Program-made: the position numbers and the translations under genes
From: Lachnospiraceae bacterium
Lineage (GTDB): Bacteria; Bacillota; Clostridia; Lachnospirales; Lachnospiraceae
Length of the DNA stretch: 64,000 nt
Assembly (NCBI GenBank): GCA_017470985.1
Contig: JAFUXA010000004.1
Coordinates: forward strand, 20,577 to 84,576
Reading direction: 5' to 3'
In this document: piece by piece, positions 1-64,000 of the stretch
Position numbering within the stretch: the stretch's first letter is position 1
Layout of the letters: every line of letters starts with the position of its first letter
The notes under the pieces: model-generated
The model's input: the letters and a program-made list of their open reading frames with translations, nothing else
What the model was told of the DNA's origin: nothing
The model's database searches: none

Positions 1-91
1 TCGGGTTTTTAATGACTCCCCCCGACCATCCAGAGTTTACAAGTAAGTCTATTAACGCTTGTTCAAACTCGGATTCCTTGTTAAAAACCAT
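1..91 (-). CDS. hsdR: Type I restriction enzyme HsdR, N-terminal fragment (runs off left edge)
   Basis: The minus strand reads from an ATG at 91 off the left edge as MVFNKESEFEQALIDLLVNS and on through GWSGG. The pattern E-x-E-F-E-x-A-L-I-x-L-L near the start, followed by a Gly-Trp, is how Type I R subunits often begin. HsdR would be the ATP-dependent translocase/endonuclease of the complex. It starts 26 nt after the hsdS stop, with a GGAGAGG stretch upstream, so it is probably the last gene of the XRE-hsdM-hsdS-hsdR operon. Only about 30 residues are visible; the call rests on these and on the context. Confidence 0.75.
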   Translation of the reverse strand, partial: MVFNKESEFEQALIDLLVNSGWSGGVIKNP

Positions 92-116
92 CTTTCTCGC
101 TTCCTCTCCTATATTT

Positions 117-1337
117 TTATACAAACATCTTTTCCAGCATAGATTTCTTAATATTTTTCAGCTTTTCCAGCTTACGCTGTTGAAGGGTGATAAGGTTATC
201 TATTCTCGATAAATAGGCAGCAATTTTATGCTGTTCAGCCAAGTATGGAGATACCATTATCTCAATCTCACTTAATGCTGGGTACTTCAAATTCCAGTTA
301 TCTGATGTAATCCCTTGGGAATTCATTTGGAAAACATGCGTCATATCACTGCGTTTAAAAAGGTACGAAATACACTTTGAATCAACTACATCAGTAATCG
401 GTGAAAGCACCGTATATGCAGGACTTACAATACCTTCATACGGTGAATACCCACTTGCTCCTTGCCACATTCTCATAGAGTTGTAGGCAATATCCCCTAC
501 GCATACTTTCTTATATTTCGACTTATCATCATTGGAATTATCATGTCTTCCAAGCTCAGAAAACTTCTTGATTCCCTCTCCGATTGTTACAGAGATTAAT
601 TCTCCCTCTGGCATACTATCCTTGCGTTCTGTGAAGCATTCTCCCAGCTTACGCTGTTCCCAATCGTCAGTAAATCCTTCAAATCTAATTTCAGGAACTT
701 TTGCCCCCTCACGAGGAAACATTTTTTCGAGCATGGATTTTTTTACATTTACCAACTTGTCATACTTACGCTGTTGAAGGGTGATAAGGTTGTTAAGTTC
801 ATCAATGAAACTACTTATTTTTCTCTGTTCAGCTATACTTGGAACAGGAACAACACACTCATAGTAATCTTTAAGATTGTAATTATTTCTTCCGTCACCA
901 GTCGAAATGTTCATAGCAAAGTTTTTATGCGTATCTGTATTTAGATAAGCGCACAAGTATTCCGATGTTATTTTTTCTTTATCTGGTCTTGTAACAATAG
1001 TAGCAAAACCTATTGAACCTGCCTCTTTTTCGGTAATTACAGCTGATGTTCCTATATCACCAGTATGTACTGTAATCACATCCCCTACTTTATGTTTTCT
1101 CGAAGCATTTTGTTTTGCAAATTCATCATCAAGATAAATGGGTTTGTCACCAAACTCAAATCGTCCATCTTTGATATCTGAATTTCGGATCAGTAACGCT
1201 CCATGGTCAGTGTAGTGAGATGTCATTGTTGTGACCAATCCTATATATATTTCACCCAGTTCCGTAACCTTACGCTGTTCCCAATCGTCAGTAAATCCTT
1301 GGAATCGAATATCAGGTTTTCTTTTATTATCACCCAT
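117..1337 (-). CDS. hsdS: Type I restriction-modification specificity subunit HsdS
   Basis: HsdS supplies DNA target recognition for the HsdM2S methyltransferase and the HsdR-containing nuclease. The protein has two target-recognition domains (TRDs). Each begins after a repeated block (I-R-F-x-G-F-T-D-D-W-E-Q-R-K, near residues 10-25 and 215-230) and ends in a helical spacer repeat (L-I-T-L-Q-Q-R-K ... S-M-L-E-K-M-F, centre and C-terminus). I chose ATG 1337 because GGAGGT lies 7 nt upstream; an upstream start at 1352 would bury that site. It starts 1 nt beyond the hsdM stop, so translation is probably coupled. The DNA for both repeats recurs, inverted, beside a spare cassette at 4.2-4.7 kb, so this is probably the expressed copy of a switchable gene. 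Confidence 0.95.
   Translation of the reverse strand: MGDNKRKPDIRFQGFTDDWEQRKVTELGEIYIGLVTTMTSHYTDHGALLIRNSDIKDGRFEFGDKPIYLDDEFAKQNASRKHKVGDVITVHTGDIGTSAVITEKEAGSIGFATIVTRPDKEKITSEYLCAYLNTDTHKNFAMNISTGDGRNNYNLKDYYECVVPVPSIAEQRKISSFIDELNNLITLQQRKYDKLVNVKKSMLEKMFPREGAKVPEIRFEGFTDDWEQRKLGECFTERKDSMPEGELISVTIGEGIKKFSELGRHDNSNDDKSKYKKVCVGDIAYNSMRMWQGASGYSPYEGIVSPAYTVLSPITDVVDSKCISYLFKRSDMTHVFQMNSQGITSDNWNLKYPALSEIEIMVSPYLAEQHKIAAYLSRIDNLITLQQRKLEKLKNIKKSMLEKMFV
171..197 (-). repeat. Recombination repeat B, copy at the 3' end of hsdS
   Basis: This 27-bp sequence encodes D-N-L-I-T-L-Q-Q-R-K at the distal border of TRD2. It recurs in direct orientation at 765-791 (distal border of TRD1) and inverted, with one mismatch, at 4687-4713 in the spare cassette. 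It is the outer repeat expected for inversion-based swapping of TRDs. Confidence 0.85.
640..663 (-). repeat. Recombination repeat A, proximal border of TRD2 in hsdS
   Basis: This 24-bp sequence encodes W-E-Q-R-K-L-G at the start of TRD2. It matches 4200-4223 in inverted orientation with a single mismatch. A shorter 16-bp identical core lies at 1269-1284 at the start of TRD1. Recombination between 640-663 and 4200-4223 would invert about 3.5 kb. Confidence 0.85.
765..791 (-). repeat. Recombination repeat B, central copy in hsdS
   Basis: This is the second copy of the 27-bp repeat at 171-197, marking the distal border of TRD1 in the central helical spacer. It is in the same orientation as the 3' copy and inverted relative to 4687-4713. 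Confidence 0.8.
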
Positions 1338-1338
1338 A

Positions 1339-3894
1339 TTAGACACCTCCAAGCATTTTCTTTAATTCTGCTATTCCTTGCATATCGAAATCATTACCAG
1401 ATAACATACTAAGCATTCTAGATAACTCATTTTCAGTACTACTTATCTGATCTTCTACCTGTTCAAGTGTATCCTCATATTTTGAACACAACTTTCCAAG
1501 CTCAGTAATGAGTTCACTAATAAAGCTATCTGGCAACTGCTGCAAACTTTCTACAAGAGGAACAATCCATTTATCGTGTAAAAGCTCCATTACTTGGTCA
1601 TCTTCTAAGTTCTCTATCAATTTCTTAGTTTCAAGATGTAGTTTCTCTCCATCGTCTTTTATTTGCTTTTTAAGTTTTTTCTCTTCATCATTATTTGATA
1701 AAACCTTTTTCAGAACTGCAAGAACCTCAGGCTCAACATCTTTGGCTTTTATTGCCTTTTTAACCTCTGCCCACACAAATGCCGTCTTGTCATCATTTAC
1801 AAAGTCTTTATCTTTTTCTTCTTCCGGAAGTTCATCTAATGCTTCATCGTAACTTGCTACGATTTCGGATAATCTTTCTTCCGCTTTCTTAAGGGCTTCT
1901 ACGGCTTGACTCATATACTTTGCCTGCGCGAGTTCAAATGGTATAACATGTCCAATCCATCCCTCCTGTACTTCTTGATCTTTACCATTCTTCTTTTTAA
2001 TTACCATATTAGGATCTACTTGTTTTGTAGCTTCAAATCCTTCACTTTGAATAATTTCAAGATCTACAGAAATCTTGTTCCAATCATTATCAAGAATTTG
2101 GTATGCTTCATATGCATCCACAAGAGGCATTCCCTTTAATCTGCCAAAAATATCCTCGCTTAATACAGCTTCCTCCTTGGATATGTTCACACCAGACATT
2201 GCCTGCATAAGCTCTTTCTTTAAATACTCGTCAAATCCATCAAAAGAGGCTATGTATCTGCTGATAAAAGCTCTTACATCTTCACTACTTTGTACGGCTT
2301 TTTTAATATCACTGGTCCTTAATTCGTAATATGAATCATTAACCTTTGCAAAGATTTCTCCTTTAAGAGCTGGAAAAGCTGCCCAGTAATCCGACAACTC
2401 GTCAACTTCCTTTGCCGGTATTCCGCCAAACATAGACGCATAAATATCCCAGCTTTCTGGCTTTTCCGATGAATCCACATATCGCGGAATATTTAAGTTG
2501 TAGTCGTTCTCTCTAATTTCATCACGGGAGACTACGCGAGAAAACTTATGTACATCCATTCTCTTTGTGACTACATCTGTGATTTTCTTTATGTCTGATG
2601 CTCTTAACTTATTATTCTTACCAACCTTCTCATAGCCTTTTGATGCATCAACAATGAGAATATCTGTATTATCGCGTTTCTGTTTTAAAACCATGATGAT
2701 GGTTGGAATACCTGTACCAAAGAAAATATTGGCAGGTAAACCTATTACCGCATCAATATGGTTATTCTCAATAAGATTTCTTCGGATTTCACCTTCCTCA
2801 CCGCCTCTGAACAGAACGCCATGAGGTAATACTATAGTCATGATTCCATCATTCTTGATATGGAACAAATCATGAAGAAGGAACGCATAATCCGCCTTAC
2901 CTTTTGGCGCCAAACCAAATCTTGCATATCTTGGATCTGCTTCTTTATCTGCCGGATTCCAGTTCTGTGAATACGGAGGATTTGATACGACTGCATCCAC
3001 ATACAATGGGTCATATGTACCAACTGGATCACTCTCATCAAAGTATGGCCAGTCTTCTTCAAGTGTATCTCCGTTTCTTGTGACAATATTATCCGGAAGG
3101 ATACCTCTCATAACGAGATTCATTCTCGTAAGGTTATATGTATTTTCTTTTAATTCCTGAGCATAGTATTTAATTCTGTCACTGTCGCCCATATGTTTTC
3201 CAACTGCTTTACCAATGTTAATAAGTAAAGAGCCCGAACCAGACGTAGGATCATAGATCTTTATTTCTGTTCTGTCCTTTAAATGGTCTGCGACAATTTC
3301 AGACATAAGGAGTGATACCTCATGCGGGGTGTAGAACTCTCCTGCTTTCTTTCCGGCATTTGCTGCAAAGTTTGAGATAAGATACTCATAAATAAAACCT
3401 AGGACATCATAGTCCTGCTTTCCATCCATAGGGATATCTTTTATTAAATGCAACAGATCACTTATAGCTTTTGTCTGTGAATTTGAACTGTCTCCTAGTT
3501 TTGACAAACCAGTCTGCAATGTATCAAAAACTCCATCGAAAACCTTTTTATGAGAGGTGTTTATCAATCTACTAAATGCTGAAAGCGCATCTCTTACATC
3601 TGCAACATTAAAGTCACTACCCTTTGCAAGCCAAGTAGAGAACAAATTATCATAGCTTATGAAATATCCAATATTCTTTTGTATATTCTCAACTATTTCT
3701 TTGTCATCTTCTGTGACAGTATCCATGTCGTCATTAGTATATCCAAGTTCGATGAGATACTTTACTTCTTTGTCTGAAAGGAACTTGTAAAAGATGAATC
3801 CAAGGATATAATCCTTATATTCATTCGCCTCAATTTTAGACCGCATTTTATTTGCAGACTCCCATATCTTCGCTGCCAATTGTTGTTTGTTCAT
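1339..3894 (-). CDS. hsdM: Type I restriction-modification methyltransferase subunit HsdM (long form)
   Basis: HsdM is the N6-adenine methyltransferase subunit. An N-terminal helical domain (about residues 1-155) precedes the methyltransferase core, with the SAM-binding motif D-P-T-S-G-S-G-S at 215-222 and the catalytic N-P-P-Y at 305-308. At 851 residues it is much longer than the usual ~500. The extra C-terminal ~350 residues are charged and helical, with Lys/Glu-rich probable coiled coil from about 680 onward. GGAGG sits 7 nt before ATG 3894. It starts 14 nt after the XRE gene and abuts hsdS. Function is confident; the role of the extension is unknown. Confidence 0.95.
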   Translation of the reverse strand: MNKQQLAAKIWESANKMRSKIEANEYKDYILGFIFYKFLSDKEVKYLIELGYTNDDMDTVTEDDKEIVENIQKNIGYFISYDNLFSTWLAKGSDFNVADVRDALSAFSRLINTSHKKVFDGVFDTLQTGLSKLGDSSNSQTKAISDLLHLIKDIPMDGKQDYDVLGFIYEYLISNFAANAGKKAGEFYTPHEVSLLMSEIVADHLKDRTEIKIYDPTSGSGSLLINIGKAVGKHMGDSDRIKYYAQELKENTYNLTRMNLVMRGILPDNIVTRNGDTLEEDWPYFDESDPVGTYDPLYVDAVVSNPPYSQNWNPADKEADPRYARFGLAPKGKADYAFLLHDLFHIKNDGIMTIVLPHGVLFRGGEEGEIRRNLIENNHIDAVIGLPANIFFGTGIPTIIMVLKQKRDNTDILIVDASKGYEKVGKNNKLRASDIKKITDVVTKRMDVHKFSRVVSRDEIRENDYNLNIPRYVDSSEKPESWDIYASMFGGIPAKEVDELSDYWAAFPALKGEIFAKVNDSYYELRTSDIKKAVQSSEDVRAFISRYIASFDGFDEYLKKELMQAMSGVNISKEEAVLSEDIFGRLKGMPLVDAYEAYQILDNDWNKISVDLEIIQSEGFEATKQVDPNMVIKKKNGKDQEVQEGWIGHVIPFELAQAKYMSQAVEALKKAEERLSEIVASYDEALDELPEEEKDKDFVNDDKTAFVWAEVKKAIKAKDVEPEVLAVLKKVLSNNDEEKKLKKQIKDDGEKLHLETKKLIENLEDDQVMELLHDKWIVPLVESLQQLPDSFISELITELGKLCSKYEDTLEQVEDQISSTENELSRMLSMLSGNDFDMQGIAELKKMLGGV

Positions 3895-3908
3895 TTCTTT
3901 GCCTCCGA

Positions 3909-4136
3909 TTATTTATTCTTTGTTTGCTCAAGCCATGCCTTTTCTAATTCACCAAAAGAAAACCCATTTTTTTCACAAAAATCCTTCATCTGTTTCATCG
4001 CCTTCATATTGGGCACAGTCTTCCCATTTTCCCATCGATTAATGGTTGAAAATGCCACACCGAACTCAGAGGCAAACTCTTCCTGCGTCATGAACGATTT
4101 TTGACGTATTTTCTTGATTTCATTAGATAAATCCAT
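3909..4136 (-). CDS. XRE-family helix-turn-helix regulator, likely controller of the hsd operon
   Basis: This small DNA-binding protein of about 75 residues is essentially one HTH_3 domain. The helix-turn-helix is visible as M-T-Q-E-E-F-A-S-E-F-G-V-A-F-S-T-I-N-R-W-E-N-G (residues about 17-39). ATG 4136 is chosen because GGAGG lies 9 nt upstream; longer readings to 4160 include the ribosome site in the coding region. It is the first gene of the hsd operon, 14 nt before hsdM. It may set the timing of modification and restriction as controller proteins do, but no operator was identified; that role is inferred. Confidence 0.85.
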   Translation of the reverse strand: MDLSNEIKKIRQKSFMTQEEFASEFGVAFSTINRWENGKTVPNMKAMKQMKDFCEKNGFSFGELEKAWLEQTKNK

Positions 4137-4166
4137 CTTGCATTTCCTCCGCATAAACATAGCTCA

Positions 4167-4195
4167 ATTATAGCATTTGTAGAGCAGGAACACAA
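4167..4195 (-). promoter_or_regulatory. Sigma-A promoter of the XRE-hsdM-hsdS(-hsdR) operon
   Basis: On the minus strand TTGTGT, a 17-nt spacer and a perfect TATAAT precede the XRE start at 4136. The -35 box ends 4 nt from inverted repeat A (4200-4223), so an inversion between A copies would carry the promoter with the block it drives. Confidence 0.75.
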
Positions 4196-4199
4196 TCGT

Positions 4200-4223
4200 T
4201 TGGGAACAGCGTAAGTTGGGAGA
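4200..4223 (+). repeat. Recombination repeat A, cassette copy (inverted)
   Basis: This 24-bp inverted match to 640-663 (one mismatch) reads W-E-Q-R-K-L-G in frame with the spare cassette on the plus strand. It lies immediately upstream of the hsd promoter. Confidence 0.85.
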
Positions 4224-4719
4224 TATGGTTTCGTTTTCTAAAGGTTCAGGTTATTCCAAGGGTGATTTGAAAGAAGATGGAACTCCTATAATATTGTATG
4301 GAAGACTCTATACAAAATACGAAACTATCATATCTGAAGTAGATACTTTTGTTGACGAGAAAAAAGGCTCGGTTTTTAGTAAAGGCGGTGAAGTGATTGT
4401 ACCGGCATCTGGGGAAACTGCGGAAGACATTTCGATAGCTTCAGTAGTTGAAAAATCTGGGGTTTTGCTCGGTGGAGACCTTAATATAATAACTCCCCCT
4501 GATGAGATGGATTCAGCATTTTTGGCAATCAGTATTTCTAACGGAAAACCGCACAACGATATGGCAAAAATGGCTCAAGGCAAATCGGTTGTCCACCTTC
4601 ATAATACCGACTTGGAAAAGATAGATTTACCATATCCAAGCCACGACGAACAGAGAAGAATAAGTGGGTTCTTTTCTGATCTCGACAACCTTATCACCCT
4701 TCAACAGTGTAAGTCATAA
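4216..4719 (+). CDS. Silent inverted HsdS target-recognition cassette (partial HsdS)
   Basis: The plus-strand frame from 4202 reads W-E-Q-R-K-L-G-D-M then one complete TRD, and ends in D-N-L-I-T-L-Q-Q-C-K-S. Homology to hsdS begins before the first ATG (4216), there is no ribosome site, and the last repeat carries an Arg-to-Cys change followed by a stop. The segment therefore looks like a storage cassette, not an expressed gene. Its repeats A and B are in the same frame as those around TRD2, so exchange would give a full-length HsdS with new specificity. The TRD sequence differs from both TRDs in hsdS. Confidence 0.85.
   Translation: MGDMVSFSKGSGYSKGDLKEDGTPIILYGRLYTKYETIISEVDTFVDEKKGSVFSKGGEVIVPASGETAEDISIASVVEKSGVLLGGDLNIITPPDEMDSAFLAISISNGKPHNDMAKMAQGKSVVHLHNTDLEKIDLPYPSHDEQRRISGFFSDLDNLITLQQCKS
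4687..4713 (+). repeat. Recombination repeat B, cassette copy (inverted)
   Basis: This 27-bp inverted match to 171-197 and 765-791 has one C-to-T difference (CGT to TGT). It closes the spare TRD cassette. Confidence 0.85.
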
Positions 4720-4750
4720 AAAAAGAATCCAGTCCACTTGTTCCGGATTC
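4718..4750 (-). terminator. Rho-independent terminator after the 4777-5196 gene
   Basis: On the minus strand a GAATCC...GGATTC stem is followed directly by seven T. It ends transcription of the rep-side operon before the hsdS cassette. Confidence 0.65.
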
Positions 4751-4776
4751 TCTCTTTATATGCCATATTCACCATC

Positions 4777-5196
4777 TTAATCCTCAATCTTTCTTACCCT
4801 TGGCGGTGTCGCAGTCTTTCTTTCTAACCAAGGTAAGGTTGCATTAATCACGATACAAAACTCTATCATTATCGCTATAATAAGGATTACTGCCTTTACG
4901 ATTATCCTTGCTACGTTATTTCCGATGTGATCTGCCGGAGCCCAAAACAAAGCCGTCAGAATTATAATACCTCCAATTCCCGGAGCTAATGCTACAATTG
5001 GAACATATGATAATAGAATATACAACACAAAGAAAGCAGCCACCGCTATATATGCTCCCATTGTTCCTACCAACGGAGTCAACTTCTGATGAACTGGGAT
5101 ACACCAAATGATTGCAGGAATCAGATTTATCATCGGGAACTTATAATTCTTTTCATATTTACTTCTGTTTGTTTCTTCAACAATATACTTTGCCAT
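4777..5196 (-). CDS. Small multi-pass membrane protein of the mobile element
   Basis: The protein is about 139 residues with three or four hydrophobic stretches (roughly 23-40, 46-66, 68-90 and 100-122) and a basic C-terminal tail. ATG 5196 is preferred because GGAGG lies 7 nt upstream; the ATG at 5202 is only 1 nt from it. It follows the replication gene by 14 nt and is probably cotranscribed. I do not recognise a family; a role in element maintenance or transfer is only suggested by position. Confidence 0.7.
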   Translation of the reverse strand: MAKYIVEETNRSKYEKNYKFPMINLIPAIIWCIPVHQKLTPLVGTMGAYIAVAAFFVLYILLSYVPIVALAPGIGGIIILTALFWAPADHIGNNVARIIVKAVILIIAIMIEFCIVINATLPWLERKTATPPRVRKIED

Positions 5197-5210
5197 AATC
5201 ATTCCTCCGA

Positions 5211-6221
5211 TTACATTGTACCATACATGTCGTGATTTACCTCAGCGGTATAGTAATGATTTATCGTGTTTGGTGCGTTATAGAGTGCTGTTGTCAGGTA
5301 TGCTTTGATATTTGACACCTTGGTTGTGTTATTCTTCATGCAGCCGATAACATATTCCAAATGCGTTGAATTGAGCTTCAGAAACTTGCTCTTCACCAAG
5401 TTATACGGATAGTCTTCCCCTGCTATACGAATTGTCTTTCTTGGAACACAGACCACATCGCAGATCAGCTGATAAAGCTCGTCATACATTTCTCTATCAG
5501 ACCATTTCTTGTTGCTCATCATGATGTCATAATCAATGTTTTCACGAATAAGCTCCATATATGCGGTAGTTTCATCCATCTGATCCATCCTCGTAACGCG
5601 GATAGGCGTATCCATACGCTCGCCGGATTGAATGATATGATCAGTATCACTAAATTCAATATTGTTAAAATCATTATTATTCGGGTCTGATTTCTGTACT
5701 ACCCCTGGTATAGAATCCTGACAGGTACCGGTATTAACATCTGACTGGTCTTTCATATTTACCGGTCTAATATCTGTACCGGTAGAATATTTAGACTGGT
5801 GTTCTGCCACCGGTTCATTTTCCTTACCTGTACAATTTTCTGACCGGTCTAATGACTCTTCTTCCCCTCCGGATACGAAGTTCTTAACATAGATGATATT
5901 TGCAAGCCCATTTCTCTGCTCAATATCCACTAAGCCAATAGCCTGCAATTCCTTCAAAAGACCTACTGCTGTCATCTTGCTACAATTAAGATCTTCCATG
6001 ATGCTTTTTATCGAATACTTGATATAAACCCTGTTCTGATCATCAAACCATCCGCTTCTGACGGAAAGTGACATACGATCAAGCATCAGTCCATACAAAA
6101 GCTTGGAATTATTCGATATATCCTTAAACCTATTGTCTGTTATCAAAGCCTTCGGCAGGCGGTAGAACGTAAACTGCTCTGCCTCCTGCCCATAATAAAA
6201 CTCCAGCTTCAGCCTCTCCAT
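5211..6221 (-). CDS. repA: Plasmid replication initiator RepA_N-type with C-terminal DUF6017-like domain
   Basis: The N-terminus (F-Y-R-L-P-K-A-L near residue 15, L-L-Y-G-L-M-L-D-R around 41-49, then a winged-helix pattern) matches RepA_N initiators of Firmicutes plasmids and integrative elements. The C-terminal ~110 residues (Y-x-x-L-Y-Q-L-I-C-D-V-V ... Y-L-T-T-A-L-Y-N) resemble DUF6017. The middle (about 125-215) is polar and probably a linker. ATG 6221 overlaps the parB stop as TAATG, implying coupling; an upstream ATG at 6248 is less likely. It suggests the element can replicate when excised. Confidence 0.85.
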   Translation of the reverse strand: MERLKLEFYYGQEAEQFTFYRLPKALITDNRFKDISNNSKLLYGLMLDRMSLSVRSGWFDDQNRVYIKYSIKSIMEDLNCSKMTAVGLLKELQAIGLVDIEQRNGLANIIYVKNFVSGGEEESLDRSENCTGKENEPVAEHQSKYSTGTDIRPVNMKDQSDVNTGTCQDSIPGVVQKSDPNNNDFNNIEFSDTDHIIQSGERMDTPIRVTRMDQMDETTAYMELIRENIDYDIMMSNKKWSDREMYDELYQLICDVVCVPRKTIRIAGEDYPYNLVKSKFLKLNSTHLEYVIGCMKNNTTKVSNIKAYLTTALYNAPNTINHYYTAEVNHDMYGTM

Positions 6222-7126
6222 TAACGCGGTTCCCCTTTCTCCTTCCATTCATCAAGGAGCTTTACGATAAGTTCCTCGATATCCTCATTGCTCATATCCG
6301 GGGTAAAATAGTTGTCCAGCTTCTTCTGGTTAAATACTACCTTACGTGGTTTTGGTTTCTTCTCCGACAGATAATCCTTTAAGAAATCTGCGTTCAGATA
6401 ACCCTTGCGGGACGATTCCTTTATCCTTGCACTCTGCTCCTGGCTAAGTGACACTCCCATCTCCGAAATAACTTCATATACGATTTTCTGTTGCTCCTGC
6501 GGAATAAAAGAAAGATCCACCCCCTGACGAAGGCCCAGCTTCTTTTCATCCACCATAGCAAGCAATTTCTCATCCAAGCTGGCGATGCAGATTAAACGCT
6601 GAATGGTCTTCATGCTCTCCCCCGCCTGCTCACTCATGGTTTTAAGGGAAATACCCTGAGCCTTGCCCTGATGCTTCATGGCTTCATATTTCATCTGATA
6701 AGCCTTTGCTCGCTCACTGACAAGAATATCCTCACGCTGGATATTGGCATCCACCATGATTACTACAGCTTCATCATTATCACAGTCACGAACAATAACC
6801 GGCATGGTATCTTTACCTGCCAGTTCGGATGCATGTTTTCTTCTGTGACCGGATATAAGTTCATATCCACCTTCTGCTCTCGGTCTTGCGATAGCCGGAA
6901 CCAACACGCCATATTCCTTGACGCTTTCCACCATTTCTTCCATATTTTTATCGTCTACGACACGAAAAGGATGGTTCTCAAAGGTATGCAGTTCCGATAA
7001 AGGGATCTCTACTATCTGTCCCTCAACAAGTTTTGCTTCTGCTGTAGCATTACCATCATTCTCCGCCGAAAACATATCATCATAGCTGGAAAGCTTGATT
7101 CTATTTGATAATCCCTTACTGCTCAT
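6221..7126 (-). CDS. parB: ParB/Spo0J-family partition protein
   Basis: This 301-residue ParB binds centromere-like sites and works with ParA to segregate DNA. The N-terminal ParB/sulfiredoxin fold shows I-S-G-H-R-R near residue 112, the usual box 2 (GxRR-type) CTP-binding motif, and H-P-F-R near 52. A helix-turn-helix central domain follows (about 155-230). It overlaps parA by 11 nt and repA by 1 nt, forming a tight parA-parB-repA cassette. No parS site was identified. Confidence 0.93.
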   Translation of the reverse strand: MSSKGLSNRIKLSSYDDMFSAENDGNATAEAKLVEGQIVEIPLSELHTFENHPFRVVDDKNMEEMVESVKEYGVLVPAIARPRAEGGYELISGHRRKHASELAGKDTMPVIVRDCDNDEAVVIMVDANIQREDILVSERAKAYQMKYEAMKHQGKAQGISLKTMSEQAGESMKTIQRLICIASLDEKLLAMVDEKKLGLRQGVDLSFIPQEQQKIVYEVISEMGVSLSQEQSARIKESSRKGYLNADFLKDYLSEKKPKPRKVVFNQKKLDNYFTPDMSNEDIEELIVKLLDEWKEKGEPR

Positions 7127-7901
7127 TGGCTAAAACCTCCTCTACAATCTTTTCATACGCCGCTGCTACTTTACCCTTGCCATCATATTTATAGATGCTG
7201 ACTCCTTCAGCAGATGCCTCCGCAGCTCTAACGGAAAGCGGAATCACATCATCGAAAATATGGATGCTGCTTCCATAGTGCTCATACAGCACTTCCGTGA
7301 TTTCCTTAGCATAAATGGTTCTGTAATCCACCATCGTAATCAGAATTCCCATAATATGAAGCTTCGGGTTCATCTTGCGTTTCACACGGCTGATGGTCTT
7401 TAAAAGCTGTTCCAAACCCTTTATAGGCAGATATGCAGCCTGTACCGGAATGATTACTTCATCCGCCGCTACAAGGGCATTTAAGGTAAGCTGTCCAAGA
7501 TTCGGAGAACAGTCCACAAGAATATAGTCATAATCGTCTCTTACAGATTCGATATACTCCCGAAGCGTTGTCTCCGAACTCATGATTCCAACAAGGGATG
7601 TTTCCACACCGGACAATTCGATATTTGCCGGCATAAGGTCGATACCTTCCTCATGATGCAGGATACCGGCTTTCAGATCATAATCGTCCTCGTTTAACAC
7701 CCATTCCATTACATTGGCAAGTGTGATCTCCAGCTTATCCGGCTGCGGATATCCTAATGCTTCCGTGAGAGATCCCTGGGGATCATTGTCGATTACAAGG
7801 ACTCTCTTTCCCTTATTTGCCAGACCGATGCCAAGATTTACCACAGACGTACTCTTGGCAACTCCCCCTTTTTGATTTGCACAGATAATTACTTTACACA
7901 T
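7116..7901 (-). CDS. parA: ParA-family partition ATPase
   Basis: This 261-residue Soj/ParA ATPase has a deviant Walker A K-G-G-V-A-K-S-T near residues 11-18 with the signature lysine, and a Walker A' D-N-D-P-Q-G near 39. The Walker B-like D-Y-I-L-V-D-C-S-P is near 123-131. There is no N-terminal DNA-binding extension, so it is the short chromosomal/small-plasmid type. It overlaps the upstream small gene by 8 nt and parB by 11 nt. The Ala in place of the usual Gly in the Walker A is worth noting but probably compatible with function. Confidence 0.94.
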   Translation of the reverse strand: MCKVIICANQKGGVAKSTSVVNLGIGLANKGKRVLVIDNDPQGSLTEALGYPQPDKLEITLANVMEWVLNEDDYDLKAGILHHEEGIDLMPANIELSGVETSLVGIMSSETTLREYIESVRDDYDYILVDCSPNLGQLTLNALVAADEVIIPVQAAYLPIKGLEQLLKTISRVKRKMNPKLHIMGILITMVDYRTIYAKEITEVLYEHYGSSIHIFDDVIPLSVRAAEASAEGVSIYKYDGKGKVAAAYEKIVEEVLANEQ

Positions 7902-8289
7902 CTCGATATGCTCTCCTTTCCAAAAACTTATCTTTCCTTCTGATTTTATTTTTCTTATTCTTATCCTCGTTCTCCTTAAACGCTTCTAAGATTTCCAACA
8001 TAGTGCGAATCGGTGTAAAAAGCTCCTCATCTATCTCGGAAGCTGCTTCTAACCGCTCCAGTTCTTCGAGAATCCCGTACAGCTCCTTACGGAAATTAAC
8101 CAGCATCATAGGATTTCCCTTCGCCGTAACCTTGTTATGCAATACCGAATCAAGAACGTAGTCCTGCTTTGTCGCATACCCAAGCAGTTTCCATCGCTTA
8201 TCCAATTCCTTTCTCTCAGCAGGAGAACAACGGTAAGCAATAGTCTCACTTCGCAATCTTCCTTTTGGATCAAGATTCTTCGCTGACAT
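7894..8289 (-). CDS. Small ribbon-helix-helix/MobC-like plasmid protein
   Basis: This protein of about 131 residues begins M-S-A-K-N-L-D-P-K-G-R-L-R-S-E-T-I-A-Y-R-C-S-P-A-E-R, which resembles mobilisation accessory (MobC-like) and ribbon-helix-helix proteins (a strand with E-T-I-x-x-R, then helices). The tail is strongly basic. ATG 8289 is supported by AAGGAGGG 5 nt upstream. It overlaps the integrase end by 20 nt and parA by 8 nt. It may bind an origin of transfer or regulate the operon; the exact family is not certain. Confidence 0.7.
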   Translation of the reverse strand: MSAKNLDPKGRLRSETIAYRCSPAERKELDKRWKLLGYATKQDYVLDSVLHNKVTAKGNPMMLVNFRKELYGILEELERLEAASEIDEELFTPIRTMLEILEAFKENEDKNKKNKIRRKDKFLERRAYRDV

Positions 8290-9367
8290 CAAATCCCTCC
8301 TTCCATTCTTCATCAAGAGCCTCTGCCATATCATCCTGAATAGACGGCATCATATGTGCATAACGATAAGTAATATCCGAACTTTCATGGCCTACACGGT
8401 TACCGATAGCCACTGCCGAAAATCCCATATCTATAAGAAGCGATACATGGCTGTGTCTTAAATCATGAAGACGAATACGCTTTACCCCACTTGCCTTTAC
8501 ACCCCTATCCATCTCATGGTGCAAATAAGACTTTGAAATCACAAAGATCCTATCGCTCGGTTCAATGCCATAAATGCTATCAAGGAAATCTTTCATTTCT
8601 AATGCCACATTCTCCGGCATAGATATCATACGCACACTCTTTGGAGTTTTAGGTTTTGTAATAACATCCCTTCCACTTATCCTTTGATATGACTTTGTGA
8701 TAGATAGCTTATTCTTATCGAAATCAAAATCCGCAGGAGTTAAAGCCATCAGTTCACCAATTCGGATCCCACACCAATACAAAAGCTCAAATGCCATATA
8801 GGAATAGGTTTTATTCGCGACCTCGGGAATGAAGCGCATATACTCTTCCTTTGTCCAAAAAAGCATTTCATCTGCATGGTGTTGTCCAAGTGGACCAGCA
8901 ATTACAGCCGGATTCTTTGGCAGTTCGTAATACTTCACCGCATGATTGAATATGGCTGAAAGTTCCGCCTGCATCTTCCTAAGATAGGTTCCTTTGTATT
9001 TTTCACCATCCTGCGACTCACACTTACGCATCTCGTTTTGCCAAGCAATAACATCTCTCGGTGTAATCTCACGCATTACCAAATCTTTAAAATACGGTAG
9101 TATCTTTAACTCGATTACATATTCTTTGGACTTCCACGTATTCTCTCTAAGCTTTGGCTTTACATCATCGGTATAGCGTTTGTAAAAATCCCCAAAGGTC
9201 ATATCAAGGCTACTGGCCTTTTCCAATGAAAAATGTCGTTCCCAGTCCTGTGCTTCCTTTTTGGTTGAGAAGCCACGCTTTAATTTTCTCTGCTGCTTAC
9301 CTGTCCAGTCGGTGTAATACAACGACACATACCAAGTGCCTCTCTTCTTATCTTTATAAACTGCCAT
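8270..9367 (-). CDS. int: Tyrosine site-specific integrase of the mobile element
   Basis: The N-terminal arm-binding domain (G-T-W-Y-V-S-L-Y-Y-T-D-W-T-G-K, residues about 9-23) is of the type common in ICE and phage integrases. A SAM-like core-binding domain precedes the catalytic domain. Catalytic residues are visible: R in C-G-I-R-I-G-E-L (about 202), H-D-L-R-H-S-H (about 306-312), G-H and Tyr in I-T-Y-R-Y-A-H. ATG 9367 has AAGGAGG 6 nt upstream. It overlaps the excisionase gene by 14 nt and faces the guaA 3' end. It could also catalyse the hsdS inversion, but that is speculation. Confidence 0.95.
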   Translation of the reverse strand: MAVYKDKKRGTWYVSLYYTDWTGKQQRKLKRGFSTKKEAQDWERHFSLEKASSLDMTFGDFYKRYTDDVKPKLRENTWKSKEYVIELKILPYFKDLVMREITPRDVIAWQNEMRKCESQDGEKYKGTYLRKMQAELSAIFNHAVKYYELPKNPAVIAGPLGQHHADEMLFWTKEEYMRFIPEVANKTYSYMAFELLYWCGIRIGELMALTPADFDFDKNKLSITKSYQRISGRDVITKPKTPKSVRMISMPENVALEMKDFLDSIYGIEPSDRIFVISKSYLHHEMDRGVKASGVKRIRLHDLRHSHVSLLIDMGFSAVAIGNRVGHESSDITYRYAHMMPSIQDDMAEALDEEWKEGFDVSEES

Positions 9368-9569
9368 CTTCGTCCTCCTTTTCAAATGAATCAACTCCGT
9401 AGAATCTTTCTTCGAAATACTTTCTGCTTACTCTACCCGGGATTACCATGTAGCCTTTATCAGAAAGTTCCTTATTTAAGTCACGAACGATTGCATATGA
9501 CTTTGATTCGGAAACACTCAATACCTGACAGATCTCTTTTACCGATATAAACGTTCTGCATTCAAACAT
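9354..9569 (-). CDS. xis: Excisionase-like small helix-turn-helix protein
   Basis: This 71-residue protein has an early helix-turn-helix pattern (F-I-S-V-K-E-I-C-Q-V-L-S-V-S-E-S-K-S-Y at 7-25) and a following strand with V-S-R-K-Y-F-E. This is typical of Xis-type DNA-bending proteins encoded just before an integrase. GGAGGG lies 8 nt upstream, and the 3' end overlaps int by 14 nt. It probably directs excision. Confidence 0.8.
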   Translation of the reverse strand: MFECRTFISVKEICQVLSVSESKSYAIVRDLNKELSDKGYMVIPGRVSRKYFEERFYGVDSFEKEDEDGSL

Positions 9570-9865
9570 ATCTTTTGCCCTCCGCTTACGTACTATTTCT
9601 TGTTACGTAATACATTTGGGTTGAAAAAATCCCCATTACTAAACGAGAGCAAAAAAAGTTTGAAATTTTATAATTTGTGGAAAATAAAAGATGAAAAACA
9701 GATTTGGACTTTATTCTGGAATAATTCCGATACAGTTTTTTCTGAGAAAAACAGTATCATAATCGTATCACGACACAAAAAAGGCCTGAAATCATGTTTT
9801 CTTAACATGATTTCAAGCCTTGAAAATACTTGATTTGTTATACCAACCTCTAAACCACTTCAGGT
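9570..9865. other. Right-end junction of the mobile element beside guaA (296 bp without a gene)
   Basis: No convincing gene lies here. It holds two direct TTACGTA copies 17 bp apart (9586-9592 and 9603-9609), which could be recombinase arm or regulator sites. It also holds an 11-bp imperfect inverted repeat at about 9729-9757 and the guaA terminator. The element's attachment site should be here or in the last codons of guaA; the left copy would lie outside the window. Confidence 0.5.
9777..9821 (-). terminator. Rho-independent terminator downstream of guaA
   Basis: On the minus strand a 16-bp stem (AAGGCTTGAAATCATG arm, one G-U pair) with a 9-nt loop is followed by six T. It lies about 45 nt after the guaA stop. 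Confidence 0.85.
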
Positions 9866-11410
9866 CTACTCGAGTTCCACGGTTCCAGGCGGTTTACTCG
9901 TCAAATCATAGAATACTCTATTTACGCCTTTTACTTCATTAATAATTCTGCTCATTACTCTCTGCAAAACTTCAAATGGTATTTCAGATGCCTCTGCTGT
10001 CATGAAATCCACTGTCTCTACAGCACGAAGTGCTACAGCATAATCATAAGTTCTCTCGTCACCCATTACACCCACAGATCTCATATTGGTAAGAGCTGCA
10101 AAATATTGATCCGGTAACTTATCCAATCCGGCATTTGCCAACTCTTCTCTATATATGAAATCAGCATCCTGTACAATCTGAACCTTCTCAGCTGTAACTT
10201 CGCCGATAATTCTAATTCCAAGTCCCGGTCCTGGGAATGGCTGTCTAAATACCAGATACTCTGGCAATCCCAGCTCCAATCCAGCTTTGCGCACCTCGTC
10301 CTTGAATAAATTACGCAATGGCTCAATAATCTCCTTGAAATCTACATAGTCAGGAAGGCCACCTACATTGTGATGAGATTTAATTACTACAGACTCTCCA
10401 CCCAATCCTGATTCAACAACATCAGGATAGATAGTTCCCTGCGCCAGGAAATCAACCTGACCAATCTTCTTCGCTTCTTCCTCAAACACGCGAATGAACT
10501 CTTCACCGATAATCTTGCGCTTAGCCTCAGGCTCTTCCACACCTGCAAGCTTAGCATAATATCTATCAGCAGCATTTACCCTTACAAAGTTAATATCGAA
10601 GCTGCCCTCTGAGCCAAATACACTCTCAACTTCGTCTCCCTCGTTTTTACGCAACAAGCCGTGATCTACAAATACGCAAGTAAGCTGCTTGCCAATAGCC
10701 TTGGCAAGAAGAGCTGCCAAAACAGATGAATCAACACCACCAGAAAGTGCCAGAAGCACCTTGCCATCGCCAACCTTCTGGCGAATCTCACTAATAGAAT
10801 TCTCCACAAATGAATCCATCTTCCATGTACCGGCGCATTCACATACACCACGCACGAAATTATGAATCATCTTGGTACCTTCTACAGTATGTAATACTTC
10901 AGGATGGAACTGAATAGCATACAACTTCTTCTCAGCACACTCCGCTGCCGCAACAGGACAATCTGCAGTATGAGCTACTATTCTAAATTCTGGTGCAACC
11001 TGTGAGATGTAATCAAAATGACTCATCCAACAAGTTGTTGTAGCTGATACATTTCCAAATAATGCAGAATCATTTTTTACAAAAACCTCTGTCTTACCAT
11101 ACTCTCTGACAGGAGCTTTCTCCACTTTGCCGCCAAGTACATGCATCATAAGCTGTGCACCATAGCATAATCCCAACACTGGAATTCCAAGCTCAAACAG
11201 CTCCTTGGTATATGTTGGAGAATCTGCCTCATAACAACTGTTTGGTCCACCTGTCAAAATGATTCCCTTAGGATTCATTGCTTTGATGGTTTCAATATCT
11301 GTCTTGTAAGAATATATCTCACAATACACATTGCATTCTCTCACTCGTCTTGCAACCAGCTGATTGTACTGACCACCAAAGTCAATTACGATTACTTTTT
11401 CCTGATCCAT
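9866..11410 (-). CDS. guaA: GMP synthase (glutamine-hydrolysing)
   Basis: GuaA converts XMP to GMP using glutamine and ATP. The class I glutamine amidotransferase domain has the nucleophile in G-L-C-Y-G-A-Q (about residue 78) and H-P-E near 170. The ATP pyrophosphatase P-loop S-G-G-V-D-S-S is near 224-230, and the dimerisation domain ends in [14 protein letters not shown] 11410 has GGAGG 5 nt upstream; longer readings add an unrelated 27 residues. The usual ending is close to P-A-T-I-E-W-E, so the tail here is slightly changed, as may happen when an element integrates at the 3' end. Confidence 0.97.
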
Positions 11411-11495
11411 TCCATCCTCCAGATTTCTAACAGATATCCACCCTGATTTAGAGGATGAATTCTGCAAAATATTTTTCATAAAAAACAACATCTAC

Positions 11496-11524
11496 ATTAT
11501 ATTAGAGCCAGGGTAAAATCACAA
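11496..11524 (-). promoter_or_regulatory. Sigma-A promoter of guaA
   Basis: TTGTGA, a 17-nt spacer and a perfect TATAAT lie on the minus strand, giving a leader of about 80 nt before ATG 11410. I see no purine riboswitch fold in the leader. Confidence 0.75.
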
Positions 11525-11709
11525 GATACAAAGAGGCAATTTTACAGTCATTTCTATATGCTTTCAAGGTAATAATTCCCAAAAAAATGCCGATAATAAA
11601 ACTGTAAGTATACAACCGCAATTGTCATACAATTGCAAGATGTATGATCATCGCCCCTGCAACACGCAGGAATCAATACAATAGATTGAAAACTTATGAG
11701 GAAATAAAT

Positions 11710-12210
11710 ATGAGTATATTCAGCGTTGCCAACACATATAATTTAAGAATGAATTATGGTACTTATCACGCCTATACCACATCCAAAGGACGGGAGCAAG
11801 AAGCTTCTGTATCCAAGCTCAACTATGCTGACTCCATCGCACTTCGCAGAGCGGTAAAGCGTCTGGCAAATTTCGATTTCGAAGAAGTGGAATCCAGTGA
11901 TATCGAGTCTCGCGTTCGAGCCTTTGTAGATACATATAATTACACCACTGAATCTATGGGAAAGTCTGACGACAAGAATATCTATAAAATCGGCAAGGAA
12001 ATGAAGGCCCTGGCCAAGGAGTACTCAAGTGACTTGGAAAATGTAGGAATAACCTTCGATTCAAACGGATACATGAAAATGAGTTCAACTGCCGCCAAAA
12101 CAATCAAGCCTGCCAAGATGGAGAAAATGTTCGGCTCAGACTCCGAGTTTATGAAAAAGCTGGATAAAATCGCAAAGCGCCTCTCAAAAAGAGTAGACAC
12201 TTATGCATAA
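11710..12210 (+). CDS. Hypothetical protein, possibly flagellar-cap-like
   Basis: This 166-residue soluble protein begins at ATG 11710 with GAGG 8 nt upstream. It is charged and helical. The segment R-A-F-V-D-T-Y-N-Y-T (near residues 77-86) resembles the F-V-x-x-Y-N motif of FliD/hook-associated proteins, and the C-terminal Lys-rich helices fit a coiled structure. There is no signal peptide. It is one of the few plus-strand genes, and converges on the kinase gene with a 6-nt gap. Function unknown; the FliD resemblance is weak. Confidence 0.7.
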   Translation: MSIFSVANTYNLRMNYGTYHAYTTSKGREQEASVSKLNYADSIALRRAVKRLANFDFEEVESSDIESRVRAFVDTYNYTTESMGKSDDKNIYKIGKEMKALAKEYSSDLENVGITFDSNGYMKMSSTAAKTIKPAKMEKMFGSDSEFMKKLDKIAKRLSKRVDTYA

Positions 12211-12216
12211 ATCGCT

Positions 12217-12717
12217 TTAATTCTTTATTGCAGCAATAATGGCATCAACAGTATCTGCAACTGACTTGCCATCCAATTCAATTGTGACATCAGCGTATCT
12301 CTCATAAAGCTTACAACGCTCATCATATATATCTCTAAGTGTCTGCCCAGGTTTATGAACCACACCTCTCTCATCCAGATCACCTAATCGCCTGTCAAGA
12401 TGCTTATATCCTATTTTCAGATAGACAATAATGCCAATATCTGCAAAATGTTTCATTGCATTCTCACCATACACAGCACTTCCACCTGTTGCAATTACAG
12501 TTTCTTTAACATCTATCTCTGAATTAATCTTGTCTTCTATCTCATTAAAACCATCAATTCCCTCTTCGGCTATTATATCCTTTAATCTCTTACCAATCTT
12601 TTTCTGAATCACCAAATCTGAATCAAGAAAATCGTAATTCAAAACCTTGGCCAATATGACTCCTGACGTACTCTTTCCTACTCCCGGCATTCCAATCAAT
12701 ATTATGTTATTCTTCAT
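12217..12717 (-). CDS. Shikimate kinase-like P-loop kinase with altered substrate site
   Basis: The 166-residue protein has the size and order of shikimate kinase (AroK): Walker A G-M-P-G-V-G-K-S-T at 9-17, D-S-D near 32-34, A-T-G-G near 76-79, a lid Arg in L-D-E-R-G, and the R-x-x-L-Y-E-x-x-A-D helix. The family would phosphorylate shikimate in chorismate synthesis. Two usual substrate residues differ: the F-R pair reads F-N (near 55), removing the shikimate carboxylate-binding Arg, and the third Gly of G-G-G is Ser. It may be a diverged shikimate kinase or act on another small molecule. Confidence 0.8.
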   Translation of the reverse strand: MKNNIILIGMPGVGKSTSGVILAKVLNYDFLDSDLVIQKKIGKRLKDIIAEEGIDGFNEIEDKINSEIDVKETVIATGGSAVYGENAMKHFADIGIIVYLKIGYKHLDRRLGDLDERGVVHKPGQTLRDIYDERCKLYERYADVTIELDGKSVADTVDAIIAAIKN

Positions 12718-12830
12718 CCCATACTTCTCTTTCTAATATTTATCTGACCCTTTTATCTCATACTCCAAATTCATATATCGCTATACGCGATATTAACAAA
12801 CCATCTGCGCTCTGATACTAATATAAAAAT

Positions 12831-12864
12831 ATATCGGATAACACAACATTATGCTATCCGATAT
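12831..12864 (-). terminator. Terminator downstream of upp
   Basis: A perfect 10-bp inverted repeat (ATATCGGATA and its complement) with a 14-nt loop is followed on the minus strand by a T-rich stretch (ATTTTTATATT), 23 nt after the upp stop. Confidence 0.7.
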
Positions 12865-12886
12865 ACAAAATATTTATCAACTTATA

Positions 12887-13534
12887 TTATTTAGTACCGA
12901 AAATTCTATCTCCGGCATCTCCAAGTCCCGGACAGATATATGCATTCTCATTTAACTCACGGTCAAGTGAACCAACATAAATCTGAATATCAGGATGTGC
13001 TTCATGAAGCTTCTTCAATCCTTCCGGAGCAGCGATAATACACATGAATTTAATCTTCTTTCCGCCATGCGCCTTGATCATAGATACAGCATCCACACCG
13101 GAACCACCTGTTGCAAGCATTGGATCAACTACAACAATCTGACGAAGCTCGATTGGCTCAGGCAGCTTGCAATAATACTCATGAGGCTCATGTGTATCAG
13201 GATCTCTATATAAACCAATATGTCCAACCTTGGCAGTAGGAACCAGGTTCAAAATACCACTAACCATTCCAAGACCAGCACGAAGGATTGGAACAACAGC
13301 CATCTTCTTACCTGCAATAACAGGCTGCATGCTTGTCTCAATTGGTGTCTCAACTTCTACGTCTTCTGTAGGAAGATCGCGAAGAGCCTCATATCCCATA
13401 AGCATTGCAATCTCTTCAACCAAAGTTCTAAATTCATTTGTACCAGTCTTCTTATCGCGAAGCATTGTAATCTTATGCTTGATAAGAGGATGATCAAGTA
13501 TTGTTACATTTTCAACATCTTTAAAATTTTCCAT
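12887..13534 (-). CDS. upp: Uracil phosphoribosyltransferase
   Basis: Upp salvages uracil to UMP with PRPP. The 215-residue length is typical. The PRPP-binding loop reads [12 protein letters not shown] (about 126-137), and the C-terminal uracil site has [18 protein letters not shown] lies 9 nt before ATG 13534. It stands alone with its own terminator. Confidence 0.97.
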
Positions 13535-13627
13535 TAATATTTACTCCTAATATATAAAATAACCTCTTAATATTATATACATCCTGCAGATTTTTTCTAT
13601 AAGAAATGTCACAATAATAAGAATTAT

Positions 13628-14536
13628 TTATAAGCTTTCCTTAACACCTTCTACAAATCCAGCTACGCTTTGGATGTCTGAAGGAATAATAATCTTGGTA
13701 GCCTGTCCCTTTGAAGCTGTCTCTAATGCATTGAGAGAACGAAGCTTTACAATCTGATCTGTGCTCATACCAGCTTCCTTCAGCTTAGCAATACCTTCTG
13801 CCTCAGCCTGCTTCATCATAACAACACCATTTGCCTCAGCTTCCTTATGAAGTCTGATTGACTCAGCATGAGCCTCAGCTTCCTTAACAGTAGCAACATA
13901 AGCAGCTTCCGCACGAAGCACAGCAGACTCCTTCTCACCTTCTGCCTTCAGGACTGCAGACTTCTTCTCACCTTCTGCAATCAAGATCTGCTCACGTCTC
14001 TCACGCTCAGCCTTCATCTGCTTCTCCATTGATTCCTGGATAGCCTTTGGTGGCATAATGTTCTTTAACTCAACACGGTTAATCTTAATTCCCCATGGAT
14101 CTGTTGCCTCATCAATGATTGCACACAACTGACCATTTACCTTATCTCTTGATGTAAGAGTCTCATCAAGTTCCATATCACCGATAATATTTCGTAGTGT
14201 TGTAGCTGTGAGATTTTCGATAGCCATAATTGGATTCTCAACACCATATGCATATGCAGCTGGATCTACAATCTTGAAATATACAACTGTATCAATTTGC
14301 ATTGTTACATTATCCTTTGTGATAACCGGCTGTGGTGGAAAATCTGCAACCTGCTCTTTTAAATTAACATTTACACGAACCACATCAATAACTGGAATAA
14401 TGATATTTAAACCTGCTGTAATTGTCTTCTTATATTTACCAAGACGCTCAATTACATATGCATGCTGCTGTGGCACGATCTTAATGCCTAAAATCAAAAT
14501 AACAATGAGTATAACTAAGATAATAATAACTCCCAT
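13628..14536 (-). CDS. SPFH/band 7 (stomatin-like, QmcA-type) membrane protein
   Basis: This 302-residue scaffold protein is of the stomatin/prohibitin family. It has one N-terminal membrane anchor (residues 2-19), an SPFH domain beginning V-P-Q-Q-H-A-Y-V-I-E-R-L-G-K-Y (about 22-36) and continuing to ~190, then a long Ala/Glu/Lys-rich coiled coil (about 165-260). The C-terminal segment is helical and moderately hydrophobic. Such proteins form oligomeric microdomains and often partner NfeD proteases; no NfeD gene is adjacent here. GGAGG precedes ATG 14536. Confidence 0.93.
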   Translation of the reverse strand: MGVIIILVILIVILILGIKIVPQQHAYVIERLGKYKKTITAGLNIIIPVIDVVRVNVNLKEQVADFPPQPVITKDNVTMQIDTVVYFKIVDPAAYAYGVENPIMAIENLTATTLRNIIGDMELDETLTSRDKVNGQLCAIIDEATDPWGIKINRVELKNIMPPKAIQESMEKQMKAERERREQILIAEGEKKSAVLKAEGEKESAVLRAEAAYVATVKEAEAHAESIRLHKEAEANGVVMMKQAEAEGIAKLKEAGMSTDQIVKLRSLNALETASKGQATKIIIPSDIQSVAGFVEGVKESL

Positions 14537-14592
14537 AAAAATAACCTCCTAGATGTTTGTTTACAATATCTTGTATTTGTTACCTAATAACA

Positions 14593-14620
14593 ATTCTAAC
14601 ATTTATAGAAAGTAAATCAA
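14593..14620 (-). promoter_or_regulatory. Probable promoter of the SPFH gene
   Basis: TTGATT, a 16-nt spacer and TAGAAT lie on the minus strand about 60 nt before ATG 14536. Confidence 0.5.
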
Positions 14621-14672
14621 CACCTAAGAGGTTAATATTTTATTTGTTATTTGCTCTCACATTTTCCATATT

Positions 14673-15815
14673 TTATGTAAAATAAAATCTCAATACATAA
14701 GCCGCCACAGGACCGATATATTTCTCCTTGCTGGCAAGCTGAGAATAACAGATTCGATTCTCTGAAAAATGTGAGTCATAAGAAATACAACATTTAATCA
14801 TTCTATCGCGGATAATTTCATCCTCAAACATCATTCCCGCCAGCACAATTCTATTTGGCGCCATAATAGTAGCAGAGTTCACCACTGATCTGGCAAATAA
14901 ATCTATAGCATCATCAAAATCTTCTCGATTATGGCCAGTGGATTTAGCATAACATTTACCAAAATCACCCATGTCAAACTTTGCAACCTTTTGTAGAGCC
15001 TGATAACCTATCTTGGTCTCTAAGCACCCTCTTCTGCCGCAATTACATTTGATACCATTCTTTTCCACAATGAAGTGTCCAAGCTCTGCTGCCTTTCCAT
15101 GCCGGCCCTCATATATATGCTGATCGATAATCATGGCGCATCCAACACCAGGTCCCCATTTAATAATCATGAGATTCTCGTGGCCGCGTCCCATGCCATA
15201 TAGCTGTTCTGCCATGGCAAATGCTGACACATTGTTGGTGACACAGATTTCATAATCAAATCGCTCTGCCAGAAATCCTTGTATATCAACTTCATCTTCC
15301 CAGATACCATACGCATTTCGAGCAATACCGGCATCTTCGTCCACAATACCAGGCACACCTACACTTATTGCAACAACCTTCTTGGCTTTTCGAGAAGCAG
15401 ATTTCAAAATCTCCTCAATCATACCCACAATTTCTTCAAGAAAATCTTCCGGTTTGACATTTGATTTTGTAATTATACTCCTGCATTCCACAATATCACC
15501 CCGAATATCGCACATTGCTATAGTAGTATCCTCTGTTTCGATATTAACAGAAATGATATATGCAGCGTCACTTACAATATCCAGATATATCTGACGCCTT
15601 CCAGCTTTGCCCTGAGACTCGCTGACGCCGGTTTCTGTAACAACTCCTTCTTCAAGCAAGTTATTACATATCATCGTAACAGCAGCCGGAGTAAGTCCAA
15701 TTGCCGCAGCCAAATCCTTGCGGGATGTAGGACCGTTATCATTTAAATATTTCAAAATAGCGAAACGATTACTCTTGCGAACCGTCTCCATATTTGAACC
15801 TGTTTGCTTAGCCAT
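14673..15815 (-). CDS. ROK-family transcriptional regulator of the sulfoquinovose operon
   Basis: The protein of about 380 residues has an N-terminal winged helix (L-N-D-N-G-P-T-S-R-K-D-L-A-A-A-I-G-L-T, about 24-42) and a ROK sugar-binding domain. The zinc motif is visible as C-N-C-G-R-R-G-C-L-E (about 256-265) after G-H-F-I-V. It is a NagC/XylR-like repressor. ATG 15815 has GGGAGG close upstream; a TTG at 15830 is an alternative. It begins 25 nt after the isomerase stop, so it is the last gene of the operon and probably responds to sulfoquinovose or an intermediate. The AT-rich inverted repeat at 22064-22084 is a candidate operator. Confidence 0.88.
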   Translation of the reverse strand: MAKQTGSNMETVRKSNRFAILKYLNDNGPTSRKDLAAAIGLTPAAVTMICNNLLEEGVVTETGVSESQGKAGRRQIYLDIVSDAAYIISVNIETEDTTIAMCDIRGDIVECRSIITKSNVKPEDFLEEIVGMIEEILKSASRKAKKVVAISVGVPGIVDEDAGIARNAYGIWEDEVDIQGFLAERFDYEICVTNNVSAFAMAEQLYGMGRGHENLMIIKWGPGVGCAMIIDQHIYEGRHGKAAELGHFIVEKNGIKCNCGRRGCLETKIGYQALQKVAKFDMGDFGKCYAKSTGHNREDFDDAIDLFARSVVNSATIMAPNRIVLAGMMFEDEIIRDRMIKCCISYDSHFSENRICYSQLASKEKYIGPVAAYVLRFYFT

Positions 15816-15840
15816 GAGACCTCCCAACAATTAGAGTTTC

Positions 15841-17184
15841 CTAATATTTCTGTACCTCTATATTAAACATATGGGCCAGGATTTCAAGTTCCGCAGCCAC
15901 ATCTCCATATGCTACCACAAAATGCGGTTCCCATCCAGCCTCAACTGTCTCATATACAATTTTTTCTGCTGATGCATCTGTCTTGACAACAAGAGATGTA
16001 CCATTAAACTGCTTTGGCTTGTCCAAAGCTTCACCTGTTGCGATGAAGATTCTGAACTTACCTTCGCTGTCCTTACCCACTCTAAAGATTGTAACAGCAG
16101 GTGCTGCCTTGCATCCAAAATCAAGAGTTGGGCCAATCTTACGATTGCAGTGTACATCAACCTTGGCGCCTGTATCAGTTCTTGCAAGTGAGCAGGCTGC
16201 TGTACCGCAATGCCAGAATGTAATAGTATTCTCTCCCTCGTCCATAGATACCGGATCTCCGAAGAATGTAGGCTTGTCTGTCAACTGCATACCCATATAC
16301 ATTGATAATGCTCCATAGGTATCAGCTTCACAGCTTGCTGCAACTCCCAAATCATTTAACATAGCAAGGGCAGCACATACAGGTGTGCCAAATGCTGTGA
16401 AGAAATCAGGCCAACAGCGTGAAGCAAGAGCACCGATATTATTATTTACCACATACTCTTTGTATGCACGATATAATCTTGCGAAATCTTTGCGATTATT
16501 CTCAGGTGTATTTTCCAGACCCACCATCTTGTTGGATGCATCTGATAAATATTCCTCGATATCCTCATCACTATATGACTTAGCCACATCAATAAGTTCT
16601 CTGGCTTCAATAGACTCCAGACGCACGCCAAATGTCTCAAGCATCTCTGCATCCATAGCTCTTCCGAATCCGAATCCCTGAGGTGTGTGACCTACTGCTG
16701 CCAGCTTCATATTGCTCATGTCATATTTCAACTTTGCAGCCTTTACTGTAGCTGTAACCTTGGCAATAACCTTGTCCTCTGTAGCTCCACCAAAGATATA
16801 TTCTATTGGCTCCTTGCGAAAAGCCTTGATGGCATTTGCTGCAGAATAAGCGCCTGTGAGAGAATTAAGGCGAAGTCTACCTCCGTCAATTACAGGCTCT
16901 CTCAATGTCCAAAGCAGAATTGGTATATTCTTGAATTTATGAAGCACCTCACTGGCATAAGCAGCATTTGCAAATGTAATATTCTGAAGCACAATCAGGC
17001 TTGGCTCTATCTCATCAAGAAATGTATCCAGCTTATCAATTGACAGGAGCATCTCTGATGGCACTGCCACATCCTCAGTTATACTTTTTAATAATTCTAC
17101 TGACTTATCAAATTCCTGCTGTGCACTTTCAAGATGAAATGTAGGCACTCCAATAGGAATATAAGCTACTTGAAATTTACTCAT
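15841..17184 (-). CDS. sftI: Sulfoquinovose isomerase (fucose/arabinose isomerase fold), sulfo-transaldolase pathway
   Basis: The 447-residue protein belongs to the L-fucose/L-arabinose isomerase superfamily: Rossmann-like N-terminal half, then a C-terminal metal site with E286 (S-C-E-A-D-T-Y), D310 (F-F-G-D-P) and H325 (F-W-H-C-G) matching the Glu-Asp-His set of FucI. In this operon it most likely converts sulfoquinovose to 6-deoxy-6-sulfofructose. ATG 17184 is preferred over 17211 because GAGAG lies just upstream and the extra residues come from the ribosome-site region. The family is confident; the substrate is inferred from neighbours. Confidence 0.85.
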   Translation of the reverse strand: MSKFQVAYIPIGVPTFHLESAQQEFDKSVELLKSITEDVAVPSEMLLSIDKLDTFLDEIEPSLIVLQNITFANAAYASEVLHKFKNIPILLWTLREPVIDGGRLRLNSLTGAYSAANAIKAFRKEPIEYIFGGATEDKVIAKVTATVKAAKLKYDMSNMKLAAVGHTPQGFGFGRAMDAEMLETFGVRLESIEARELIDVAKSYSDEDIEEYLSDASNKMVGLENTPENNRKDFARLYRAYKEYVVNNNIGALASRCWPDFFTAFGTPVCAALAMLNDLGVAASCEADTYGALSMYMGMQLTDKPTFFGDPVSMDEGENTITFWHCGTAACSLARTDTGAKVDVHCNRKIGPTLDFGCKAAPAVTIFRVGKDSEGKFRIFIATGEALDKPKQFNGTSLVVKTDASAEKIVYETVEAGWEPHFVVAYGDVAAELEILAHMFNIEVQKY

Positions 17185-17221
17185 TTCTAATCTCTCTTTC
17201 TCTATAAACATTTATTTCACA

Positions 17222-17299
17222 ATTTCTGATCCATCATTTATTGCATGATTTCTGCTCTATCATTTATTGCACGATTTCTGATCTATCATTTATCATGTG
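17222..17299 (+). repeat. Three tandem 26-bp repeats between the DUF4867 and isomerase genes
   Basis: Copies at 17222-17247, 17248-17273 and 17274-17299 share ATTTCTG-N-TC-N-ATCATTTATT with a few changes. Each copy contains stop codons in the direction of transcription. They fill most of the gap between two cotranscribed genes. Confidence 0.85.
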
Positions 17300-17313
17300 A
17301 AATATTATCAGCT

Positions 17314-18024
17314 CTAGTAAAACAATTCCTTGTTCTCACCTGTCACTCCTGGATGAGCCCCCTGCTTAATAAGTGGTTCTCTCTCAGGATGAGCGATAAC
17401 CCATTTATTTCTCTGAAGCAGCAATCTAGCTTCACTGTCAGTGGCTTTCTCTCCGGCAGCTGCAACAATAGAATCCCTTGCAGCCTTTTCCTCATCCGTA
17501 AGTGGAGTATTGGTTCCCTTTGGCAGAACAACCACTCCCCTGAAGCCTTCATCACAGACGCGAAGAGGAGACAGATGAAGCGTAGTCTGATACATCTCAA
17601 TTGCAGTTCCCTCCGGAACGAAGAACACTGTAGCCTGAGAAATATCATAAGTATTATTTGTAATCTCATAACTGTGTCCTAAAACCAGCATGAAATCACA
17701 GACAGCCACATTTATCTCACTTCCCTTGTGATACTCGAAGCCGTTATAGGTATTATTTCTTCCATTGCAATAACCAACCTGAATTTCCATTCCACCATAG
17801 AGAGTATCCCTCATCTGCTTTGTCACAGGAAATTTCTCCAGCTCCTCCACAGATGCCACATATACATTACCATTTTCCGGAATATCAGTGTTATCGCGCA
17901 TATAAGAAATCATATCTGTGAAATCATATCCTGAAAGCACTCGTCCAAAGCTGGCAAATGCCTCATCATATACGGATTTGATTTCCACATCATTTACCTG
18001 GTTTAAATGTTCCAAAACATTCAT
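17314..18024 (-). CDS. DUF4867 family protein (cupin-like) in the sulfoquinovose operon
   Basis: The 236-residue soluble protein matches the DUF4867 pattern: an N-terminal helical part, a probable cupin-like barrel (E-I-Q-V-G-Y-C-N-G-R-N to F-F-V-P-E-G-T-A-I-E-M-Y, about residues 80-160) and a C-terminal half ending near H-P-G-V-T-G-E-N. D-F-M-L-V-L-G-H-S-Y in the middle gives possible ligands. Proteins of this type occur beside sugar-phosphate or sulfosugar isomerases, so it may be a mutarotase- or isomerase-type helper. No reaction can be assigned. GAGGT precedes ATG 18024, 31 nt after the reductase stop. Confidence 0.75.
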   Translation of the reverse strand: MNVLEHLNQVNDVEIKSVYDEAFASFGRVLSGYDFTDMISYMRDNTDIPENGNVYVASVEELEKFPVTKQMRDTLYGGMEIQVGYCNGRNNTYNGFEYHKGSEINVAVCDFMLVLGHSYEITNNTYDISQATVFFVPEGTAIEMYQTTLHLSPLRVCDEGFRGVVVLPKGTNTPLTDEEKAARDSIVAAAGEKATDSEARLLLQRNKWVIAHPEREPLIKQGAHPGVTGENKELFY

Positions 18025-18055
18025 TGTAATATAACCTCTATAGTCTAAATGTATT

Positions 18056-18913
18056 TTATAAATCTCTTACAACCTTTACTGTAGCGCTGAAATCCTCTTT
18101 ACCATATCCGGCATCCATAGCCTTCTGGTATACATTTAGAGCATTTTCCTCACCAGGCATCTTCACATTGCACTCCTTGGCAAGATTCATGCAGATATTT
18201 ACATCCTTGTACTCATTTTCAATAGAAAATGCTGTTGTAAAGTCGTTGTTGTTGATAACTTCCTTCTTAGAATCAAGGTAGAAGTTCTGTCCTCCACCAT
18301 ATGAGATAGCCTTAGCAAATGTGAGAATGTCAATTCCATTTGCAGCAGCAAGTGTAGATGTCTCATTTACACCATTCTGAATCTGAGATACAAGTGCGTT
18401 ATGGCAAATCTTCATAACAAGACCTTTGCCATTGTCACCCATTCTGATTACATTCTCACCCATGTAGAGAAGGATTGGCTTCATAGCTTCAAATGTAGCC
18501 TCATCACCACCCACATAGATACCAAGCTTACCTGCAATAGCGGCTGGTTTGCTCTTAACAACTGGAGCGTCAATAAACTGTGCGCCCTTGGCCTTGATCA
18601 TCTCTGAAATCTCAACAGATACCGATGGATCAATTGTACTCATGTCGATGCATGTAAGTCCTTCTCTAGCAACTGTTGCAACTTCCTCATATACTGCACG
18701 GCTGTGCTCTGACTTTGGCACCATTGAGATAAATACATCTACATTTTCTGCCACTTCCTTAGAACTTGTGCAAGCCTTGGCTCCAACTGCCACAAGCTTA
18801 TCAACCTGTGCCTGGACGAAGTCGAATACATATACCTCGTCATCATGCTTCTTTACAATATTTTCACACATGGATTCACCCATGATTCCTAATCCTACAA
18901 ATCCGATTTTCAT
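18056..18913 (-). CDS. 3-hydroxyisobutyrate dehydrogenase-family reductase, probable sulfolactaldehyde reductase
   Basis: The 285-residue enzyme has the nucleotide site G-F-V-G-L-G-I-M-G (4-12) with D31 after the second strand, favouring NADH. The catalytic Lys is K168 in G-L-V-M-K-I-C-H-N. The family's usual D-A-P-V-S-G-G substrate loop reads D-A-P-V-V-K-S-K-P-A-A, a change also seen, as I recall, in E. coli sulfolactaldehyde reductase YihU. It would reduce 3-sulfolactaldehyde to 2,3-dihydroxypropanesulfonate, regenerating NAD+ in fermentation. AAGGAG is 7 nt before ATG 18913. Confidence 0.85.
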   Translation of the reverse strand: MKIGFVGLGIMGESMCENIVKKHDDEVYVFDFVQAQVDKLVAVGAKACTSSKEVAENVDVFISMVPKSEHSRAVYEEVATVAREGLTCIDMSTIDPSVSVEISEMIKAKGAQFIDAPVVKSKPAAIAGKLGIYVGGDEATFEAMKPILLYMGENVIRMGDNGKGLVMKICHNALVSQIQNGVNETSTLAAANGIDILTFAKAISYGGGQNFYLDSKKEVINNNDFTTAFSIENEYKDVNICMNLAKECNVKMPGEENALNVYQKAMDAGYGKEDFSATVKVVRDL

Positions 18914-18957
18914 CGCTATACTCCTTCTATATGTTTCTGTGATTTTTCGTTTTTCCG

Positions 18958-19182
18958 CAACCGCCTAAGATGCAGCAGAATCTCTCGGCGGCCCTCTCCG
19001 GCGCACTACATGTGGCGCCTCAAGAGGACACGCCTGCGTCTACTGCTTCTAAGGCGGTTGCTACTATTACGTCAAAGCAGCTGCAACCTTAGGCAGAATA
19101 GACGAAGGGTTCTTCCCCTTAGGCTTACATGTAGTAAGCCGGGGGGGAAGGCCCTGAGAGATTCTGTTCTGCCTTAGGTCGC
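18958..19182. repeat. Two tandem ~100-nt palindromic repeat units between reductase and transaldolase genes
   Basis: Unit 1 (18958-19061) is closed by 23-nt arms (18958-18980 against 19039-19061, 20 of 23 paired). Unit 2 (19083-19182) is closed by similar arms beginning GCAACC and ending GGTCGC. Each unit encloses a GC-rich inner hairpin around ACATGT (about 18994-19026 and 19111-19151). The segment is far more GC-rich than its surroundings and has no coding potential. It looks like a REP/MITE-like mobile palindrome or a structured RNA inserted in the operon. Confidence 0.75.
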
Positions 19183-19191
19183 AGCGGACTA

Positions 19192-19872
19192 TTAGTCAGT
19201 GACAGTATTGTCCCAGGCGTTCTGGAACTTCTTCATTCCATAGTCAGTAAATGGATGATACATACTATCCTTATACACTTGAAGACCGGCTGTCACAATG
19301 TCAGCGCCTGCAACAGCACAATCTACAAACTGCTTACCATTTCTTACAGCAGCGCAGATGATTTCTGTCTCATAACCATAGTTAGAGTAGATATCTACAA
19401 TGTCCTGAATGTACTGTACGCAATCTTCTCCAGAGTTCTCTTTCCATCCAATAAATGGTGATACAAAAAGTGATCCATTCTTTGCTGGCAAAATTGCCTG
19501 TGAAGGTGAGAATACAAGAGTTACATTTGTTCTAACACCCATCTTCTCAAGTTCTCTTGCTGCAGCAATACCTGCCTCTGTACAAGGAATCTTGATTACG
19601 AAGTTAGGACACATATCAGAGATTTCCTTACCCATCTTTACCATCTCATCCTTGTCATCAAGATGTGGATTAATTTCTACAGAAATTGGGAACTTCTCAT
19701 AGCCTACAATGTCCTTCTCCTGTACGAACTCAATCATTTCCTTCAAAACTTCCTTAAATGGCTTCCCTGACAACATAATATGATTTGGGTTTGTTGTAAC
19801 ACCATCAATACCAAAAGTATCATAAGCCTCTCTAATCTCATTAATCTTTGCACTGTCCAAGAAATATTTCAT
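19192..19872 (-). CDS. sftT: Transaldolase/fructose-6-phosphate aldolase family enzyme, probable 6-deoxy-6-sulfofructose transaldolase
   Basis: The 226-residue protein matches the short TalC/FSA-type transaldolases: M-K-Y-F-L-D-S-A at the start, G-V-T-T-N-P-N near 24-30, Schiff-base Lys K94 in F-V-I-K-I-P-C-T, and N-V-T-L-V-F-S-P-S-Q-A around 116-126. In the sulfofructose transaldolase pathway it would cleave sulfofructose, releasing 3-sulfolactaldehyde and passing the C3 unit to glyceraldehyde-3-phosphate to give fructose-6-phosphate. AGGAGG is 9 nt before ATG 19872. Substrate is inferred from the flanking sulfoquinovosidase, reductase and isomerase. Confidence 0.88.
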   Translation of the reverse strand: MKYFLDSAKINEIREAYDTFGIDGVTTNPNHIMLSGKPFKEVLKEMIEFVQEKDIVGYEKFPISVEINPHLDDKDEMVKMGKEISDMCPNFVIKIPCTEAGIAAARELEKMGVRTNVTLVFSPSQAILPAKNGSLFVSPFIGWKENSGEDCVQYIQDIVDIYSNYGYETEIICAAVRNGKQFVDCAVAGADIVTAGLQVYKDSMYHPFTDYGMKKFQNAWDNTVTD

Positions 19873-19986
19873 TTTTTCTTTCCTCCTAAAAAACCTCTTA
19901 TTATTTTATATAATCCCGCCGGTGGTCACATGTCTTTAATCATTTGACACGAATCATCTCACAGGGTCATTACTTTGTCTGATTGG

Positions 19987-20080
19987 CAACCACTGACATA
20001 ATCTCATCACTTATTTATCTAGCAACTGCTGACATGATCTCACCATTTTTATCTGTCAACTGCTGCCATTATCTCATCAT
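19987..20080 (-). repeat. Imperfect ~35-bp tandem repeats duplicating the 3' end of the GH31 gene
   Basis: Units 19987-20022, 20023-20056 and 20057 onward share CAAC-N2-CTG-N-CAT-N-ATCTCA. The last lies within the final codons of the GH31 gene and the middle one crosses its stop. The gene end seems to have been copied twice into the following intergenic gap. Confidence 0.75.
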
Positions 20081-22046
20081 ACATGTCACTGTCAGCTCGA
20101 ACAAATACCGGTGGCTGCCCTATTGGCGCATCAATTGTATATTTACCACCTGTATACTCTTGACCGGTAAACAGATGAATCCATCTATCTCGTGGCAGAT
20201 AAACCTGACGACTTGTAGCCTTCTCCTTGAGAATTGGTGCCACAAGCATATCTCTACCAAATAGATATTCGCTCTTCTCAGTATAAGCAGCATCCTCATT
20301 ATAGTAATAAAACAGTGGCAACATAATCGGTGTACCCTTATCATTTTGCTGCTGAACCAGACTCTTGATATAGCCTGTAAGGCCCACATGAATCTGTGTA
20401 AAACGTGCCAGCTGAGCCAACAACTCATCATCATCGCAAAGTTGCACATCTCTCGATGGCTGGTTGCCTTCATGACTTCTAAATATTGGTGAAAATGCAT
20501 TCATCTCGGTCCAACGAAGTAACAGCTCCTTGCTTCGAGTCATATTCATAATTGTGGTATATCCGCCCACATCTGAGTGAGTAATACCATAACCACTCAT
20601 TGCAAGGGATAATGTAGCCGGAATAACTGATGGCATTCCATCATCCACCGACCAATCCACATGCTGATCACCTGTCCACATCATGGTAGAATACTTGATT
20701 GTCTCTGTATGTCCAGCTCTTGTAAAGAAGAATACCTCGCCGAGCTTACCGCTCTCCTCAATAGCCTCTCTATTAAGCTTAGCCCAGATAGCCGGCCATC
20801 TGTTATGAAGCTCAGCTGCATCCTCGCCGCTGTAAAGCACTGCATCAATTGGTAAATACTCTCCGAAGTCAGCCATCCAGCCGCCCATTCCAATACCAAT
20901 CATATTTTTCTTTATCAAATTCTTGTACCATTCATATGCCTCAGGATTTGTGAAATCCACCATAGCTGCTGGGAATGTTGTAATTGTAACCAGATAATCA
21001 TTTCCCTCTTTATCTTTGACACAGTATCCCTTCGCCTTGGCCTCTTCATATATATCCTTTTCCAATGCGATAAATGGATTTATATATCCCAGGAACTTCA
21101 CTCCTCGAGCATCCCACTCCTTAATCTTGGCCGGAAGATTCGCATACTGCTTCTCATCATAGCGCCAATTCCACATAACCTGATATCCGAAACCTGTACA
21201 ACGGCATCCGCACCAATCCTGGCACCATACACCATTTACCTTGACACCAGCCTCATCAAGTTTTGCAAGCTTTCTATCAATATTTCCACAGCCATCGAAA
21301 CCTTCCTTGGTATCTTTGCCATCGACAATCCAGTCCTGCATAGCAATGATACCGCCCTCGTACAGCCATTCAGGAAGAGCCACCTGTCTGCCAAGCAATT
21401 CCGTCTCCTTCTTTGACAGTTCTTCAAAAGTCTCTGCTGATTCACTGACAATCACAGGAGGCTCCTGAAAATATAATGTCATCTTATCCGCCTTGGTGAA
21501 GTCGAATTCGCTGTATGCATTGATGTCACAATGCACATAATATTTATCACTTGATACAAATGTAGGCTGAGCATAGTAAGACTCATATTTGTCAAATGGC
21601 AATGTCTTCTCCGGGCGCTTACCACGAAGTGTATCCTTGATAATCTTCTTGGAAATTCGAGCTGCATTCTGATGCTCTGCAACCCACACTCTCACATTCT
21701 GACCTTTCAGATCGAACTCAGAATATGTCTCGCCACAACCATAGATATGCTCTGCAGGATTTGCGGCAAATGTCAACCAATAACGATTCATGTCATTAGT
21801 ATTTGCAAACTTTGATTCAAGGCGAAGCTTGCCGTCAACTTCTGTCACTACAAATACACATCTCTTATTGCCGCCTGTATACTCAAGCTCAAAACCATTT
21901 TCAATGGCAGTCTTATTAGCTAATTGAAGTTTAGTTTTCTTTCCAATTCTCTGCTTATACTTAAAGCTTCCTCTAGACATTGTAAAGTCGTTCTCACCCC
22001 ATGCGACATTTACTTCCATGCCCAATACATTTTCAATATTAAACAT
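20049..22046 (-). CDS. sftG: GH31 family sulfoquinovosidase (YihQ-like)
   Basis: The 665-residue retaining glycosidase aligns with E. coli YihQ at a constant offset of 12: nucleophile D393 (G-W-M-A-D-F-G-E-Y-L-P), acid/base D460 (T-G-D-Q-H-V-D-W), Y496 (G-G-Y-T-T), Q276 and W292 (V-M-W-N-W). It lacks a signal peptide, so it acts in the cytoplasm on imported sulfoquinovosyl glycerides or glycosides. The residue matching YihQ R301, a sulfonate contact, is Q289. It is the first gene of the operon, preceded by GGAAGGGG and a promoter. A general alpha-glucosidase is possible but less likely, given the neighbours. Confidence 0.9.
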   Translation of the reverse strand: MFNIENVLGMEVNVAWGENDFTMSRGSFKYKQRIGKKTKLQLANKTAIENGFELEYTGGNKRCVFVVTEVDGKLRLESKFANTNDMNRYWLTFAANPAEHIYGCGETYSEFDLKGQNVRVWVAEHQNAARISKKIIKDTLRGKRPEKTLPFDKYESYYAQPTFVSSDKYYVHCDINAYSEFDFTKADKMTLYFQEPPVIVSESAETFEELSKKETELLGRQVALPEWLYEGGIIAMQDWIVDGKDTKEGFDGCGNIDRKLAKLDEAGVKVNGVWCQDWCGCRCTGFGYQVMWNWRYDEKQYANLPAKIKEWDARGVKFLGYINPFIALEKDIYEEAKAKGYCVKDKEGNDYLVTITTFPAAMVDFTNPEAYEWYKNLIKKNMIGIGMGGWMADFGEYLPIDAVLYSGEDAAELHNRWPAIWAKLNREAIEESGKLGEVFFFTRAGHTETIKYSTMMWTGDQHVDWSVDDGMPSVIPATLSLAMSGYGITHSDVGGYTTIMNMTRSKELLLRWTEMNAFSPIFRSHEGNQPSRDVQLCDDDELLAQLARFTQIHVGLTGYIKSLVQQQNDKGTPIMLPLFYYYNEDAAYTEKSEYLFGRDMLVAPILKEKATSRQVYLPRDRWIHLFTGQEYTGGKYTIDAPIGQPPVFVRADSDMYDEIMAAVDR

Positions 22047-22063
22047 ATATACCCCTTCCGCAT

Positions 22064-22112
22064 TTAATTAATCAGTTTAATTAATTATATATAATCTCCT
22101 TCTCTTCTTCAA
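22064..22112 (-). promoter_or_regulatory. Promoter and operator of the sulfoquinovose operon
   Basis: On the minus strand TTGAAG (22107-22112), a 17-nt spacer and TATAAT (22084-22089) lead into a perfect inverted repeat TTAATTAA-N5-TTAATTAA (22064-22084). The repeat covers the expected start site, a good position for a repressor such as the ROK protein encoded last in the operon. Confidence 0.7.
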
Positions 22113-22121
22113 GATGCGCAA

Positions 22122-22152
22122 CAAAAAAAGATGCACAACTTTTGTGCATCTT
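22122..22152 (-). terminator. Terminator after the 22171-22551 gene
   Basis: An 11-bp perfect stem (AAGATGCACAA) with a 3-nt loop is followed on the minus strand by seven T. T residues on the other side may make it bidirectional. Confidence 0.85.
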
Positions 22153-22170
22153 CTTTTAGCAATATTATTT

Positions 22171-22551
22171 CTAGTCATCTAGAAATATCAACTTAATATC
22201 ATAAATCCATGTGATCAGGGCCAATATATTAGCAATCGTTGCCATTGCCGATCCAATGGATGACGCCGCTATGGCTGCAATATTATTTAACACAACCAAC
22301 ACAATCAAAGCTATCATAATTCCTGACCATATGCTTCTATGCTTCGACTTTCGGTATAGAACCTTGATCCTATATATGAAATAAAAGAGTTCATATATTA
22401 ATAATATCCACGAAAAAACTCCCACAAACCTAATTGCAAATAATAAATCACTTTCACTCGCTCCACCTGTAAAAGCGATTACTGTCATCACAATCATATA
22501 TAGCACATCAAGAAAAGTATAAACAAAAAACAGCAACTTATTATATTTCAT
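22171..22551 (-). CDS. Hypothetical four-helix membrane protein
   Basis: The 126-residue protein has four hydrophobic segments (roughly 5-27, 38-60, 76-98 and 104-123) with short basic loops. ATG 22551 has GGAGG 7 nt upstream. It lies between the DMT transporter and the sulfoquinovose operon and has its own terminator. I do not recognise a family. Confidence 0.7.
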   Translation of the reverse strand: MKYNKLLFFVYTFLDVLYMIVMTVIAFTGGASESDLLFAIRFVGVFSWILLIYELFYFIYRIKVLYRKSKHRSIWSGIMIALIVLVVLNNIAAIAASSIGSAMATIANILALITWIYDIKLIFLDD

Positions 22552-22591
22552 CACTTGTCCTCCCCCATATCTGACCATTTACTCGTTTTTT

Positions 22592-22750
22592 GGTAGCCGC
22601 GGTACCCTCTTTGCTCACTCATTCCAGCCGCGGTGGCTACCTTTTCATCTATTTTAGCTCTTTTTGGTAGCCGCAGCAACTTCTTCGCTTCCCCATTCCA
22701 GCTGCGGCGGCTACCTTTTCATCTATTTTTACCTATTTTGGTAGCCGCGG
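22592..22750. repeat. Tandem 74-bp hairpin repeats upstream of the 22171-22551 gene
   Basis: GGTAGCCGC recurs at 22592, 22666 and 22740, exactly 74 bp apart. The first two copies are complete hairpins closing with GGCTACC followed by TTTTCATCTATTTT; the third is cut off at the end of the transporter gene. They resemble duplicated plus-strand terminators or an interspersed palindrome, although no plus-strand gene ends here. Confidence 0.75.
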
Positions 22751-22761
22751 CAAATATTCTT

Positions 22762-23637
22762 TCACCCTTCAAGCTTAACCTGCCTTCTCTTAATCAAAAA
22801 CATCACAATTCCCGCGCCGCAGATAATGACATATCCAATATAACTGTATACATCCGGCATTTCGCCAAGGAAAAACATACCAAGCAATGTGGCAAATATT
22901 ATCTGGGTATAATCATAAACCGATATCTCAGCCGCAGGCGCATGAGAGTACGCTGCAGTTATAGAAAATTGTCCCAAAGTCGCAGACAATCCAGCTCCCA
23001 ACAGTGACAATAACTGTAAACCTGTCATAGGCTCATAATGATATATCATAAACGGAACTGAACTCAGGCATGAAAAAGCCGAAAAGAACAATACAATCAA
23101 TGGTCCGGGAGCCCCATGAGTACTTGCCAGTCTTACATTGGTATATGCAAGTCCTGCGCCAAGTCCTCCCAGCAAACCAATAACAGCAGGGAATGTATCG
23201 AACCCGTTCATTCCCGGTTTCAAAATAAATAATGCCCCCACAAATGCGGTAATCACACACAATAATTGATAAGGCTTAATCTTCTCTCCCATGATTATAA
23301 AAGAAAAAAGAATTGCAAAGAACGGAGATAATTTGTTCAGCATAGATGCATCCGCAATATACAATTTGGAAATAGCATAGAAATTACAAAAGATTCCAAT
23401 AGTACCTGCAAAGGATCTCATAAATAAATATTTAAAAGTCCCCTGTGGTATTCTAAAAGGAATCTTCTGCTTGAGCATAACACCAAAAGCAAAAAACATC
23501 GCAACAAAATTTCTAAAAAATGCTTTTTGAAATGTGGGTAAATCTCCTGCGGTCTTCACAAACAGATTCATAAATGCGAACCCAATTGCCGCAAGTATTA
23601 TATATATTATGCCCTTATATCTCTCATTAATTTTCAT
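22762..23637 (-). CDS. EamA/DMT-family transporter
   Basis: This 291-residue protein has ten hydrophobic segments arranged as two EamA repeats (roughly 10-140 and 150-285), typical of drug/metabolite-type exporters. G-E-K-I near 117 ends the first repeat and F-L-G-E-M-P near 257 is the matching motif in the second. Substrate unknown. Its closeness to the sulfoquinovose operon makes sulfonate export conceivable, but known exporters of that pathway are of other families. The ribosome site is weak. Confidence 0.88.
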   Translation of the reverse strand: MKINERYKGIIYIILAAIGFAFMNLFVKTAGDLPTFQKAFFRNFVAMFFAFGVMLKQKIPFRIPQGTFKYLFMRSFAGTIGIFCNFYAISKLYIADASMLNKLSPFFAILFSFIIMGEKIKPYQLLCVITAFVGALFILKPGMNGFDTFPAVIGLLGGLGAGLAYTNVRLASTHGAPGPLIVLFFSAFSCLSSVPFMIYHYEPMTGLQLLSLLGAGLSATLGQFSITAAYSHAPAAEISVYDYTQIIFATLLGMFFLGEMPDVYSYIGYVIICGAGIVMFLIKRRQVKLEG

Positions 23638-23703
23638 TTGTAATAATCGCTCTCTTATCTATTATTGCAATAGATACATCTCATATATCTATCAATCATA
23701 CTA

Positions 23704-24516
23704 TCAGTCTTCGAGCATACTATTCATATATTCCATCTTGGCTTCTGCCTGATATATAAGCTTACTGCATTCTAACAATTCACCGGAGAAATCCACTCCG
23801 ATATCTGTATACAGCGACTTATATTTTATATCATGCTCCAGACTAGCCCACATATCCATTGCTTCTGTTCTAATTTGAACTTCCACCGGAACCATCTGTT
23901 TCTTGTTCATGAAATATACAGGCACACGAATTATCATATGCAAACTCCTATAGCCATTTGGTTTAGGATTTGCTATATAATCCTTCACTTCCATAACATG
24001 AATATCATCCTGTGCCTCTATACGCTCTTTTATCAAGTATACATCTTTTATATATGGGCATACAACTCTAATACCTGCGATATCATATATATTATTGCAA
24101 GCTTCAGACAAAGACAGACTCAAATCTTTCTTCTCAAGTTTACCCAATATGCTCTTCATAGATTTCAATCTGGTATCTATATGATGAATAGGATTTCTCA
24201 ATCCTCTATATTTAAACTCATCTTTTATTACATTCAATCTACTCTCTGTTGTATTCATAGCAGCATGATACATACGCAGAATAGGTTCCATTGTATGTGA
24301 GAACTCCTCGTTCAAGTCGGCAATCACTTTCATATCATCAATGATTGTGGCGTTGGTAGGCATTAACTCATATACCTCAATTGTCTCTTCTTCCGCAGAA
24401 GCAATATCCACGCTGTTATCACTTGCTACATCTATATCATCATGGGTTTCCTTTGCAACCCTGCCATAGTTAATATTCTGTTTTGTTATATTAATATTTT
24501 TCATTTTCTCAACCAT
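23704..24516 (-). CDS. Small alarmone synthetase (RelA/SpoT synthetase domain only)
   Basis: The 270-residue protein carries a (p)ppGpp synthetase domain with no HD hydrolase: I-A-G-I-R-V-V-C-P-Y-I, P-K-P-N-G-Y-R-S-L-H and V-E-V-Q-I-R-T, followed by a helical C-terminus as in RelQ-type proteins. It would make the stringent-response alarmone from GTP/GDP and ATP. The first ~60 residues are acidic and unlike the core family. ATG 24516 is chosen because GGAGGG lies 6 nt upstream; a longer reading to 24618 is not supported. Confidence 0.9.
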   Translation of the reverse strand: MVEKMKNINITKQNINYGRVAKETHDDIDVASDNSVDIASAEEETIEVYELMPTNATIIDDMKVIADLNEEFSHTMEPILRMYHAAMNTTESRLNVIKDEFKYRGLRNPIHHIDTRLKSMKSILGKLEKKDLSLSLSEACNNIYDIAGIRVVCPYIKDVYLIKERIEAQDDIHVMEVKDYIANPKPNGYRSLHMIIRVPVYFMNKKQMVPVEVQIRTEAMDMWASLEHDIKYKSLYTDIGVDFSGELLECSKLIYQAEAKMEYMNSMLED

Positions 24517-24616
24517 ATTTGTCCCTCCACAATACTCATCTATTATAATTCTTTTATATGATGAGTAAGTGAATTTCAGGTAAAAAAATAATAAACTTTT
24601 CTTTATAATTCCATGC

Positions 24617-24652
24617 ACTATAAAAGAGACGATTCATTCAAAACCGTCTCTT
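24617..24652 (-). terminator. Terminator after the 24663-24926 gene
   Basis: The minus strand has an AAGAGACG stem with its complement followed by TTTTAT, 10 nt past the stop. Confidence 0.7.
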
Positions 24653-24662
24653 CCAAGTTCGA

Positions 24663-24926
24663 TTACATTGGTCCTAATATATTCTGACCACCTTTTAATT
24701 TCAGCTCAGCCACATTAGTTTCATGTTCCAGACTCTGCATTACATTTCCCCCATTTACAATGTCGTCTGCAGAATCTGCTGATGCAATATCTCCATCCCA
24801 CTTTCTCTCAGGAGTGGCTCCTGCAAGCTGACGCTTATAATCCCAATCAGATATTGCAATAACTATAGCCGGAACAAATATTGCTAATGCCACTATTACA
24901 ATAACAAAAATCAATGCCGTATTCAT
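24663..24926 (-). CDS. Small single-pass membrane protein
   Basis: This 87-residue protein has one N-terminal membrane helix (residues 4-26, rich in Ile/Val) and an acidic, probably cytoplasmic tail with W-D-Y-K-R-Q just after the membrane. AAGGGG precedes ATG 24926. It has its own terminator and is divergent from the kinase-like gene. No family recognised. Confidence 0.7.
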   Translation of the reverse strand: MNTALIFVIVIVALAIFVPAIVIAISDWDYKRQLAGATPERKWDGDIASADSADDIVNGGNVMQSLEHETNVAELKLKGGQNILGPM

Positions 24927-25093
24927 TTTATACCCCTTTCACATCAAATTTTTACATTACCATATATACCTTTATACTCCTATATAATTCACCTCCGCAC
25001 AAAAATTTACGATTGATAATTTTTCTACAATCATTATATATCATTTTTCACTATACTTCCATAAGAAAAAACTATAAATGCAAGCCTATTTCT

Positions 25094-25122
25094 TTGACAC
25101 TTATGTTCAGATAATTTATTAT
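25094..25122 (+). promoter_or_regulatory. Sigma-A promoter of the cytidylate-kinase-like gene
   Basis: TTGACA, a 17-nt spacer and TATTAT lie about 50 nt before ATG 25174. Confidence 0.75.
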
Positions 25123-25173
25123 TAATATATAAATATTCAAACTAATCTACGTGCTTAAAAGGAGGGATGAATT

Positions 25174-25773
25174 ATGTATCCAGTAATAACTATAAGCAGA
25201 GAATTCGGTAGCGGTGGCCACAGTATCGGAGAAAAAGTTGCAAAAGAATTAGGCATTCCTTTCTACGATGGCGAGATTGTAACAAAGGTTGCTGAAGAGT
25301 GCGGCTATGCCAAGGAAGTCATTGAAGATCAGGGGGAATATTCTTCATCAGCAAGTAAGTGGCTTGATATTTCCGCAGCTAGTGCAGTATATTTCCAAAG
25401 TCCACAGGACACAATATTTATCGCGCAGAAGAAAGTAATCTTAGATTGCGCAGCAAAGGGACCATGCGTAATTGTAGGTCGTTGTGCGGACTACATACTT
25501 CGCAAAGAAGATGTGAAATCTCTCAATGTGTTCATTCATTCTGACTACACTCACAGAAAAGAGCGCGTATTAGAACGATATGGTGACATCAAGGATGTAA
25601 ATATTGAAAAACGTCTCGCCAAAAAGGATAAGCAAAGAAAGACTTATTATAAATATTACACTGATAAAAACTGGGGCGATTACAGAAACTATGACCTCAG
25701 CCTCGATAGTGGCACCTTAGGTGAAGACGGCTGTGTCAAACTAATATGTGAAGTATACCAAAGCATGAATTAA
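25174..25773 (+). CDS. Cytidylate kinase-like family protein
   Basis: The 199-residue protein has I-T-I-S-R-E-F-G-S-G-G-H-S-I-G (residues 5-19), the P-loop variant of the cytidylate-kinase-like family, F-Y-D-G/D-x-E-I near 30, V-I-V-G-R-C-A-D-Y near 97, and a C-terminal basic helix. It differs from true Cmk and its substrate is not established. AAGGAGGG precedes the ATG. It is a single plus-strand gene with its own promoter and terminator. Confidence 0.88.
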   Translation: MYPVITISREFGSGGHSIGEKVAKELGIPFYDGEIVTKVAEECGYAKEVIEDQGEYSSSASKWLDISAASAVYFQSPQDTIFIAQKKVILDCAAKGPCVIVGRCADYILRKEDVKSLNVFIHSDYTHRKERVLERYGDIKDVNIEKRLAKKDKQRKTYYKYYTDKNWGDYRNYDLSLDSGTLGEDGCVKLICEVYQSMN

Positions 25774-25792
25774 TTATTTCATATTAAACCTC

Positions 25793-25835
25793 AAAAAGAT
25801 TCCACCCTTCCAACATGGTTGGGTGGAATCTTTTT
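25793..25835 (+). terminator. Strong bidirectional terminator
   Basis: A 15-bp stem (AAAAAGATTCCACCC with its complement) ends in TTTTT on both strands. It serves the kinase-like gene and the converging hydrolase gene. Confidence 0.9.
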
Positions 25836-25865
25836 ATCTAAATAAGCGCCATAAAATATAATCCA

Positions 25866-26906
25866 TTAATTTGCATTTTCTTCCCAGAAATCTACAGCTT
25901 CATCAATCCATTTCTCTGCCCTTGTACCAAGAGCCAATCCTATACCATGGGGCAGGCCAAAGTATTTACGATATTTATGCGGCACTCCCTGACTCTCAAG
26001 AGAATTAACCAGCACTTCCGCATGATGAGAAGCAGGAACAAGCACATCCCAACCTCCATTGAAAATATAAGTCGGCACATAATCTTCTTCAACCAGATTT
26101 TGTACACATAAGGAATCCATCTTCTCCTTGGATGGAAACAAACCAAACATGTATATGAGACCTCTCTCAGACAACCACGCTCCCATCAATCCTTTCCAGA
26201 TATTCCAATAAGGATGATCTTTCCAATGGGTGATATTGCTCCATGGATATCCCATTATAAGAGCACCTGGCTTGGTGGTACCATAATCATCATATCCATG
26301 ATAATGACTGCCATAAACCCCTGCCAAATTTCCTCCGGCGGAAAATCCAAACAGAGCATAACCTTTTGTTTCCACATTGTAATCAGATGCATGTTCTTCT
26401 ATATGCTTTATAGCCCTGGACAAATCTTCCATAGGTGCATATGGAGAACAATGAAAACGTGTCCTGTACTCCAAGACAAATGCAGTATATCCCATATCAT
26501 TTAACTTGGCAGCTACAGGATATCCTTCCTGATATGTCATGCAATGAGCATATCCTCCACCCGGAAGTACGATTGCATACTTCTTCTTTTCTGGACAATC
26601 ACTCATAAAAACCGACAGGCGAACTACAGCCAGATTTTTATTATCATTTATCTCCTCCATAGTATACAGAGGAACCTGTCTCAGACGCCCTGCTGACTGC
26701 AATTCTTTCAATCTCTTGCGACCATATTTATATCCCGTGCATTTACTCTCCAATATATACATCCTGATAATGGAGTATGCTGTCAGGAAAAATGTGAACA
26801 TGAGATAAACCGCAATAAAATTATAAATAATCTCACCCCAGCTGTATCCCGGCATAAAGTGAAACACTCTATGATGTGCAACACTAGACAACAATACTAA
26901 ATTCAT
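25866..26906 (-). CDS. Membrane-anchored alpha/beta hydrolase (BD-FAE-like esterase)
   Basis: This protein of about 346 residues has one membrane segment (about 25-47) and a C-terminal alpha/beta hydrolase. The oxyanion-hole segment is L-P-G-G-G-Y-A-H (about 113-120), the nucleophile lies in G-F-S-A-G-G (about 189-194), the acid in G-G-W-D-V-L-V-P and the His in L-P-H-G-I-G. ATG 26906 is favoured by GGAGAG just before it; a longer start at 27017 would add residues overlapping a terminator. Substrate unknown. Confidence 0.85.
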   Translation of the reverse strand: MNLVLLSSVAHHRVFHFMPGYSWGEIIYNFIAVYLMFTFFLTAYSIIRMYILESKCTGYKYGRKRLKELQSAGRLRQVPLYTMEEINDNKNLAVVRLSVFMSDCPEKKKYAIVLPGGGYAHCMTYQEGYPVAAKLNDMGYTAFVLEYRTRFHCSPYAPMEDLSRAIKHIEEHASDYNVETKGYALFGFSAGGNLAGVYGSHYHGYDDYGTTKPGALIMGYPWSNITHWKDHPYWNIWKGLMGAWLSERGLIYMFGLFPSKEKMDSLCVQNLVEEDYVPTYIFNGGWDVLVPASHHAEVLVNSLESQGVPHKYRKYFGLPHGIGLALGTRAEKWIDEAVDFWEENAN

Positions 26907-26983
26907 AATCTCTCCATCTATTCCATATAAAACTACAAATCTTATTGGTTCTATCACTTTAATTATCTCTTCAATTATAACAC

Positions 26984-27018
26984 AAAAAAATGAGCCCGCC
27001 ATTTCTAGCGAGCCCATT
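26984..27018 (-). terminator. Terminator after the Fe-S/FAD oxidoreductase gene
   Basis: An 11-bp stem with two G-U pairs is followed by seven T on the minus strand, about 50 nt after the stop at 27067. Confidence 0.85.
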
Positions 27019-27066
27019 TTAAAAATCTAATATCGTATGTTAAATACTTCCCTCATTTAAATCAGA

Positions 27067-29898
27067 TTACTCCATATACTCCTGCTTCTTTGGAGCAAAT
27101 GTAACCTTAATCTTCTGCTTCAGACCATTTGGAAGTACATACTTCAACTTGTCCTCAGCGCGACGCATTGTTGTGCACTCTGGAAGATCTCTCTTAAGGT
27201 GAATAGCATCAAATCCACACTTAGTTGTACAAACACCACAACCTACACACTTGTTCTCATCTACTACAGTCTTACCACAGCTTAAGCAACGAGCTGTCTC
27301 TTTCTTAACCTGCTCCTCTGTAAATACAAGCTTAGCATCACGGAATGAATCCTTGCCGATTGCTGCATTTGTTCCTGGACGCTGGCGTCCTGTGTTATCA
27401 TAGTTCTCAACCTTGATATCATCCTTATCAAGCTCAACGAAGTAATTAGGATCACGACCAATTGTAAGTGAGCTTCCTGGCTGTACGAATCTATGAATTG
27501 AAATTGCTGCTTCCTTACCCTGTGCAATTGCATCGATAGCAAATCTAGGTCCTGTAAGCATATCACCACCAACGAAGATATCTTCAACTGTTGTCTGGTA
27601 TGTAACCTTATCAGCTACTGGAGCTGGTCCTCTGAATTCTACATTATCATCCTTGAGGAGGTCTCCCCAAACTGTTGCCTGACCAACTGATAACAATACA
27701 TTGCTACATGGAATTGTCATTGTCTCATTCTCATCATACTGTGGATCAAATCTACCCTCAGCATTCTTTACCTGAGTACACTTCTTGAATACAATTCCTG
27801 TAACCTTGCCATTCTCTGTAAGGATTTCCTTTGGACCCCATCCGCCATGGAATTCAATTCCTTCTGACTCAGCAGTCTCAATTTCCTCTGGAAGAGCTGG
27901 CATAATATCTCTTGTCTCAAGTGAAACCTGTGAAATCTTTGGAGATCCACATCTAACAGCTGAACGAGATACATCGATAGCTACGTTACCACCACCGATT
28001 ACAACTGTATCGCCTTCAAGCTTATAATTCTCATCATCTGTTGTGATATGAAGGAAATCAACACCTGTCATAACATCTTCTGCATCTTCTCCAGGTACTC
28101 CAACCTTACGTCCGCCCTGGCATCCGATAGCGATGTAGAATGCTTCGTAACCCTGCTCACGAAGTTCCTTGATTGTTACATCTTTACCAACTTCAACACC
28201 ATTTCTGAACTCTACGCCCATCTCTTTAAGAATATCGATTTCAGCTTTTACAACATTCTTCTCAAGTACGAATGAAGGAATACCGTATGTTACCATACCA
28301 CCCATCTGCTTGTTCTTCTCGAAGATTGTTGGCTTGTAACCTCTCTCTGCCAAATAGTATGCACATGATACACCAGCAGGGCCACCACCAATAATAGCAA
28401 TCTTATGCTTAGCAAAGAATTCTGGATCCTGTGAAGGAATAACCTTCTTTGGAATGAATCTTGTCTCAGCATCGAGATCCTTCATTGCAATAAACTTCTT
28501 AACCTCATCGATAGCAATTGCCTCATCGATTGTTCCACGAGTACATGCATCCTCACAACGACGGTTACATACGTGGCCACAAATTGCAGGAAGTGGATTG
28601 TTCTTCTTGATAAGAGCAAGAGCCTCTGTGTATCTACCCTCTGAAGCCATCTTCAAGTATCCCTGTACTGCTACGTGTGCAGGACAAGCTGACTTACATG
28701 GAGCTGTACCTGACTCATAAGTATTGATACGGTTAATATTTCTATAATCCTCAGTCCACATATGTGTTCCCCAAGGTCTATCTGATGGTAATGGCATCTT
28801 AGGATACTGCATCTTAGTTCCATCAGCCTTGCAAAGCTTCTGTCCAAGTGTAAGAGCTCCTGCCGGGCAGTACTCTACACAACGTCCACAAGCCACACAC
28901 TTCTCAGACTCAACATGTGCACGATATGCTGAACGAGACATATTTGGTGTATTAAATAACTGTGATGTACGAAGTGCATAACATACATTTACATTACAGT
29001 TACAGATAGCAAAGATCTTGTCCTGTCCATCGATATTTGTAATCTGATGAACGAAACCATTTTCCTCACCCTGTCTCATAATATCAAGAGCTTCTTCTCT
29101 TGTGATATAGCGGCCGTTCTTATCTGTCTGAACAACGTAATCAGCCATATCGCCTACAGCTACACACCATCCCTCAGGATCATCAGCACATCCCTCGCCG
29201 TATGTCTTACGTGAACGACGGCAAGAACATGGTGAAGCAGCATATTTTCCATCATACTTGTCTAACCAGTAAGAAATTCTCTCAAGGTCAGATACATGAT
29301 TCTCTAATTCAATAGCTTTCTCAACAGGAATTACATGCATTCCGATTCCTGCTCCTCCAGGTGGAACCATATGAGTGATTCCCTCAAGTGGAATACGTGT
29401 CATTCTCTCAAAGAAATGACCCATCTCAGGATGTGCCTCAAGAACTTTAGCATTCATATTTGTGAACTCTGCAGAGCCAGGTACATACATTGGAAGTACA
29501 TACTGAAGCTCATGTCTGTCATTCTCGTAATTCCACTCAACCACACCTGTCCATGAGAGGTAATCCAACTCCTTCTGTAACTCTTCAGGTGTATACTCAG
29601 GATTAAGAGCACACATCTCCTCAAAAGTTCTTGGAGTTCTCTTCTTCATACGAATGCAAATCTCTGCCTGCTTGTCGTTAATTAAACCTGCAAGTCCCCA
29701 GTACTCAGGATCTTCCTTTGTAAGCTTATGCAAACCAAGCTTAACTTCCTTACGGTCTGTGATGAGAGTACCAAGCTCCACGATCTTCTCACGGATCGGT
29801 TCATCGTTCTTCATTGAATCTGGAACGAAAGGCCCAATTGGATCTGTCATAAGACGATTAGGATCCAAGGCATAAGGTAATTCTTGTCTCTTTGCCAT
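27067..29898 (-). CDS. Large Fe-S/FAD pyridine-nucleotide oxidoreductase (GltD-like core with ferredoxin domains)
   Basis: The 943-residue protein has several parts. The N-terminal domain has a Cys cluster S-P-C-S-C-R-R-S (about 219-226) with C-N-C-N-V-N-V-C further on. A ferredoxin motif C-V-A-C-G-R-C-V-E-Y-C-P (about 334-345) follows. Next comes a GltD/DPYD-type Fe-S and FAD core (C-K-S-A-C-P, G-H-V-C-N-R-R-C-E-D-A-C, FAD loop G-G-G-P-A-G, second Rossmann G-G-G-N-V-A-I-D). A C-terminal ferredoxin ends it (C-L-S-C-G ... C-V-G-C-G-V-C-T-T-K-C). It probably shuttles electrons between NAD(P)H and ferredoxin or a partner; the physiological reaction is not known to me. Confidence 0.9.
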   Translation of the reverse strand: MAKRQELPYALDPNRLMTDPIGPFVPDSMKNDEPIREKIVELGTLITDRKEVKLGLHKLTKEDPEYWGLAGLINDKQAEICIRMKKRTPRTFEEMCALNPEYTPEELQKELDYLSWTGVVEWNYENDRHELQYVLPMYVPGSAEFTNMNAKVLEAHPEMGHFFERMTRIPLEGITHMVPPGGAGIGMHVIPVEKAIELENHVSDLERISYWLDKYDGKYAASPCSCRRSRKTYGEGCADDPEGWCVAVGDMADYVVQTDKNGRYITREEALDIMRQGEENGFVHQITNIDGQDKIFAICNCNVNVCYALRTSQLFNTPNMSRSAYRAHVESEKCVACGRCVEYCPAGALTLGQKLCKADGTKMQYPKMPLPSDRPWGTHMWTEDYRNINRINTYESGTAPCKSACPAHVAVQGYLKMASEGRYTEALALIKKNNPLPAICGHVCNRRCEDACTRGTIDEAIAIDEVKKFIAMKDLDAETRFIPKKVIPSQDPEFFAKHKIAIIGGGPAGVSCAYYLAERGYKPTIFEKNKQMGGMVTYGIPSFVLEKNVVKAEIDILKEMGVEFRNGVEVGKDVTIKELREQGYEAFYIAIGCQGGRKVGVPGEDAEDVMTGVDFLHITTDDENYKLEGDTVVIGGGNVAIDVSRSAVRCGSPKISQVSLETRDIMPALPEEIETAESEGIEFHGGWGPKEILTENGKVTGIVFKKCTQVKNAEGRFDPQYDENETMTIPCSNVLLSVGQATVWGDLLKDDNVEFRGPAPVADKVTYQTTVEDIFVGGDMLTGPRFAIDAIAQGKEAAISIHRFVQPGSSLTIGRDPNYFVELDKDDIKVENYDNTGRQRPGTNAAIGKDSFRDAKLVFTEEQVKKETARCLSCGKTVVDENKCVGCGVCTTKCGFDAIHLKRDLPECTTMRRAEDKLKYVLPNGLKQKIKVTFAPKKQEYME

Positions 29899-29941
29899 AT
29901 TATTACTCCTTTATTAATTATAAATACTTTAACTAATTTAA

Positions 29942-29997
29942 CCCCCCAGGGGGCATACTATATAATTATATTACTCTGTGGATTGGGAAATTGTCAA
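29942..29997 (-). promoter_or_regulatory. Promoter with G/C-tract palindrome for the Fe-S/FAD oxidoreductase
   Basis: TTGACA (29992-29997), an 18-nt spacer and TAATAT (29968-29973) are followed downstream by a C5-T-G6 palindrome at 29942-29954 on the minus strand. The palindrome resembles operators of CsoR/FrmR-type repressors, which recognise C-tract/G-tract pairs. Confidence 0.6.
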
Positions 29998-30034
29998 TGA
30001 TTTTACGTTAAAAAATTGACAATAGTCGCGAAAA

Positions 30035-30070
30035 AAGACAAAATGCGTAGATTGTGTTTAATCTACGCAT
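30035..30070 (-). terminator. Terminator after the GGDEF gene
   Basis: A perfect 11-bp stem (ATGCGTAGATT) with a 6-nt loop is followed on the minus strand by TTTGTCTTTTTT. Confidence 0.85.
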
Positions 30071-30140
30071 CTATTGGCAAAATTCGTGTTTTTACTTCTC
30101 ATAAATACACACCTGTGTATAAAACTATGTCAGTTTTTTG

Positions 30141-31808
30141 CTATACATATTTGCCTTTCATTCTATATTTGTTAATATACATATTTCTGTCAGCACGCTT
30201 CATAGTATCATGAATATCCGAATCTTTCTCACTGTCAAAGAAAGCATATCCTCCAGCGATAGCAATATTATATTTGATTTCATCTCTGGAATTATGCACG
30301 CTAGAAAGTTCTTCAACCTTTTTCAGACACTCCAGACAATCCTCATCGCTGGCGCCATGCAGAAGAACCACAAACTCATCTCCACCCATTCTGAAAATCA
30401 GACTTGTATCAGTAAATACTTTTTTCAAAATATCCACCGCAGTCACAATATATCTGTCACCTGTATCATGACCAAAACTATCATTCGTACCCTTCAAATC
30501 ATTTAAATCAAACATAAAGAAGGCATATTCTCCCGGCTTAAAACCATATTCATTTAATTTATTGGACAACCCCAGTCGATTACCCACTCCAGTCAGCTCA
30601 TCAAATTGAGCAAGTCTACGATATTTATCAGCGGTCTTTCCAAGTTCTATATAGTCCTGTATCTCCCGGGCATTTCTCGCGCCAAGCACCAGAATATAAA
30701 TCAGAAATCCCAGCATTCCAAAGGAAGTCGCCAGACTGCCCACTCTGACATAGAATAGTATCATATCGCTTACAACACCTACCTCGCAGATAAAGACACA
30801 GATTGCTGCGACTTTCAAATCTTTGGTAAGTCCAAATTCTCTCGCTTCACAAAATCCCAGATATATACTCACGAAAACCACCACAGCAATAATTATATGG
30901 TGGATATACAATGTCTCTCTTATATCCGCCTTGCCCATGAACTGCATAGTAAATGTATATATAAGTGCACCAACATCAATGATAATCAACCAATTTAAAT
31001 ATTTCTTCTTCTCCGTCTTGAATAAATCCTGCTCATAATACATGAATTGATTCGGCAATAGAATCACTGAAACCAAAGCAACATAAGACAATATAATCGG
31101 GTAATCTGTTGTAATATAAATCAGTTTCAAATCTGTCAGTTTCCAAACAGCAACCAATATGGCAAAAACTCCCAACTTGGAAAGTCCATTTCCAATACTG
31201 CCATCCATTCTTCTGGTTACAAAATTAAATACGACAAACATTATGCCAACAACAAATGATACTATGGCACATATAAACTGACCGCCTTGCAACCATATTG
31301 CATGAGCATATATCTGTACAGGATTTCCAATATATATATTCGGTTTATTATTTACATGAAATTTGTATGCCGGAATTATTAGAATTTTAACATCCTTTCC
31401 AGCCATAGATGAGTCAATTCGAATATTATGCCATTTGTTACCCGGAGTCTTGACAATATCAATATCCCTGGAACGATTATATATATAAGCCAGCTTGCCG
31501 TCTATATAAACCGTAGCACCTGAATGTAATGTATAGAAAATCATATCCGTATCCGTCTTTAGATTCGGATCAATGGTAAATGCTATCTCAGAATATTTCT
31601 TCTGAGGCGCATTTAAGTCGTCCTTCAACTGCCAATTATAACTGTCCGCCTGATATTCCACATACCCTTCTGTGGTATTGGGATTATATGAGAAACCTTT
31701 GATATGCAATCCCACTTGTGCAAATAATCCCACTACAAGCACAAGCACTATAAAAAACAACACTGTCTGTATTATTCTTTCTTCCCTTTTACTTAACAAT
31801 TGTTCCAT
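30141..31808 (-). CDS. Membrane GGDEF-domain diguanylate cyclase
   Basis: The 555-residue protein has an N-terminal membrane helix (about 12-32), an extracytoplasmic beta-rich domain (about 40-175), seven or so membrane helices (about 180-390) and a C-terminal GGDEF domain. This resembles 7TM sensor cyclases. The active site is an intact G-G-D-E-F at 475-479, so c-di-GMP synthesis is expected. The RxxD inhibitory site five residues upstream is absent (F-T-D-T-S instead), so feedback inhibition is unlikely. An HD-GYP protein at 53.4 kb could be a counterpart. Confidence 0.92.
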   Translation of the reverse strand: MEQLLSKREERIIQTVLFFIVLVLVVGLFAQVGLHIKGFSYNPNTTEGYVEYQADSYNWQLKDDLNAPQKKYSEIAFTIDPNLKTDTDMIFYTLHSGATVYIDGKLAYIYNRSRDIDIVKTPGNKWHNIRIDSSMAGKDVKILIIPAYKFHVNNKPNIYIGNPVQIYAHAIWLQGGQFICAIVSFVVGIMFVVFNFVTRRMDGSIGNGLSKLGVFAILVAVWKLTDLKLIYITTDYPIILSYVALVSVILLPNQFMYYEQDLFKTEKKKYLNWLIIIDVGALIYTFTMQFMGKADIRETLYIHHIIIAVVVFVSIYLGFCEAREFGLTKDLKVAAICVFICEVGVVSDMILFYVRVGSLATSFGMLGFLIYILVLGARNAREIQDYIELGKTADKYRRLAQFDELTGVGNRLGLSNKLNEYGFKPGEYAFFMFDLNDLKGTNDSFGHDTGDRYIVTAVDILKKVFTDTSLIFRMGGDEFVVLLHGASDEDCLECLKKVEELSSVHNSRDEIKYNIAIAGGYAFFDSEKDSDIHDTMKRADRNMYINKYRMKGKYV

Positions 31809-31886
31809 TTAATAACTCCCGAAAATAAAGGACAATTTCCCATTATAGTTCACATAATTAACCCATAATATAGTTTATTATAACAA

Positions 31887-31919
31887 AAGAACGGTTCTTT
31901 TTGTACTCGAACCGTTCTT
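31887..31919 (-). terminator. Terminator after the carbohydrate-binding lipoprotein gene
   Basis: An AAGAACGGTT stem with its complement is followed on the minus strand by TTTTGTT. A TTTTT on the plus side may allow bidirectional action. Confidence 0.8.
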
Positions 31920-31951
31920 TTTATCATTGTGAAAAATGTTAATATTTAAGG

Positions 31952-33148
31952 CTAATTATTTAGCATATTGTCCTGCATATTATTAGGCATATCGCCCGGC
32001 ATAGAGTTTTGCATACCATTTTCCAATCTTGGACCACCGAAGCCGCCCATTTCACCTTCCATACCTCCTTCCATTCCACCGAAGGTCTGATTGGTCATTT
32101 CAGTGACTGTCTCACCATTTACTGTAACAGTGCCACCATTCATTTCACCTGTTCCATCATAATCAAACGGAGAATTTGCTGAAATATCAATTGTTCCACC
32201 ATTTATTATAATAGAGCCATTGGCATCAATTGCATCTGTATCGCCCTGCCCCATGGTAATAGTTACTTCGCCGCCATTTATTGTAACAAACACATCCATA
32301 TTCTCAGTCTTTTGTGTAGCATTGATTCCATCATCACTGGCCTCTACGGTTATCTTGCCATCATTAATTGTGATTTCAGTCGCTTCAATCGCTTCTCTGG
32401 CATTTATGTCAAATGTTCCACCGTCAACCTGCAAAACAGCTGCTGACTGCAGACCGTCTTTGGTAGCATCTATGGTAAATGTTCCTCCACAGATTGCCAT
32501 GAGATCATTGGCCTCGACACCGTGCTTACCGGCAGTTATGTTGTAGGTACCTCCGGTGATTACCACATCATCCTTACCAGAGATTCCATTTCCCTGAGAT
32601 GAAGTAATATTTATTGTGCCTAATCCATTTAATGTCAGATCATCCTTGGAATAGATTACTGCATCAAGATTTTCCTCTCCATCAATTATGTACTCTCCTG
32701 TTACTTCTAAATTATTTTCACTGCCCTCTGTTGTTGTAACAAACACCTTATCTGCTGCCTTTACATAAATAGCAGGACTGTCAGTATTGGTTATTGAAAC
32801 TCCATCCAGCACAATTTGAATCTTGGCTTCTTCATTTTCCACATTAATAGTCACATCTTCAGCCTCTCCACTGATGACATAGATTCCTTCTTCTGTCAGA
32901 TTTACATCCTCACCGTCTGCCACCTCAATGTATTTAGCATCAGTCAGATCAACAGTTTGCTCCATATCTCTGTCAGAGTAAATCTCGTCTGATTCTGCAT
33001 CACTCTCTTCAGCTGTAGTTTCTTCTTCCACAACCTCTGAAGTATCAATGGAATTCTCTTTTGTCTTACATCCGGTAAATACTGCTGCCATTATTGCAGC
33101 AACCATCATTCCAGTTAAAATCTTGTTTTTCAAATATTTAAATTTCAT
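31952..33148 (-). CDS. Lipoprotein with Cthe_2159-type carbohydrate-binding beta-helix
   Basis: This protein of about 399 residues starts with a lipoprotein signal (hydrophobic 10-22, lipobox A-V-F-T-G-C). An acidic linker follows, then repeated short strands of the type D-V-x-I-x-G-G-T-x-x-I-x-A/S (about 150-330), as in Cthe_2159/DUF4353 beta-helical carbohydrate-binding proteins with calcium-binding Asp/Asn turns. The C-terminal ~45 residues are rich in Gly, Met and Asn with repeats. AGGAGGG is 8 nt before ATG 33148. It is probably surface-attached and may bind acidic polysaccharide. Confidence 0.85.
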   Translation of the reverse strand: MKFKYLKNKILTGMMVAAIMAAVFTGCKTKENSIDTSEVVEEETTAEESDAESDEIYSDRDMEQTVDLTDAKYIEVADGEDVNLTEEGIYVISGEAEDVTINVENEEAKIQIVLDGVSITNTDSPAIYVKAADKVFVTTTEGSENNLEVTGEYIIDGEENLDAVIYSKDDLTLNGLGTINITSSQGNGISGKDDVVITGGTYNITAGKHGVEANDLMAICGGTFTIDATKDGLQSAAVLQVDGGTFDINAREAIEATEITINDGKITVEASDDGINATQKTENMDVFVTINGGEVTITMGQGDTDAIDANGSIIINGGTIDISANSPFDYDGTGEMNGGTVTVNGETVTEMTNQTFGGMEGGMEGEMGGFGGPRLENGMQNSMPGDMPNNMQDNMLNN

Positions 33149-33247
33149 ATAAAATGCCCTCCTAAAATTCATGTATTTATTTCATACACAAATATTAGAA
33201 GGGCAATGTGATTTACAAATGTTTCCAATCTGAAGTTTATGTGAAGA

Positions 33248-36037
33248 TTATTCCAACCCTTTACGATTAGTCACATCAGCAATGTAGCAATAATATACCA
33301 TTTCCGAATCAATAAACACCTTGCTTCTTATCTCATTTACTATCTTGATTCTACCATCCTTATTACGAATGGCGTATGTCATTTTGTTGCTTCCACATCC
33401 ATTTTCATAGCGTTTGATTATAGTCTGAGAAACATCATACAGATCATCCTCATAGACCATACCATCAAACACTCCTCTGGTAAGTTTCTTGAATTGTTCT
33501 CTGTCATCACAGCCGTATATATCCACCACCTGATCATCAGCATACATGATTCTACCCATTTCATCAGCACTATATATGAAATATCCGCACTGGCAGCCCA
33601 GGCTGGTATATTTCTCTTTAAATTTGTTAAATGCTACCGAGTCCACCTTGTATTCCACATTTTGTAATACATTATTTACAACCTCAAGTAACAAATCCAT
33701 ATTTAGAGGTTTGGCAAGATGAGCATTCATTCCAGACAACATCGCCCTTTGCTTATCTTCCTCAAAGGCATTGGCAGTCATGGCAATAATCGGCACATTG
33801 GCCTTGGTCTTGTCCGTCAATCCCCTGATAGCCATCGTCGCCACATATCCATCCATATATGGCATCTGAATATCCATCAATACGAAATCATATGCTCCGC
33901 CCTTATGCTTCAATACCATGTCTACAGCCTCAGCTCCATCATTGGCAGTCTCCACATTAAAACCATATTCCTTTAGGAATTCATTAGCAATCTCACGGTT
34001 TAGTTCATTATCCTCAACAAGAAGCACATTCATTCCCGACAGATCAATAGCATCGTTGCTGGCAACTCCATCCTCATATACACTATCTGCCAAACGAAGG
34101 GGCATTTCAACTGTAATTGTGGTTCCATATCCCACTTCACTTTCTATTTCAATCTCACCATTCATGGCATCTACCAGACGCTTCACAATACTCATTCCAA
34201 GTCCTGTACCCTGAATACCGCTGGCAGTTGTATTCTTCTCTCTGGAGAACATGTCAAATATATGTCGCTGGAATTCCTTGGACATACCCATTCCATTATC
34301 CTGAATTGTAATCCTGTATTTGCCATACTCACTTGAATCAGAATCAATCTCCTCTATTACTCCGGCCACCTTGCCTCCCGGCTTGGTATATTTAATAGCA
34401 TTGGTCAACAGATTCATTACAATCTGATTCAGATGAAGTTTATCACCATATACATATTCATGCTCTATATTCTCATTCGTTATTGTAAAGTCCAGGCTCT
34501 TCTTGGATGCCATTTCCTCAAGCATTATAAACAGCTCATTTCTCACATCTCTAATGTCAAATGGTATACTACTTATCTCCATTTTCCCGCTATCAAATCT
34601 GGCAATTTCAAGCACATCATTTAACATATTGAGCATGTACTCTCCAGAAGTCGCCACCTTGTCCATGCAGTCAATAACCTTCTCCCGGTCATCCACATAT
34701 TTTTTGGCCATTTCCGTGTAACCTACAATAGCATTCATAGGTGTACGAATATCATGAGAAATATTTAACAGGAATCTGTCCTTTTCCTCCTTTGCCGCCT
34801 CGGCAGCTTTTTCTCTGCTGATGTATCTCAATGTACGTAAATACTCTAAGTAAAAGAGAATCATCATGAGAATAAGAGACATTATAATAATCATCATCGG
34901 AAGCATAAGAGCTCCGTAGCGCTGTCGCACCGAAGTATAATTCAAGGCCTTCGCATCTTCAGGCATAAGTTTTGTAGACAGATCAAACTTATCCATCATC
35001 ATTTTGTCATATGCCACCTGGTGAAAACCTTCTTTATTCAATTCGATATCATCTGCACTGACGCCATTATTTAATATCTCAACTACCATCTCTGCAGCCT
35101 TTTGACCACAGGTTCTCATGTACATTGCATCTCCCGCGGTATATCCCGTTCCGATACCATGCATATACAGAGAGAAGACAGGTACGGAAGCATACTCTCC
35201 AATCATATTTGCCCTCTCGTCAAGAGTCAGGAAATGCCCTTCGTTATCACCGCTGCACACCCCGGTAATTGCGATAGTATCATTTTCCAAGGAACTAATC
35301 TCTTTTATAAATTCCGCCTCACTTACCTCGCCGGTATTTATATCAGATATTACCATGTCCGGATAATCCGCCTGCACCTGTTGCATCTGTTTCCAATCGC
35401 CCATACCTGATTTAGAAGAATCATGAATCATGACTATCTTCTTAGCATTGGGCAACAGTTTTCTAGCCAGTTCAATATTTTCCTTCAGATAAGTACGCTC
35501 AATACATCCTGCCACTCCATGACTTGCAACACATTCCTCAGCATACTCAATATCATTTACACCATAAAATACAATAGGCAAATCCGGGAACAATTCATCT
35601 CTGTGATCCATGCAGAAATGTAATGCATCATCATCAGCCGCCAATATGGCAGAAAACTCCTGTCCGTTATTCTTGTGATATTCCAGGTGCTCTTTCAATG
35701 AATTGTAGAAAGTATCCTCATGTGTATCCACCTCACCCAGTTCCTTGTTGTTCATATACTCTACTTCATAACTGATTGCAGAATTCTTCAATACATCATA
35801 GATACCATCTTCCTCCTCCGGTACTATGACATACGTTGTTGAATAAGAACAAATCACAAGAACCCGTTTATCACTTGGGTATTCTGCATACTGGTTAAAT
35901 GATGTCTCCTCAGTTTCTTCAATATCTCCTCTTCTCAATTTCTGAAACTGAGTATGAATCATAAATATACCGATTCCGACTCCTATTAATGCTAATACAA
36001 ATAGCCCTCGATATAGCCATCCAATATCCTTTTTCAT
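33248..36037 (-). CDS. Hybrid sensor histidine kinase with ABC-substrate-binding-like sensor, receiver and C-terminal PAS
   Basis: The 929-residue protein has a membrane helix (about 11-27), an extracytoplasmic sensor resembling ABC-type periplasmic binding proteins (about 55-345), and a second helix (377-397). The kinase core has the phospho-acceptor H428 in N-I-S-H-D-I-R-T-P, HATPase motifs N-A-I-K-Y-T and G-T-G-L-G-M-S, a receiver domain (V-L-L-V-E-D-N ... L-M-D-I-Q-M-P) and a C-terminal PAS-like domain (about 830-925). A PAS after the receiver is unusual. No response regulator or HPt gene is adjacent, so phosphorelay partners lie elsewhere. Confidence 0.93.
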   Translation of the reverse strand: MKKDIGWLYRGLFVLALIGVGIGIFMIHTQFQKLRRGDIEETEETSFNQYAEYPSDKRVLVICSYSTTYVIVPEEEDGIYDVLKNSAISYEVEYMNNKELGEVDTHEDTFYNSLKEHLEYHKNNGQEFSAILAADDDALHFCMDHRDELFPDLPIVFYGVNDIEYAEECVASHGVAGCIERTYLKENIELARKLLPNAKKIVMIHDSSKSGMGDWKQMQQVQADYPDMVISDINTGEVSEAEFIKEISSLENDTIAITGVCSGDNEGHFLTLDERANMIGEYASVPVFSLYMHGIGTGYTAGDAMYMRTCGQKAAEMVVEILNNGVSADDIELNKEGFHQVAYDKMMMDKFDLSTKLMPEDAKALNYTSVRQRYGALMLPMMIIIMSLILMMILFYLEYLRTLRYISREKAAEAAKEEKDRFLLNISHDIRTPMNAIVGYTEMAKKYVDDREKVIDCMDKVATSGEYMLNMLNDVLEIARFDSGKMEISSIPFDIRDVRNELFIMLEEMASKKSLDFTITNENIEHEYVYGDKLHLNQIVMNLLTNAIKYTKPGGKVAGVIEEIDSDSSEYGKYRITIQDNGMGMSKEFQRHIFDMFSREKNTTASGIQGTGLGMSIVKRLVDAMNGEIEIESEVGYGTTITVEMPLRLADSVYEDGVASNDAIDLSGMNVLLVEDNELNREIANEFLKEYGFNVETANDGAEAVDMVLKHKGGAYDFVLMDIQMPYMDGYVATMAIRGLTDKTKANVPIIAMTANAFEEDKQRAMLSGMNAHLAKPLNMDLLLEVVNNVLQNVEYKVDSVAFNKFKEKYTSLGCQCGYFIYSADEMGRIMYADDQVVDIYGCDDREQFKKLTRGVFDGMVYEDDLYDVSQTIIKRYENGCGSNKMTYAIRNKDGRIKIVNEIRSKVFIDSEMVYYCYIADVTNRKGLE

Positions 36038-36104
36038 ATCTCGTCTCCTCGTAAAACCCCTGAGTAATTATATAACTCTCATATATGTCACATTTTATAC
36101 CTTT

Positions 36105-37307
36105 TTAAAAATTCAAAGGTGCTATGCTTCGCCCCAATATGCCATTCATGTGAGCAATGGCAGTACCGTAATTGGTCATTTTCACATCTGAACTTACGGC
36201 ATATGCATATCGGGATTGCATCTCTGTCTCCCCCAGCATGCACCCACCGCAGTGTATTACAAGCTTATATTCAGAGAGGTCCGTTGGGAACTCTCTGCCT
36301 GATGTAAGAGAAATCACAATATCCTTGCCTGTATATTTCTTTATCAATGCCGGCAACTTCACACTTCCGATATCACCACACTGTCTGTGATGTGTACAAC
36401 CTTCGCTTATCAATATCTTATCACCATTTTCCAATTTGTCTATGGCATGGGCACCATCCACTGCCTGACTTAGATTGCCCTTAAATCTGGCCATTATAAT
36501 AGAAAATGATGTGAGTGGGATCTCAGAATCCACTATACGACTCACCTCGGCAAAAGCCTGGCTGTCTGTAATAACCAGCTTCGGCTTAACTCCTATTTTA
36601 TCAAGAGCTTCCGCCAGTTCACTCTCGCGAACAGTAACAGGAATAACGCCATGATCCAAAGCATCACGAAGTACCATCTGTTGTGGCAGAATCAATCTGC
36701 CTTTTGGAGCAGCCGAATCAATAGGTACCACCAGCACTATCACATCTCCGGATTCAACCAAATCTGATATAAGAGGTCGATTCAATCTCTTTCCAATTAG
36801 GTGAGCACATTTTTCCTTTAATTCATGAACTCCTTCACCTGTCAGAGCACTGACCTGCAATCCGTCAATTCCAACCTTTGCATCCTTCTTATTTAAGCTG
36901 AAACTCTCAGATATATATGATTTGTAATTGATATCAGCCTTGTTATAAGCCACAATATAAGGAATATCCTTCTCCTTAAATATATCAATCATCTCATTAT
37001 CAAGTTCATCCTTGGCTCCATCCACTACCAATACTGCAATGTCTGTCTCATCAAGGATTCTCTGTGCACGCTTTACGCGCTCTTCTCCAAGTACGCCCTC
37101 GTCATCAATACCCGGAGTATCTATAATCACCACGGGGCCAAGAGGTAGAAGTTCCATAGTCTTGCGCACCGGATCCGTTGTAGTCCCCAACACATCAGAT
37201 ACTATGGACAAATCCTGCCCTGTAAAAGCATTTACCAGACTGGATTTACCCGCATTCCTTTTTCCGAAAAATGATATATGTGTTCTCTCTAAATTCTGCT
37301 CTCCCAT
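36105..37307 (-). CDS. hydF: [FeFe]-hydrogenase maturation GTPase HydF
   Basis: HydF is the scaffold on which the diiron subcluster is assembled before transfer to HydA. The 400-residue protein has an N-terminal GTPase domain (G-K-R-N-A-G-K-S-S near 15-23, D-T-P-G near 64). The C-terminal Fe-S site has C-T-H-H-R-Q-C and H-C-G-G-C, matching the C-x-H ... H-C-x-x-C pattern. GGTGGGG precedes ATG 37307. It is the third gene of a hydE-hydG-hydF cluster. Confidence 0.96.
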   Translation of the reverse strand: MGEQNLERTHISFFGKRNAGKSSLVNAFTGQDLSIVSDVLGTTTDPVRKTMELLPLGPVVIIDTPGIDDEGVLGEERVKRAQRILDETDIAVLVVDGAKDELDNEMIDIFKEKDIPYIVAYNKADINYKSYISESFSLNKKDAKVGIDGLQVSALTGEGVHELKEKCAHLIGKRLNRPLISDLVESGDVIVLVVPIDSAAPKGRLILPQQMVLRDALDHGVIPVTVRESELAEALDKIGVKPKLVITDSQAFAEVSRIVDSEIPLTSFSIIMARFKGNLSQAVDGAHAIDKLENGDKILISEGCTHHRQCGDIGSVKLPALIKKYTGKDIVISLTSGREFPTDLSEYKLVIHCGGCMLGETEMQSRYAYAVSSDVKMTNYGTAIAHMNGILGRSIAPLNF

Positions 37308-37411
37308 ATCATCCCCACCTTTATCTTATATTGATAATTATAACTCTAATCCGTATACATCCTCAAAAAGCGCTTAACTCACTTTTAGGTCAATTCCCCG
37401 ACTGAGTCAAA

Positions 37412-38827
37412 CTAAAATCTGAAGTCACGCTCGCCCTCTTCAATCTTTTTAAGTCGAAGTTCAAGTGTCTCCTTAGCCTTTGGATTAGTTACATCCGGAA
37501 TATTCTTCTCAATTAGTTTCAATCCTGCTGCCTTGGTCTCCTCTGAAGCATAATCCTCCAGATACTCCTTCAATGTCATAAGAGCATTTGGCAAGCAGCA
37601 GTTCTGAATCTGCTTAGCTTTGCAAAGGGCCATAAATCTGTCACCGGTTCTGCCCTCGCGATAACAAGCTGTACAGAAAGATGGCACATAATCCATATCA
37701 ATAAGCCACTTCATAACCTCGTCTAAGCTTCTTCTGTCAGACACATCAAACTGTGTTGTGTCCTCTGGTCTTTCCTCTGTTGTATATCCACCTACAGAAG
37801 TTCTAGATCCGCCGGAAATCTGGGAGATACCCAGATGAAGCACTCTCTCACGAGTCTTCTGTGACTCTCTGGTAGATACAATCATACCCGTATATGGCAC
37901 AGCAATTCTAATGCAGGCTACTATCTTGGCAAATATATCATCACTGATTGTATTATCAAACTCATCCACATCAATATCATCCGCAGGACATAATCTAGGA
38001 ACAGAAATAGTATGAGGTCCTACACCGTGAACAGCCTCAAGATGTTCTGCATGCATAAGAAGTCCTGCAAACTCATAACGATATTTATCAAGGCCAAATA
38101 ATACACCAAGTCCTACATCATCAATGCCACCTTCCATGGCTCTATCCATAGCTTCTGTATGATAAGCATAATCATGCTTCGGTCCGGTTGGATGAAGCTG
38201 CTCATAAGACTCCTTGTGATATGTCTCCTGGAATAAAATATACGTACCGATTCCAGCCTCATGAAGCTTGCGATAATTCTCCACTGTAGTTGCAGCAATA
38301 TTTACATTTACTCTTCTAATAGCTCCGTTTTTATGCTTGATAGAATAAATGGTCTTAATAGATTCCAAAATATATTCTATCGGATTGTTAACAGGATCCT
38401 CTCCCGCTTCAATTGCCAGTCTCTTGTGTCCCATATCCTGCAATGCTATAACTTCCTGTCGAATCTGTTCCTGAGTCAATTTCACTCTAGGAATTGTCTT
38501 ATTCTTGCCGTGATATGGGCAGTAAGTACAACCGTTTATACAATAATTTGACAGATAAAGAGGTGCGAAAAGCACGATTCTATTTCCGTAGAATTCCTTC
38601 TTGATTTCTTCTGCCAATTTGAATATTTCTTCATTCTTCTCAGGAATGTCGCAAGCCAAAAGCACTGATGCTTCCCTGTGAGTCAAGCCTTTGGTTTCCT
38701 TGGCCTTGGCTATAATTGAATCAATGAGTTCCACATTATTCTTGTTGGCATCGGCATATGCCAATGTTTCCAGAATCTCCTCATCATCGATAAATTCTTC
38801 TGCCTTCAAAGATTTTACATTATACAT
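37412..38827 (-). CDS. hydG: [FeFe]-hydrogenase maturation tyrosine lyase HydG
   Basis: HydG is a radical SAM enzyme that cleaves tyrosine to make the CO and CN ligands of the H-cluster. The 471-residue protein has C-I-N-G-C-T-Y-C (CxxxCxxC, about 95-102), and a C-terminal auxiliary cluster motif C-T-A-C then Q-N-C-C. The latter is the second Fe-S site that separates HydG from ThiH, which lacks it. The 104-nt gap to hydF holds no clear terminator. Confidence 0.96.
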   Translation of the reverse strand: MYNVKSLKAEEFIDDEEILETLAYADANKNNVELIDSIIAKAKETKGLTHREASVLLACDIPEKNEEIFKLAEEIKKEFYGNRIVLFAPLYLSNYCINGCTYCPYHGKNKTIPRVKLTQEQIRQEVIALQDMGHKRLAIEAGEDPVNNPIEYILESIKTIYSIKHKNGAIRRVNVNIAATTVENYRKLHEAGIGTYILFQETYHKESYEQLHPTGPKHDYAYHTEAMDRAMEGGIDDVGLGVLFGLDKYRYEFAGLLMHAEHLEAVHGVGPHTISVPRLCPADDIDVDEFDNTISDDIFAKIVACIRIAVPYTGMIVSTRESQKTRERVLHLGISQISGGSRTSVGGYTTEERPEDTTQFDVSDRRSLDEVMKWLIDMDYVPSFCTACYREGRTGDRFMALCKAKQIQNCCLPNALMTLKEYLEDYASEETKAAGLKLIEKNIPDVTNPKAKETLELRLKKIEEGERDFRF

Positions 38828-38944
38828 TTTCTATTATCCCTTCTAACTACACGTAAACTTTTATAAATATTTATATCTATTATATAACAACCCAGGTTCT
38901 TTGGGGCGCATATATATAGGAAAATCTTGCTATAAAATGAGAAT

Positions 38945-40003
38945 TTAGTTGGAAAATCTAATATTATCGCCTCGATTAACCACAATGCGTCGTCCTACAG
39001 ATTTCACCCTGTTCTCCAGGCAATTCACGCACTCTGCCGCTTCCTCACCTGTACATATCTTATTATCGTATAACTTGTATTTATCCCGTACTGCCCTCGG
39101 AGATAGATTCGGCATAAGCACATTGGCTCCTGCCTCCAATCCCATCTCTCGTCCTCTCGGATGAATGGTTCCCAGTGCTGTTGTTGCCGGAAGCAACACC
39201 TCCGGAATCATAAGTCTGATTATGCTGAGCAAATATAAAGTCTGCTCCAAAGTACCGGCAGGCTCATTTTCAAAAGGAGTCCCTGCCGCTGGAATAAATG
39301 GTCCTATTCCCACCATAGCAGGTTCCAAATCCTTGATGAATAACAAATCTTCCGTCAGGTTTTCTGAAGTCTGAAATGGTGAGCCCACCATGAACCCGGC
39401 TCCCGCCTGATATCCCAATTCCTTTAAATCTTCCAGACATCTATATCTGTTTTGAGCATCCATCTCTTTCGGATGCAATTGATTGTAATGTGCTATGGTT
39501 GCTGTCTCATGGCGAAGGAGAAATCTGTCAGCTCCAGCCGCCTTATATCTGGCATATGATTCTCGACTCTTCTCTCCAATTGATAGAGTCACTGCACAAT
39601 CCGGATGAGCCGCCTTAATCCGACGGACAATATCGCATATTATCTCATCTGTAAAATATGGATCCTCGCCTCCTTGTAATACGTAGGTTCTAAATCCCAA
39701 ATCATAGCCTTCATCAGCGCACTCACAGATTTCATCCGCAGTAAGTCTGTATCGGGACACCCCTGTGTTACCTGCTCTGATTCCACAATAATAACAATTA
39801 TTCTTGCAATAATTAGTAAATTCTATAAGTCCTCTCACATACACTCTGTCTCCATATACAGACAATGTAGTCGTCTTCGCAAGCTCTGCCGCGTACTTAC
39901 GGGCCTCCTCACTTTGATTATCTATAAGATATATAAAATCTTCTCTGGACAGGTTGTGCTCGTCATTTAATTTATCAATTAATTCCTTTACCTTGTGGTT
40001 CAT
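38945..40003 (-). CDS. hydE: [FeFe]-hydrogenase maturation radical SAM protein HydE
   Basis: The 352-residue radical SAM protein has C-K-N-N-C-Y-Y-C (about 67-74), and a TIM-barrel BATS-type C-terminal region as in biotin synthase relatives. It acts with HydG and HydF on a synthon of the diiron subcluster. GGGAG precedes ATG 40003. It is first in the maturation cluster; no hydA hydrogenase gene lies within the window. Confidence 0.95.
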   Translation of the reverse strand: MNHKVKELIDKLNDEHNLSREDFIYLIDNQSEEARKYAAELAKTTTLSVYGDRVYVRGLIEFTNYCKNNCYYCGIRAGNTGVSRYRLTADEICECADEGYDLGFRTYVLQGGEDPYFTDEIICDIVRRIKAAHPDCAVTLSIGEKSRESYARYKAAGADRFLLRHETATIAHYNQLHPKEMDAQNRYRCLEDLKELGYQAGAGFMVGSPFQTSENLTEDLLFIKDLEPAMVGIGPFIPAAGTPFENEPAGTLEQTLYLLSIIRLMIPEVLLPATTALGTIHPRGREMGLEAGANVLMPNLSPRAVRDKYKLYDNKICTGEEAAECVNCLENRVKSVGRRIVVNRGDNIRFSN

Positions 40004-40095
40004 ATCTTCTCCCTGTTGATGATTTATCTTATTATCTATATCTTCATCTCACCAATACTTTATTGTATATTTCATCCAAGAAATTACCTAAGAAA

Positions 40096-41187
40096 TCATT
40101 TCAGATTATCTTTCAGAAATTCTTTTACATCATCAGCAAACTCCTCCGGAGCAGCGCAATGAACATCATGTCCACAACCTTCAATTGCATACATCTGTTT
40201 CGCCGGTGCGTTTAAAGCTTCTAAATAATCTGCGGTCTTATCTGTAGGACAAACCCAATCCTCTTCACCGGAAATCATACAGACTGGAACTGCATAATCC
40301 ATAGATTCCTTATAAGCATCATATTGTAATACGAAATCAAATAACTGCTTATTTAATTCAACATACTCATCCACATCCCCCATTTGTTTCACAAGCCATC
40401 TCAAATCATTTATACCGGCATATGGCGAGAACAGAGCCAATCCCATATGGCCCGCTTCCTTCTCCACAGGATGATATTTACTTGTATAATTTCTAAGTTC
40501 TAACAATGTTGGAATGCCTGGATTCTGACTATATTTATCATATGCCTCTTCCATTTCCTTTGTATCATCCCCGGCCTTTTGGGCTTTTGCCAATGCATCC
40601 TCATAGCTATACATATCTGCGTCATTAAGAGATACTAATTGACCTACACCAATATATGCCTGAACCTTCTCAGGATGTTCTCTGACATATTCACTACCCA
40701 GAACTGTACCATATGAATGACCCATAATTATAACCTTATCCTGATTGAATCTTTCACAAGTGTAATCCACGAGAGCATCCACATCTTCCAAAGCCTGATT
40801 AAATGTAACAGTCTTATTGTCAGGATCCGCCTTCCGGTTTTTATAATAGGTTCTGCCGCATCCTCTTTGATCCCAACAGACAACTGTATATTCATCTGTC
40901 AAATAGTCTGAGAAGGAATATGTCATACACGTATCCGGCGAGGAAGGTCCACCGTGTAAATATATAATTACAGGATTTGTAGCCTTCTGCCCCATCATCA
41001 TGACATATTGTCTCTGACCATTTAAATCAATATAAGATATCTCATTCACTCCATCCTTATATTCAAAATTATGATGTATATAATTGGCTCCTCGAAGCAA
41101 AACTGTACCCACAATCACCAGCGCCAACAATATACCTATTATTCTCAAAACCACTTTAAGAATCTTCTTCAATAAACTCTTTTTCAT
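40096..41187 (-). CDS. Membrane-anchored alpha/beta hydrolase (proline iminopeptidase-like)
   Basis: The 363-residue protein has an N-terminal membrane anchor (about 7-30) then a hydrolase domain. The oxyanion-hole loop is H-G-G-P-S-S-P, W-D-Q-R-G-C-G-R-T is the family strand-loop, G-H-S-Y-G-T is the nucleophile elbow, G-E-E-D-W-V the acid loop and C-G-H-D the His. These are the signs of S33-family aminopeptidases and related esterases. GGAGG lies 4 nt before ATG 41187. The location at the membrane surface suggests it acts on external or exported small molecules; substrate unknown. Confidence 0.88.
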   Translation of the reverse strand: MKKSLLKKILKVVLRIIGILLALVIVGTVLLRGANYIHHNFEYKDGVNEISYIDLNGQRQYVMMMGQKATNPVIIYLHGGPSSPDTCMTYSFSDYLTDEYTVVCWDQRGCGRTYYKNRKADPDNKTVTFNQALEDVDALVDYTCERFNQDKVIIMGHSYGTVLGSEYVREHPEKVQAYIGVGQLVSLNDADMYSYEDALAKAQKAGDDTKEMEEAYDKYSQNPGIPTLLELRNYTSKYHPVEKEAGHMGLALFSPYAGINDLRWLVKQMGDVDEYVELNKQLFDFVLQYDAYKESMDYAVPVCMISGEEDWVCPTDKTADYLEALNAPAKQMYAIEGCGHDVHCAAPEEFADDVKEFLKDNLK

Positions 41188-41318
41188 GTGTCCTCCAAAA
41201 AACTCCAATATTTTTAGATTCTATTTTAACATATTATCATTATAATTAATTCACCTCGTCAATATTGAACAAATATTTTCATATATGCTGACCTTCAACC
41301 TCGGGAACCTCTTATTGC

Positions 41319-41469
41319 GAGATAATCCTTATCTCTTTGTGAACTGTCTGAGCGTAAAAAAACAGTCCAGTGGACTGTTTTTAGCTCAGATCCTCGAGGC
41401 TATGCCGAGAGGAAACCTCGGGAACCGAGGTTTTTGCAACAAAAAAATCCCTCCACATAGTGGAGGGAT
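41319..41469. terminator. Array of four hairpins downstream of rpsI
   Basis: In transcription order from rpsI: a 10-bp stem at 41447-41469 with T7 (41441-41446 on minus); a CCTCGG-GAA-CCGAGG hairpin at 41414-41435 with T5 on plus; a long near-perfect hairpin at 41348-41389 with T runs on both sides; and GAGATAA/TTATCTC at 41319-41335. AACCTCGGGAACC occurs twice. The first is the rpsI terminator; the rest reinforce separation from the hydrolase gene. A plus-strand reading of 79 codons here looks spurious. Confidence 0.75.
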
Positions 41470-41482
41470 ACTTTTGTTGCAA

Positions 41483-41875
41483 TTATCTCTTGCTGAACTG
41501 AGGTGCACGACGTGCTCCCTTTAAACCGTACTTCTTACGTTCCTTCATACGAGGATCTCTTGTAAGATATCCAGCAGCCTTAAGTGTTGGTCTGTACTCA
41601 GCATCTACTGTAAGTAATGCTCTAGCGATACCATGACGGATAGCACCAGCCTGTCCTGTGTATCCACCGCCCTTTACGTTTACTAAAACATCAAACTTAT
41701 CTAATGTATCAGTAGCAACGAGTGGCTGACGAACTACAACCTTAAGTGTCTCTAATCCAAGATACTCATCGATATCTCTTTTATTAATTGTAATCTTACC
41801 TGTTCCTGGTACAAGATATACTCTAGCAACAGATGATTTTCTTCTTCCTGTTCCGTAATACTTTGTATTAGCCAA
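41483..41875 (-). CDS. rpsI: 30S ribosomal protein S9, TTG start codon
   Basis: The 130-residue protein begins [18 protein letters not shown] and ends R-A-P-Q-F-S-K-R, the S9 signature; the C-terminal K-R reaches the P-site tRNA. The start is TTG at 41873-41875, with AAGGAGGT 8 nt upstream; no in-frame ATG fits. It follows rplM by 22 nt. Confidence 0.98.
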
Positions 41876-41897
41876 TGTTATTTACCTCCTTCACGAA

Positions 41898-42326
41898 TTA
41901 AAATGTCAATGCTTCTGGCTTCTGAGCAGCATGCTTGTGATCTGGGCCAGCATAAACGAATAATTTCTTGTACATTTCTCTTCCCAAAGGTCCCTTTGGA
42001 AGCATTCCCTTTACGGCATGCTCGATAACTCTCTCAGGATGCTTAGCAAGCATTTCCTTCAAAGTTGTCTCTTTCATACCACCTACATAATCTGAATGGT
42101 GATAATAAATCTTCTGATCTAACTTCTTACCTGTTACCTTGATCTTCTCAGCGTTTACTACGATTACATAGTCACCGCAATCAGCGTGAGGTGTGAAGAT
42201 AGCCTTGTTCTTACCTCTTAATACTTTTGCAACTTCAGAGCAAAGACGACCAAGTGTCTGTCCCTCTGCGTCTACTACATACCATTTTCTCTCAACTTCA
42301 GCTGGGTTTGGCATATAAGTCTTCAT
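41898..42326 (-). CDS. rplM: 50S ribosomal protein L13
   Basis: The 142-residue protein has [14 protein letters not shown] near the start, H[12 protein letters not shown], and [12 protein letters not shown], all typical of L13. AGGAGG is 9 nt before ATG 42326. It heads the rplM-rpsI operon with its own promoter. Confidence 0.98.
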
Positions 42327-42457
42327 ATGGATTTTCCTCCTTAATAATTAACTACGCAACTTCCACACGAAATGTCCGAAACGTGATTCCGTCGCATTTA
42401 TATAGTCTAAGCGATGTCTCGGGGCTATTGAGACACACGCCCACTTACTACATCAGC
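42327..42457 (-). promoter_or_regulatory. rplM leader, possible L13 autoregulatory structure
   Basis: A leader of about 130 nt separates the promoter from rplM. It contains a TGTCTC/GAGACA hairpin near 42418-42440 and a second GC-containing fold near 42365-42400. L13 leaders are known in low-GC Firmicutes, but I cannot match the consensus by eye. Confidence 0.4.
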
Positions 42458-42463
42458 CCTACC

Positions 42464-42492
42464 ATTTTACTATGGCTGTCAAATGATGTCAA
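42464..42492 (-). promoter_or_regulatory. Sigma-A promoter of rplM-rpsI
   Basis: Consensus TTGACA (42487-42492), a 17-nt spacer and TAAAAT (42464-42469) lie on the minus strand. Confidence 0.8.
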
Positions 42493-42573
42493 GCCAATTT
42501 ACTCGGCAATCTGGCATTTCGCCAGATAATCTTTGTATTTATACACATACATCATTCGCTCAAATAACATTTA

Positions 42574-43311
42574 TCAACAATCCTCTGTCCAGGATATCAT
42601 AACAAGACCTTCCGCCGGCGCTGTAGGTCCTGCAGCCTCTCTATCCCTGGCATCAAGAATTTCCTTCACCTTCTCAGGTTCAATCTTATGACATCCCACC
42701 TGAATCAATGTGCCTGCTATTATTCTTACCATGTTATATAAGAAGCCATTCCCCTCACATCTTATGGTAATTATATCTCCATTCCTGACAACACTCACAT
42801 CATAGAGATTTCTAACAAATGAATTCACCTGGGACTTCACTGATGCAAAGCTGGTGAAATCATGCTCTCCCACCAGATACTTCGCTGCCTTGTCCATAGC
42901 CTCCACATCCAGATCATAATGATAGAAATAGGTATAAAGTCTATCCAGAGGCATTCTCATCTTGGAATTTCTAATTCGATACTCATATACTTTCGTACTG
43001 TTTACATTATGCGGATTCCAATCATCATCCACCTGTTCTGAAGACTGAACTACAATATCCTCCGGCAATCTCTGATTCAGGGCAAAGCTGATTTTGTCAG
43101 CAGCCATTCTGGTATCGGTGTCAAAGAAAGCAATATTTCCCATAGAATGAACACCAGAATCCGTTCTTGACGCTCCCTTTACCACAATTTCCTCTCCCAA
43201 CAACTGGGATAAATGCGTATTGAGCACCTCTTCAATTGTTATGCCATTTGGCTGAATCTGCCAGCCACAATAATTAGTGCCATCATAGGCCACAACCATT
43301 TTCACTCTCAT
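42574..43311 (-). CDS. truA: tRNA pseudouridine(38-40) synthase TruA
   Basis: The 245-residue enzyme has Y-D-G-T-N-Y-C-G-W-Q near the start and the catalytic Asp in A-S-R-T-D-S-G-V-H (about 48-56), with Y-E-Y-R-I and the F-L-Y-N-M-V-R core further on. It modifies the anticodon arm of tRNAs. Its place after the EcfT gene and before rplM is the usual Firmicutes order. The ribosome site is weak (GAGC only). Confidence 0.96.
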   Translation of the reverse strand: MRVKMVVAYDGTNYCGWQIQPNGITIEEVLNTHLSQLLGEEIVVKGASRTDSGVHSMGNIAFFDTDTRMAADKISFALNQRLPEDIVVQSSEQVDDDWNPHNVNSTKVYEYRIRNSKMRMPLDRLYTYFYHYDLDVEAMDKAAKYLVGEHDFTSFASVKSQVNSFVRNLYDVSVVRNGDIITIRCEGNGFLYNMVRIIAGTLIQVGCHKIEPEKVKEILDARDREAAGPTAPAEGLVMISWTEDC

Positions 43312-43389
43312 GCTCTATAATCTTTCTATTATTTCATATTTTGACTTTACGCATTTCCCCAACTTTATAGCCAGCGAAAATGTCACCAG

Positions 43390-44193
43390 TTAAAATGGAA
43401 ATCTTCTGAGAACACAAATTGCTACCAGATATACAATAGAAATCACATAAGTTATTCTGTCTCTGTTCTCATATTTCAAAGGAAGCATCTTGGTTCTTCC
43501 CTCGCCACCGCTGTAACATCTGGCCTCCATGGCAAGGGCCAGGTCATTCGCTCTGCGAAATGCAGATACAAAAAGCGGAACCAAAAGTGGAATCATAGCC
43601 TTGGTCTTCTTGATCAATCCACCACTTTCAAAGTCAGCTCCTCTGGCCATCTGTGCTTTCATAATCTTGTCAGTCTCCTCAATTAGAATCGGAATAAATC
43701 GAAGAGCAATCGACATCATCATGGCAATCTCATGAACCGGAACCTTGATTTTCTTCATCGGCTTCAAAGCTGCTTCCAAACCATCTGTAAGCTGATTAGG
43801 AGTGGTAGTCAATGTCATCACCGAGGTACCTATAATAAGATAAATCATTCTAAACAACATAAGGGACGCATTCTTGGCACCCTCATATGAAATTGTAAGC
43901 TTCCAAAAACTCACCAGCTCTCTTCCGGGAGTCATAAACAGATTCAAGATACCAGCAAATATCAAAATGAATACTATAGTCTTCAAGCCTCTAACCATAT
44001 AAGAAAATGGCACTTTGCTCAAATATATCACCATGGCCAGCGCTGCTGTTATTACAGCAAATGCCACCGGGCCCTTGAAGCAAAAGATGCTAATTATATA
44101 TATCATTGTGGTAAATAATTTGGTTCTTGGATCCAGCTTATGAATAGGTGAATCAGCTGGATAATATTGACCTAAAGTTATCTCTCTTAACAT
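43390..44193 (-). CDS. ecfT: Energy-coupling factor transporter transmembrane protein EcfT
   Basis: The 267-residue membrane protein begins with S-P-I-H-K-L-D-P-R-T-K-L, the EcfT start signature. It has about five hydrophobic segments and two coupling motifs of the A-R-G type (M-A-R-G-A-D near 170 and L-A-M-E-A-R-C-Y near 215) that touch the two ATPases. ATG 44193 is preferred to a TTG at 44208. It forms the shared ECF module for vitamin uptake with the next two genes; substrate-binding S components are encoded elsewhere. Confidence 0.95.
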   Translation of the reverse strand: MLREITLGQYYPADSPIHKLDPRTKLFTTMIYIISIFCFKGPVAFAVITAALAMVIYLSKVPFSYMVRGLKTIVFILIFAGILNLFMTPGRELVSFWKLTISYEGAKNASLMLFRMIYLIIGTSVMTLTTTPNQLTDGLEAALKPMKKIKVPVHEIAMMMSIALRFIPILIEETDKIMKAQMARGADFESGGLIKKTKAMIPLLVPLFVSAFRRANDLALAMEARCYSGGEGRTKMLPLKYENRDRITYVISIVYLVAICVLRRFPF

Positions 44194-44262
44194 AGTCTCT
44201 CTTCTCAAATAATCTAATGTTATGCGTCATCACATTTACCATGTGACGAGCACACTATTTCA

Positions 44263-45114
44263 CTATCTTCTACCAAGCATTTTCATAATCTCATTCTTGG
44301 CTTCATCAACTGTTGTAGCATCACATGACACAGGATAACCTGCATTCTTCAAATCATGCATGAGATATGTAACCTGCGGTGCAGCCAATCCTATCTCTTC
44401 CAATTCTTTGTAATGTCTGAAGACAACCTTTGGCTCACCGTCAAATCTCACCTGACCGTCATCCATTACAATTATACGATCTACATATTTGGCCACATCT
44501 TCCATACTATGAGATACCAATATTACTGTGTTGCCATATCTCTGATGATTCTCCGCAATCATGTCCAGAATCTCATCTCTTCCCTGGGGATCCAATCCAG
44601 CTGTAGGCTCATCGAGAACCAGCACCTGTGGTTTCATAGCCACAACTCCTGCAATAGCCGCACGGCGCTTCTGTCCTCCTGATAATTCAAAAGGTGATAC
44701 ATCATAATATTTCTCATCCAGGCCTACATTTTTCAAAGCCTCGTAGGCTCTCAAGGTTACATCCTTCTCAGGCAACCCTTGATTTCTTGGACCAAAGCAC
44801 ACGTCCTTGAATACTGTCTCATCAAAAAGTTGATGCTCAGGATACTGAAATACCATTCCAACCTGCATTCTCAGGTCTCTCAAATCGTAGTCCTTGTCAT
44901 ATATATCCTGACCGTTGAAATATATGCTTCCCTCTGTAGCCTTCAGCAAGCCATTGAGATGCTGTATCAAAGTTGACTTTCCAGACCCTGTATGACCGAT
45001 TATTCCAATGAATTCTCCATCTTCTATTTTCAGACTCACACCGTCTAAGGCCTTCTTCTCATAAGCATCCCCTCGACTATATATGTGTGAAATATTATCT
45101 AAAATCAATGACAT
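44263..45114 (-). CDS. ecfA2: Energy-coupling factor ATPase EcfA2
   Basis: The 283-residue ABC ATPase has Walker A G-H-T-G-S-G-K-S-T (about 36-44), Q-loop F-Q-Y-P-E-H-Q-L, signature L-S-G-G-Q-K-R-R and Walker B V-L-V-L-D-E-P-T. The Q-Y-P-E-H-Q form is typical of EcfA2. It overlaps ecfA1 by 10 nt. With EcfA1 and EcfT it powers uptake through exchangeable S components. Confidence 0.95.
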   Translation of the reverse strand: MSLILDNISHIYSRGDAYEKKALDGVSLKIEDGEFIGIIGHTGSGKSTLIQHLNGLLKATEGSIYFNGQDIYDKDYDLRDLRMQVGMVFQYPEHQLFDETVFKDVCFGPRNQGLPEKDVTLRAYEALKNVGLDEKYYDVSPFELSGGQKRRAAIAGVVAMKPQVLVLDEPTAGLDPQGRDEILDMIAENHQRYGNTVILVSHSMEDVAKYVDRIIVMDDGQVRFDGEPKVVFRHYKELEEIGLAAPQVTYLMHDLKNAGYPVSCDATTVDEAKNEIMKMLGRR

Positions 45115-45959
45115 ATTCTATCTATCTCCTGAATAAGTTCCTCTCTGGTAAGTATTCCGTCCCTCAGAGGAAGTCCTTCCTGTTTCAACTCATGAGCCAG
45201 CATTGTAATCTGTGGCACATCCAGATGATGTTCCTTCAATGTCTCCACCTGGGAAAATATTCCCGTAGGATTGCCTTCCATTACAACCTTGCCCTTGTCC
45301 ATAACATATACATAGTCAGCATCAACCACTTCTTCCATATAATGAGTGATTAGAATTATTGTCACGCCCTTGGTCTTATTCAACTCATGTACAGCTGCCA
45401 ATACTTCCTTGCGCCCATCAGGATCAAGCATAGCTGTAGGTTCGTCCAGTATAATACACTTAGGCTCCATAGCCATAACTCCGGCTATTGCAACCCTCTG
45501 CTTCTGCCCACCTGATAATCTGTTAGGCGAATGTTCGCGATAAGCCCACATGCCTACGGCTCTTAAGCTTTTCTCCACTCTCTCCCAGATTTCCTCTGTG
45601 GGAGTTCCAATATTTTCCGGACCAAATCCCACATCTTCCTGAACTACACTGGCAATAATCTGATTGTCCGGATTCTGAAATACCATACCTGCAGTCTGAC
45701 GAATATCATAAGTCAAATTTTCATCACTTACATCCATGCCACCCACATACAAGGTACCTTCGCTAGGCATAAGCAGTGCATTTAAGTGCTTGGCAAATGT
45801 AGATTTTCCGGAGCCATTGTGTCCAAGAACAGCTATAAACTGCCCCTGCTCCACATTCAAGTCAAGATGATCCAGAGCCACCTGCACTCCTTCCACATTG
45901 CCTTCCTCATCACGCATTATATATTCATGTACCAAATCTTTCGCTTCAATAAAACTCAT
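45105..45959 (-). CDS. ecfA1: Energy-coupling factor ATPase EcfA1
   Basis: The 284-residue ABC ATPase has Walker A G-H-N-G-S-G-K-S-T, Q-loop F-Q-N-P-D-N-Q (typical of EcfA1), signature L-S-G-G-Q-K-Q-R and Walker B C-I-I-L-D-E-P-T. ATG 45959 is preferred to a GTG at 45968 because GGTGG lies upstream. The overlap with ecfA2 suggests coupled translation. Confidence 0.95.
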   Translation of the reverse strand: MSFIEAKDLVHEYIMRDEEGNVEGVQVALDHLDLNVEQGQFIAVLGHNGSGKSTFAKHLNALLMPSEGTLYVGGMDVSDENLTYDIRQTAGMVFQNPDNQIIASVVQEDVGFGPENIGTPTEEIWERVEKSLRAVGMWAYREHSPNRLSGGQKQRVAIAGVMAMEPKCIILDEPTAMLDPDGRKEVLAAVHELNKTKGVTIILITHYMEEVVDADYVYVMDKGKVVMEGNPTGIFSQVETLKEHHLDVPQITMLAHELKQEGLPLRDGILTREELIQEIDRICH

Positions 45960-45968
45960 ATATGCCAC

Positions 45969-46466
45969 CTACCAATGCAAATGATGTAACTCACCTTCCA
46001 AAGTCATATGGTCAAATCCATTTTGACGGAGAGCTTCATATAATACAATAGCTACGGAATTTGACAGATTCAATGATCTGGTCTCTCCCACCATAGGAAT
46101 ACGGATACACTCATCAGGATGCTCAACCAGTATTTCCTCTGGAATTCCACCGCTTTCTTTGCCAAACATAATGAAGCAGTCTGACTCGTATTTCACATCG
46201 CTATATACATGTTTTCCCTTGGTAGTTGCAAAATATATCTTGGCATTTGGATTCTTTTCCATGAAATCATTCCAATCATCATATCTGTAGACTTCCAGTT
46301 TATCCCAATAATCCATGCCAGCACGCTTTACTGTCTTATCATTTAACAGAAATCCAAGAGGCTCTATAAGATGTAATTTCGTTCCTGTTGCAACACAGGT
46401 TCTACCAATATTTCCAGTATTAGCCGGTATTTCAGGCTCATGCAATATAATATTCAACTCTGACAC
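45969..46466 (-). CDS. trmL: tRNA (cytidine/uridine-2'-O-)-methyltransferase TrmL
   Basis: The 165-residue SPOUT enzyme has N-T-G-N-I-G-R-T-C near the start, F-G-K-E-S-G-G-I-P-E-E and the knot segment I-P-M-V-G-E-T-R-S-L-N-L-S-N-S-V-A. It methylates position 34 of leucine tRNAs. The start is GTG 46466, since an upstream ATG is followed by a stop; GGAG lies 11 nt before it. It is 9 nt from ecfA1. Confidence 0.94.
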   Translation of the reverse strand: MSELNIILHEPEIPANTGNIGRTCVATGTKLHLIEPLGFLLNDKTVKRAGMDYWDKLEVYRYDDWNDFMEKNPNAKIYFATTKGKHVYSDVKYESDCFIMFGKESGGIPEEILVEHPDECIRIPMVGETRSLNLSNSVAIVLYEALRQNGFDHMTLEGELHHLHW

Positions 46467-46487
46467 TTCACATGTCTCCTTCTATTA

Positions 46488-47663
46488 TTATTTTCCCTGC
46501 TCCGCTCTCAATTCATCAACAAATATCTGGATTCTATCCAGAGCAGTTCGCAAATTTTCAAGAGAGTAAGCATAAGATATTCTAAGGAAGCCCTCGCCAC
46601 AATCACCAAAGGCTGTCCCCGGCACTACAGCCACCTTCTGTTCCTTCAACAATCTGGTAGCAAATTCATCTGAGCTCATGCCAAACTCCTTGATTGATGG
46701 GAATATGTAAAATGCTCCAAATGGTTCGAAACACTGCAGTCCCATCTCTCTAAATCTCTTTAACAAATATCTACGACGAGCGTCATATTGTTCTCTCATC
46801 ATAGCCACGTCTTCATCACAGTTCTTGATAGCTTCAACCGCCGCATACTGGCTGGTTGTCGGAGCACACATTATAGCAAACTGATGGATTTTCAGCATCT
46901 GCTGAATAATAACCTCAGGTGCACATGCATATCCCAATCTCCATCCTGTCATAGCATGAGATTTTGAAAATCCATTTATCAGAACCGTTCTCTCCTTCAT
47001 TCCCGGAAGGGATGCAATAGATACATGTTTATCCAGATATGTAAGTTCTGAATAAATCTCATCACTGAGCACGAACAGATCATGCTTCTTCACGACCTCT
47101 GCAATCTTCTCCAAATCCTCCCTCTCCATTACAGCTCCTGTTGGATTGTTTGGGAAAGGCATAATCAAAATCTTGGTCTTATCTGTTATTGCAGCCTCCA
47201 ATTCCTCAGGTGTTAATCTAAACTGATTCTCTTCCTTTAAATTGATAACCACAGGAGTACCATTTGCCAAAATAGTACAAGGCAGATAAGATACATAGCT
47301 TGGCTGAGGGATAAGCACTTCATCTCCCGGATCAAGCATGGCGCGAAGAGCTATATCAATAGCTTCACTTCCTCCTACTGTTATAAGCATCTCATTCTTA
47401 TAGTCATAATGAAGATCGTATCTTCTATCAAGAAAGTTGGCAATCTCCACCTTCAACTCCTTCAAACCAGCGTTTGAAGTATAAAATGTGCGTCCCTTCT
47501 CCAAAGAATAAATAGCCTCATCGCGAACACGCCAAGGTGTATCAAAATCAGGTTCTCCCACGCCAAGAGAGATAGCATCTTCCATCTCACTTACAATGTC
47601 GAAAAATTTTCTAATACCAGATGGTTGTATGGTCTTAATTGTTGTTGATAACGGATCTCTCAT
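46488..47663 (-). CDS. Class I/II aminotransferase (PLP-dependent)
   Basis: The 391-residue fold-type I enzyme has P-N-N-P-T-G-A near 165, D-E-I-Y-S-E-L-T-Y near 200 and the PLP Lys in G-F-S-K-S-H-A-M-T-G-W-R-L-G-Y near 232. It resembles aspartate/aromatic aminotransferases of the MalY/PatA group. ATG 47663 overlaps the Lrp stop as TAATG, implying coupling. The Lrp-type regulator just upstream suggests amino-acid-dependent control; the substrate is not assignable by eye. Confidence 0.9.
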   Translation of the reverse strand: MRDPLSTTIKTIQPSGIRKFFDIVSEMEDAISLGVGEPDFDTPWRVRDEAIYSLEKGRTFYTSNAGLKELKVEIANFLDRRYDLHYDYKNEMLITVGGSEAIDIALRAMLDPGDEVLIPQPSYVSYLPCTILANGTPVVINLKEENQFRLTPEELEAAITDKTKILIMPFPNNPTGAVMEREDLEKIAEVVKKHDLFVLSDEIYSELTYLDKHVSIASLPGMKERTVLINGFSKSHAMTGWRLGYACAPEVIIQQMLKIHQFAIMCAPTTSQYAAVEAIKNCDEDVAMMREQYDARRRYLLKRFREMGLQCFEPFGAFYIFPSIKEFGMSSDEFATRLLKEQKVAVVPGTAFGDCGEGFLRISYAYSLENLRTALDRIQIFVDELRAEQGK

Positions 47664-48142
47664 TAGCAAATCATCTCCCTCTCATCTCTGTGTGGTCCTG
47701 CCATAACAACACCGTGGTCTTTATACTTCTTCAAAATAAAATTAGTCTTGGTACTAAGAACTGTATCCATAGGAGATAATTTGTCAGAAACAAATGAAGA
47801 CACCTCTCTAATTGTACGTCCTTCCAAAGTAACCATAAGATCAAATCCACCAGAGATAAGATATACTGAATCTACTTCCGGATAGTTATATATTCTCTCA
47901 GCAACTACATCGAATCCCATGCCTCTCTGTGGAGTAACTCTAACCTCAATAAGAGCAGTAACCTTTTCCACTCCCACCTTATCCCAATTTATAAGTGTAG
48001 GATATCCGCAGATAATATTTTCCTGCTCCATAGCCTCAAGCTCATTCATAATATCAGCTTCCGGCATATTCAAAACCAGGGCCAACTCCGCCATGTCGAT
48101 TTTGCTGTTCTTTTCAATATGTGCCAAAATTTTCTCTCTCAT
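47663..48142 (-). CDS. Lrp/AsnC-family regulator
   Basis: The 159-residue protein has an N-terminal winged helix (I-D-M-A-E-L-A-L-V-L-N-M-P-E-A-D, about 15-30) and a C-terminal RAM-type ligand-binding domain (V-D-S-V-Y-L-I-S-G-G-F-D-L-M-V-T-L near 95-111). AAGGAGGG precedes ATG 48142. It lies between the AIR-synthase and aminotransferase genes, and probably regulates them in response to amino acids. Confidence 0.9.
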   Translation of the reverse strand: MREKILAHIEKNSKIDMAELALVLNMPEADIMNELEAMEQENIICGYPTLINWDKVGVEKVTALIEVRVTPQRGMGFDVVAERIYNYPEVDSVYLISGGFDLMVTLEGRTIREVSSFVSDKLSPMDTVLSTKTNFILKKYKDHGVVMAGPHRDEREMIC

Positions 48143-48157
48143 TTATATAACCCTCCT

Positions 48158-49141
48158 TTAACACACCTTGTATAATTCATCTGCCTTCGGGGATTCAAGA
48201 AATCTTCTATCCTCATCCCTCACTATCACTCTATCATTTGAATCAGTAAACTTACCGATAACTGTAGCTTTGATTCCACCGGCTTCAATTGCCGCTGCCA
48301 GTTTATTGCCATCCTCTGCTGCCATCAACATAGAACCACTGGAGATAAGTCCATATGGGTTCACATCATAATACTCACATATCTCTATAGTCTCCTGCTT
48401 CACCGGAATAGATTTCAAATCAACCTCAAGACCTACTCCCGAAGCTTCCGCCATTTCCCACAGAGCTCCATATATTCCGCCCTCTGTTATATCATGCATT
48501 GCAGCCACACCATTTTCCACAGCAATCATTGCCTCCGGTACCACAGACAGATATTGATCCAGTTTCTTGGCACCATCTATATATTCTTCTGGAAAATGTT
48601 CTTTTAATTCTTCTTCCTTCTCCTTGGCAATAATGGTGGTTCCCTCAATGCCTATCCATTTGGTCAGAACTATATCCATACCCGCCTTGGCTCCTGCAGT
48701 TGAAATCATGCGTCCAACTTTGGTCTTACCAACTCCAACCACATTAACTACAGGTCTGGTAACAGCTGATGTAACCTCAGTATGTCCGCCCATAATCTGT
48801 ATATGAGCAGCAGCACAAGCCACTTCCATCTGCTCCATTATATTCTTCAATTTAATCTCACGGGTTCCATCCGGCAACAATATAGTCAGCATAACTCCAA
48901 AAGGCTCAGCCCCTGAGCTGGCCAAGTCATTGGCTGTAATCTGTATAGCCAGATTTCCAATATCATTTGCCGTACCGGTTATAGGATCCGTAGACATAAC
49001 CAGTATCTCATCTTCCTCCAGTTTCACAGCCGTGCAGTCCTCACCCACACTAGGTCCCATAAGCACCTCATCACGCTTGTAATGTAACTGCTTCATAACT
49101 GAACGCTTTAAAATATTTTCGGGTATCTTTCCAATTTTCAT
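48158..49141 (-). CDS. AIR synthase-like ATP-binding protein (PurM/HypE superfamily)
   Basis: The 327-residue protein has the PurM-like two-domain layout: G-P-S-V-G-E-D-C-T-A near 30-39 and D-I-G-N-L-A near 61-66 in the ATP-binding N-terminal half, then H-D-I-T-E-G-G-I-Y-G-A near 215. These motifs recall HypE and ThiL. A HypE role is uncertain because no other hyp genes are near and [FeFe] hydrogenase does not use it. It precedes the Lrp gene by 15 nt. The start is tentative because the ribosome site is poor. Confidence 0.85.
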   Translation of the reverse strand: MKIGKIPENILKRSVMKQLHYKRDEVLMGPSVGEDCTAVKLEEDEILVMSTDPITGTANDIGNLAIQITANDLASSGAEPFGVMLTILLPDGTREIKLKNIMEQMEVACAAAHIQIMGGHTEVTSAVTRPVVNVVGVGKTKVGRMISTAGAKAGMDIVLTKWIGIEGTTIIAKEKEEELKEHFPEEYIDGAKKLDQYLSVVPEAMIAVENGVAAMHDITEGGIYGALWEMAEASGVGLEVDLKSIPVKQETIEICEYYDVNPYGLISSGSMLMAAEDGNKLAAAIEAGGIKATVIGKFTDSNDRVIVRDEDRRFLESPKADELYKVC

Positions 49142-49175
49142 AGCTTGCATCCATTCTATAATAAATACACTACAA

Positions 49176-49199
49176 GGCCACCCGAATACACGGGTAGCC
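49176..49199 (-). terminator. Hairpin downstream of the VanW gene
   Basis: GGC-ACCCG and CGGGT-GCC arms enclose a 6-nt loop. T residues are few on the minus side, so termination is plausible but not strong. Confidence 0.45.
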
Positions 49200-49273
49200 T
49201 CTATTTTCTATCAGACTATAAGTCATTCTTTTGTCTAATTCCACAACAGATTAATCTGCCATCACAGACATTG

Positions 49274-50995
49274 CTATTGTGTGACAGGGACAGTTGGATC
49301 TGTAGGCTGTCCTCCTGTAGCGGCAGGATCCGTTGACGGATTCACTTGTGTTGACTGATTTGCCTGTGCTGCCAGGTCTGCCTGCGCCGCCTGAGCTGCT
49401 GCCAATGCCTCATCACTGTTGCTTGCAACTGCTGCCATAATTGCCGCCTCATCCTTGGACTCAATTGCTGCCAATACTGCATTTTGAGCATTTGGATCTG
49501 CAGTACCTATTCCAACAGAAATAATTTCTGCAGATGGTTTGTATTTACTATTATTAAAAATTGTACGACTTACTTCCACACCATCTACATACTCGATTTT
49601 CCACAATCTGGCTGTATAACCGATATGTGGCTTTGTAGTAGTTTCAATATATCCTATTGGCTGATCCGGTACCGGAACAAATTCCTTCTCTGGATCCTCC
49701 TGAGATGTAACCTCACTTACAAACTCAACTTTTCTGTTGGCTGGTCTTGTCTCTTTTCCATAAATATTGAAGAAGAGATTTCCACCAGATGTATATCCCT
49801 CGATGTAGATAGGATATTCACCATTATTTCTAAACTGGAAGTCCTTCACCCCATCAGCAATAGCTGCATCCATAGAAGGCTCCACATAATTTACAATCAT
49901 GGAATGAGCCGAACGGGTAACCACCTCTAATTCTGCTCTGATAACTGCATTGTAAAGAGTTGAAGATACCTGACAGATTCCACCACCATATGTCTCCACG
50001 GTTGTTCCATTCTCATATGAACCAGCAAGGAAATATCCATTCTCTGCTGTTGTTGGTCCAATTGTATCTGCCACAGATACAACCTGTCCAGGATATACAA
50101 CAAGACCATCAAGCTTGCTTGCTCCAACCTTGACATTTCTGGTACGACCATTATCTACAGTACCGAAGTTAGTGCTGAATCCAGATAACTGATCCTGAAT
50201 CTGGGCAAGCTCTTCACGAGAGCCCTGTGGCTTATCCTCTGCAGTGAGCATCTCAAGAGATGCATCCTTGCCATCCCAGTTGCCTTCTACAAATTCGGCA
50301 ATCTTCATGGCAGACTTACCGCTCATAAGAGCAACTCCAGGAGTTCCCTCCACGAATTCAAACTTACCATCCACACGCTTCACTGTATTATCAACAGCTT
50401 CCTGAACCAACTCAGACTTGTTGGATTCCAGGTAACCTGCTGCAGTTCCAATATCTGCTGTAAGAGATAGGGCAAATACCTTTTTCTCATTATTCTCTAA
50501 ATCTGTGCTAGCCTTGTACTCCTCAATCAGATTGCCTTCCTTGCCATAATTCAAAGCTCTTGCTACAACATCTGAATTTCTGGCGCACAATCCCAAATCA
50601 GTAGAATCTGCTTCAATAGAATTTTCGCCAACTGTCAATGTAAATGTTACATCATCATACTTAGCCAAATAATCATCAACAATCTTCTGTGCATCCGCAG
50701 CATTCATTCCAGATGCATCATTTTCACCAATATATATTCCTGAAGGAATAGTTCCCTCCAAATTATCAGCAAACTCTTCAGGCTTTGTACCAATTCCTGA
50801 TTCTGCTTCTCCCGCATCCTCATTCTCTTCTACATCCGCCCCATCATCAGTTGCATTATTAGTAACTTTGATATCACTGTCATCTGCGATAACATCGGTT
50901 TCAGCTGCATATACAGCGCCAGATGTTGCAGATGTAAATGTTACGGCTACAACTGCCAATCCACATAATATTTTTGATAAATATCTTGTCTTCAT
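49274..50995 (-). CDS. Exported VanW-domain protein with peptidoglycan-binding-4-like repeat
   Basis: The 573-residue protein has a signal peptide (hydrophobic about 7-30, A-Y-A-A-E), an acidic linker, a YoaR-type peptidoglycan-binding-like domain (about 90-250) and the VanW domain (T-I-G-P-T-T-A-E-N-G-Y near 290 and Y-G-G-G-I-C-Q-V-S-S-T-L-Y-N near 318). The C-terminal ~70 residues are Ala/Gln/Thr/Pro-rich. VanW proteins occur in glycopeptide-resistance clusters but are common on clostridial genomes without resistance; a cell-wall role is likely. ATG 50995 is chosen for GGAGTG just upstream. Confidence 0.9.
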   Translation of the reverse strand: MKTRYLSKILCGLAVVAVTFTSATSGAVYAAETDVIADDSDIKVTNNATDDGADVEENEDAGEAESGIGTKPEEFADNLEGTIPSGIYIGENDASGMNAADAQKIVDDYLAKYDDVTFTLTVGENSIEADSTDLGLCARNSDVVARALNYGKEGNLIEEYKASTDLENNEKKVFALSLTADIGTAAGYLESNKSELVQEAVDNTVKRVDGKFEFVEGTPGVALMSGKSAMKIAEFVEGNWDGKDASLEMLTAEDKPQGSREELAQIQDQLSGFSTNFGTVDNGRTRNVKVGASKLDGLVVYPGQVVSVADTIGPTTAENGYFLAGSYENGTTVETYGGGICQVSSTLYNAVIRAELEVVTRSAHSMIVNYVEPSMDAAIADGVKDFQFRNNGEYPIYIEGYTSGGNLFFNIYGKETRPANRKVEFVSEVTSQEDPEKEFVPVPDQPIGYIETTTKPHIGYTARLWKIEYVDGVEVSRTIFNNSKYKPSAEIISVGIGTADPNAQNAVLAAIESKDEAAIMAAVASNSDEALAAAQAAQADLAAQANQSTQVNPSTDPAATGGQPTDPTVPVTQ

Positions 50996-51161
50996 GTCAC
51001 TCCATTCCAGCATTTTCTCATGCTGATTATATATAAAAATATATTTTATCTAACAACTTTCACTTTAACACTACATTTGTCATTTTACTTCAAAAAACCC
51101 GTTTTTTTCAAGGTGCAAACAGACGAATATAATTGACAGCGAACTTGCCATTTTAGTATAT

Positions 51162-51269
51162 TTATATGAAAGCACCAATCAATGTTGTTGCCACCATACA
51201 AGCAATGACAATAACGATGATTATTGCTGACAATCGTTGTCTTTTTTTAGAACCTCTATAATTTGACAT
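51162..51269 (-). CDS. 35-residue basic single-pass membrane peptide
   Basis: ATG 51269 begins M-S-N-Y-R-G-S-K-K-R-Q-R-L, followed by a hydrophobic helix (residues 14-35, rich in Ile/Val/Ala/Thr) and a stop at 51162. An ideal GGAGGT lies 5 nt upstream, which makes translation likely. The basic end suggests N-in topology. It diverges from the plus-strand gene at 51317 with a 47-nt gap and precedes the VanW gene. Too short for standard gene calling; function unknown. Confidence 0.7.
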   Translation of the reverse strand: MSNYRGSKKRQRLSAIIIVIVIACMVATTLIGAFI

Positions 51270-51316
51270 ATTATACCTCCTGTAGGTTGATTATATACAA
51301 AACGAAAGGAGCCATT

Positions 51317-51958
51317 ATGGCATTTCCATTTTTAGCATTATTTTTAGGTTTTGTTATCTTCCTGGCCATTCGCTACAGACAAACCGATGCTCATGTCCAA
51401 AAAATGCAGGATGATTTCTGGGAGAGAGAAGCTAATGCCAATGCTTCCCCAAAAATCAATTTAGATAACCTTACATATATTACCATTCCTTTGGATAAAT
51501 TTCCACTTGGATTCAGCGAGGATCCCAACATACAGGAAATGGAGCACAAGCTCCATGAGTTATCCTCTCATCGCATGCTGAATCTGACAGGAAAGACTAA
51601 TACAGAATTAAAAGAGACTTACGGCGTAGCCAACTTAGATACCGTGGCAGCATACGGAGATGACTATGATAAGCTCACAGTTCTTCTCAAGGATTATGCT
51701 ACTGCTCTCATAAATAATGATATGTTAAATGAAGCTGTAGCTGTACTGGAATTCGGAGTTGGAATCAAAACTGATGTAAGTCAAAACTATATTTTACTGG
51801 GAGATTGTTACAAGAGTCTGGGCAAGATTTCCAAAATCAGCTATCTGAAAGATCATGTAGAAAATCTAAACCTAGTATTAGGCCCAAGCATCATCAATCA
51901 TTTGAACGAGTTATTAGATGATCCGGATGCAGTTGTAGAACATTTCTCAACAGAGTGA
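51317..51958 (+). CDS. Hypothetical membrane-anchored TPR-like protein
   Basis: The 213-residue protein has an N-terminal membrane helix (residues 2-17), then a polar region and helical hairpins (N-D-M-L-N-E-A-V-A-V-L-E-F and Y-I-L-L-G-D-C-Y-K-S-L-G-K, about 138-175) that resemble tetratricopeptide repeats. ATG 51317 has AAGGAG 5 nt upstream. It has its own terminator. A scaffold role is plausible; nothing specific can be said. Confidence 0.75.
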   Translation: MAFPFLALFLGFVIFLAIRYRQTDAHVQKMQDDFWEREANANASPKINLDNLTYITIPLDKFPLGFSEDPNIQEMEHKLHELSSHRMLNLTGKTNTELKETYGVANLDTVAAYGDDYDKLTVLLKDYATALINNDMLNEAVAVLEFGVGIKTDVSQNYILLGDCYKSLGKISKISYLKDHVENLNLVLGPSIINHLNELLDDPDAVVEHFSTE

Positions 51959-51973
51959 AGCTAATAAAAAATC

Positions 51974-52010
51974 AACCTCTCACCAAATTGGCGAGAGGTT
52001 TTTTCGTTTA
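51974..52010 (+). terminator. Terminator after the TPR-like gene
   Basis: AACCTCTC arms around a short loop are followed by six T on the plus strand. Confidence 0.88.
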
Positions 52011-52063
52011 CTCATTTATCTATTCAATTATTTATGCAATCATTGATCCATCCAATAATTTGT

Positions 52064-52651
52064 TTATCCAATCATTCCAAACACATGAACCAGAAGTACT
52101 TCAACTCCCACGATCCACAGTACAATGGCACCCATAACATATGTTCCTGTCTTGGTTTCAATGCCAAAATGCAATCCTGTATACACACCGGCAATAACTG
52201 CCAGAATGGACAATACAATTATCACTACAGCCATCATAGCCACTGAAGTCTCAACAAGACCACAAGCGCCTCCTGCTACCAGAGTATAGAAACTTGTAAC
52301 CACTACAATCTTAATATACTCACGAACCTTCAAACCATCTTTACGCTTCTCATGTATGATTCCACGCTTGATAGCCTTTACAATAAGTCGTATACCAAGC
52401 ATGGCAAATACAACTGCAGCAACGATATATCCCACATCCGAACTGCGTGGTATCAATTCATGCTCATCCAACTCATAGCATATAAAATATCCACCGAAGT
52501 AAAAGAGTAACTGCAGCAAAGCAACCAGGGCGCATGTTATAACCAACTGTTTCTTCTTCACCTCAGCCAACATAGCACCTTCCACTTCCATGGTAGCATA
52601 TGTATCCAAACTGATTCCCAATATAATCAGTATATTTTCAATCCAACTCAT
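52064..52651 (-). CDS. MntP-like (DUF204) membrane protein
   Basis: The 195-residue protein has six hydrophobic segments. Two halves each contain a G-I-S-L-D-T-Y-A or G-L-V-E-T-S-V type motif near the start, as in MntP manganese exporters, where Asp and Glu residues in the membrane are needed. Here D15 and E141 (approximate) fit. The motifs are diverged from the usual M-D-A-F-A, so the ion is uncertain. ATG 52651 has GGAGG 5 nt upstream. Confidence 0.75.
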   Translation of the reverse strand: MSWIENILIILGISLDTYATMEVEGAMLAEVKKKQLVITCALVALLQLLFYFGGYFICYELDEHELIPRSSDVGYIVAAVVFAMLGIRLIVKAIKRGIIHEKRKDGLKVREYIKIVVVTSFYTLVAGGACGLVETSVAMMAVVIIVLSILAVIAGVYTGLHFGIETKTGTYVMGAIVLWIVGVEVLLVHVFGMIG

Positions 52652-52784
52652 ACATTCCTCCACTTTTTACATCTTGCCATCCTAGTATATGAAAAAAGCT
52701 TTATCCGATAAATATTCAAACATAAAATCCTGTATCATGAACTTATACATTTGTCTACAATTGTATAATAAAACCAAAAACCAT

Positions 52785-53342
52785 TTAAAAAAGCCCGAAT
52801 AAAGGTTCTTTGGCAAGAGACATGAATACATCCACAAATTCATTTGCCGGAACCTTCATGCCACTCTCAACCCAGCGCATAACAACAACGCACATGGATT
52901 TCGCATAATACTCTGCAATCAAATCCGGTGTAACCCAGTCATACTTCCCCTTAGCCTGAACCTCATCCACATTCATGTGGCTCAAAATCATTTCCTTGGC
53001 ACAGATAAAAATCATTTCTGCAAAAGAATTCTGACCTTCAATCTTGGCAGCTCTGGTATAGAAAGTTTTCTCCTTCTCCATAGCTGTGAAAATAAAAGTC
53101 AGTCCCTCTTTTACCAAACCATTATCTATCAAAGGTAAAGCCGGATTTACCAGCTCTTCCCTTACAATCCACTCCAGGAGTTCATATTTATCCTGAAAAT
53201 GATTATAAAAGGTAGGTCTAATAACTCCAGCTTTATCAGTTATTTCTTTAATTGTAATTTTGTCAATCGGTCTACTTTCGCTGAGTTCCTTGAGGCTCTC
53301 AGCAAGGATAACGTCAATACCGTTCTTTCCTTGAATTGTCAT
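52785..53342 (-). CDS. TetR/AcrR-family regulator
   Basis: The 185-residue protein has the TetR helix-turn-helix I-T-I-K-E-I-T-D-K-A-G-V-I-R-P-T-F-Y-N-H-F (about 31-51) and a helical C-terminal domain like the DhaS/TetR_C_8 group. GGAGTG precedes ATG 53342. It lies 8 nt downstream of the HD-GYP gene, so may be cotranscribed. Ligand unknown. Confidence 0.92.
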   Translation of the reverse strand: MTIQGKNGIDVILAESLKELSESRPIDKITIKEITDKAGVIRPTFYNHFQDKYELLEWIVREELVNPALPLIDNGLVKEGLTFIFTAMEKEKTFYTRAAKIEGQNSFAEMIFICAKEMILSHMNVDEVQAKGKYDWVTPDLIAEYYAKSMCVVVMRWVESGMKVPANEFVDVFMSLAKEPLFGLF

Positions 53343-53350
53343 AATCACTC

Positions 53351-54403
53351 CTACATCATCAACTGTGTAATTGTAATATTATAAGCCATACGATCATCTC
53401 TCAAATTAAGATGTTCTCCTGTTTCAAGCAATTTCACCGTTGGTCTCATCATAAATCCCGGATGATTCTCCACTACTATACCTCTGGCTTTAGTTGAGAG
53501 AACAACCTCGCAACCTACTGGATATATAGCAAATTGAGCAGCCATAACCTCTACAATTTCCGGGTCAAATTCCATTCCATTTCTGCCCATGATATATTCC
53601 AAAACTTCCGATGGAAGATAAGGATCATGATAAGGACGCTTTGTAGTCATTGCATCATACACATCTGCCGCACGCAAAATTCTAGATGTCAACAACAGGT
53701 CCTTGCCCTTCACTTTGTTTGGATAACCATGACCATTGTACCACTCATGGTGCTGTAATACTGTCTGATTCACTCTATCTGAGAAATGAAAATCTTTGGT
53801 AAGATGCATATATCCAATATCAGGATGCTTCATCATCTCTTCCCTCTCTACGGGGGTAAGTCTTCTTGGAGCATTTATAATCACAGGATCGATATACACC
53901 TTACCTATATCATGCAAAAATCCTGCTGTAACCAAATCATTTAACTCATCCTCAGGCAGATTCATCTTCACGCCAATTATGGCAGAAATTATACCCACAT
54001 GCACGGAGTGAGCATATGTATAATCATCATAGGTTCTAATGTCAATCAGGTTATAAACCACCTGTTCATCCGCCATGACATCATTAACCACATTTTCCAC
54101 CATCAACTGAATCAGATTTTCCTCAGGTGACAAATCCACTCCGCCACCCAATCTATCAAAAAAATCATGAACTACTTTTATAGCACCAGCCTTGACTTCA
54201 GGTTTCACAGCCTCCTTGATTTGAATATCACGAGACATCTCATCATCAATATAGACTCCTGCCATACCCTGATATGTTATACGTGTAACATGATCCTGTG
54301 TGAGGACAGTACCGCAATGGATTAACAGTACTCCCATGCTATCATGTATCTCTTGTCCGATCACCATTCCTGGTTCTAATTGTGCCGCCGGAACATATCG
54401 CAT
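53351..54403 (-). CDS. HD-GYP domain cyclic-di-GMP phosphodiesterase
   Basis: The 350-residue protein has an N-terminal DUF3391-like part (P-G-M-V-I-G-Q-E-I, about 11-19), an HD-GYP domain with H-D-I-G-K (about 164-168), H-H-E-W-Y-N-G-H-G-Y-P (about 218-228), and A-D-V-Y-D-A-M-T-T-K-R-P-Y. These metal ligands are intact, so c-di-GMP hydrolysis is expected. No sensor domain is visible. It is 15 nt downstream of the 76-residue ORF. Confidence 0.94.
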   Translation of the reverse strand: MRYVPAAQLEPGMVIGQEIHDSMGVLLIHCGTVLTQDHVTRITYQGMAGVYIDDEMSRDIQIKEAVKPEVKAGAIKVVHDFFDRLGGGVDLSPEENLIQLMVENVVNDVMADEQVVYNLIDIRTYDDYTYAHSVHVGIISAIIGVKMNLPEDELNDLVTAGFLHDIGKVYIDPVIINAPRRLTPVEREEMMKHPDIGYMHLTKDFHFSDRVNQTVLQHHEWYNGHGYPNKVKGKDLLLTSRILRAADVYDAMTTKRPYHDPYLPSEVLEYIMGRNGMEFDPEIVEVMAAQFAIYPVGCEVVLSTKARGIVVENHPGFMMRPTVKLLETGEHLNLRDDRMAYNITITQLMM

Positions 54404-54418
54404 TACCTATACTCCTTT

Positions 54419-54649
54419 TTATTCATCAAATTCCACTGTCACAAAGAAGCCTTTTGGAGTTTCCTTGATATCAATGACTTTGCCCTCTGTGGACTTAAGC
54501 CTCTCTAAGGTAGTATAATTTCCGGACATTGCATAAGCTCTGCCTAAAGTATAATAGTAGGAATTAGGAAGTTTGCTCTCTACAACAGGCAACACCTGGC
54601 CTATTTCAACGAGATTCTGTCTCTCCATTTTAAATTCCATCTGACGCAT
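54419..54649 (-). CDS. Small hypothetical protein cotranscribed with the HD-GYP gene
   Basis: The 76-residue protein has no membrane segment. It contains L-P-N-S-Y-Y-Y-T-L-G-R-A-Y-A-M-S-G-N-Y and ends in strand-like K-G-F-F-V-T-V-E-F. AGGTGG lies 7 nt before ATG 54649. Context links it to c-di-GMP signalling but no family is recognised. Confidence 0.7.
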   Translation of the reverse strand: MRQMEFKMERQNLVEIGQVLPVVESKLPNSYYYTLGRAYAMSGNYTTLERLKSTEGKVIDIKETPKGFFVTVEFDE

Positions 54650-54681
54650 ACTCTAACCACCTCTAATTTGATGAACTAATA

Positions 54682-55275
54682 TTATTTATTAAAATCGTCG
54701 AATTCATCTACATCCTGTTCATATACTATAGAAGAATCCACCGGATTTTTTGCTGATTGATTTGCTTTGTGTACAATAAACATATCTGATATACCATCAT
54801 ATATAAGCATGATACCGATTATCTGTACAGCAATTTTCACAATACCAAAGGCATTGCCAATACAAACTATTCCCAATAAAATATTCAAAATACCAGCCAG
54901 GATTCCCAGCCACCATTTATCACCTTTATTTCCTTTTGTATCAAATGCTAATGAAAAATCTTTGACACCATGAACCACAAGAAGTACACCCATGGCTATA
55001 GGAATAAGACTTGCAATTAACTCTGGATGAACAAACATCCATATACCAATAATTGCCACCAAAATCGACACTGTAATACCCAATGCTGATTTAGAAGAAT
55101 CTGTCAGGGCTGATATCAAAAATACAACTCCTGATATTATAATGATTGCTGCAATAACTTTGGCAATAATCGTAATAATTGCTGCTGGTGAAACCAGCAG
55201 CATTATACCTATTACCAGACTTATTAATGCTTGTATTGTGACATTAAGATTAATCTCTTTTAACTTCTCAAACAT
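54682..55275 (-). CDS. DUF308/HdeD-like membrane protein
   Basis: The 197-residue protein has six hydrophobic segments arranged as three repeated pairs (roughly 13-60, 68-112 and 124-168), and a short polar C-terminus rich in Asp. The repeat pattern matches HdeD/DUF308 membrane proteins, linked to acid or envelope stress in some bacteria. It follows the thioredoxin gene by 19 nt. No specific role is assigned. Confidence 0.85.
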   Translation of the reverse strand: MFEKLKEINLNVTIQALISLVIGIMLLVSPAAIITIIAKVIAAIIIISGVVFLISALTDSSKSALGITVSILVAIIGIWMFVHPELIASLIPIAMGVLLVVHGVKDFSLAFDTKGNKGDKWWLGILAGILNILLGIVCIGNAFGIVKIAVQIIGIMLIYDGISDMFIVHKANQSAKNPVDSSIVYEQDVDEFDDFNK

Positions 55276-55294
55276 AACTCTGTACCAGTCCTAA

Positions 55295-55609
55295 TTAAAT
55301 TTGTGCTGAAATAAACTCCTCAAGCTGATCCTCATCAATAGCTCCAACACTCTGAGCTACCTTCTCACCATTCTTGAAAATCATAAGAGTAGGAATACTC
55401 ATGATTCCATACTTCTGAGCAATCTGTGGATTCTCGTCTGTATCCACCGCAAAGAAATCAACTCCTGCAAATGCCTCATCTTCTGATGCTGCTTCTATAA
55501 TAGGAGCCATTCTCTGACATGGTCCGCACCAAGTTGCATTAAAATCCACCAATGCAATTGCACTGTTCTCCACTACACTAAAGTCACCATTTTTCACTTC
55601 ATTTACCAT
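55295..55609 (-). CDS. trxA: Thioredoxin
   Basis: The 104-residue protein has the redox site W-C-G-P-C-Q near 27-32 and the cis-Pro in S-I-P-T-L near 72-76. It reduces protein disulfides. ATG 55609 is favoured by AGGAG 8 nt upstream; a longer frame to 55663 would add 18 residues with no support. A thioredoxin reductase is not visible nearby. Confidence 0.95.
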   Translation of the reverse strand: MVNEVKNGDFSVVENSAIALVDFNATWCGPCQRMAPIIEAASEDEAFAGVDFFAVDTDENPQIAQKYGIMSIPTLMIFKNGEKVAQSVGAIDEDQLEEFISAQI

Positions 55610-55719
55610 AACAATAGCTCCTTTCAAATTTGAAAATTTTACCGATAATGCATTATAACACATTTACAATCATTATTGTATATTATTCTTTAACGTCTGT
55701 TTATCTTCTACTTTTTATC

Positions 55720-56849
55720 CTATTGAGCTTTTACTTTTTTATCTCTATCACCTATCAATAATGAGAATATTCTCGGCATAAATCTTTCCATAAATATCGC
55801 TAAAACAATACATAGCACAATCATAATTATTGCACTTATAAAGTATTCAGCCACTATACACACAAGATTATTCGGTAACAGCTTAAATAAGAGTTTTTGC
55901 AAAATAGTAATAGAGTTGTAATGGAAAATATAAATAATAAAATTATATTTTTCAAGAGTCTTCAAAACAGCATTCGGCACGCCTTCTAGGCCAGATAAAT
56001 AAATAGCCGTATGAGCCCACCATAAGAGCCCTATAATTATTTGTGCCAAGTCCTTTACTGAGGCAAATCTCTCATCTCCCAAAGTCAGCATATTAAGCAC
56101 TGTGACAGCAATATACAGCGGTGTAATAATTCGATAATCTATATTTTTGACATCTGAAAAATGTATACCATATTTAACCAAATAATATCCCAAACTAAAA
56201 TAGAATAATGACACATTATTCAAAAAGAACATATTAAAATTCACATCAAATACTAATAAACAAATAATTGCAACGCCATATATCACTGGAATTTTATCAA
56301 TAATCATCTTTATAACCGGCGAGATTATATTTAAAACAAAAAGGTGCTCTACAAACCATAATGGTGCATATATAAGATGAACACCACTTCCCACGCCAGT
56401 TCCCAAGTAAGCATCTAAATACTCAACCCAAGACCAGTTAGCAACTATTTTATCAGGATTAGAAAAAAATATACTAACTGAAGGCACCATCTGTGCACAT
56501 GCATAAAAAAGAATCCAAAATGTGTTTATAATAAAATAAGGTATCATCAAAGTTCGTGCCTTCTTTAAAACATTTTTTTCCAATCAAATTCTCTCTTGAA
56601 CAAGAGGACTGATGCCATAATAAAGAATCCAGGCACTGCACATTTAGGAATTGCATCCGAAAGAATAGTTTTTGCCATTGTAAACCATTTAGGGAAATCA
56701 AACGTCACACTACCTGTAGCCATATTTATACTACTAAAATTAGCATGAATAAAGACTACCATCACAGCAAACACCGCCTTTAACGTCCCTATTATCCTCT
56801 TATCATCATCATTAACTAAATAGACCTTATTCTTTTTATTCTTTCCCAT
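55720..56849 (-). pseudogene. Acyltransferase-3 family membrane protein, frameshifted
   Basis: Two minus-strand reading frames form one acyltransferase-3 protein. The first part (ATG 56849, ribosome site GGAGAA) reads to D-W-K-K-M-F-stop at 56565. The second (from the same A run) continues as K-K-N-V-L-K-K-A-R-T-L-M-I-P-Y-F-I with eight or more membrane helices to the stop at 55720. Adding one A to the A7 tract at 56573-56579 would join them in frame. The N-terminal V-F-I-H-A-N-F carries the family's typical His. It would acetylate surface glycans. Start and mutation make it a broken gene or a slippage switch. Confidence 0.85.
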
Positions 56850-57867
56850 TTGATTCTCCAATCATTTTTTTTACTGCTTTGTCAAAATCCGATTCAATAG
56901 GCTGAATCTTATTAAACGTATCATATTCTTTATAGGCCTTATCTATCGCCTGCTTGTGTGTTATCCTTCCGTTGTCCTTCAAGATTTTGTACTGTCTAAA
57001 TTCAAGAAAGGCATTAACGCTTTTTTCAAATTCCTCCATCGTAAAAACATTTTCTCTCTCAATGAGATCCTCGATATAATCAAAATACCCTGTAACCGCA
57101 CGTTCTAGTTGACGAATCTGTTTCTCATCCAGATAATTTTTTGCGACAGCTACATCAGATTTCAGTATTCGTCCATCCGGCGCATTTTTCCATGTTGTAA
57201 GTCCCATATGCTCTTTCTTATGGTCAGCGGATTTGTAAACAATTTCAGCTGCGGTGTTATTTGTTATAGCATAATGAAACTTATTCTGTATTGTGGCGTA
57301 AAAATGATATGCAACCTCAGAATCTCTCGTGTAGTCTATGCTACACTCTGCAAAGATATCCGTAATCTGTTGCCATATACGTCTTTCGCTGGCTCTGATA
57401 GAACGAACTCTTTCCAGCAATTCGCGAAAATAATCTTTTCCAAATGCCATCTTCCCTTGCTTTAACCTATCATCATCAAGAACAAAGCCCTTTGTCATGT
57501 ATTCTTTTAGGACTTTAGTTGCCCATATACGGAATTGCGTAGCCTTAATCGAATTCACTCTATAGCCAACTGAAATGATAGCATCCAAATTATAATACAT
57601 ACTTTCATTTTCCTGTGTTTTTCCCTCTATCGCTCCATGCGGATTGGTTGTTGCAAAATTTGCAACAACCACTTTCTTATCTAACTCTCCGCTTTTAAAT
57701 ATCTTGTTCAAATGCCTACTTATACCTGATTTATCTATTCCAAAAAGCTTTGCCATGGATTTTTGAGTTATCCAAAGGCTCTCATCAACAATATACGCAT
57801 CAACAGAGACATCCCCATCCTCAGAATGATAAAGAATCATCTCCATCTGTTTATCAAAATTTTCCAT
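56836..57867 (-). CDS. RhuM-family protein
   Basis: The 343-residue protein has an N-terminal DNA-binding-like part (L-W-I-T-Q-K-S-M-A-K-L-F-G-I-D-K-S-G-I-S-R-H, about 29-50) and Y-Y-N-L-D-A-I-I-S-V-G-Y-R-V-N-S, both typical of RhuM/virulence-associated proteins, followed by a helical C-terminal domain. GGAGG lies 9 nt before ATG 57867. Its 3' end overlaps the acyltransferase start by 14 nt. RhuM genes are often found on mobile elements; the function is unknown. Confidence 0.88.
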   Translation of the reverse strand: MENFDKQMEMILYHSEDGDVSVDAYIVDESLWITQKSMAKLFGIDKSGISRHLNKIFKSGELDKKVVVANFATTNPHGAIEGKTQENESMYYNLDAIISVGYRVNSIKATQFRIWATKVLKEYMTKGFVLDDDRLKQGKMAFGKDYFRELLERVRSIRASERRIWQQITDIFAECSIDYTRDSEVAYHFYATIQNKFHYAITNNTAAEIVYKSADHKKEHMGLTTWKNAPDGRILKSDVAVAKNYLDEKQIRQLERAVTGYFDYIEDLIERENVFTMEEFEKSVNAFLEFRQYKILKDNGRITHKQAIDKAYKEYDTFNKIQPIESDFDKAVKKMIGESNGKE

Positions 57868-58021
57868 AGAACCTAACCTCCAACCATAACTTGGTAGTGT
57901 CAAAATTTATATTATAAACAAAGTGCCGTTTAAAATCACATATCTTCAAGACTTTCTATTTTTTAGTGCATCCTTGATTATATAGTAATCTTCCATCTTC
58001 AGATTCAGGTGTACATATGAG
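57868..58021. other. Gap between RhuM gene and serine recombinase, expected left end of the element
   Basis: The 154-bp gap is AT-rich like the host side, and separates AT-rich genes from the GC-richer element. I see no direct repeat or terminator. The recombinase attachment core is expected here. Confidence 0.35.
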
Positions 58022-59716
58022 TCAGTTTTTTCGGTTATCCAAGAGGCACACAGTCTCGACTGTGTTTTGTTTGAGCAACCGAATTGTATCGCCCTCAGAA
58101 CCTTCATAAAACACCGGAAATCCTAAATGCAGCTGCTTTAAGATGCGTCCGTCTTCCTGTCTTTCAGGGTACAATTCAATCTCGTCGATGAAATCTCTCA
58201 TGAACCTCTTCTTTTCGAGATTGGTCATCTTAAAGTACATTCTATCAAAACTCAGGAGAACTTTATAGAGTTCATCTGCAGTAATTTTCTCTCCATAGGC
58301 TCCGCTGATCTTCTCTTCGATTTCAGCTATCGTGTCCTCCAGCTCTGATATCCGGTCGTACAGGATATCCAGTCTGTCGTGCATATCCTGATACTTCCTG
58401 TCATAGTGCTTGTCGTTTACATCCAGCCTGTCCAGCATCTCCGCCAGCTTCTTCTTCGCTCCCACGACCTGACGAAGCTGCTCCCTGACCTGATCCCTCT
58501 CAGCTTCCAGTGATGAAACATCTACCTTTTCGTCCATCTTCATCACCATGTAATCCTTGAACTGCGGATCCGCCACCATGTCCAGGATGATCTGCTCTAC
58601 CTGGCTGTTAAGCTCCACCTGACTCAGCACCAGTCGGAAATCACAGAAATGCGTTTCGTCTATCTTTGTACGGTGCAGGCACTTATAATACCAGTCATCT
58701 TTGTATTCGCCGGACTTCTTGTTCTTACGCCGTCTGACAGTTCCCACAAGACTCCGGCCGCAGATCGGACATTTGATGATACCCGTCAGAATGTGCTCAT
58801 GATCCATGCTGTGCGTCTTATTCCATTTGACGCCGGTATCTTTTCGCCTCAGCCTTGTCGCCTCCCAGAGATCCCGGTCTATGATTGCCTCGTGCATCCC
58901 ATCAACAACCATATAATCATCAGCCATGACTCGCTTATATTCATCCCTGCTGCCTTTGACCTTTTCGGTCTTGTGCCTTCCGTAAACGATCTTTCCGGTA
59001 TAAACGGGATTATCAAGGATCTTCATTATAAAACTTCTGGCGAAATAATTCAGTTCCTTCTTCTTTACCTTCTTTTTCGTATATCCGTGCTGATTCAGAT
59101 AATCACAGATTCGGTCTGCTCCAAGCCCCTCATGAGCAAACTTTGTGAAGATGATCTTTACGATCTCCGCCTCTTCCGGATTGACGATCAGCGTGCTGTT
59201 CTTGGAATCCAGCGTGTACCCGAATGGAGCCTGCCCGCCGTTCCACTTGCCCTCTCTGGCTTTCTGGCGGCGTCCTTCCATCGTCTGTACCAGAATGTTT
59301 TCTCTTTCTATTTCGGCAACAGCAGACAGAACCGTAATAGTCAACTTACCGGAATCCTTGGAAGAATCAATCCCGTCTTCCACGCAGATCAGGTTTACAC
59401 CGAAATCTTGTATATACTGAAGGGAATTAAGAACATCCGCCGCATTTCGTCCGAATCTCGAAAGCTTGAATACAAGGATGAAATCCACTCCGTCACGATC
59501 CTCAGCCACATCATTCAGCATCTGGGAAAACTCTGGTCTTCCAGTGATATTCTTACCGGACTTTCCTGCGTCGCAGTATTCCCTGACTATCTCTATATCC
59601 TGAAAATCCGCGAACTTCGTCAGCCTCTCCCTCTGAGCTTCAAGGCTGTAGCCCTCCACCTGCATTGAGGTGGATACCCTTATGTAGATATAACACTTCA
59701 GCTTTTTCTTCTTCAT
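58022..59716 (-). CDS. Large serine recombinase 2 (recombinase family)
   Basis: The 564-residue enzyme has a serine resolvase catalytic domain (Y-I-Y-I-R-V-S-T with Ser15, V-F-K-L-S-R-F-G-R-N-A near 82), a recombinase domain, a zinc ribbon (C-P-I-C-G-R-S with a later C-L-H and C-D-F) and a C-terminal coiled coil (about 400-470). It overlaps the upstream recombinase by 4 nt (ATGA). Such proteins integrate and excise phages or transposons of the TnpX/phiC31 type. It lies at the end of the element. Confidence 0.94.
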   Translation of the reverse strand: MKKKKLKCYIYIRVSTSMQVEGYSLEAQRERLTKFADFQDIEIVREYCDAGKSGKNITGRPEFSQMLNDVAEDRDGVDFILVFKLSRFGRNAADVLNSLQYIQDFGVNLICVEDGIDSSKDSGKLTITVLSAVAEIERENILVQTMEGRRQKAREGKWNGGQAPFGYTLDSKNSTLIVNPEEAEIVKIIFTKFAHEGLGADRICDYLNQHGYTKKKVKKKELNYFARSFIMKILDNPVYTGKIVYGRHKTEKVKGSRDEYKRVMADDYMVVDGMHEAIIDRDLWEATRLRRKDTGVKWNKTHSMDHEHILTGIIKCPICGRSLVGTVRRRKNKKSGEYKDDWYYKCLHRTKIDETHFCDFRLVLSQVELNSQVEQIILDMVADPQFKDYMVMKMDEKVDVSSLEAERDQVREQLRQVVGAKKKLAEMLDRLDVNDKHYDRKYQDMHDRLDILYDRISELEDTIAEIEEKISGAYGEKITADELYKVLLSFDRMYFKMTNLEKKRFMRDFIDEIELYPERQEDGRILKQLHLGFPVFYEGSEGDTIRLLKQNTVETVCLLDNRKN

Positions 59717-61638
59717 ACTGCCGCCTCCATATACTCTGTGTCCTCTGTCAGCATCCTGAATGCCTTCAGTGCATCCATGATAGCCAGTTCCTTTTCAACC
59801 GGGCATACCGGCACGTGATTCTTGTTCTGTTCCGGTTTGTTGTAAGCAATCCCGACATCAATGCCATATTTCCGTTTTATCTGAGCGATATATAATGATG
59901 AAACCTTCATTCCCGTATGCTCCAGTACATATGCCCTTATTTCGGCATAGGTCGCTTTCGCTTCCGCTACCGTCACCTGTACCTCGCTGCAATCCAGCAC
60001 AAAGGCGATTTCATCATCAGGCTCATCCTCGGCTCCTATCCAAGTCTCGATTGTATCCGTCTCACCGTACCGAACAGGGAATCGGAAATAAATGCTTTTC
60101 AGTACCCTCCCGTCTTCCTGCTCTTCCGGATAAACCTCTATCCGTTCGATAAACTGACGGTACAGTTCCCTTTGTTCCTCGGAAGTCAGTTTTTCGTAGA
60201 ATTTTCCGAAATTCTTCAGGATCTTCTTTATCCCTTCAATAGAGCTGACACCCTGCCTGGCTTCACTGCACTTTTTCTTTATCTTCTTAAGCGATAACTC
60301 TAGGGATTCTATCCTGTCATAGATATCATCCATCTCAGCCTGGATCCGCTCATATTCCGTATCGTAGTCGTCAGATAATACATCCAGATTATCAAGCTCC
60401 GCTCCGACGCGGTTCTTCTCATGTTCCTGATGATACAGATCCTTGCGGATTTCCTTCATCCGCTTCTCATAAGCCTCTACAGATTCATCACCGCCGGCAG
60501 CCATCGCCATTGCCTTTTCAAATGCCGGATGAGCCGCCAGATTACTGACAATCTCAAATACCGCAGAATCGATCTTCGCCTGGTTATAAGTATGCTTGAA
60601 CTCGCAAGTCCTTCCGGCTGATTTCCTGTAGTAACGACAGGAATAATAATGAATGGTCTTGTAATGACCGCCGCGGTTCTTATTGACATGCTTGTTCTTC
60701 GTTGCAATAAGACCGTTCCCGCAGGCGGGGCATTTGATCAGACCGGATAGCAGGCTCACGCGATCAGGTTCATCCACCTTTTCCTGTCTTCCGGAAGAAG
60801 CCTCCCGCTTTTCCCGTGCCTGCTGCCACAGATCTTCATCTATGATTGCCTCATGGATCCCGTCAACCTCAACCGCATCTTTCGGATTCTTCCTTATGCC
60901 CTTGATATTTGTCCTGCGGAAATAATTGATCTTTCCGTGATAAGTTGGATTATCAAGGACAGTCACGATGAAGTCATATGTGAACGGCTTTACTTCGCCC
61001 TTGCTGATTCGGCTGTATCCGTTGTTGTTCAGCCAGATCGCAACTCCATTCAGTGTTCCGTCATCCTGTATATACCGGTCAAAGATCAGCTTCACAATTT
61101 CTGCCTCTTCCGGCTCTACTACCAGTTCCTTATTAACACTGCGGTATCCATAAGGAGCAGGTCCTCCAGGCCATCCGCCGTTAAGAATCTTCTGCATCTT
61201 ACCAGCCATGAACTGAACATTGATGTTCTCACGCTCGATCTCTGCCACGGCAGACAGAATTGTCAGCGTCAGCTTTCCGCCCGGCGTAGAACTGTCAATG
61301 GCGTCTTCCACACAGATCAGATCAACCTCATAATCTTCCAGAAGCTGAAGGGACTTCAGTATGTCCGCCGCATTCCGTCCGAACCTGGACAACTTGAACA
61401 CCAGAACAAAAGAGATATTGTCCTTCTCGCTGGATATATCATCCAGCATCTGCAGGAATGCCGGTCTTCCGACTATGCTCTTTCCGGATTTTCCCGCATC
61501 GCAGTATTCACCGGCTATTTCAAGGTTCTTATAGTCCGCATACTCGCGGAGGCGTTCCTGTTGTGCCTCCAGGCTGTACCCTTCCGTCTGAGCTGCCGTA
61601 GAGACTCGCGTGTAGATATAGCATTTCTTCTTTCTCAC
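59713..61638 (-). CDS. Large serine recombinase 1 with extra C-terminal domain
   Basis: The 641-residue enzyme has the catalytic Ser13 in Y-I-Y-T-R-V-S-T, K-L-S-R-F-G-R-N, a recombinase domain, zinc ribbon (C-P-A-C-G) and coiled coil. After the usual end (about residue 545) it carries about 95 more residues with Y-A-E-I-R-A-Y-V-L-E-H-T-G-M-K-V-S-S-L-Y, then a winged-helix-like stretch and N-K-P-E. The extension is similar, as I recall, to the C-terminal tail of some clostridial RlmD/RumA methyltransferases. The start is GTG 61638 with GGGAGGG 5 nt upstream. Confidence 0.92.
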   Translation of the reverse strand: MRKKKCYIYTRVSTAAQTEGYSLEAQQERLREYADYKNLEIAGEYCDAGKSGKSIVGRPAFLQMLDDISSEKDNISFVLVFKLSRFGRNAADILKSLQLLEDYEVDLICVEDAIDSSTPGGKLTLTILSAVAEIERENINVQFMAGKMQKILNGGWPGGPAPYGYRSVNKELVVEPEEAEIVKLIFDRYIQDDGTLNGVAIWLNNNGYSRISKGEVKPFTYDFIVTVLDNPTYHGKINYFRRTNIKGIRKNPKDAVEVDGIHEAIIDEDLWQQAREKREASSGRQEKVDEPDRVSLLSGLIKCPACGNGLIATKNKHVNKNRGGHYKTIHYYSCRYYRKSAGRTCEFKHTYNQAKIDSAVFEIVSNLAAHPAFEKAMAMAAGGDESVEAYEKRMKEIRKDLYHQEHEKNRVGAELDNLDVLSDDYDTEYERIQAEMDDIYDRIESLELSLKKIKKKCSEARQGVSSIEGIKKILKNFGKFYEKLTSEEQRELYRQFIERIEVYPEEQEDGRVLKSIYFRFPVRYGETDTIETWIGAEDEPDDEIAFVLDCSEVQVTVAEAKATYAEIRAYVLEHTGMKVSSLYIAQIKRKYGIDVGIAYNKPEQNKNHVPVCPVEKELAIMDALKAFRMLTEDTEYMEAAV

Positions 61639-61687
61639 CGTATCCCTCCCTTCGGTTGCTCATCGTCACACAGTACCTCGGAACTTC

Positions 61688-61716
61688 ATTATGTCGGGCT
61701 TTGATAGGTTTGTCAG
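61688..61716 (-). promoter_or_regulatory. Probable promoter of the serine recombinase pair
   Basis: CTGACA, a 17-nt spacer and CATAAT lie on the minus strand about 50 nt before GTG 61638. Confidence 0.55.
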
Positions 61717-61740
61717 CGCCCCTTTTGAAGTTTTTTCACC

Positions 61741-61780
61741 ACCCAAAAATCGCCGGATCACAGATCTGTGTCCGACGATT
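61741..61780 (-). terminator. Terminator overlapping the end of the 61758-61955 ORF
   Basis: A 10-bp stem with one G-U pair (AATCGTCGGA and its complement), plus the palindrome CACAGATCTGTG as loop, is followed by TTTTT on the minus strand. It covers the last codons of the ORF. Confidence 0.75.
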
Positions 61781-61955
61781 CCTGTTCCTGCTTCTCTGCT
61801 GCCGCATGTTCCTCAGCCCCTATCTCTTCCAGAACCTCTTTCCCGTACTTTTCTATCATTTCCACCAGAAAATTCGCACAGCGTTCCATATTAGCCTTTG
61901 CCTTCGGACTAAGCTCTGCAGGCTTAACTCCGTCCTTATATTCCAGGATAAACAT
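61758..61955 (-). CDS. Small acidic prophage protein
   Basis: The 65-residue protein is mostly one charged helix (M-E-R-C-A-N-F-L-V-E-M-I-E-K-Y-G-K-E-V, about 23-41), with an acidic tail. AGGAGGT lies 7 nt before ATG 61955 but is inside a perfect hairpin. It sits between the recombinases and lysis genes. Function unknown; similar small ORFs occur near phage lysis modules. Confidence 0.75.
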   Translation of the reverse strand: MFILEYKDGVKPAELSPKAKANMERCANFLVEMIEKYGKEVLEEIGAEEHAAAEKQEQESSDTDL

Positions 61956-61995
61956 ACCTTAGACCTCCTTTGGCTTTTCTGGAGGTCTAGGTATG
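61953..61995 (-). promoter_or_regulatory. Hairpin sequestering the ribosome site and start codon of the 61758-61955 ORF
   Basis: Arms 61953-61968 and 61981-61995 are complementary over 15 bp with one bulged base, loop 12 nt. On the minus strand the 3' arm is GGAGGTCTAAGGTATG, which holds the Shine-Dalgarno and the ATG. Translation should be off unless the hairpin is opened. Confidence 0.75.
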
Positions 61996-62023
61996 AGTTT
62001 GGGCTGTTTTCCGATTTTTGAGC

Positions 62024-62066
62024 AAAAAAATAACGGCCGGCAGAGAAATCAATCCCCACCGACCGT
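62024..62066 (-). terminator. Terminator after the endolysin gene
   Basis: A GC-rich stem (ACGGTCGGT with GCCGGCCGT, two G-U pairs) is followed by TTATTTTTTT on the minus strand. Confidence 0.85.
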
Positions 62067-62071
62067 CATTC

Positions 62072-63562
62072 TTAAACTCTCTTCACAAAATCCAGACTGA
62101 TCCATCCGATTCCGCTCTTCAGTTTCCCCCACATCGAAGCACCTGCTCCGGAAGATATCTGAACTATCGTGAACACACCCGGTTCAATAAAGCGAACCCT
62201 CTTGTAGTTCGTACCGGGGCCAGACCTGATATTCAGATCAGAGATACTGACCTTCACCAAGAACGGCACCTTCACCTCAGCCTGCGCAGCCTTCGGCTCA
62301 TACACCACCTTACCGTCCGCGTCAAACACCTTATATCCCGGATTCTGATCCGCACATTTCTTCGCATTGTCCAGAATCTTATATGCTCCCTTCTGGCTCT
62401 TGGCATCTGCCCAGGATTTCCTCACTCGATACCACCGAATCACATCACCACCGGAGTCCTTCGCATCATACTGAGTCAGATTCCACTTCTCGATGATGGA
62501 GCAAAGCTTCTCCACATAGGTCAGGCTTGTGGCATAGCCGCCATCCTTGATGATCTGCACAGCCTTTTTATAATCCAAACATCCCTTCAGGCCTGCATAT
62601 CTCAGCTTGCTGCCGTTCTTTGCTCCAAGCAGATAAGCGGAATGGTCCGCAATGGAATCCTCGATGCAGGGATACTTCCGGAAATCAGCCTTAATCGTCT
62701 CATATCTTCCGTCCGTGTGCTGTTCCTGCGTCTTCTTCGTGTGTTTGCTCTTGCCGTCCCAGCTGGATCCACTCCATGTATTCCCGGACAGACTGCACTT
62801 CATCCCGAAGATGTTGTTGGCGTTCTGAGACAGCTCACTCTTTCCATACCCGGACTCCAGAATAAACTGAGCCAACGATACCGATGCCAGAATGCCGCTC
62901 TTCTTCTGATCCGCAGTGAACAGTGCACCAACCTTCTTGATCGCATCCGCCTCAGACAGGCCCTTTAGAACCGAAGCCTGCGTTCCCTTTGCAGCCGAAC
63001 CACCTCCGGAATCAGATGAGCCCTGCAGCACCTTCGTCACCTTCTCCGCCAGATCTCCCATCCTCGCATACATCCAGTTACCCGGACAGGATTTGTTGGC
63101 AAACCACCTGTGAACTGTCAGGATCATCTCTCCGCTCTTCGGCGAATAATTCAGCGTCTTGTCCTTATCCCCGAACCAGATCAGCTTATTCTTTCCATTG
63201 CGCTTGCAGATATCAATGCAGAGCTCGATCAGCTTCTTATAAACAACATCCCTGAAAGCATAAGGCTCCATGGTATCGGAAGCACACTCAATCGTAATTG
63301 CCCTCTGGTCATTGGCATTACTGGAAGAACACCAGGAACGGTTCTTTTCCTCAACATACATCCCGACACGCCCATCCTTGTCGATGCCGTAATTACTGGA
63401 TGCCTGTGTGCTGCTCTTTGCGAACCAGTCTCCCAGACCTTCCGCTGTACACTGACCCACAACACAATGCGGCGTGATCCTGTCGATCGCCATTGTCCTC
63501 TGTCCGGAGTTGTTCGGACTCAGCTTCGTATAAGCCACCATAGAACTGTTCGTGTATGACAT
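62072..63562 (-). CDS. Phage endolysin: amidase, glucosaminidase and SH3 domains
   Basis: The 496-residue protein is modular. An N-terminal amidase_2/PGRP domain (about 1-180) has I-T-P-H-C-V-V-G near 29-36 and H-R-W-F-A-N-K-S-C-P-G near 152-162. A Gly/Ser-rich linker (about 185-195) leads to a glucosaminidase domain with A-Q-F-I-L-E-S-G-Y-G near 231-240. A linker and a C-terminal SH3 domain (I-R-S-G-P-G-T-N-Y near 447-455) follow. It would cut peptidoglycan at two bonds at the end of phage growth. Its start overlaps the holin stop as TAATG. Confidence 0.94.
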   Translation of the reverse strand: MSYTNSSMVAYTKLSPNNSGQRTMAIDRITPHCVVGQCTAEGLGDWFAKSSTQASSNYGIDKDGRVGMYVEEKNRSWCSSSNANDQRAITIECASDTMEPYAFRDVVYKKLIELCIDICKRNGKNKLIWFGDKDKTLNYSPKSGEMILTVHRWFANKSCPGNWMYARMGDLAEKVTKVLQGSSDSGGGSAAKGTQASVLKGLSEADAIKKVGALFTADQKKSGILASVSLAQFILESGYGKSELSQNANNIFGMKCSLSGNTWSGSSWDGKSKHTKKTQEQHTDGRYETIKADFRKYPCIEDSIADHSAYLLGAKNGSKLRYAGLKGCLDYKKAVQIIKDGGYATSLTYVEKLCSIIEKWNLTQYDAKDSGGDVIRWYRVRKSWADAKSQKGAYKILDNAKKCADQNPGYKVFDADGKVVYEPKAAQAEVKVPFLVKVSISDLNIRSGPGTNYKRVRFIEPGVFTIVQISSGAGASMWGKLKSGIGWISLDFVKRV

Positions 63563-63993
63563 TATTCCTCACCATCCTTTTTCTCATCTTCCTTCTCAGC
63601 TCTGTCATGGAGCTGTTCCAACACCTTGTGCAATTTCGTAGGAATCGGCAGACCCAGATATGCCGCGTTTTCCACCAGCGACAATCCTTCATTGGAGATA
63701 TAGAAGAAAATGATTGCAGTTCTCAGCACACTCCCGCTCCCAATCACCTGTGTATCAAGCAAATGCCCGATACCTACCAGCGCAAAGATCAGAACCTTCC
63801 TGCAGATTCCTTTGAACCCCACTGCACTCGAAAGCTTCTTATCCGCCACCGCACACATGATTCCTGTGATGTAGTCCAGCACCACAAACGCAATAAGCGC
63901 ATAAAGCAGGCCATCACAACCTCCAAGGAAATACCCAAGCCAGCCGCCTACCGCTGCAAAGATTGCCTGAATCACATTCCAAAACTCTTTCAT
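63562..63993 (-). CDS. Phage holin (TcdE/holin_4 type)
   Basis: The 143-residue protein has three hydrophobic segments (roughly 15-43, 50-72 and 78-100), with L-D-Y-I-T-G-I-M-C-A near 40-49, and an acidic/basic C-terminal tail (E-K-E-D-E-K-K). These fit the TcdE/UtxA-type holins that release the endolysin. It overlaps the endolysin gene by 1 nt. The start at 63993 is close to the window edge, so upstream context is missing. Confidence 0.9.
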   Translation of the reverse strand: MKEFWNVIQAIFAAVGGWLGYFLGGCDGLLYALIAFVVLDYITGIMCAVADKKLSSAVGFKGICRKVLIFALVGIGHLLDTQVIGSGSVLRTAIIFFYISNEGLSLVENAAYLGLPIPTKLHKVLEQLHDRAEKEDEKKDGEE

Positions 63994-64000
63994 CGCAAAT

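Follow-up and report, generated by a model that had tools for sequence, protein, structure and literature searches.

How might a restriction-modification locus exchange its recognition domains and still keep its reading frames and the order of its genes? The locus considered here lies at the left edge of the window, the whole stretch of 64,000 nucleotides that was analysed (G000:C2:20577-84576), which belongs to a draft genome, G000, of 2,383,235 bases (2.38 Mb) in 35 contigs, 88.8% complete. G000 is probably a metagenome assembly, and its source bacterium probably came from gut or rumen. The system extends to the left beyond the window, where hsdR, a tyrosine recombinase gene and three further silent HsdS target domains (TRDs; C4, C5, and C6) are found, so that the part described in a first-pass annotation is its right-hand portion. 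There are six TRDs in all, two in the expressed hsdS gene and four silent, and they are very probably swapped by the adjacent tyrosine recombinase at two kinds of short site, A and B. Positions in the locus record L005 are converted to contig C2 by adding 5999. In window coordinates, the features are:

1..124, minus strand: 5' end of hsdR (whole gene G000:C2:17500-20700)
117..1337 (end about 1337), minus strand: hsdS, the expressed specificity gene (TRD1, central conserved region, TRD2, C-terminal helix)
171..662, minus strand: TRD2, A site to B site
171..194, minus strand: B site of TRD2, CTTATCACCCTTCAACAGCGTAAG
648..662, minus strand: A site of TRD2, TGGGAACAGCGTAAG
765..1283, minus strand: TRD1, A site to B site
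765..788, minus strand: B site of TRD1
1269..1283, minus strand: A site of TRD1
1339..3894, minus strand: hsdM, modification subunit
3909..4160, minus strand: small HTH regulator (HTH_3), first in the operon
4167..4195, minus strand: candidate promoter within the putative invertible block
4201..4713, plus strand: silent cassette C3, inverted relative to hsdS
4201..4215, plus strand: A site of C3
4690..4713, plus strand: B site of C3, one change, CAGTGTAAG

To the left of the window, in contig coordinates, there are:

G000:C2:14815-15346, plus strand: silent TRD C6
G000:C2:15358-16287, minus strand: tyrosine recombinase, 309 aa
G000:C2:16318-16843, minus strand: silent TRD C5
G000:C2:16884-17440, minus strand: silent TRD C4
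G000:C2:17445-17474: hairpin (z -4.7) between hsdR and C4/C5/recombinase

With hsdR, hsdM, and a two-TRD hsdS together, the locus is a Type I restriction-modification system. Pfam cut-offs are reached by HsdR, HsdM (PF02384, E 2.2e-102), HsdS (PF01420, two stretches), the HTH protein (PF01381), and the recombinase (PF00589), and the C3 cassette itself scores above the cut-off for PF01420. The NCBIfam cut-offs are passed by HsdR (TIGR00348) and HsdM (TIGR00497), while HsdS remains below. PADLOC names HsdM, HsdR, and HsdS as Type I subunits, with hsdS, directly 3' of hsdM, called Specificity_I; the hsdR start overlaps the hsdS end. The likelier start of the HTH gene, judged by eye, is an internal ATG at about 4136 that is preceded by GGAGGA. 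The candidate promoter, also found by eye, consists of TTGTGT, 17 nt, and an extended -10 (TGC-TATAAT). It is absent from the list of a consensus scan, its -35 agreeing with the consensus at 3/6 positions, and the standard scan gave no excess of promoters (30 matches against 33.9 in shuffles). Since it sits between the HTH gene and the A site of C3, this promoter would turn with the block.

What defines the unit that could be exchanged? Each TRD opens with A (TGGGAACAGCGTAAG) and closes with B (CTTATCACCCTTCAACAGCGTAAG or a near copy), and the two sites have a common 11-bp core, AACAGCGTAAG. The core-region pattern SAACAGYGTRAG has 11 matches in the 2,383,235 bases of the genome, all of them within 10.5 kb (G000:C2:14822-25289), six inside the window and five to its left; the same pattern read backwards has none in the whole genome. 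The clustering of the matches at this locus is not due to chance. A twelfth site, the B site of C4 to the left of the window, contains an additional base, and for this reason C4 may be mobile only together with C5. The sites of C3 and C6 are inverted relative to the others. As read from the DNA, all six TRDs have open frames, and the spare cassettes consist of the TRD without the N-terminal and C-terminal parts of HsdS.

The first-pass annotation had proposed that a minus-strand hsdS and a plus-strand cassette form a two-repeat inversion system, and each of its elements was recovered in the sequence at the place given. Its repeat A (640-663) differs from the reverse complement of 4200-4223 by one mismatch in 24, and its repeat B (171-197) from that of 4687-4713 by one in 27; the third copy of B (765-791) is identical to 171-197, and the 16-bp copy of A at 1269-1284 is real. 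The frames that it read through the junctions, WEQRK and LITLQQ, are correct.

Which products would recombination at these sites give? The real sequence was recombined in silico, every same-type pair among the 11 intact sites being joined singly and then in series of two inversions, with HsdS lengths given in residues starting at the DNKRK motif (the existing form has 404). In the proposed mechanism, the neighbouring tyrosine recombinase most likely joins A with A and B with B, and the DNA between inverted sites would turn. An inversion at A followed by one at B would trade an expressed TRD for one of the silent ones without loss of frame and would restore the gene order, giving a new bipartite recognition sequence for both methylation and restriction. 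The two-step series computed in this way yield C3-TRD2 (402), C6-TRD2 (403), TRD1-C3 (411), and TRD1-C6 (412), all four in frame and with hsdM and hsdR back in line. The swap of TRD2 and C3 with a restored operon direction, which the first-pass annotation had predicted, is thus reproduced as TRD1-C3; its scheme is supported, and extends to TRD1 and C6. Direct A and B pairs also exist in silico, so that excision is possible on paper. Recombination between direct pairs (C4 and C5 with hsdS) would delete cassettes or, by analogy with the pneumococcal tvr locus (PMC6265443), move them by excision and reintegration by way of a circle.

A different state is predicted after a single inversion between the A sites of TRD2 and C3. 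The computed HsdS is TRD1-C3 with 395 residues, ending LDNLITLQQCKS, and hsdM, the HTH gene, and hsdS are turned to the plus strand, with hsdR left behind. In this predicted intermediate, the cell would either modify without restricting or lose both activities, and which of the two applies depends on whether an HsdS lacking the C-terminal helix is active.

Is the recombinase a plausible catalyst? Residues R151, H250, R253, H276, and Y286, which we take to be the catalytic ones, are invariant across 14 aligned sequences including that of this locus, and the enzyme is presumably the one that acts at A and B. The gene itself is framed by inverted B sites (L005 9312-10342), and its direction relative to hsdR is the same in 58 and opposite in 16 of 74 loci; for both reasons the recombinase gene may turn too. 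Relatives from Listeria innocua and Enterococcus raffinosus are 65% and 65.7% identical to it, and an IMG/VR scan found 213 recombinase relatives (best 81%), of which 80 loci were kept. In Ligilactobacillus salivarius, the plasmids NZ_CP114511.1 (L241 6796-8910) and NZ_CP114516.1 (L242) differ by an exact inversion of 2115 bp that covers a GbpC/Spa surface-protein gene stretch between flanks of 100% identity, next to a gene for a recombinase that shares 55.6% identity with that of our locus. Within the wider recombinase family, some members may also shuffle surface proteins.

Have TRDs changed places between closely related loci? A genome scan with an alignment of the recombinase gave 500 relatives, of which 80 were kept, and OMTP01000233.1 (hRUG869), which ranks first, encodes a recombinase identical to that of G000. 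TRD exchange between siblings, one of the two observations on which the first-pass annotation had staked its proposal, was seen here: outside the TRDs hRUG869 and G000 are 98.7-99.7% identical (constant parts 98.9-99.7% on contig C51 and 98.7-99.5% on C109), while 4/4 comparable TRD slots differ, with breaks at the A and B sites. Both hsdS TRDs of hRUG869 are unlike any of the six in G000, and the outer slot holds another TRD. Seen from hsdR, C6 lies beyond the recombinase gene in G000; in hRUG869 it sits between these two genes and points the other way, an arrangement that is among the products of the in-silico recombination. Upstream of the A cores of both hsdS TRDs, 60/60 bases agree; downstream the figures drop to 24/60 and 17/60. 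On the upstream side of B, 40/60 and 39/60 bases match, and on the downstream side 60/60 (TRD1) and 53/54 comparable bases (TRD2). Since the TRD ends resemble each other, a break at B can be placed only to within about 30 bases. No sibling with an exchange of C3 itself was found, the hRUG869 locus contigs ending just inside hsdM.

hRUG869 is apparently a metagenome assembly, and its locus is carried by two contigs of only 4152 and 3352 bp. We considered it as proof of transfer between species, as its best DNA matches to the guaA region of G000 are only 65-69% identical, but rejected this use since the short contigs are possibly mis-binned; the claim is therefore limited to a near-identical locus with other TRDs. 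Foreign ends of about 50 bases each are carried by the hRUG869 loci L061 (1-55) and L141 (1-51), and both leave hsdR at one place, with 7 common bases (L005 12773-12779). An insertion in hsdR of hRUG869 with a 7-base target duplication is possible. The foreign ends may instead reflect a habit of the assembler; the other end of L061 also has 55 unmatched bases.

Two further pairs show exchanged cassettes. In the genomes G293 and G711, with flanks 97.3-97.6% identical, the spare of one corresponds to TRD2 of the other at 85% DNA identity. Two plasmid records of Enterococcus raffinosus differ in that two opposite hsdS-like copies have exchanged a piece the size of a TRD1; the records are unannotated, and these roles are inferred from the sites. 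A single-contig genome, G296, holds an identical TRD (499/499 bases) in hsdS and in a spare (L047 10418-10918 and 13380-13880), which indicates that cassettes can also be duplicated. A genome of the same genus, G139, gave no recombinase match at E 1e-60; it has a TRD fragment only, at a contig edge among other genes, with no arrangement to compare.

Could the repeats be mere protein motifs of HsdS, WEQRK and LITLQQRK, with TRDs replaced by homologous recombination or transfer and with no dedicated recombinase at work? Both are indeed HsdS motifs, and other species are known to exchange TRDs, whether inside one hsdS gene or from one hsdS gene to another (PMC3077401, PMC3983042), which favours this explanation. 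The choice of codons bears on it more closely. WEQRK is present in 68/101 recombinase-linked loci, and 142/153 of the motifs are encoded by the same 15 bases. The control is not clean: among 20 loci with an unlinked hsdS, 14 have no motif, and the other six carry 10 motifs, all with the same 15 bp. An expectation from local codon use was therefore added, and it gives only 4.6/149 motifs with those bases, which speaks against a mere protein motif, as synonymous codons are nearly fixed. Repeats of 15-27 bp are also short for RecA. Moreover, C6 occupies another slot and has been turned round in a locus that otherwise remains about 99% identical, and a recombinase gene lies inside the locus, although its presence in the relatives says little, since the relatives were found by their recombinase. 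We consider this explanation very unlikely.

Alternatively, the locus might be a degraded relic in which the spares are dead fragments and shuffling has stopped, or the exchanged TRDs might have been misjoined by the assembler at short repeats, in G000 or in hRUG869. The one-base insertion in the B site of C4 and the spares' lack of terminal HsdS parts would suit a relic. Against decay stand the 6/6 open TRDs, each with a relative of at least 83% aa identity elsewhere, the relatives of C3 and C4 that occupy a TRD1 or TRD2 position in other loci, and the near-identical locus, which differs at 4/4 slots and by about 1% in its constant parts; a relic is accordingly judged highly improbable. For misassembly speak the short, apparently metagenomic contigs of hRUG869 and the 35-contig draft state of G000. 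Repeats of 20-27 bp, however, are below usual assembly word sizes, and a like pattern is seen in other assemblies (G293/G711) and between complete E. raffinosus plasmid records, and in the single-contig genome G296 one 499-bp TRD occurs twice, in hsdS and among the spares. That the pattern arose in assembly is extremely unlikely. The reading that we prefer is thus site-specific exchange at A and B by the neighbouring recombinase; it would imply that shuffling is ongoing in the population and that silent cassettes become functional once moved, and in principle the six TRDs can pair in many combinations.

How does this locus compare with known systems? A close likeness is that of Listeria monocytogenes ST8/CC8 (LMR479A_0528-0532), for which PMC4783014 describes a tyrosine recombinase (integrase) between hsdS genes and two inverted-repeat kinds within hsdS, and explains the ST8 variants by inversion at agcttgggaacagcgt and ctatcgctcttcatcagcgtaagttagat. 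Of these repeats, the first includes TTGGGAACAGCGT from our A, and the second is similar to our B. A is very probably a true recombination site, since it has TTGGGAACAGCGT in common with a published inversion repeat. A text search of the literature for the A sequence, in a limited set of texts, returned PMC4783014 as the only restriction paper. In ST8, the recombinase is flanked by two opposite hsdS genes and four variants arise; the present locus stores single-TRD cassettes, has six TRDs and sites of both orientations, and places hsdM within an invertible block.

The SpnIV (tvr) locus of Streptococcus pneumoniae, according to PMC6265443, also has TRD-sized units, two repeat types with an ~11-bp common core, and a recombinase in the locus, with a hairpin attenuator before the recombinase gene. 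At the present locus, the strong hairpin lies between hsdR and C4/C5/recombinase; a hairpin search 3' of C3 gave an insignificant z of -1.45. The tvr repeats lie all in one orientation, the units move by excision and reintegration, and N- and C-terminal TRD kinds are kept separate. Here, in contrast, TRDs that resemble one another are found at the TRD1, the TRD2, and the spare positions, and the repeats are not all direct, since the sites of C3 and C6 are inverted. The SpnIII (ivr/cod, CreX/PsrA) system of S. pneumoniae resembles ours in inversions between expressed and silent hsdS genes at inverted repeats with a 10-bp consensus, and its 15-bp repeat depends on the tyrosine recombinase (PMC7096588, PMC6620402, and PMC4948785); as described there, hsdM and the promoter lie outside the inverted segment, some of the repeats are long (85 and about 300 bp), and TRDs are fewer. 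For Mycoplasma pulmonis hsd (HvsR), PMC4948785 reports that a tyrosine recombinase inverts hsdS and that restriction-modification activity is lost with some of the inversions.

Our locus belongs with the inverting Type I systems, as a variant that differs by single-TRD spares in mixed orientations, by six TRDs, and by having hsdM, a regulator, and a candidate promoter in the invertible block. In Mycoplasma pulmonis, hsdR and hsdM lie between two hsdS genes and turn with them. No described case of hsdM, regulator, and promoter together within an invertible block was found in the literature surveyed; Mycoplasma pulmonis may be one.

How far do TRDs travel? From 74 loci, 183 open TRDs were pooled and compared between different loci at a threshold of at least 80% protein identity. 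This gave 66 TRD pairs, 43 of them in different position classes, including 13 of TRD1 with TRD2; the 43 are an upper bound, as the spare/other class (97 TRDs) includes TRDs with unrecognised neighbours. In 26 of the 45 shared-TRD pairs for which HsdM identity is known, it is below 60%. Without the five loci that were fetched by DNA matches to this locus, 49 pairs are found among 169 TRDs from 70 loci. For every TRD of G000, some other locus holds a relative with an aa identity of 83% or more: TRD1 matches a TRD in the TRD2 position of L138 (84%), TRD2 a TRD1 in L126 (91%), C3 a TRD in the TRD1 position of G112 (94%), and C4 both a TRD1 in G711 (92%) and a TRD2 in G545 (91%), while the best match of C6 is the sibling itself and the next is at 92%. 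For the relatives of C3 and C4, the DNA homology spans A to B even though flanks of 60 bases were offered on either side. Judged by these identities, similar TRDs occur across species and distant restriction-modification systems.

Are turned operons found in other genomes? Among 98 mapped loci, 37 have at least three A sites and 29 have sites in both orientations; in 26, many of them short contigs, no A site was present within the sequence stretch examined. Both hsdM and hsdR are present in 45/98 loci and run in the same direction in 44 of these, which argues against the turned state being common or long-lived. Only four loci have an inverted A site on the upstream side of hsdM: L057 and three unturned ones, G000 included. 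In L057 (G203:C19, 1-5200), hsdM lies on the opposite strand to hsdR and faces away from it, with an inverted TRD cassette upstream of hsdM and a contig edge exactly at an A site. It is a candidate for a turned operon, weakened by a run of N that separates hsdM and hsdR together with a TnpB-like gene (by eye). In these surveys, the repeat contigs L062, L119, L122, and L134 were left out of the codon, mapping, and TRD-pair counts, and L037, L038, and L040 also out of the 98-locus mapping. The near-identical stretches L084/L085 and L089/L091 were left in; L100 and L315, the same contig, occur together only in the TRD-pair comparison and are absent from the 40 pairs listed.

A wider reading, which we put forward tentatively and hold to be rather less probable than its opposite, is that A/B-framed TRDs form an integron-like pool, moved by one recombinase family with nearly invariant sites between slots, species, and distant Type I systems, and that the block of promoter, regulator, hsdM, and hsdS start turns as a whole. 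If so, the turned block would give methylation of the new specificity, with restriction off until a second inversion recouples hsdR, a safe changeover. If the preferred reading of the locus is right, it also points to a common and nearly fixed site pair through which bacteria, many of them from gut or rumen samples, share TRDs. Two questions become testable in this way: how cells stay alive when their restriction specificity changes, and whether the specificities of defence systems are passed around in cassette form. The A and B sites also offer a simple sequence signature for finding such loci.

What surrounds the locus? A phage search for this locus gave 15 records covering at most 14% of the query, and a plasmid search with hsdM DNA gave 307 records, none with 80% query cover (the best among the matches listed is 70.0% identical over 77%). 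To the right, the window at 5211-9569 holds a RepA_N/DUF6017 replication protein and a phage-type integrase, found by domain search, together with ParB-like, ParA-like, and small excisionase-like proteins recognised by eye. This stretch adjoins guaA (9866-11491, by eye). From this gene content, the locus may be part of a mobile island; no direct repeat was found at the guaA 3' end as an integration mark (k-mers of at least 14 in C2:1-25500, and of 16 in the rest of the window). On the other side, next to C6, the minus-strand gene at L005 7684-8538 (G000:C2:13683-14537) encodes a protein with DUF4357 above the cut-off and GIY-YIG slightly below its own, and this protein matches the PADLOC candidate defence family PDC-S14 (E 5.8e-96).
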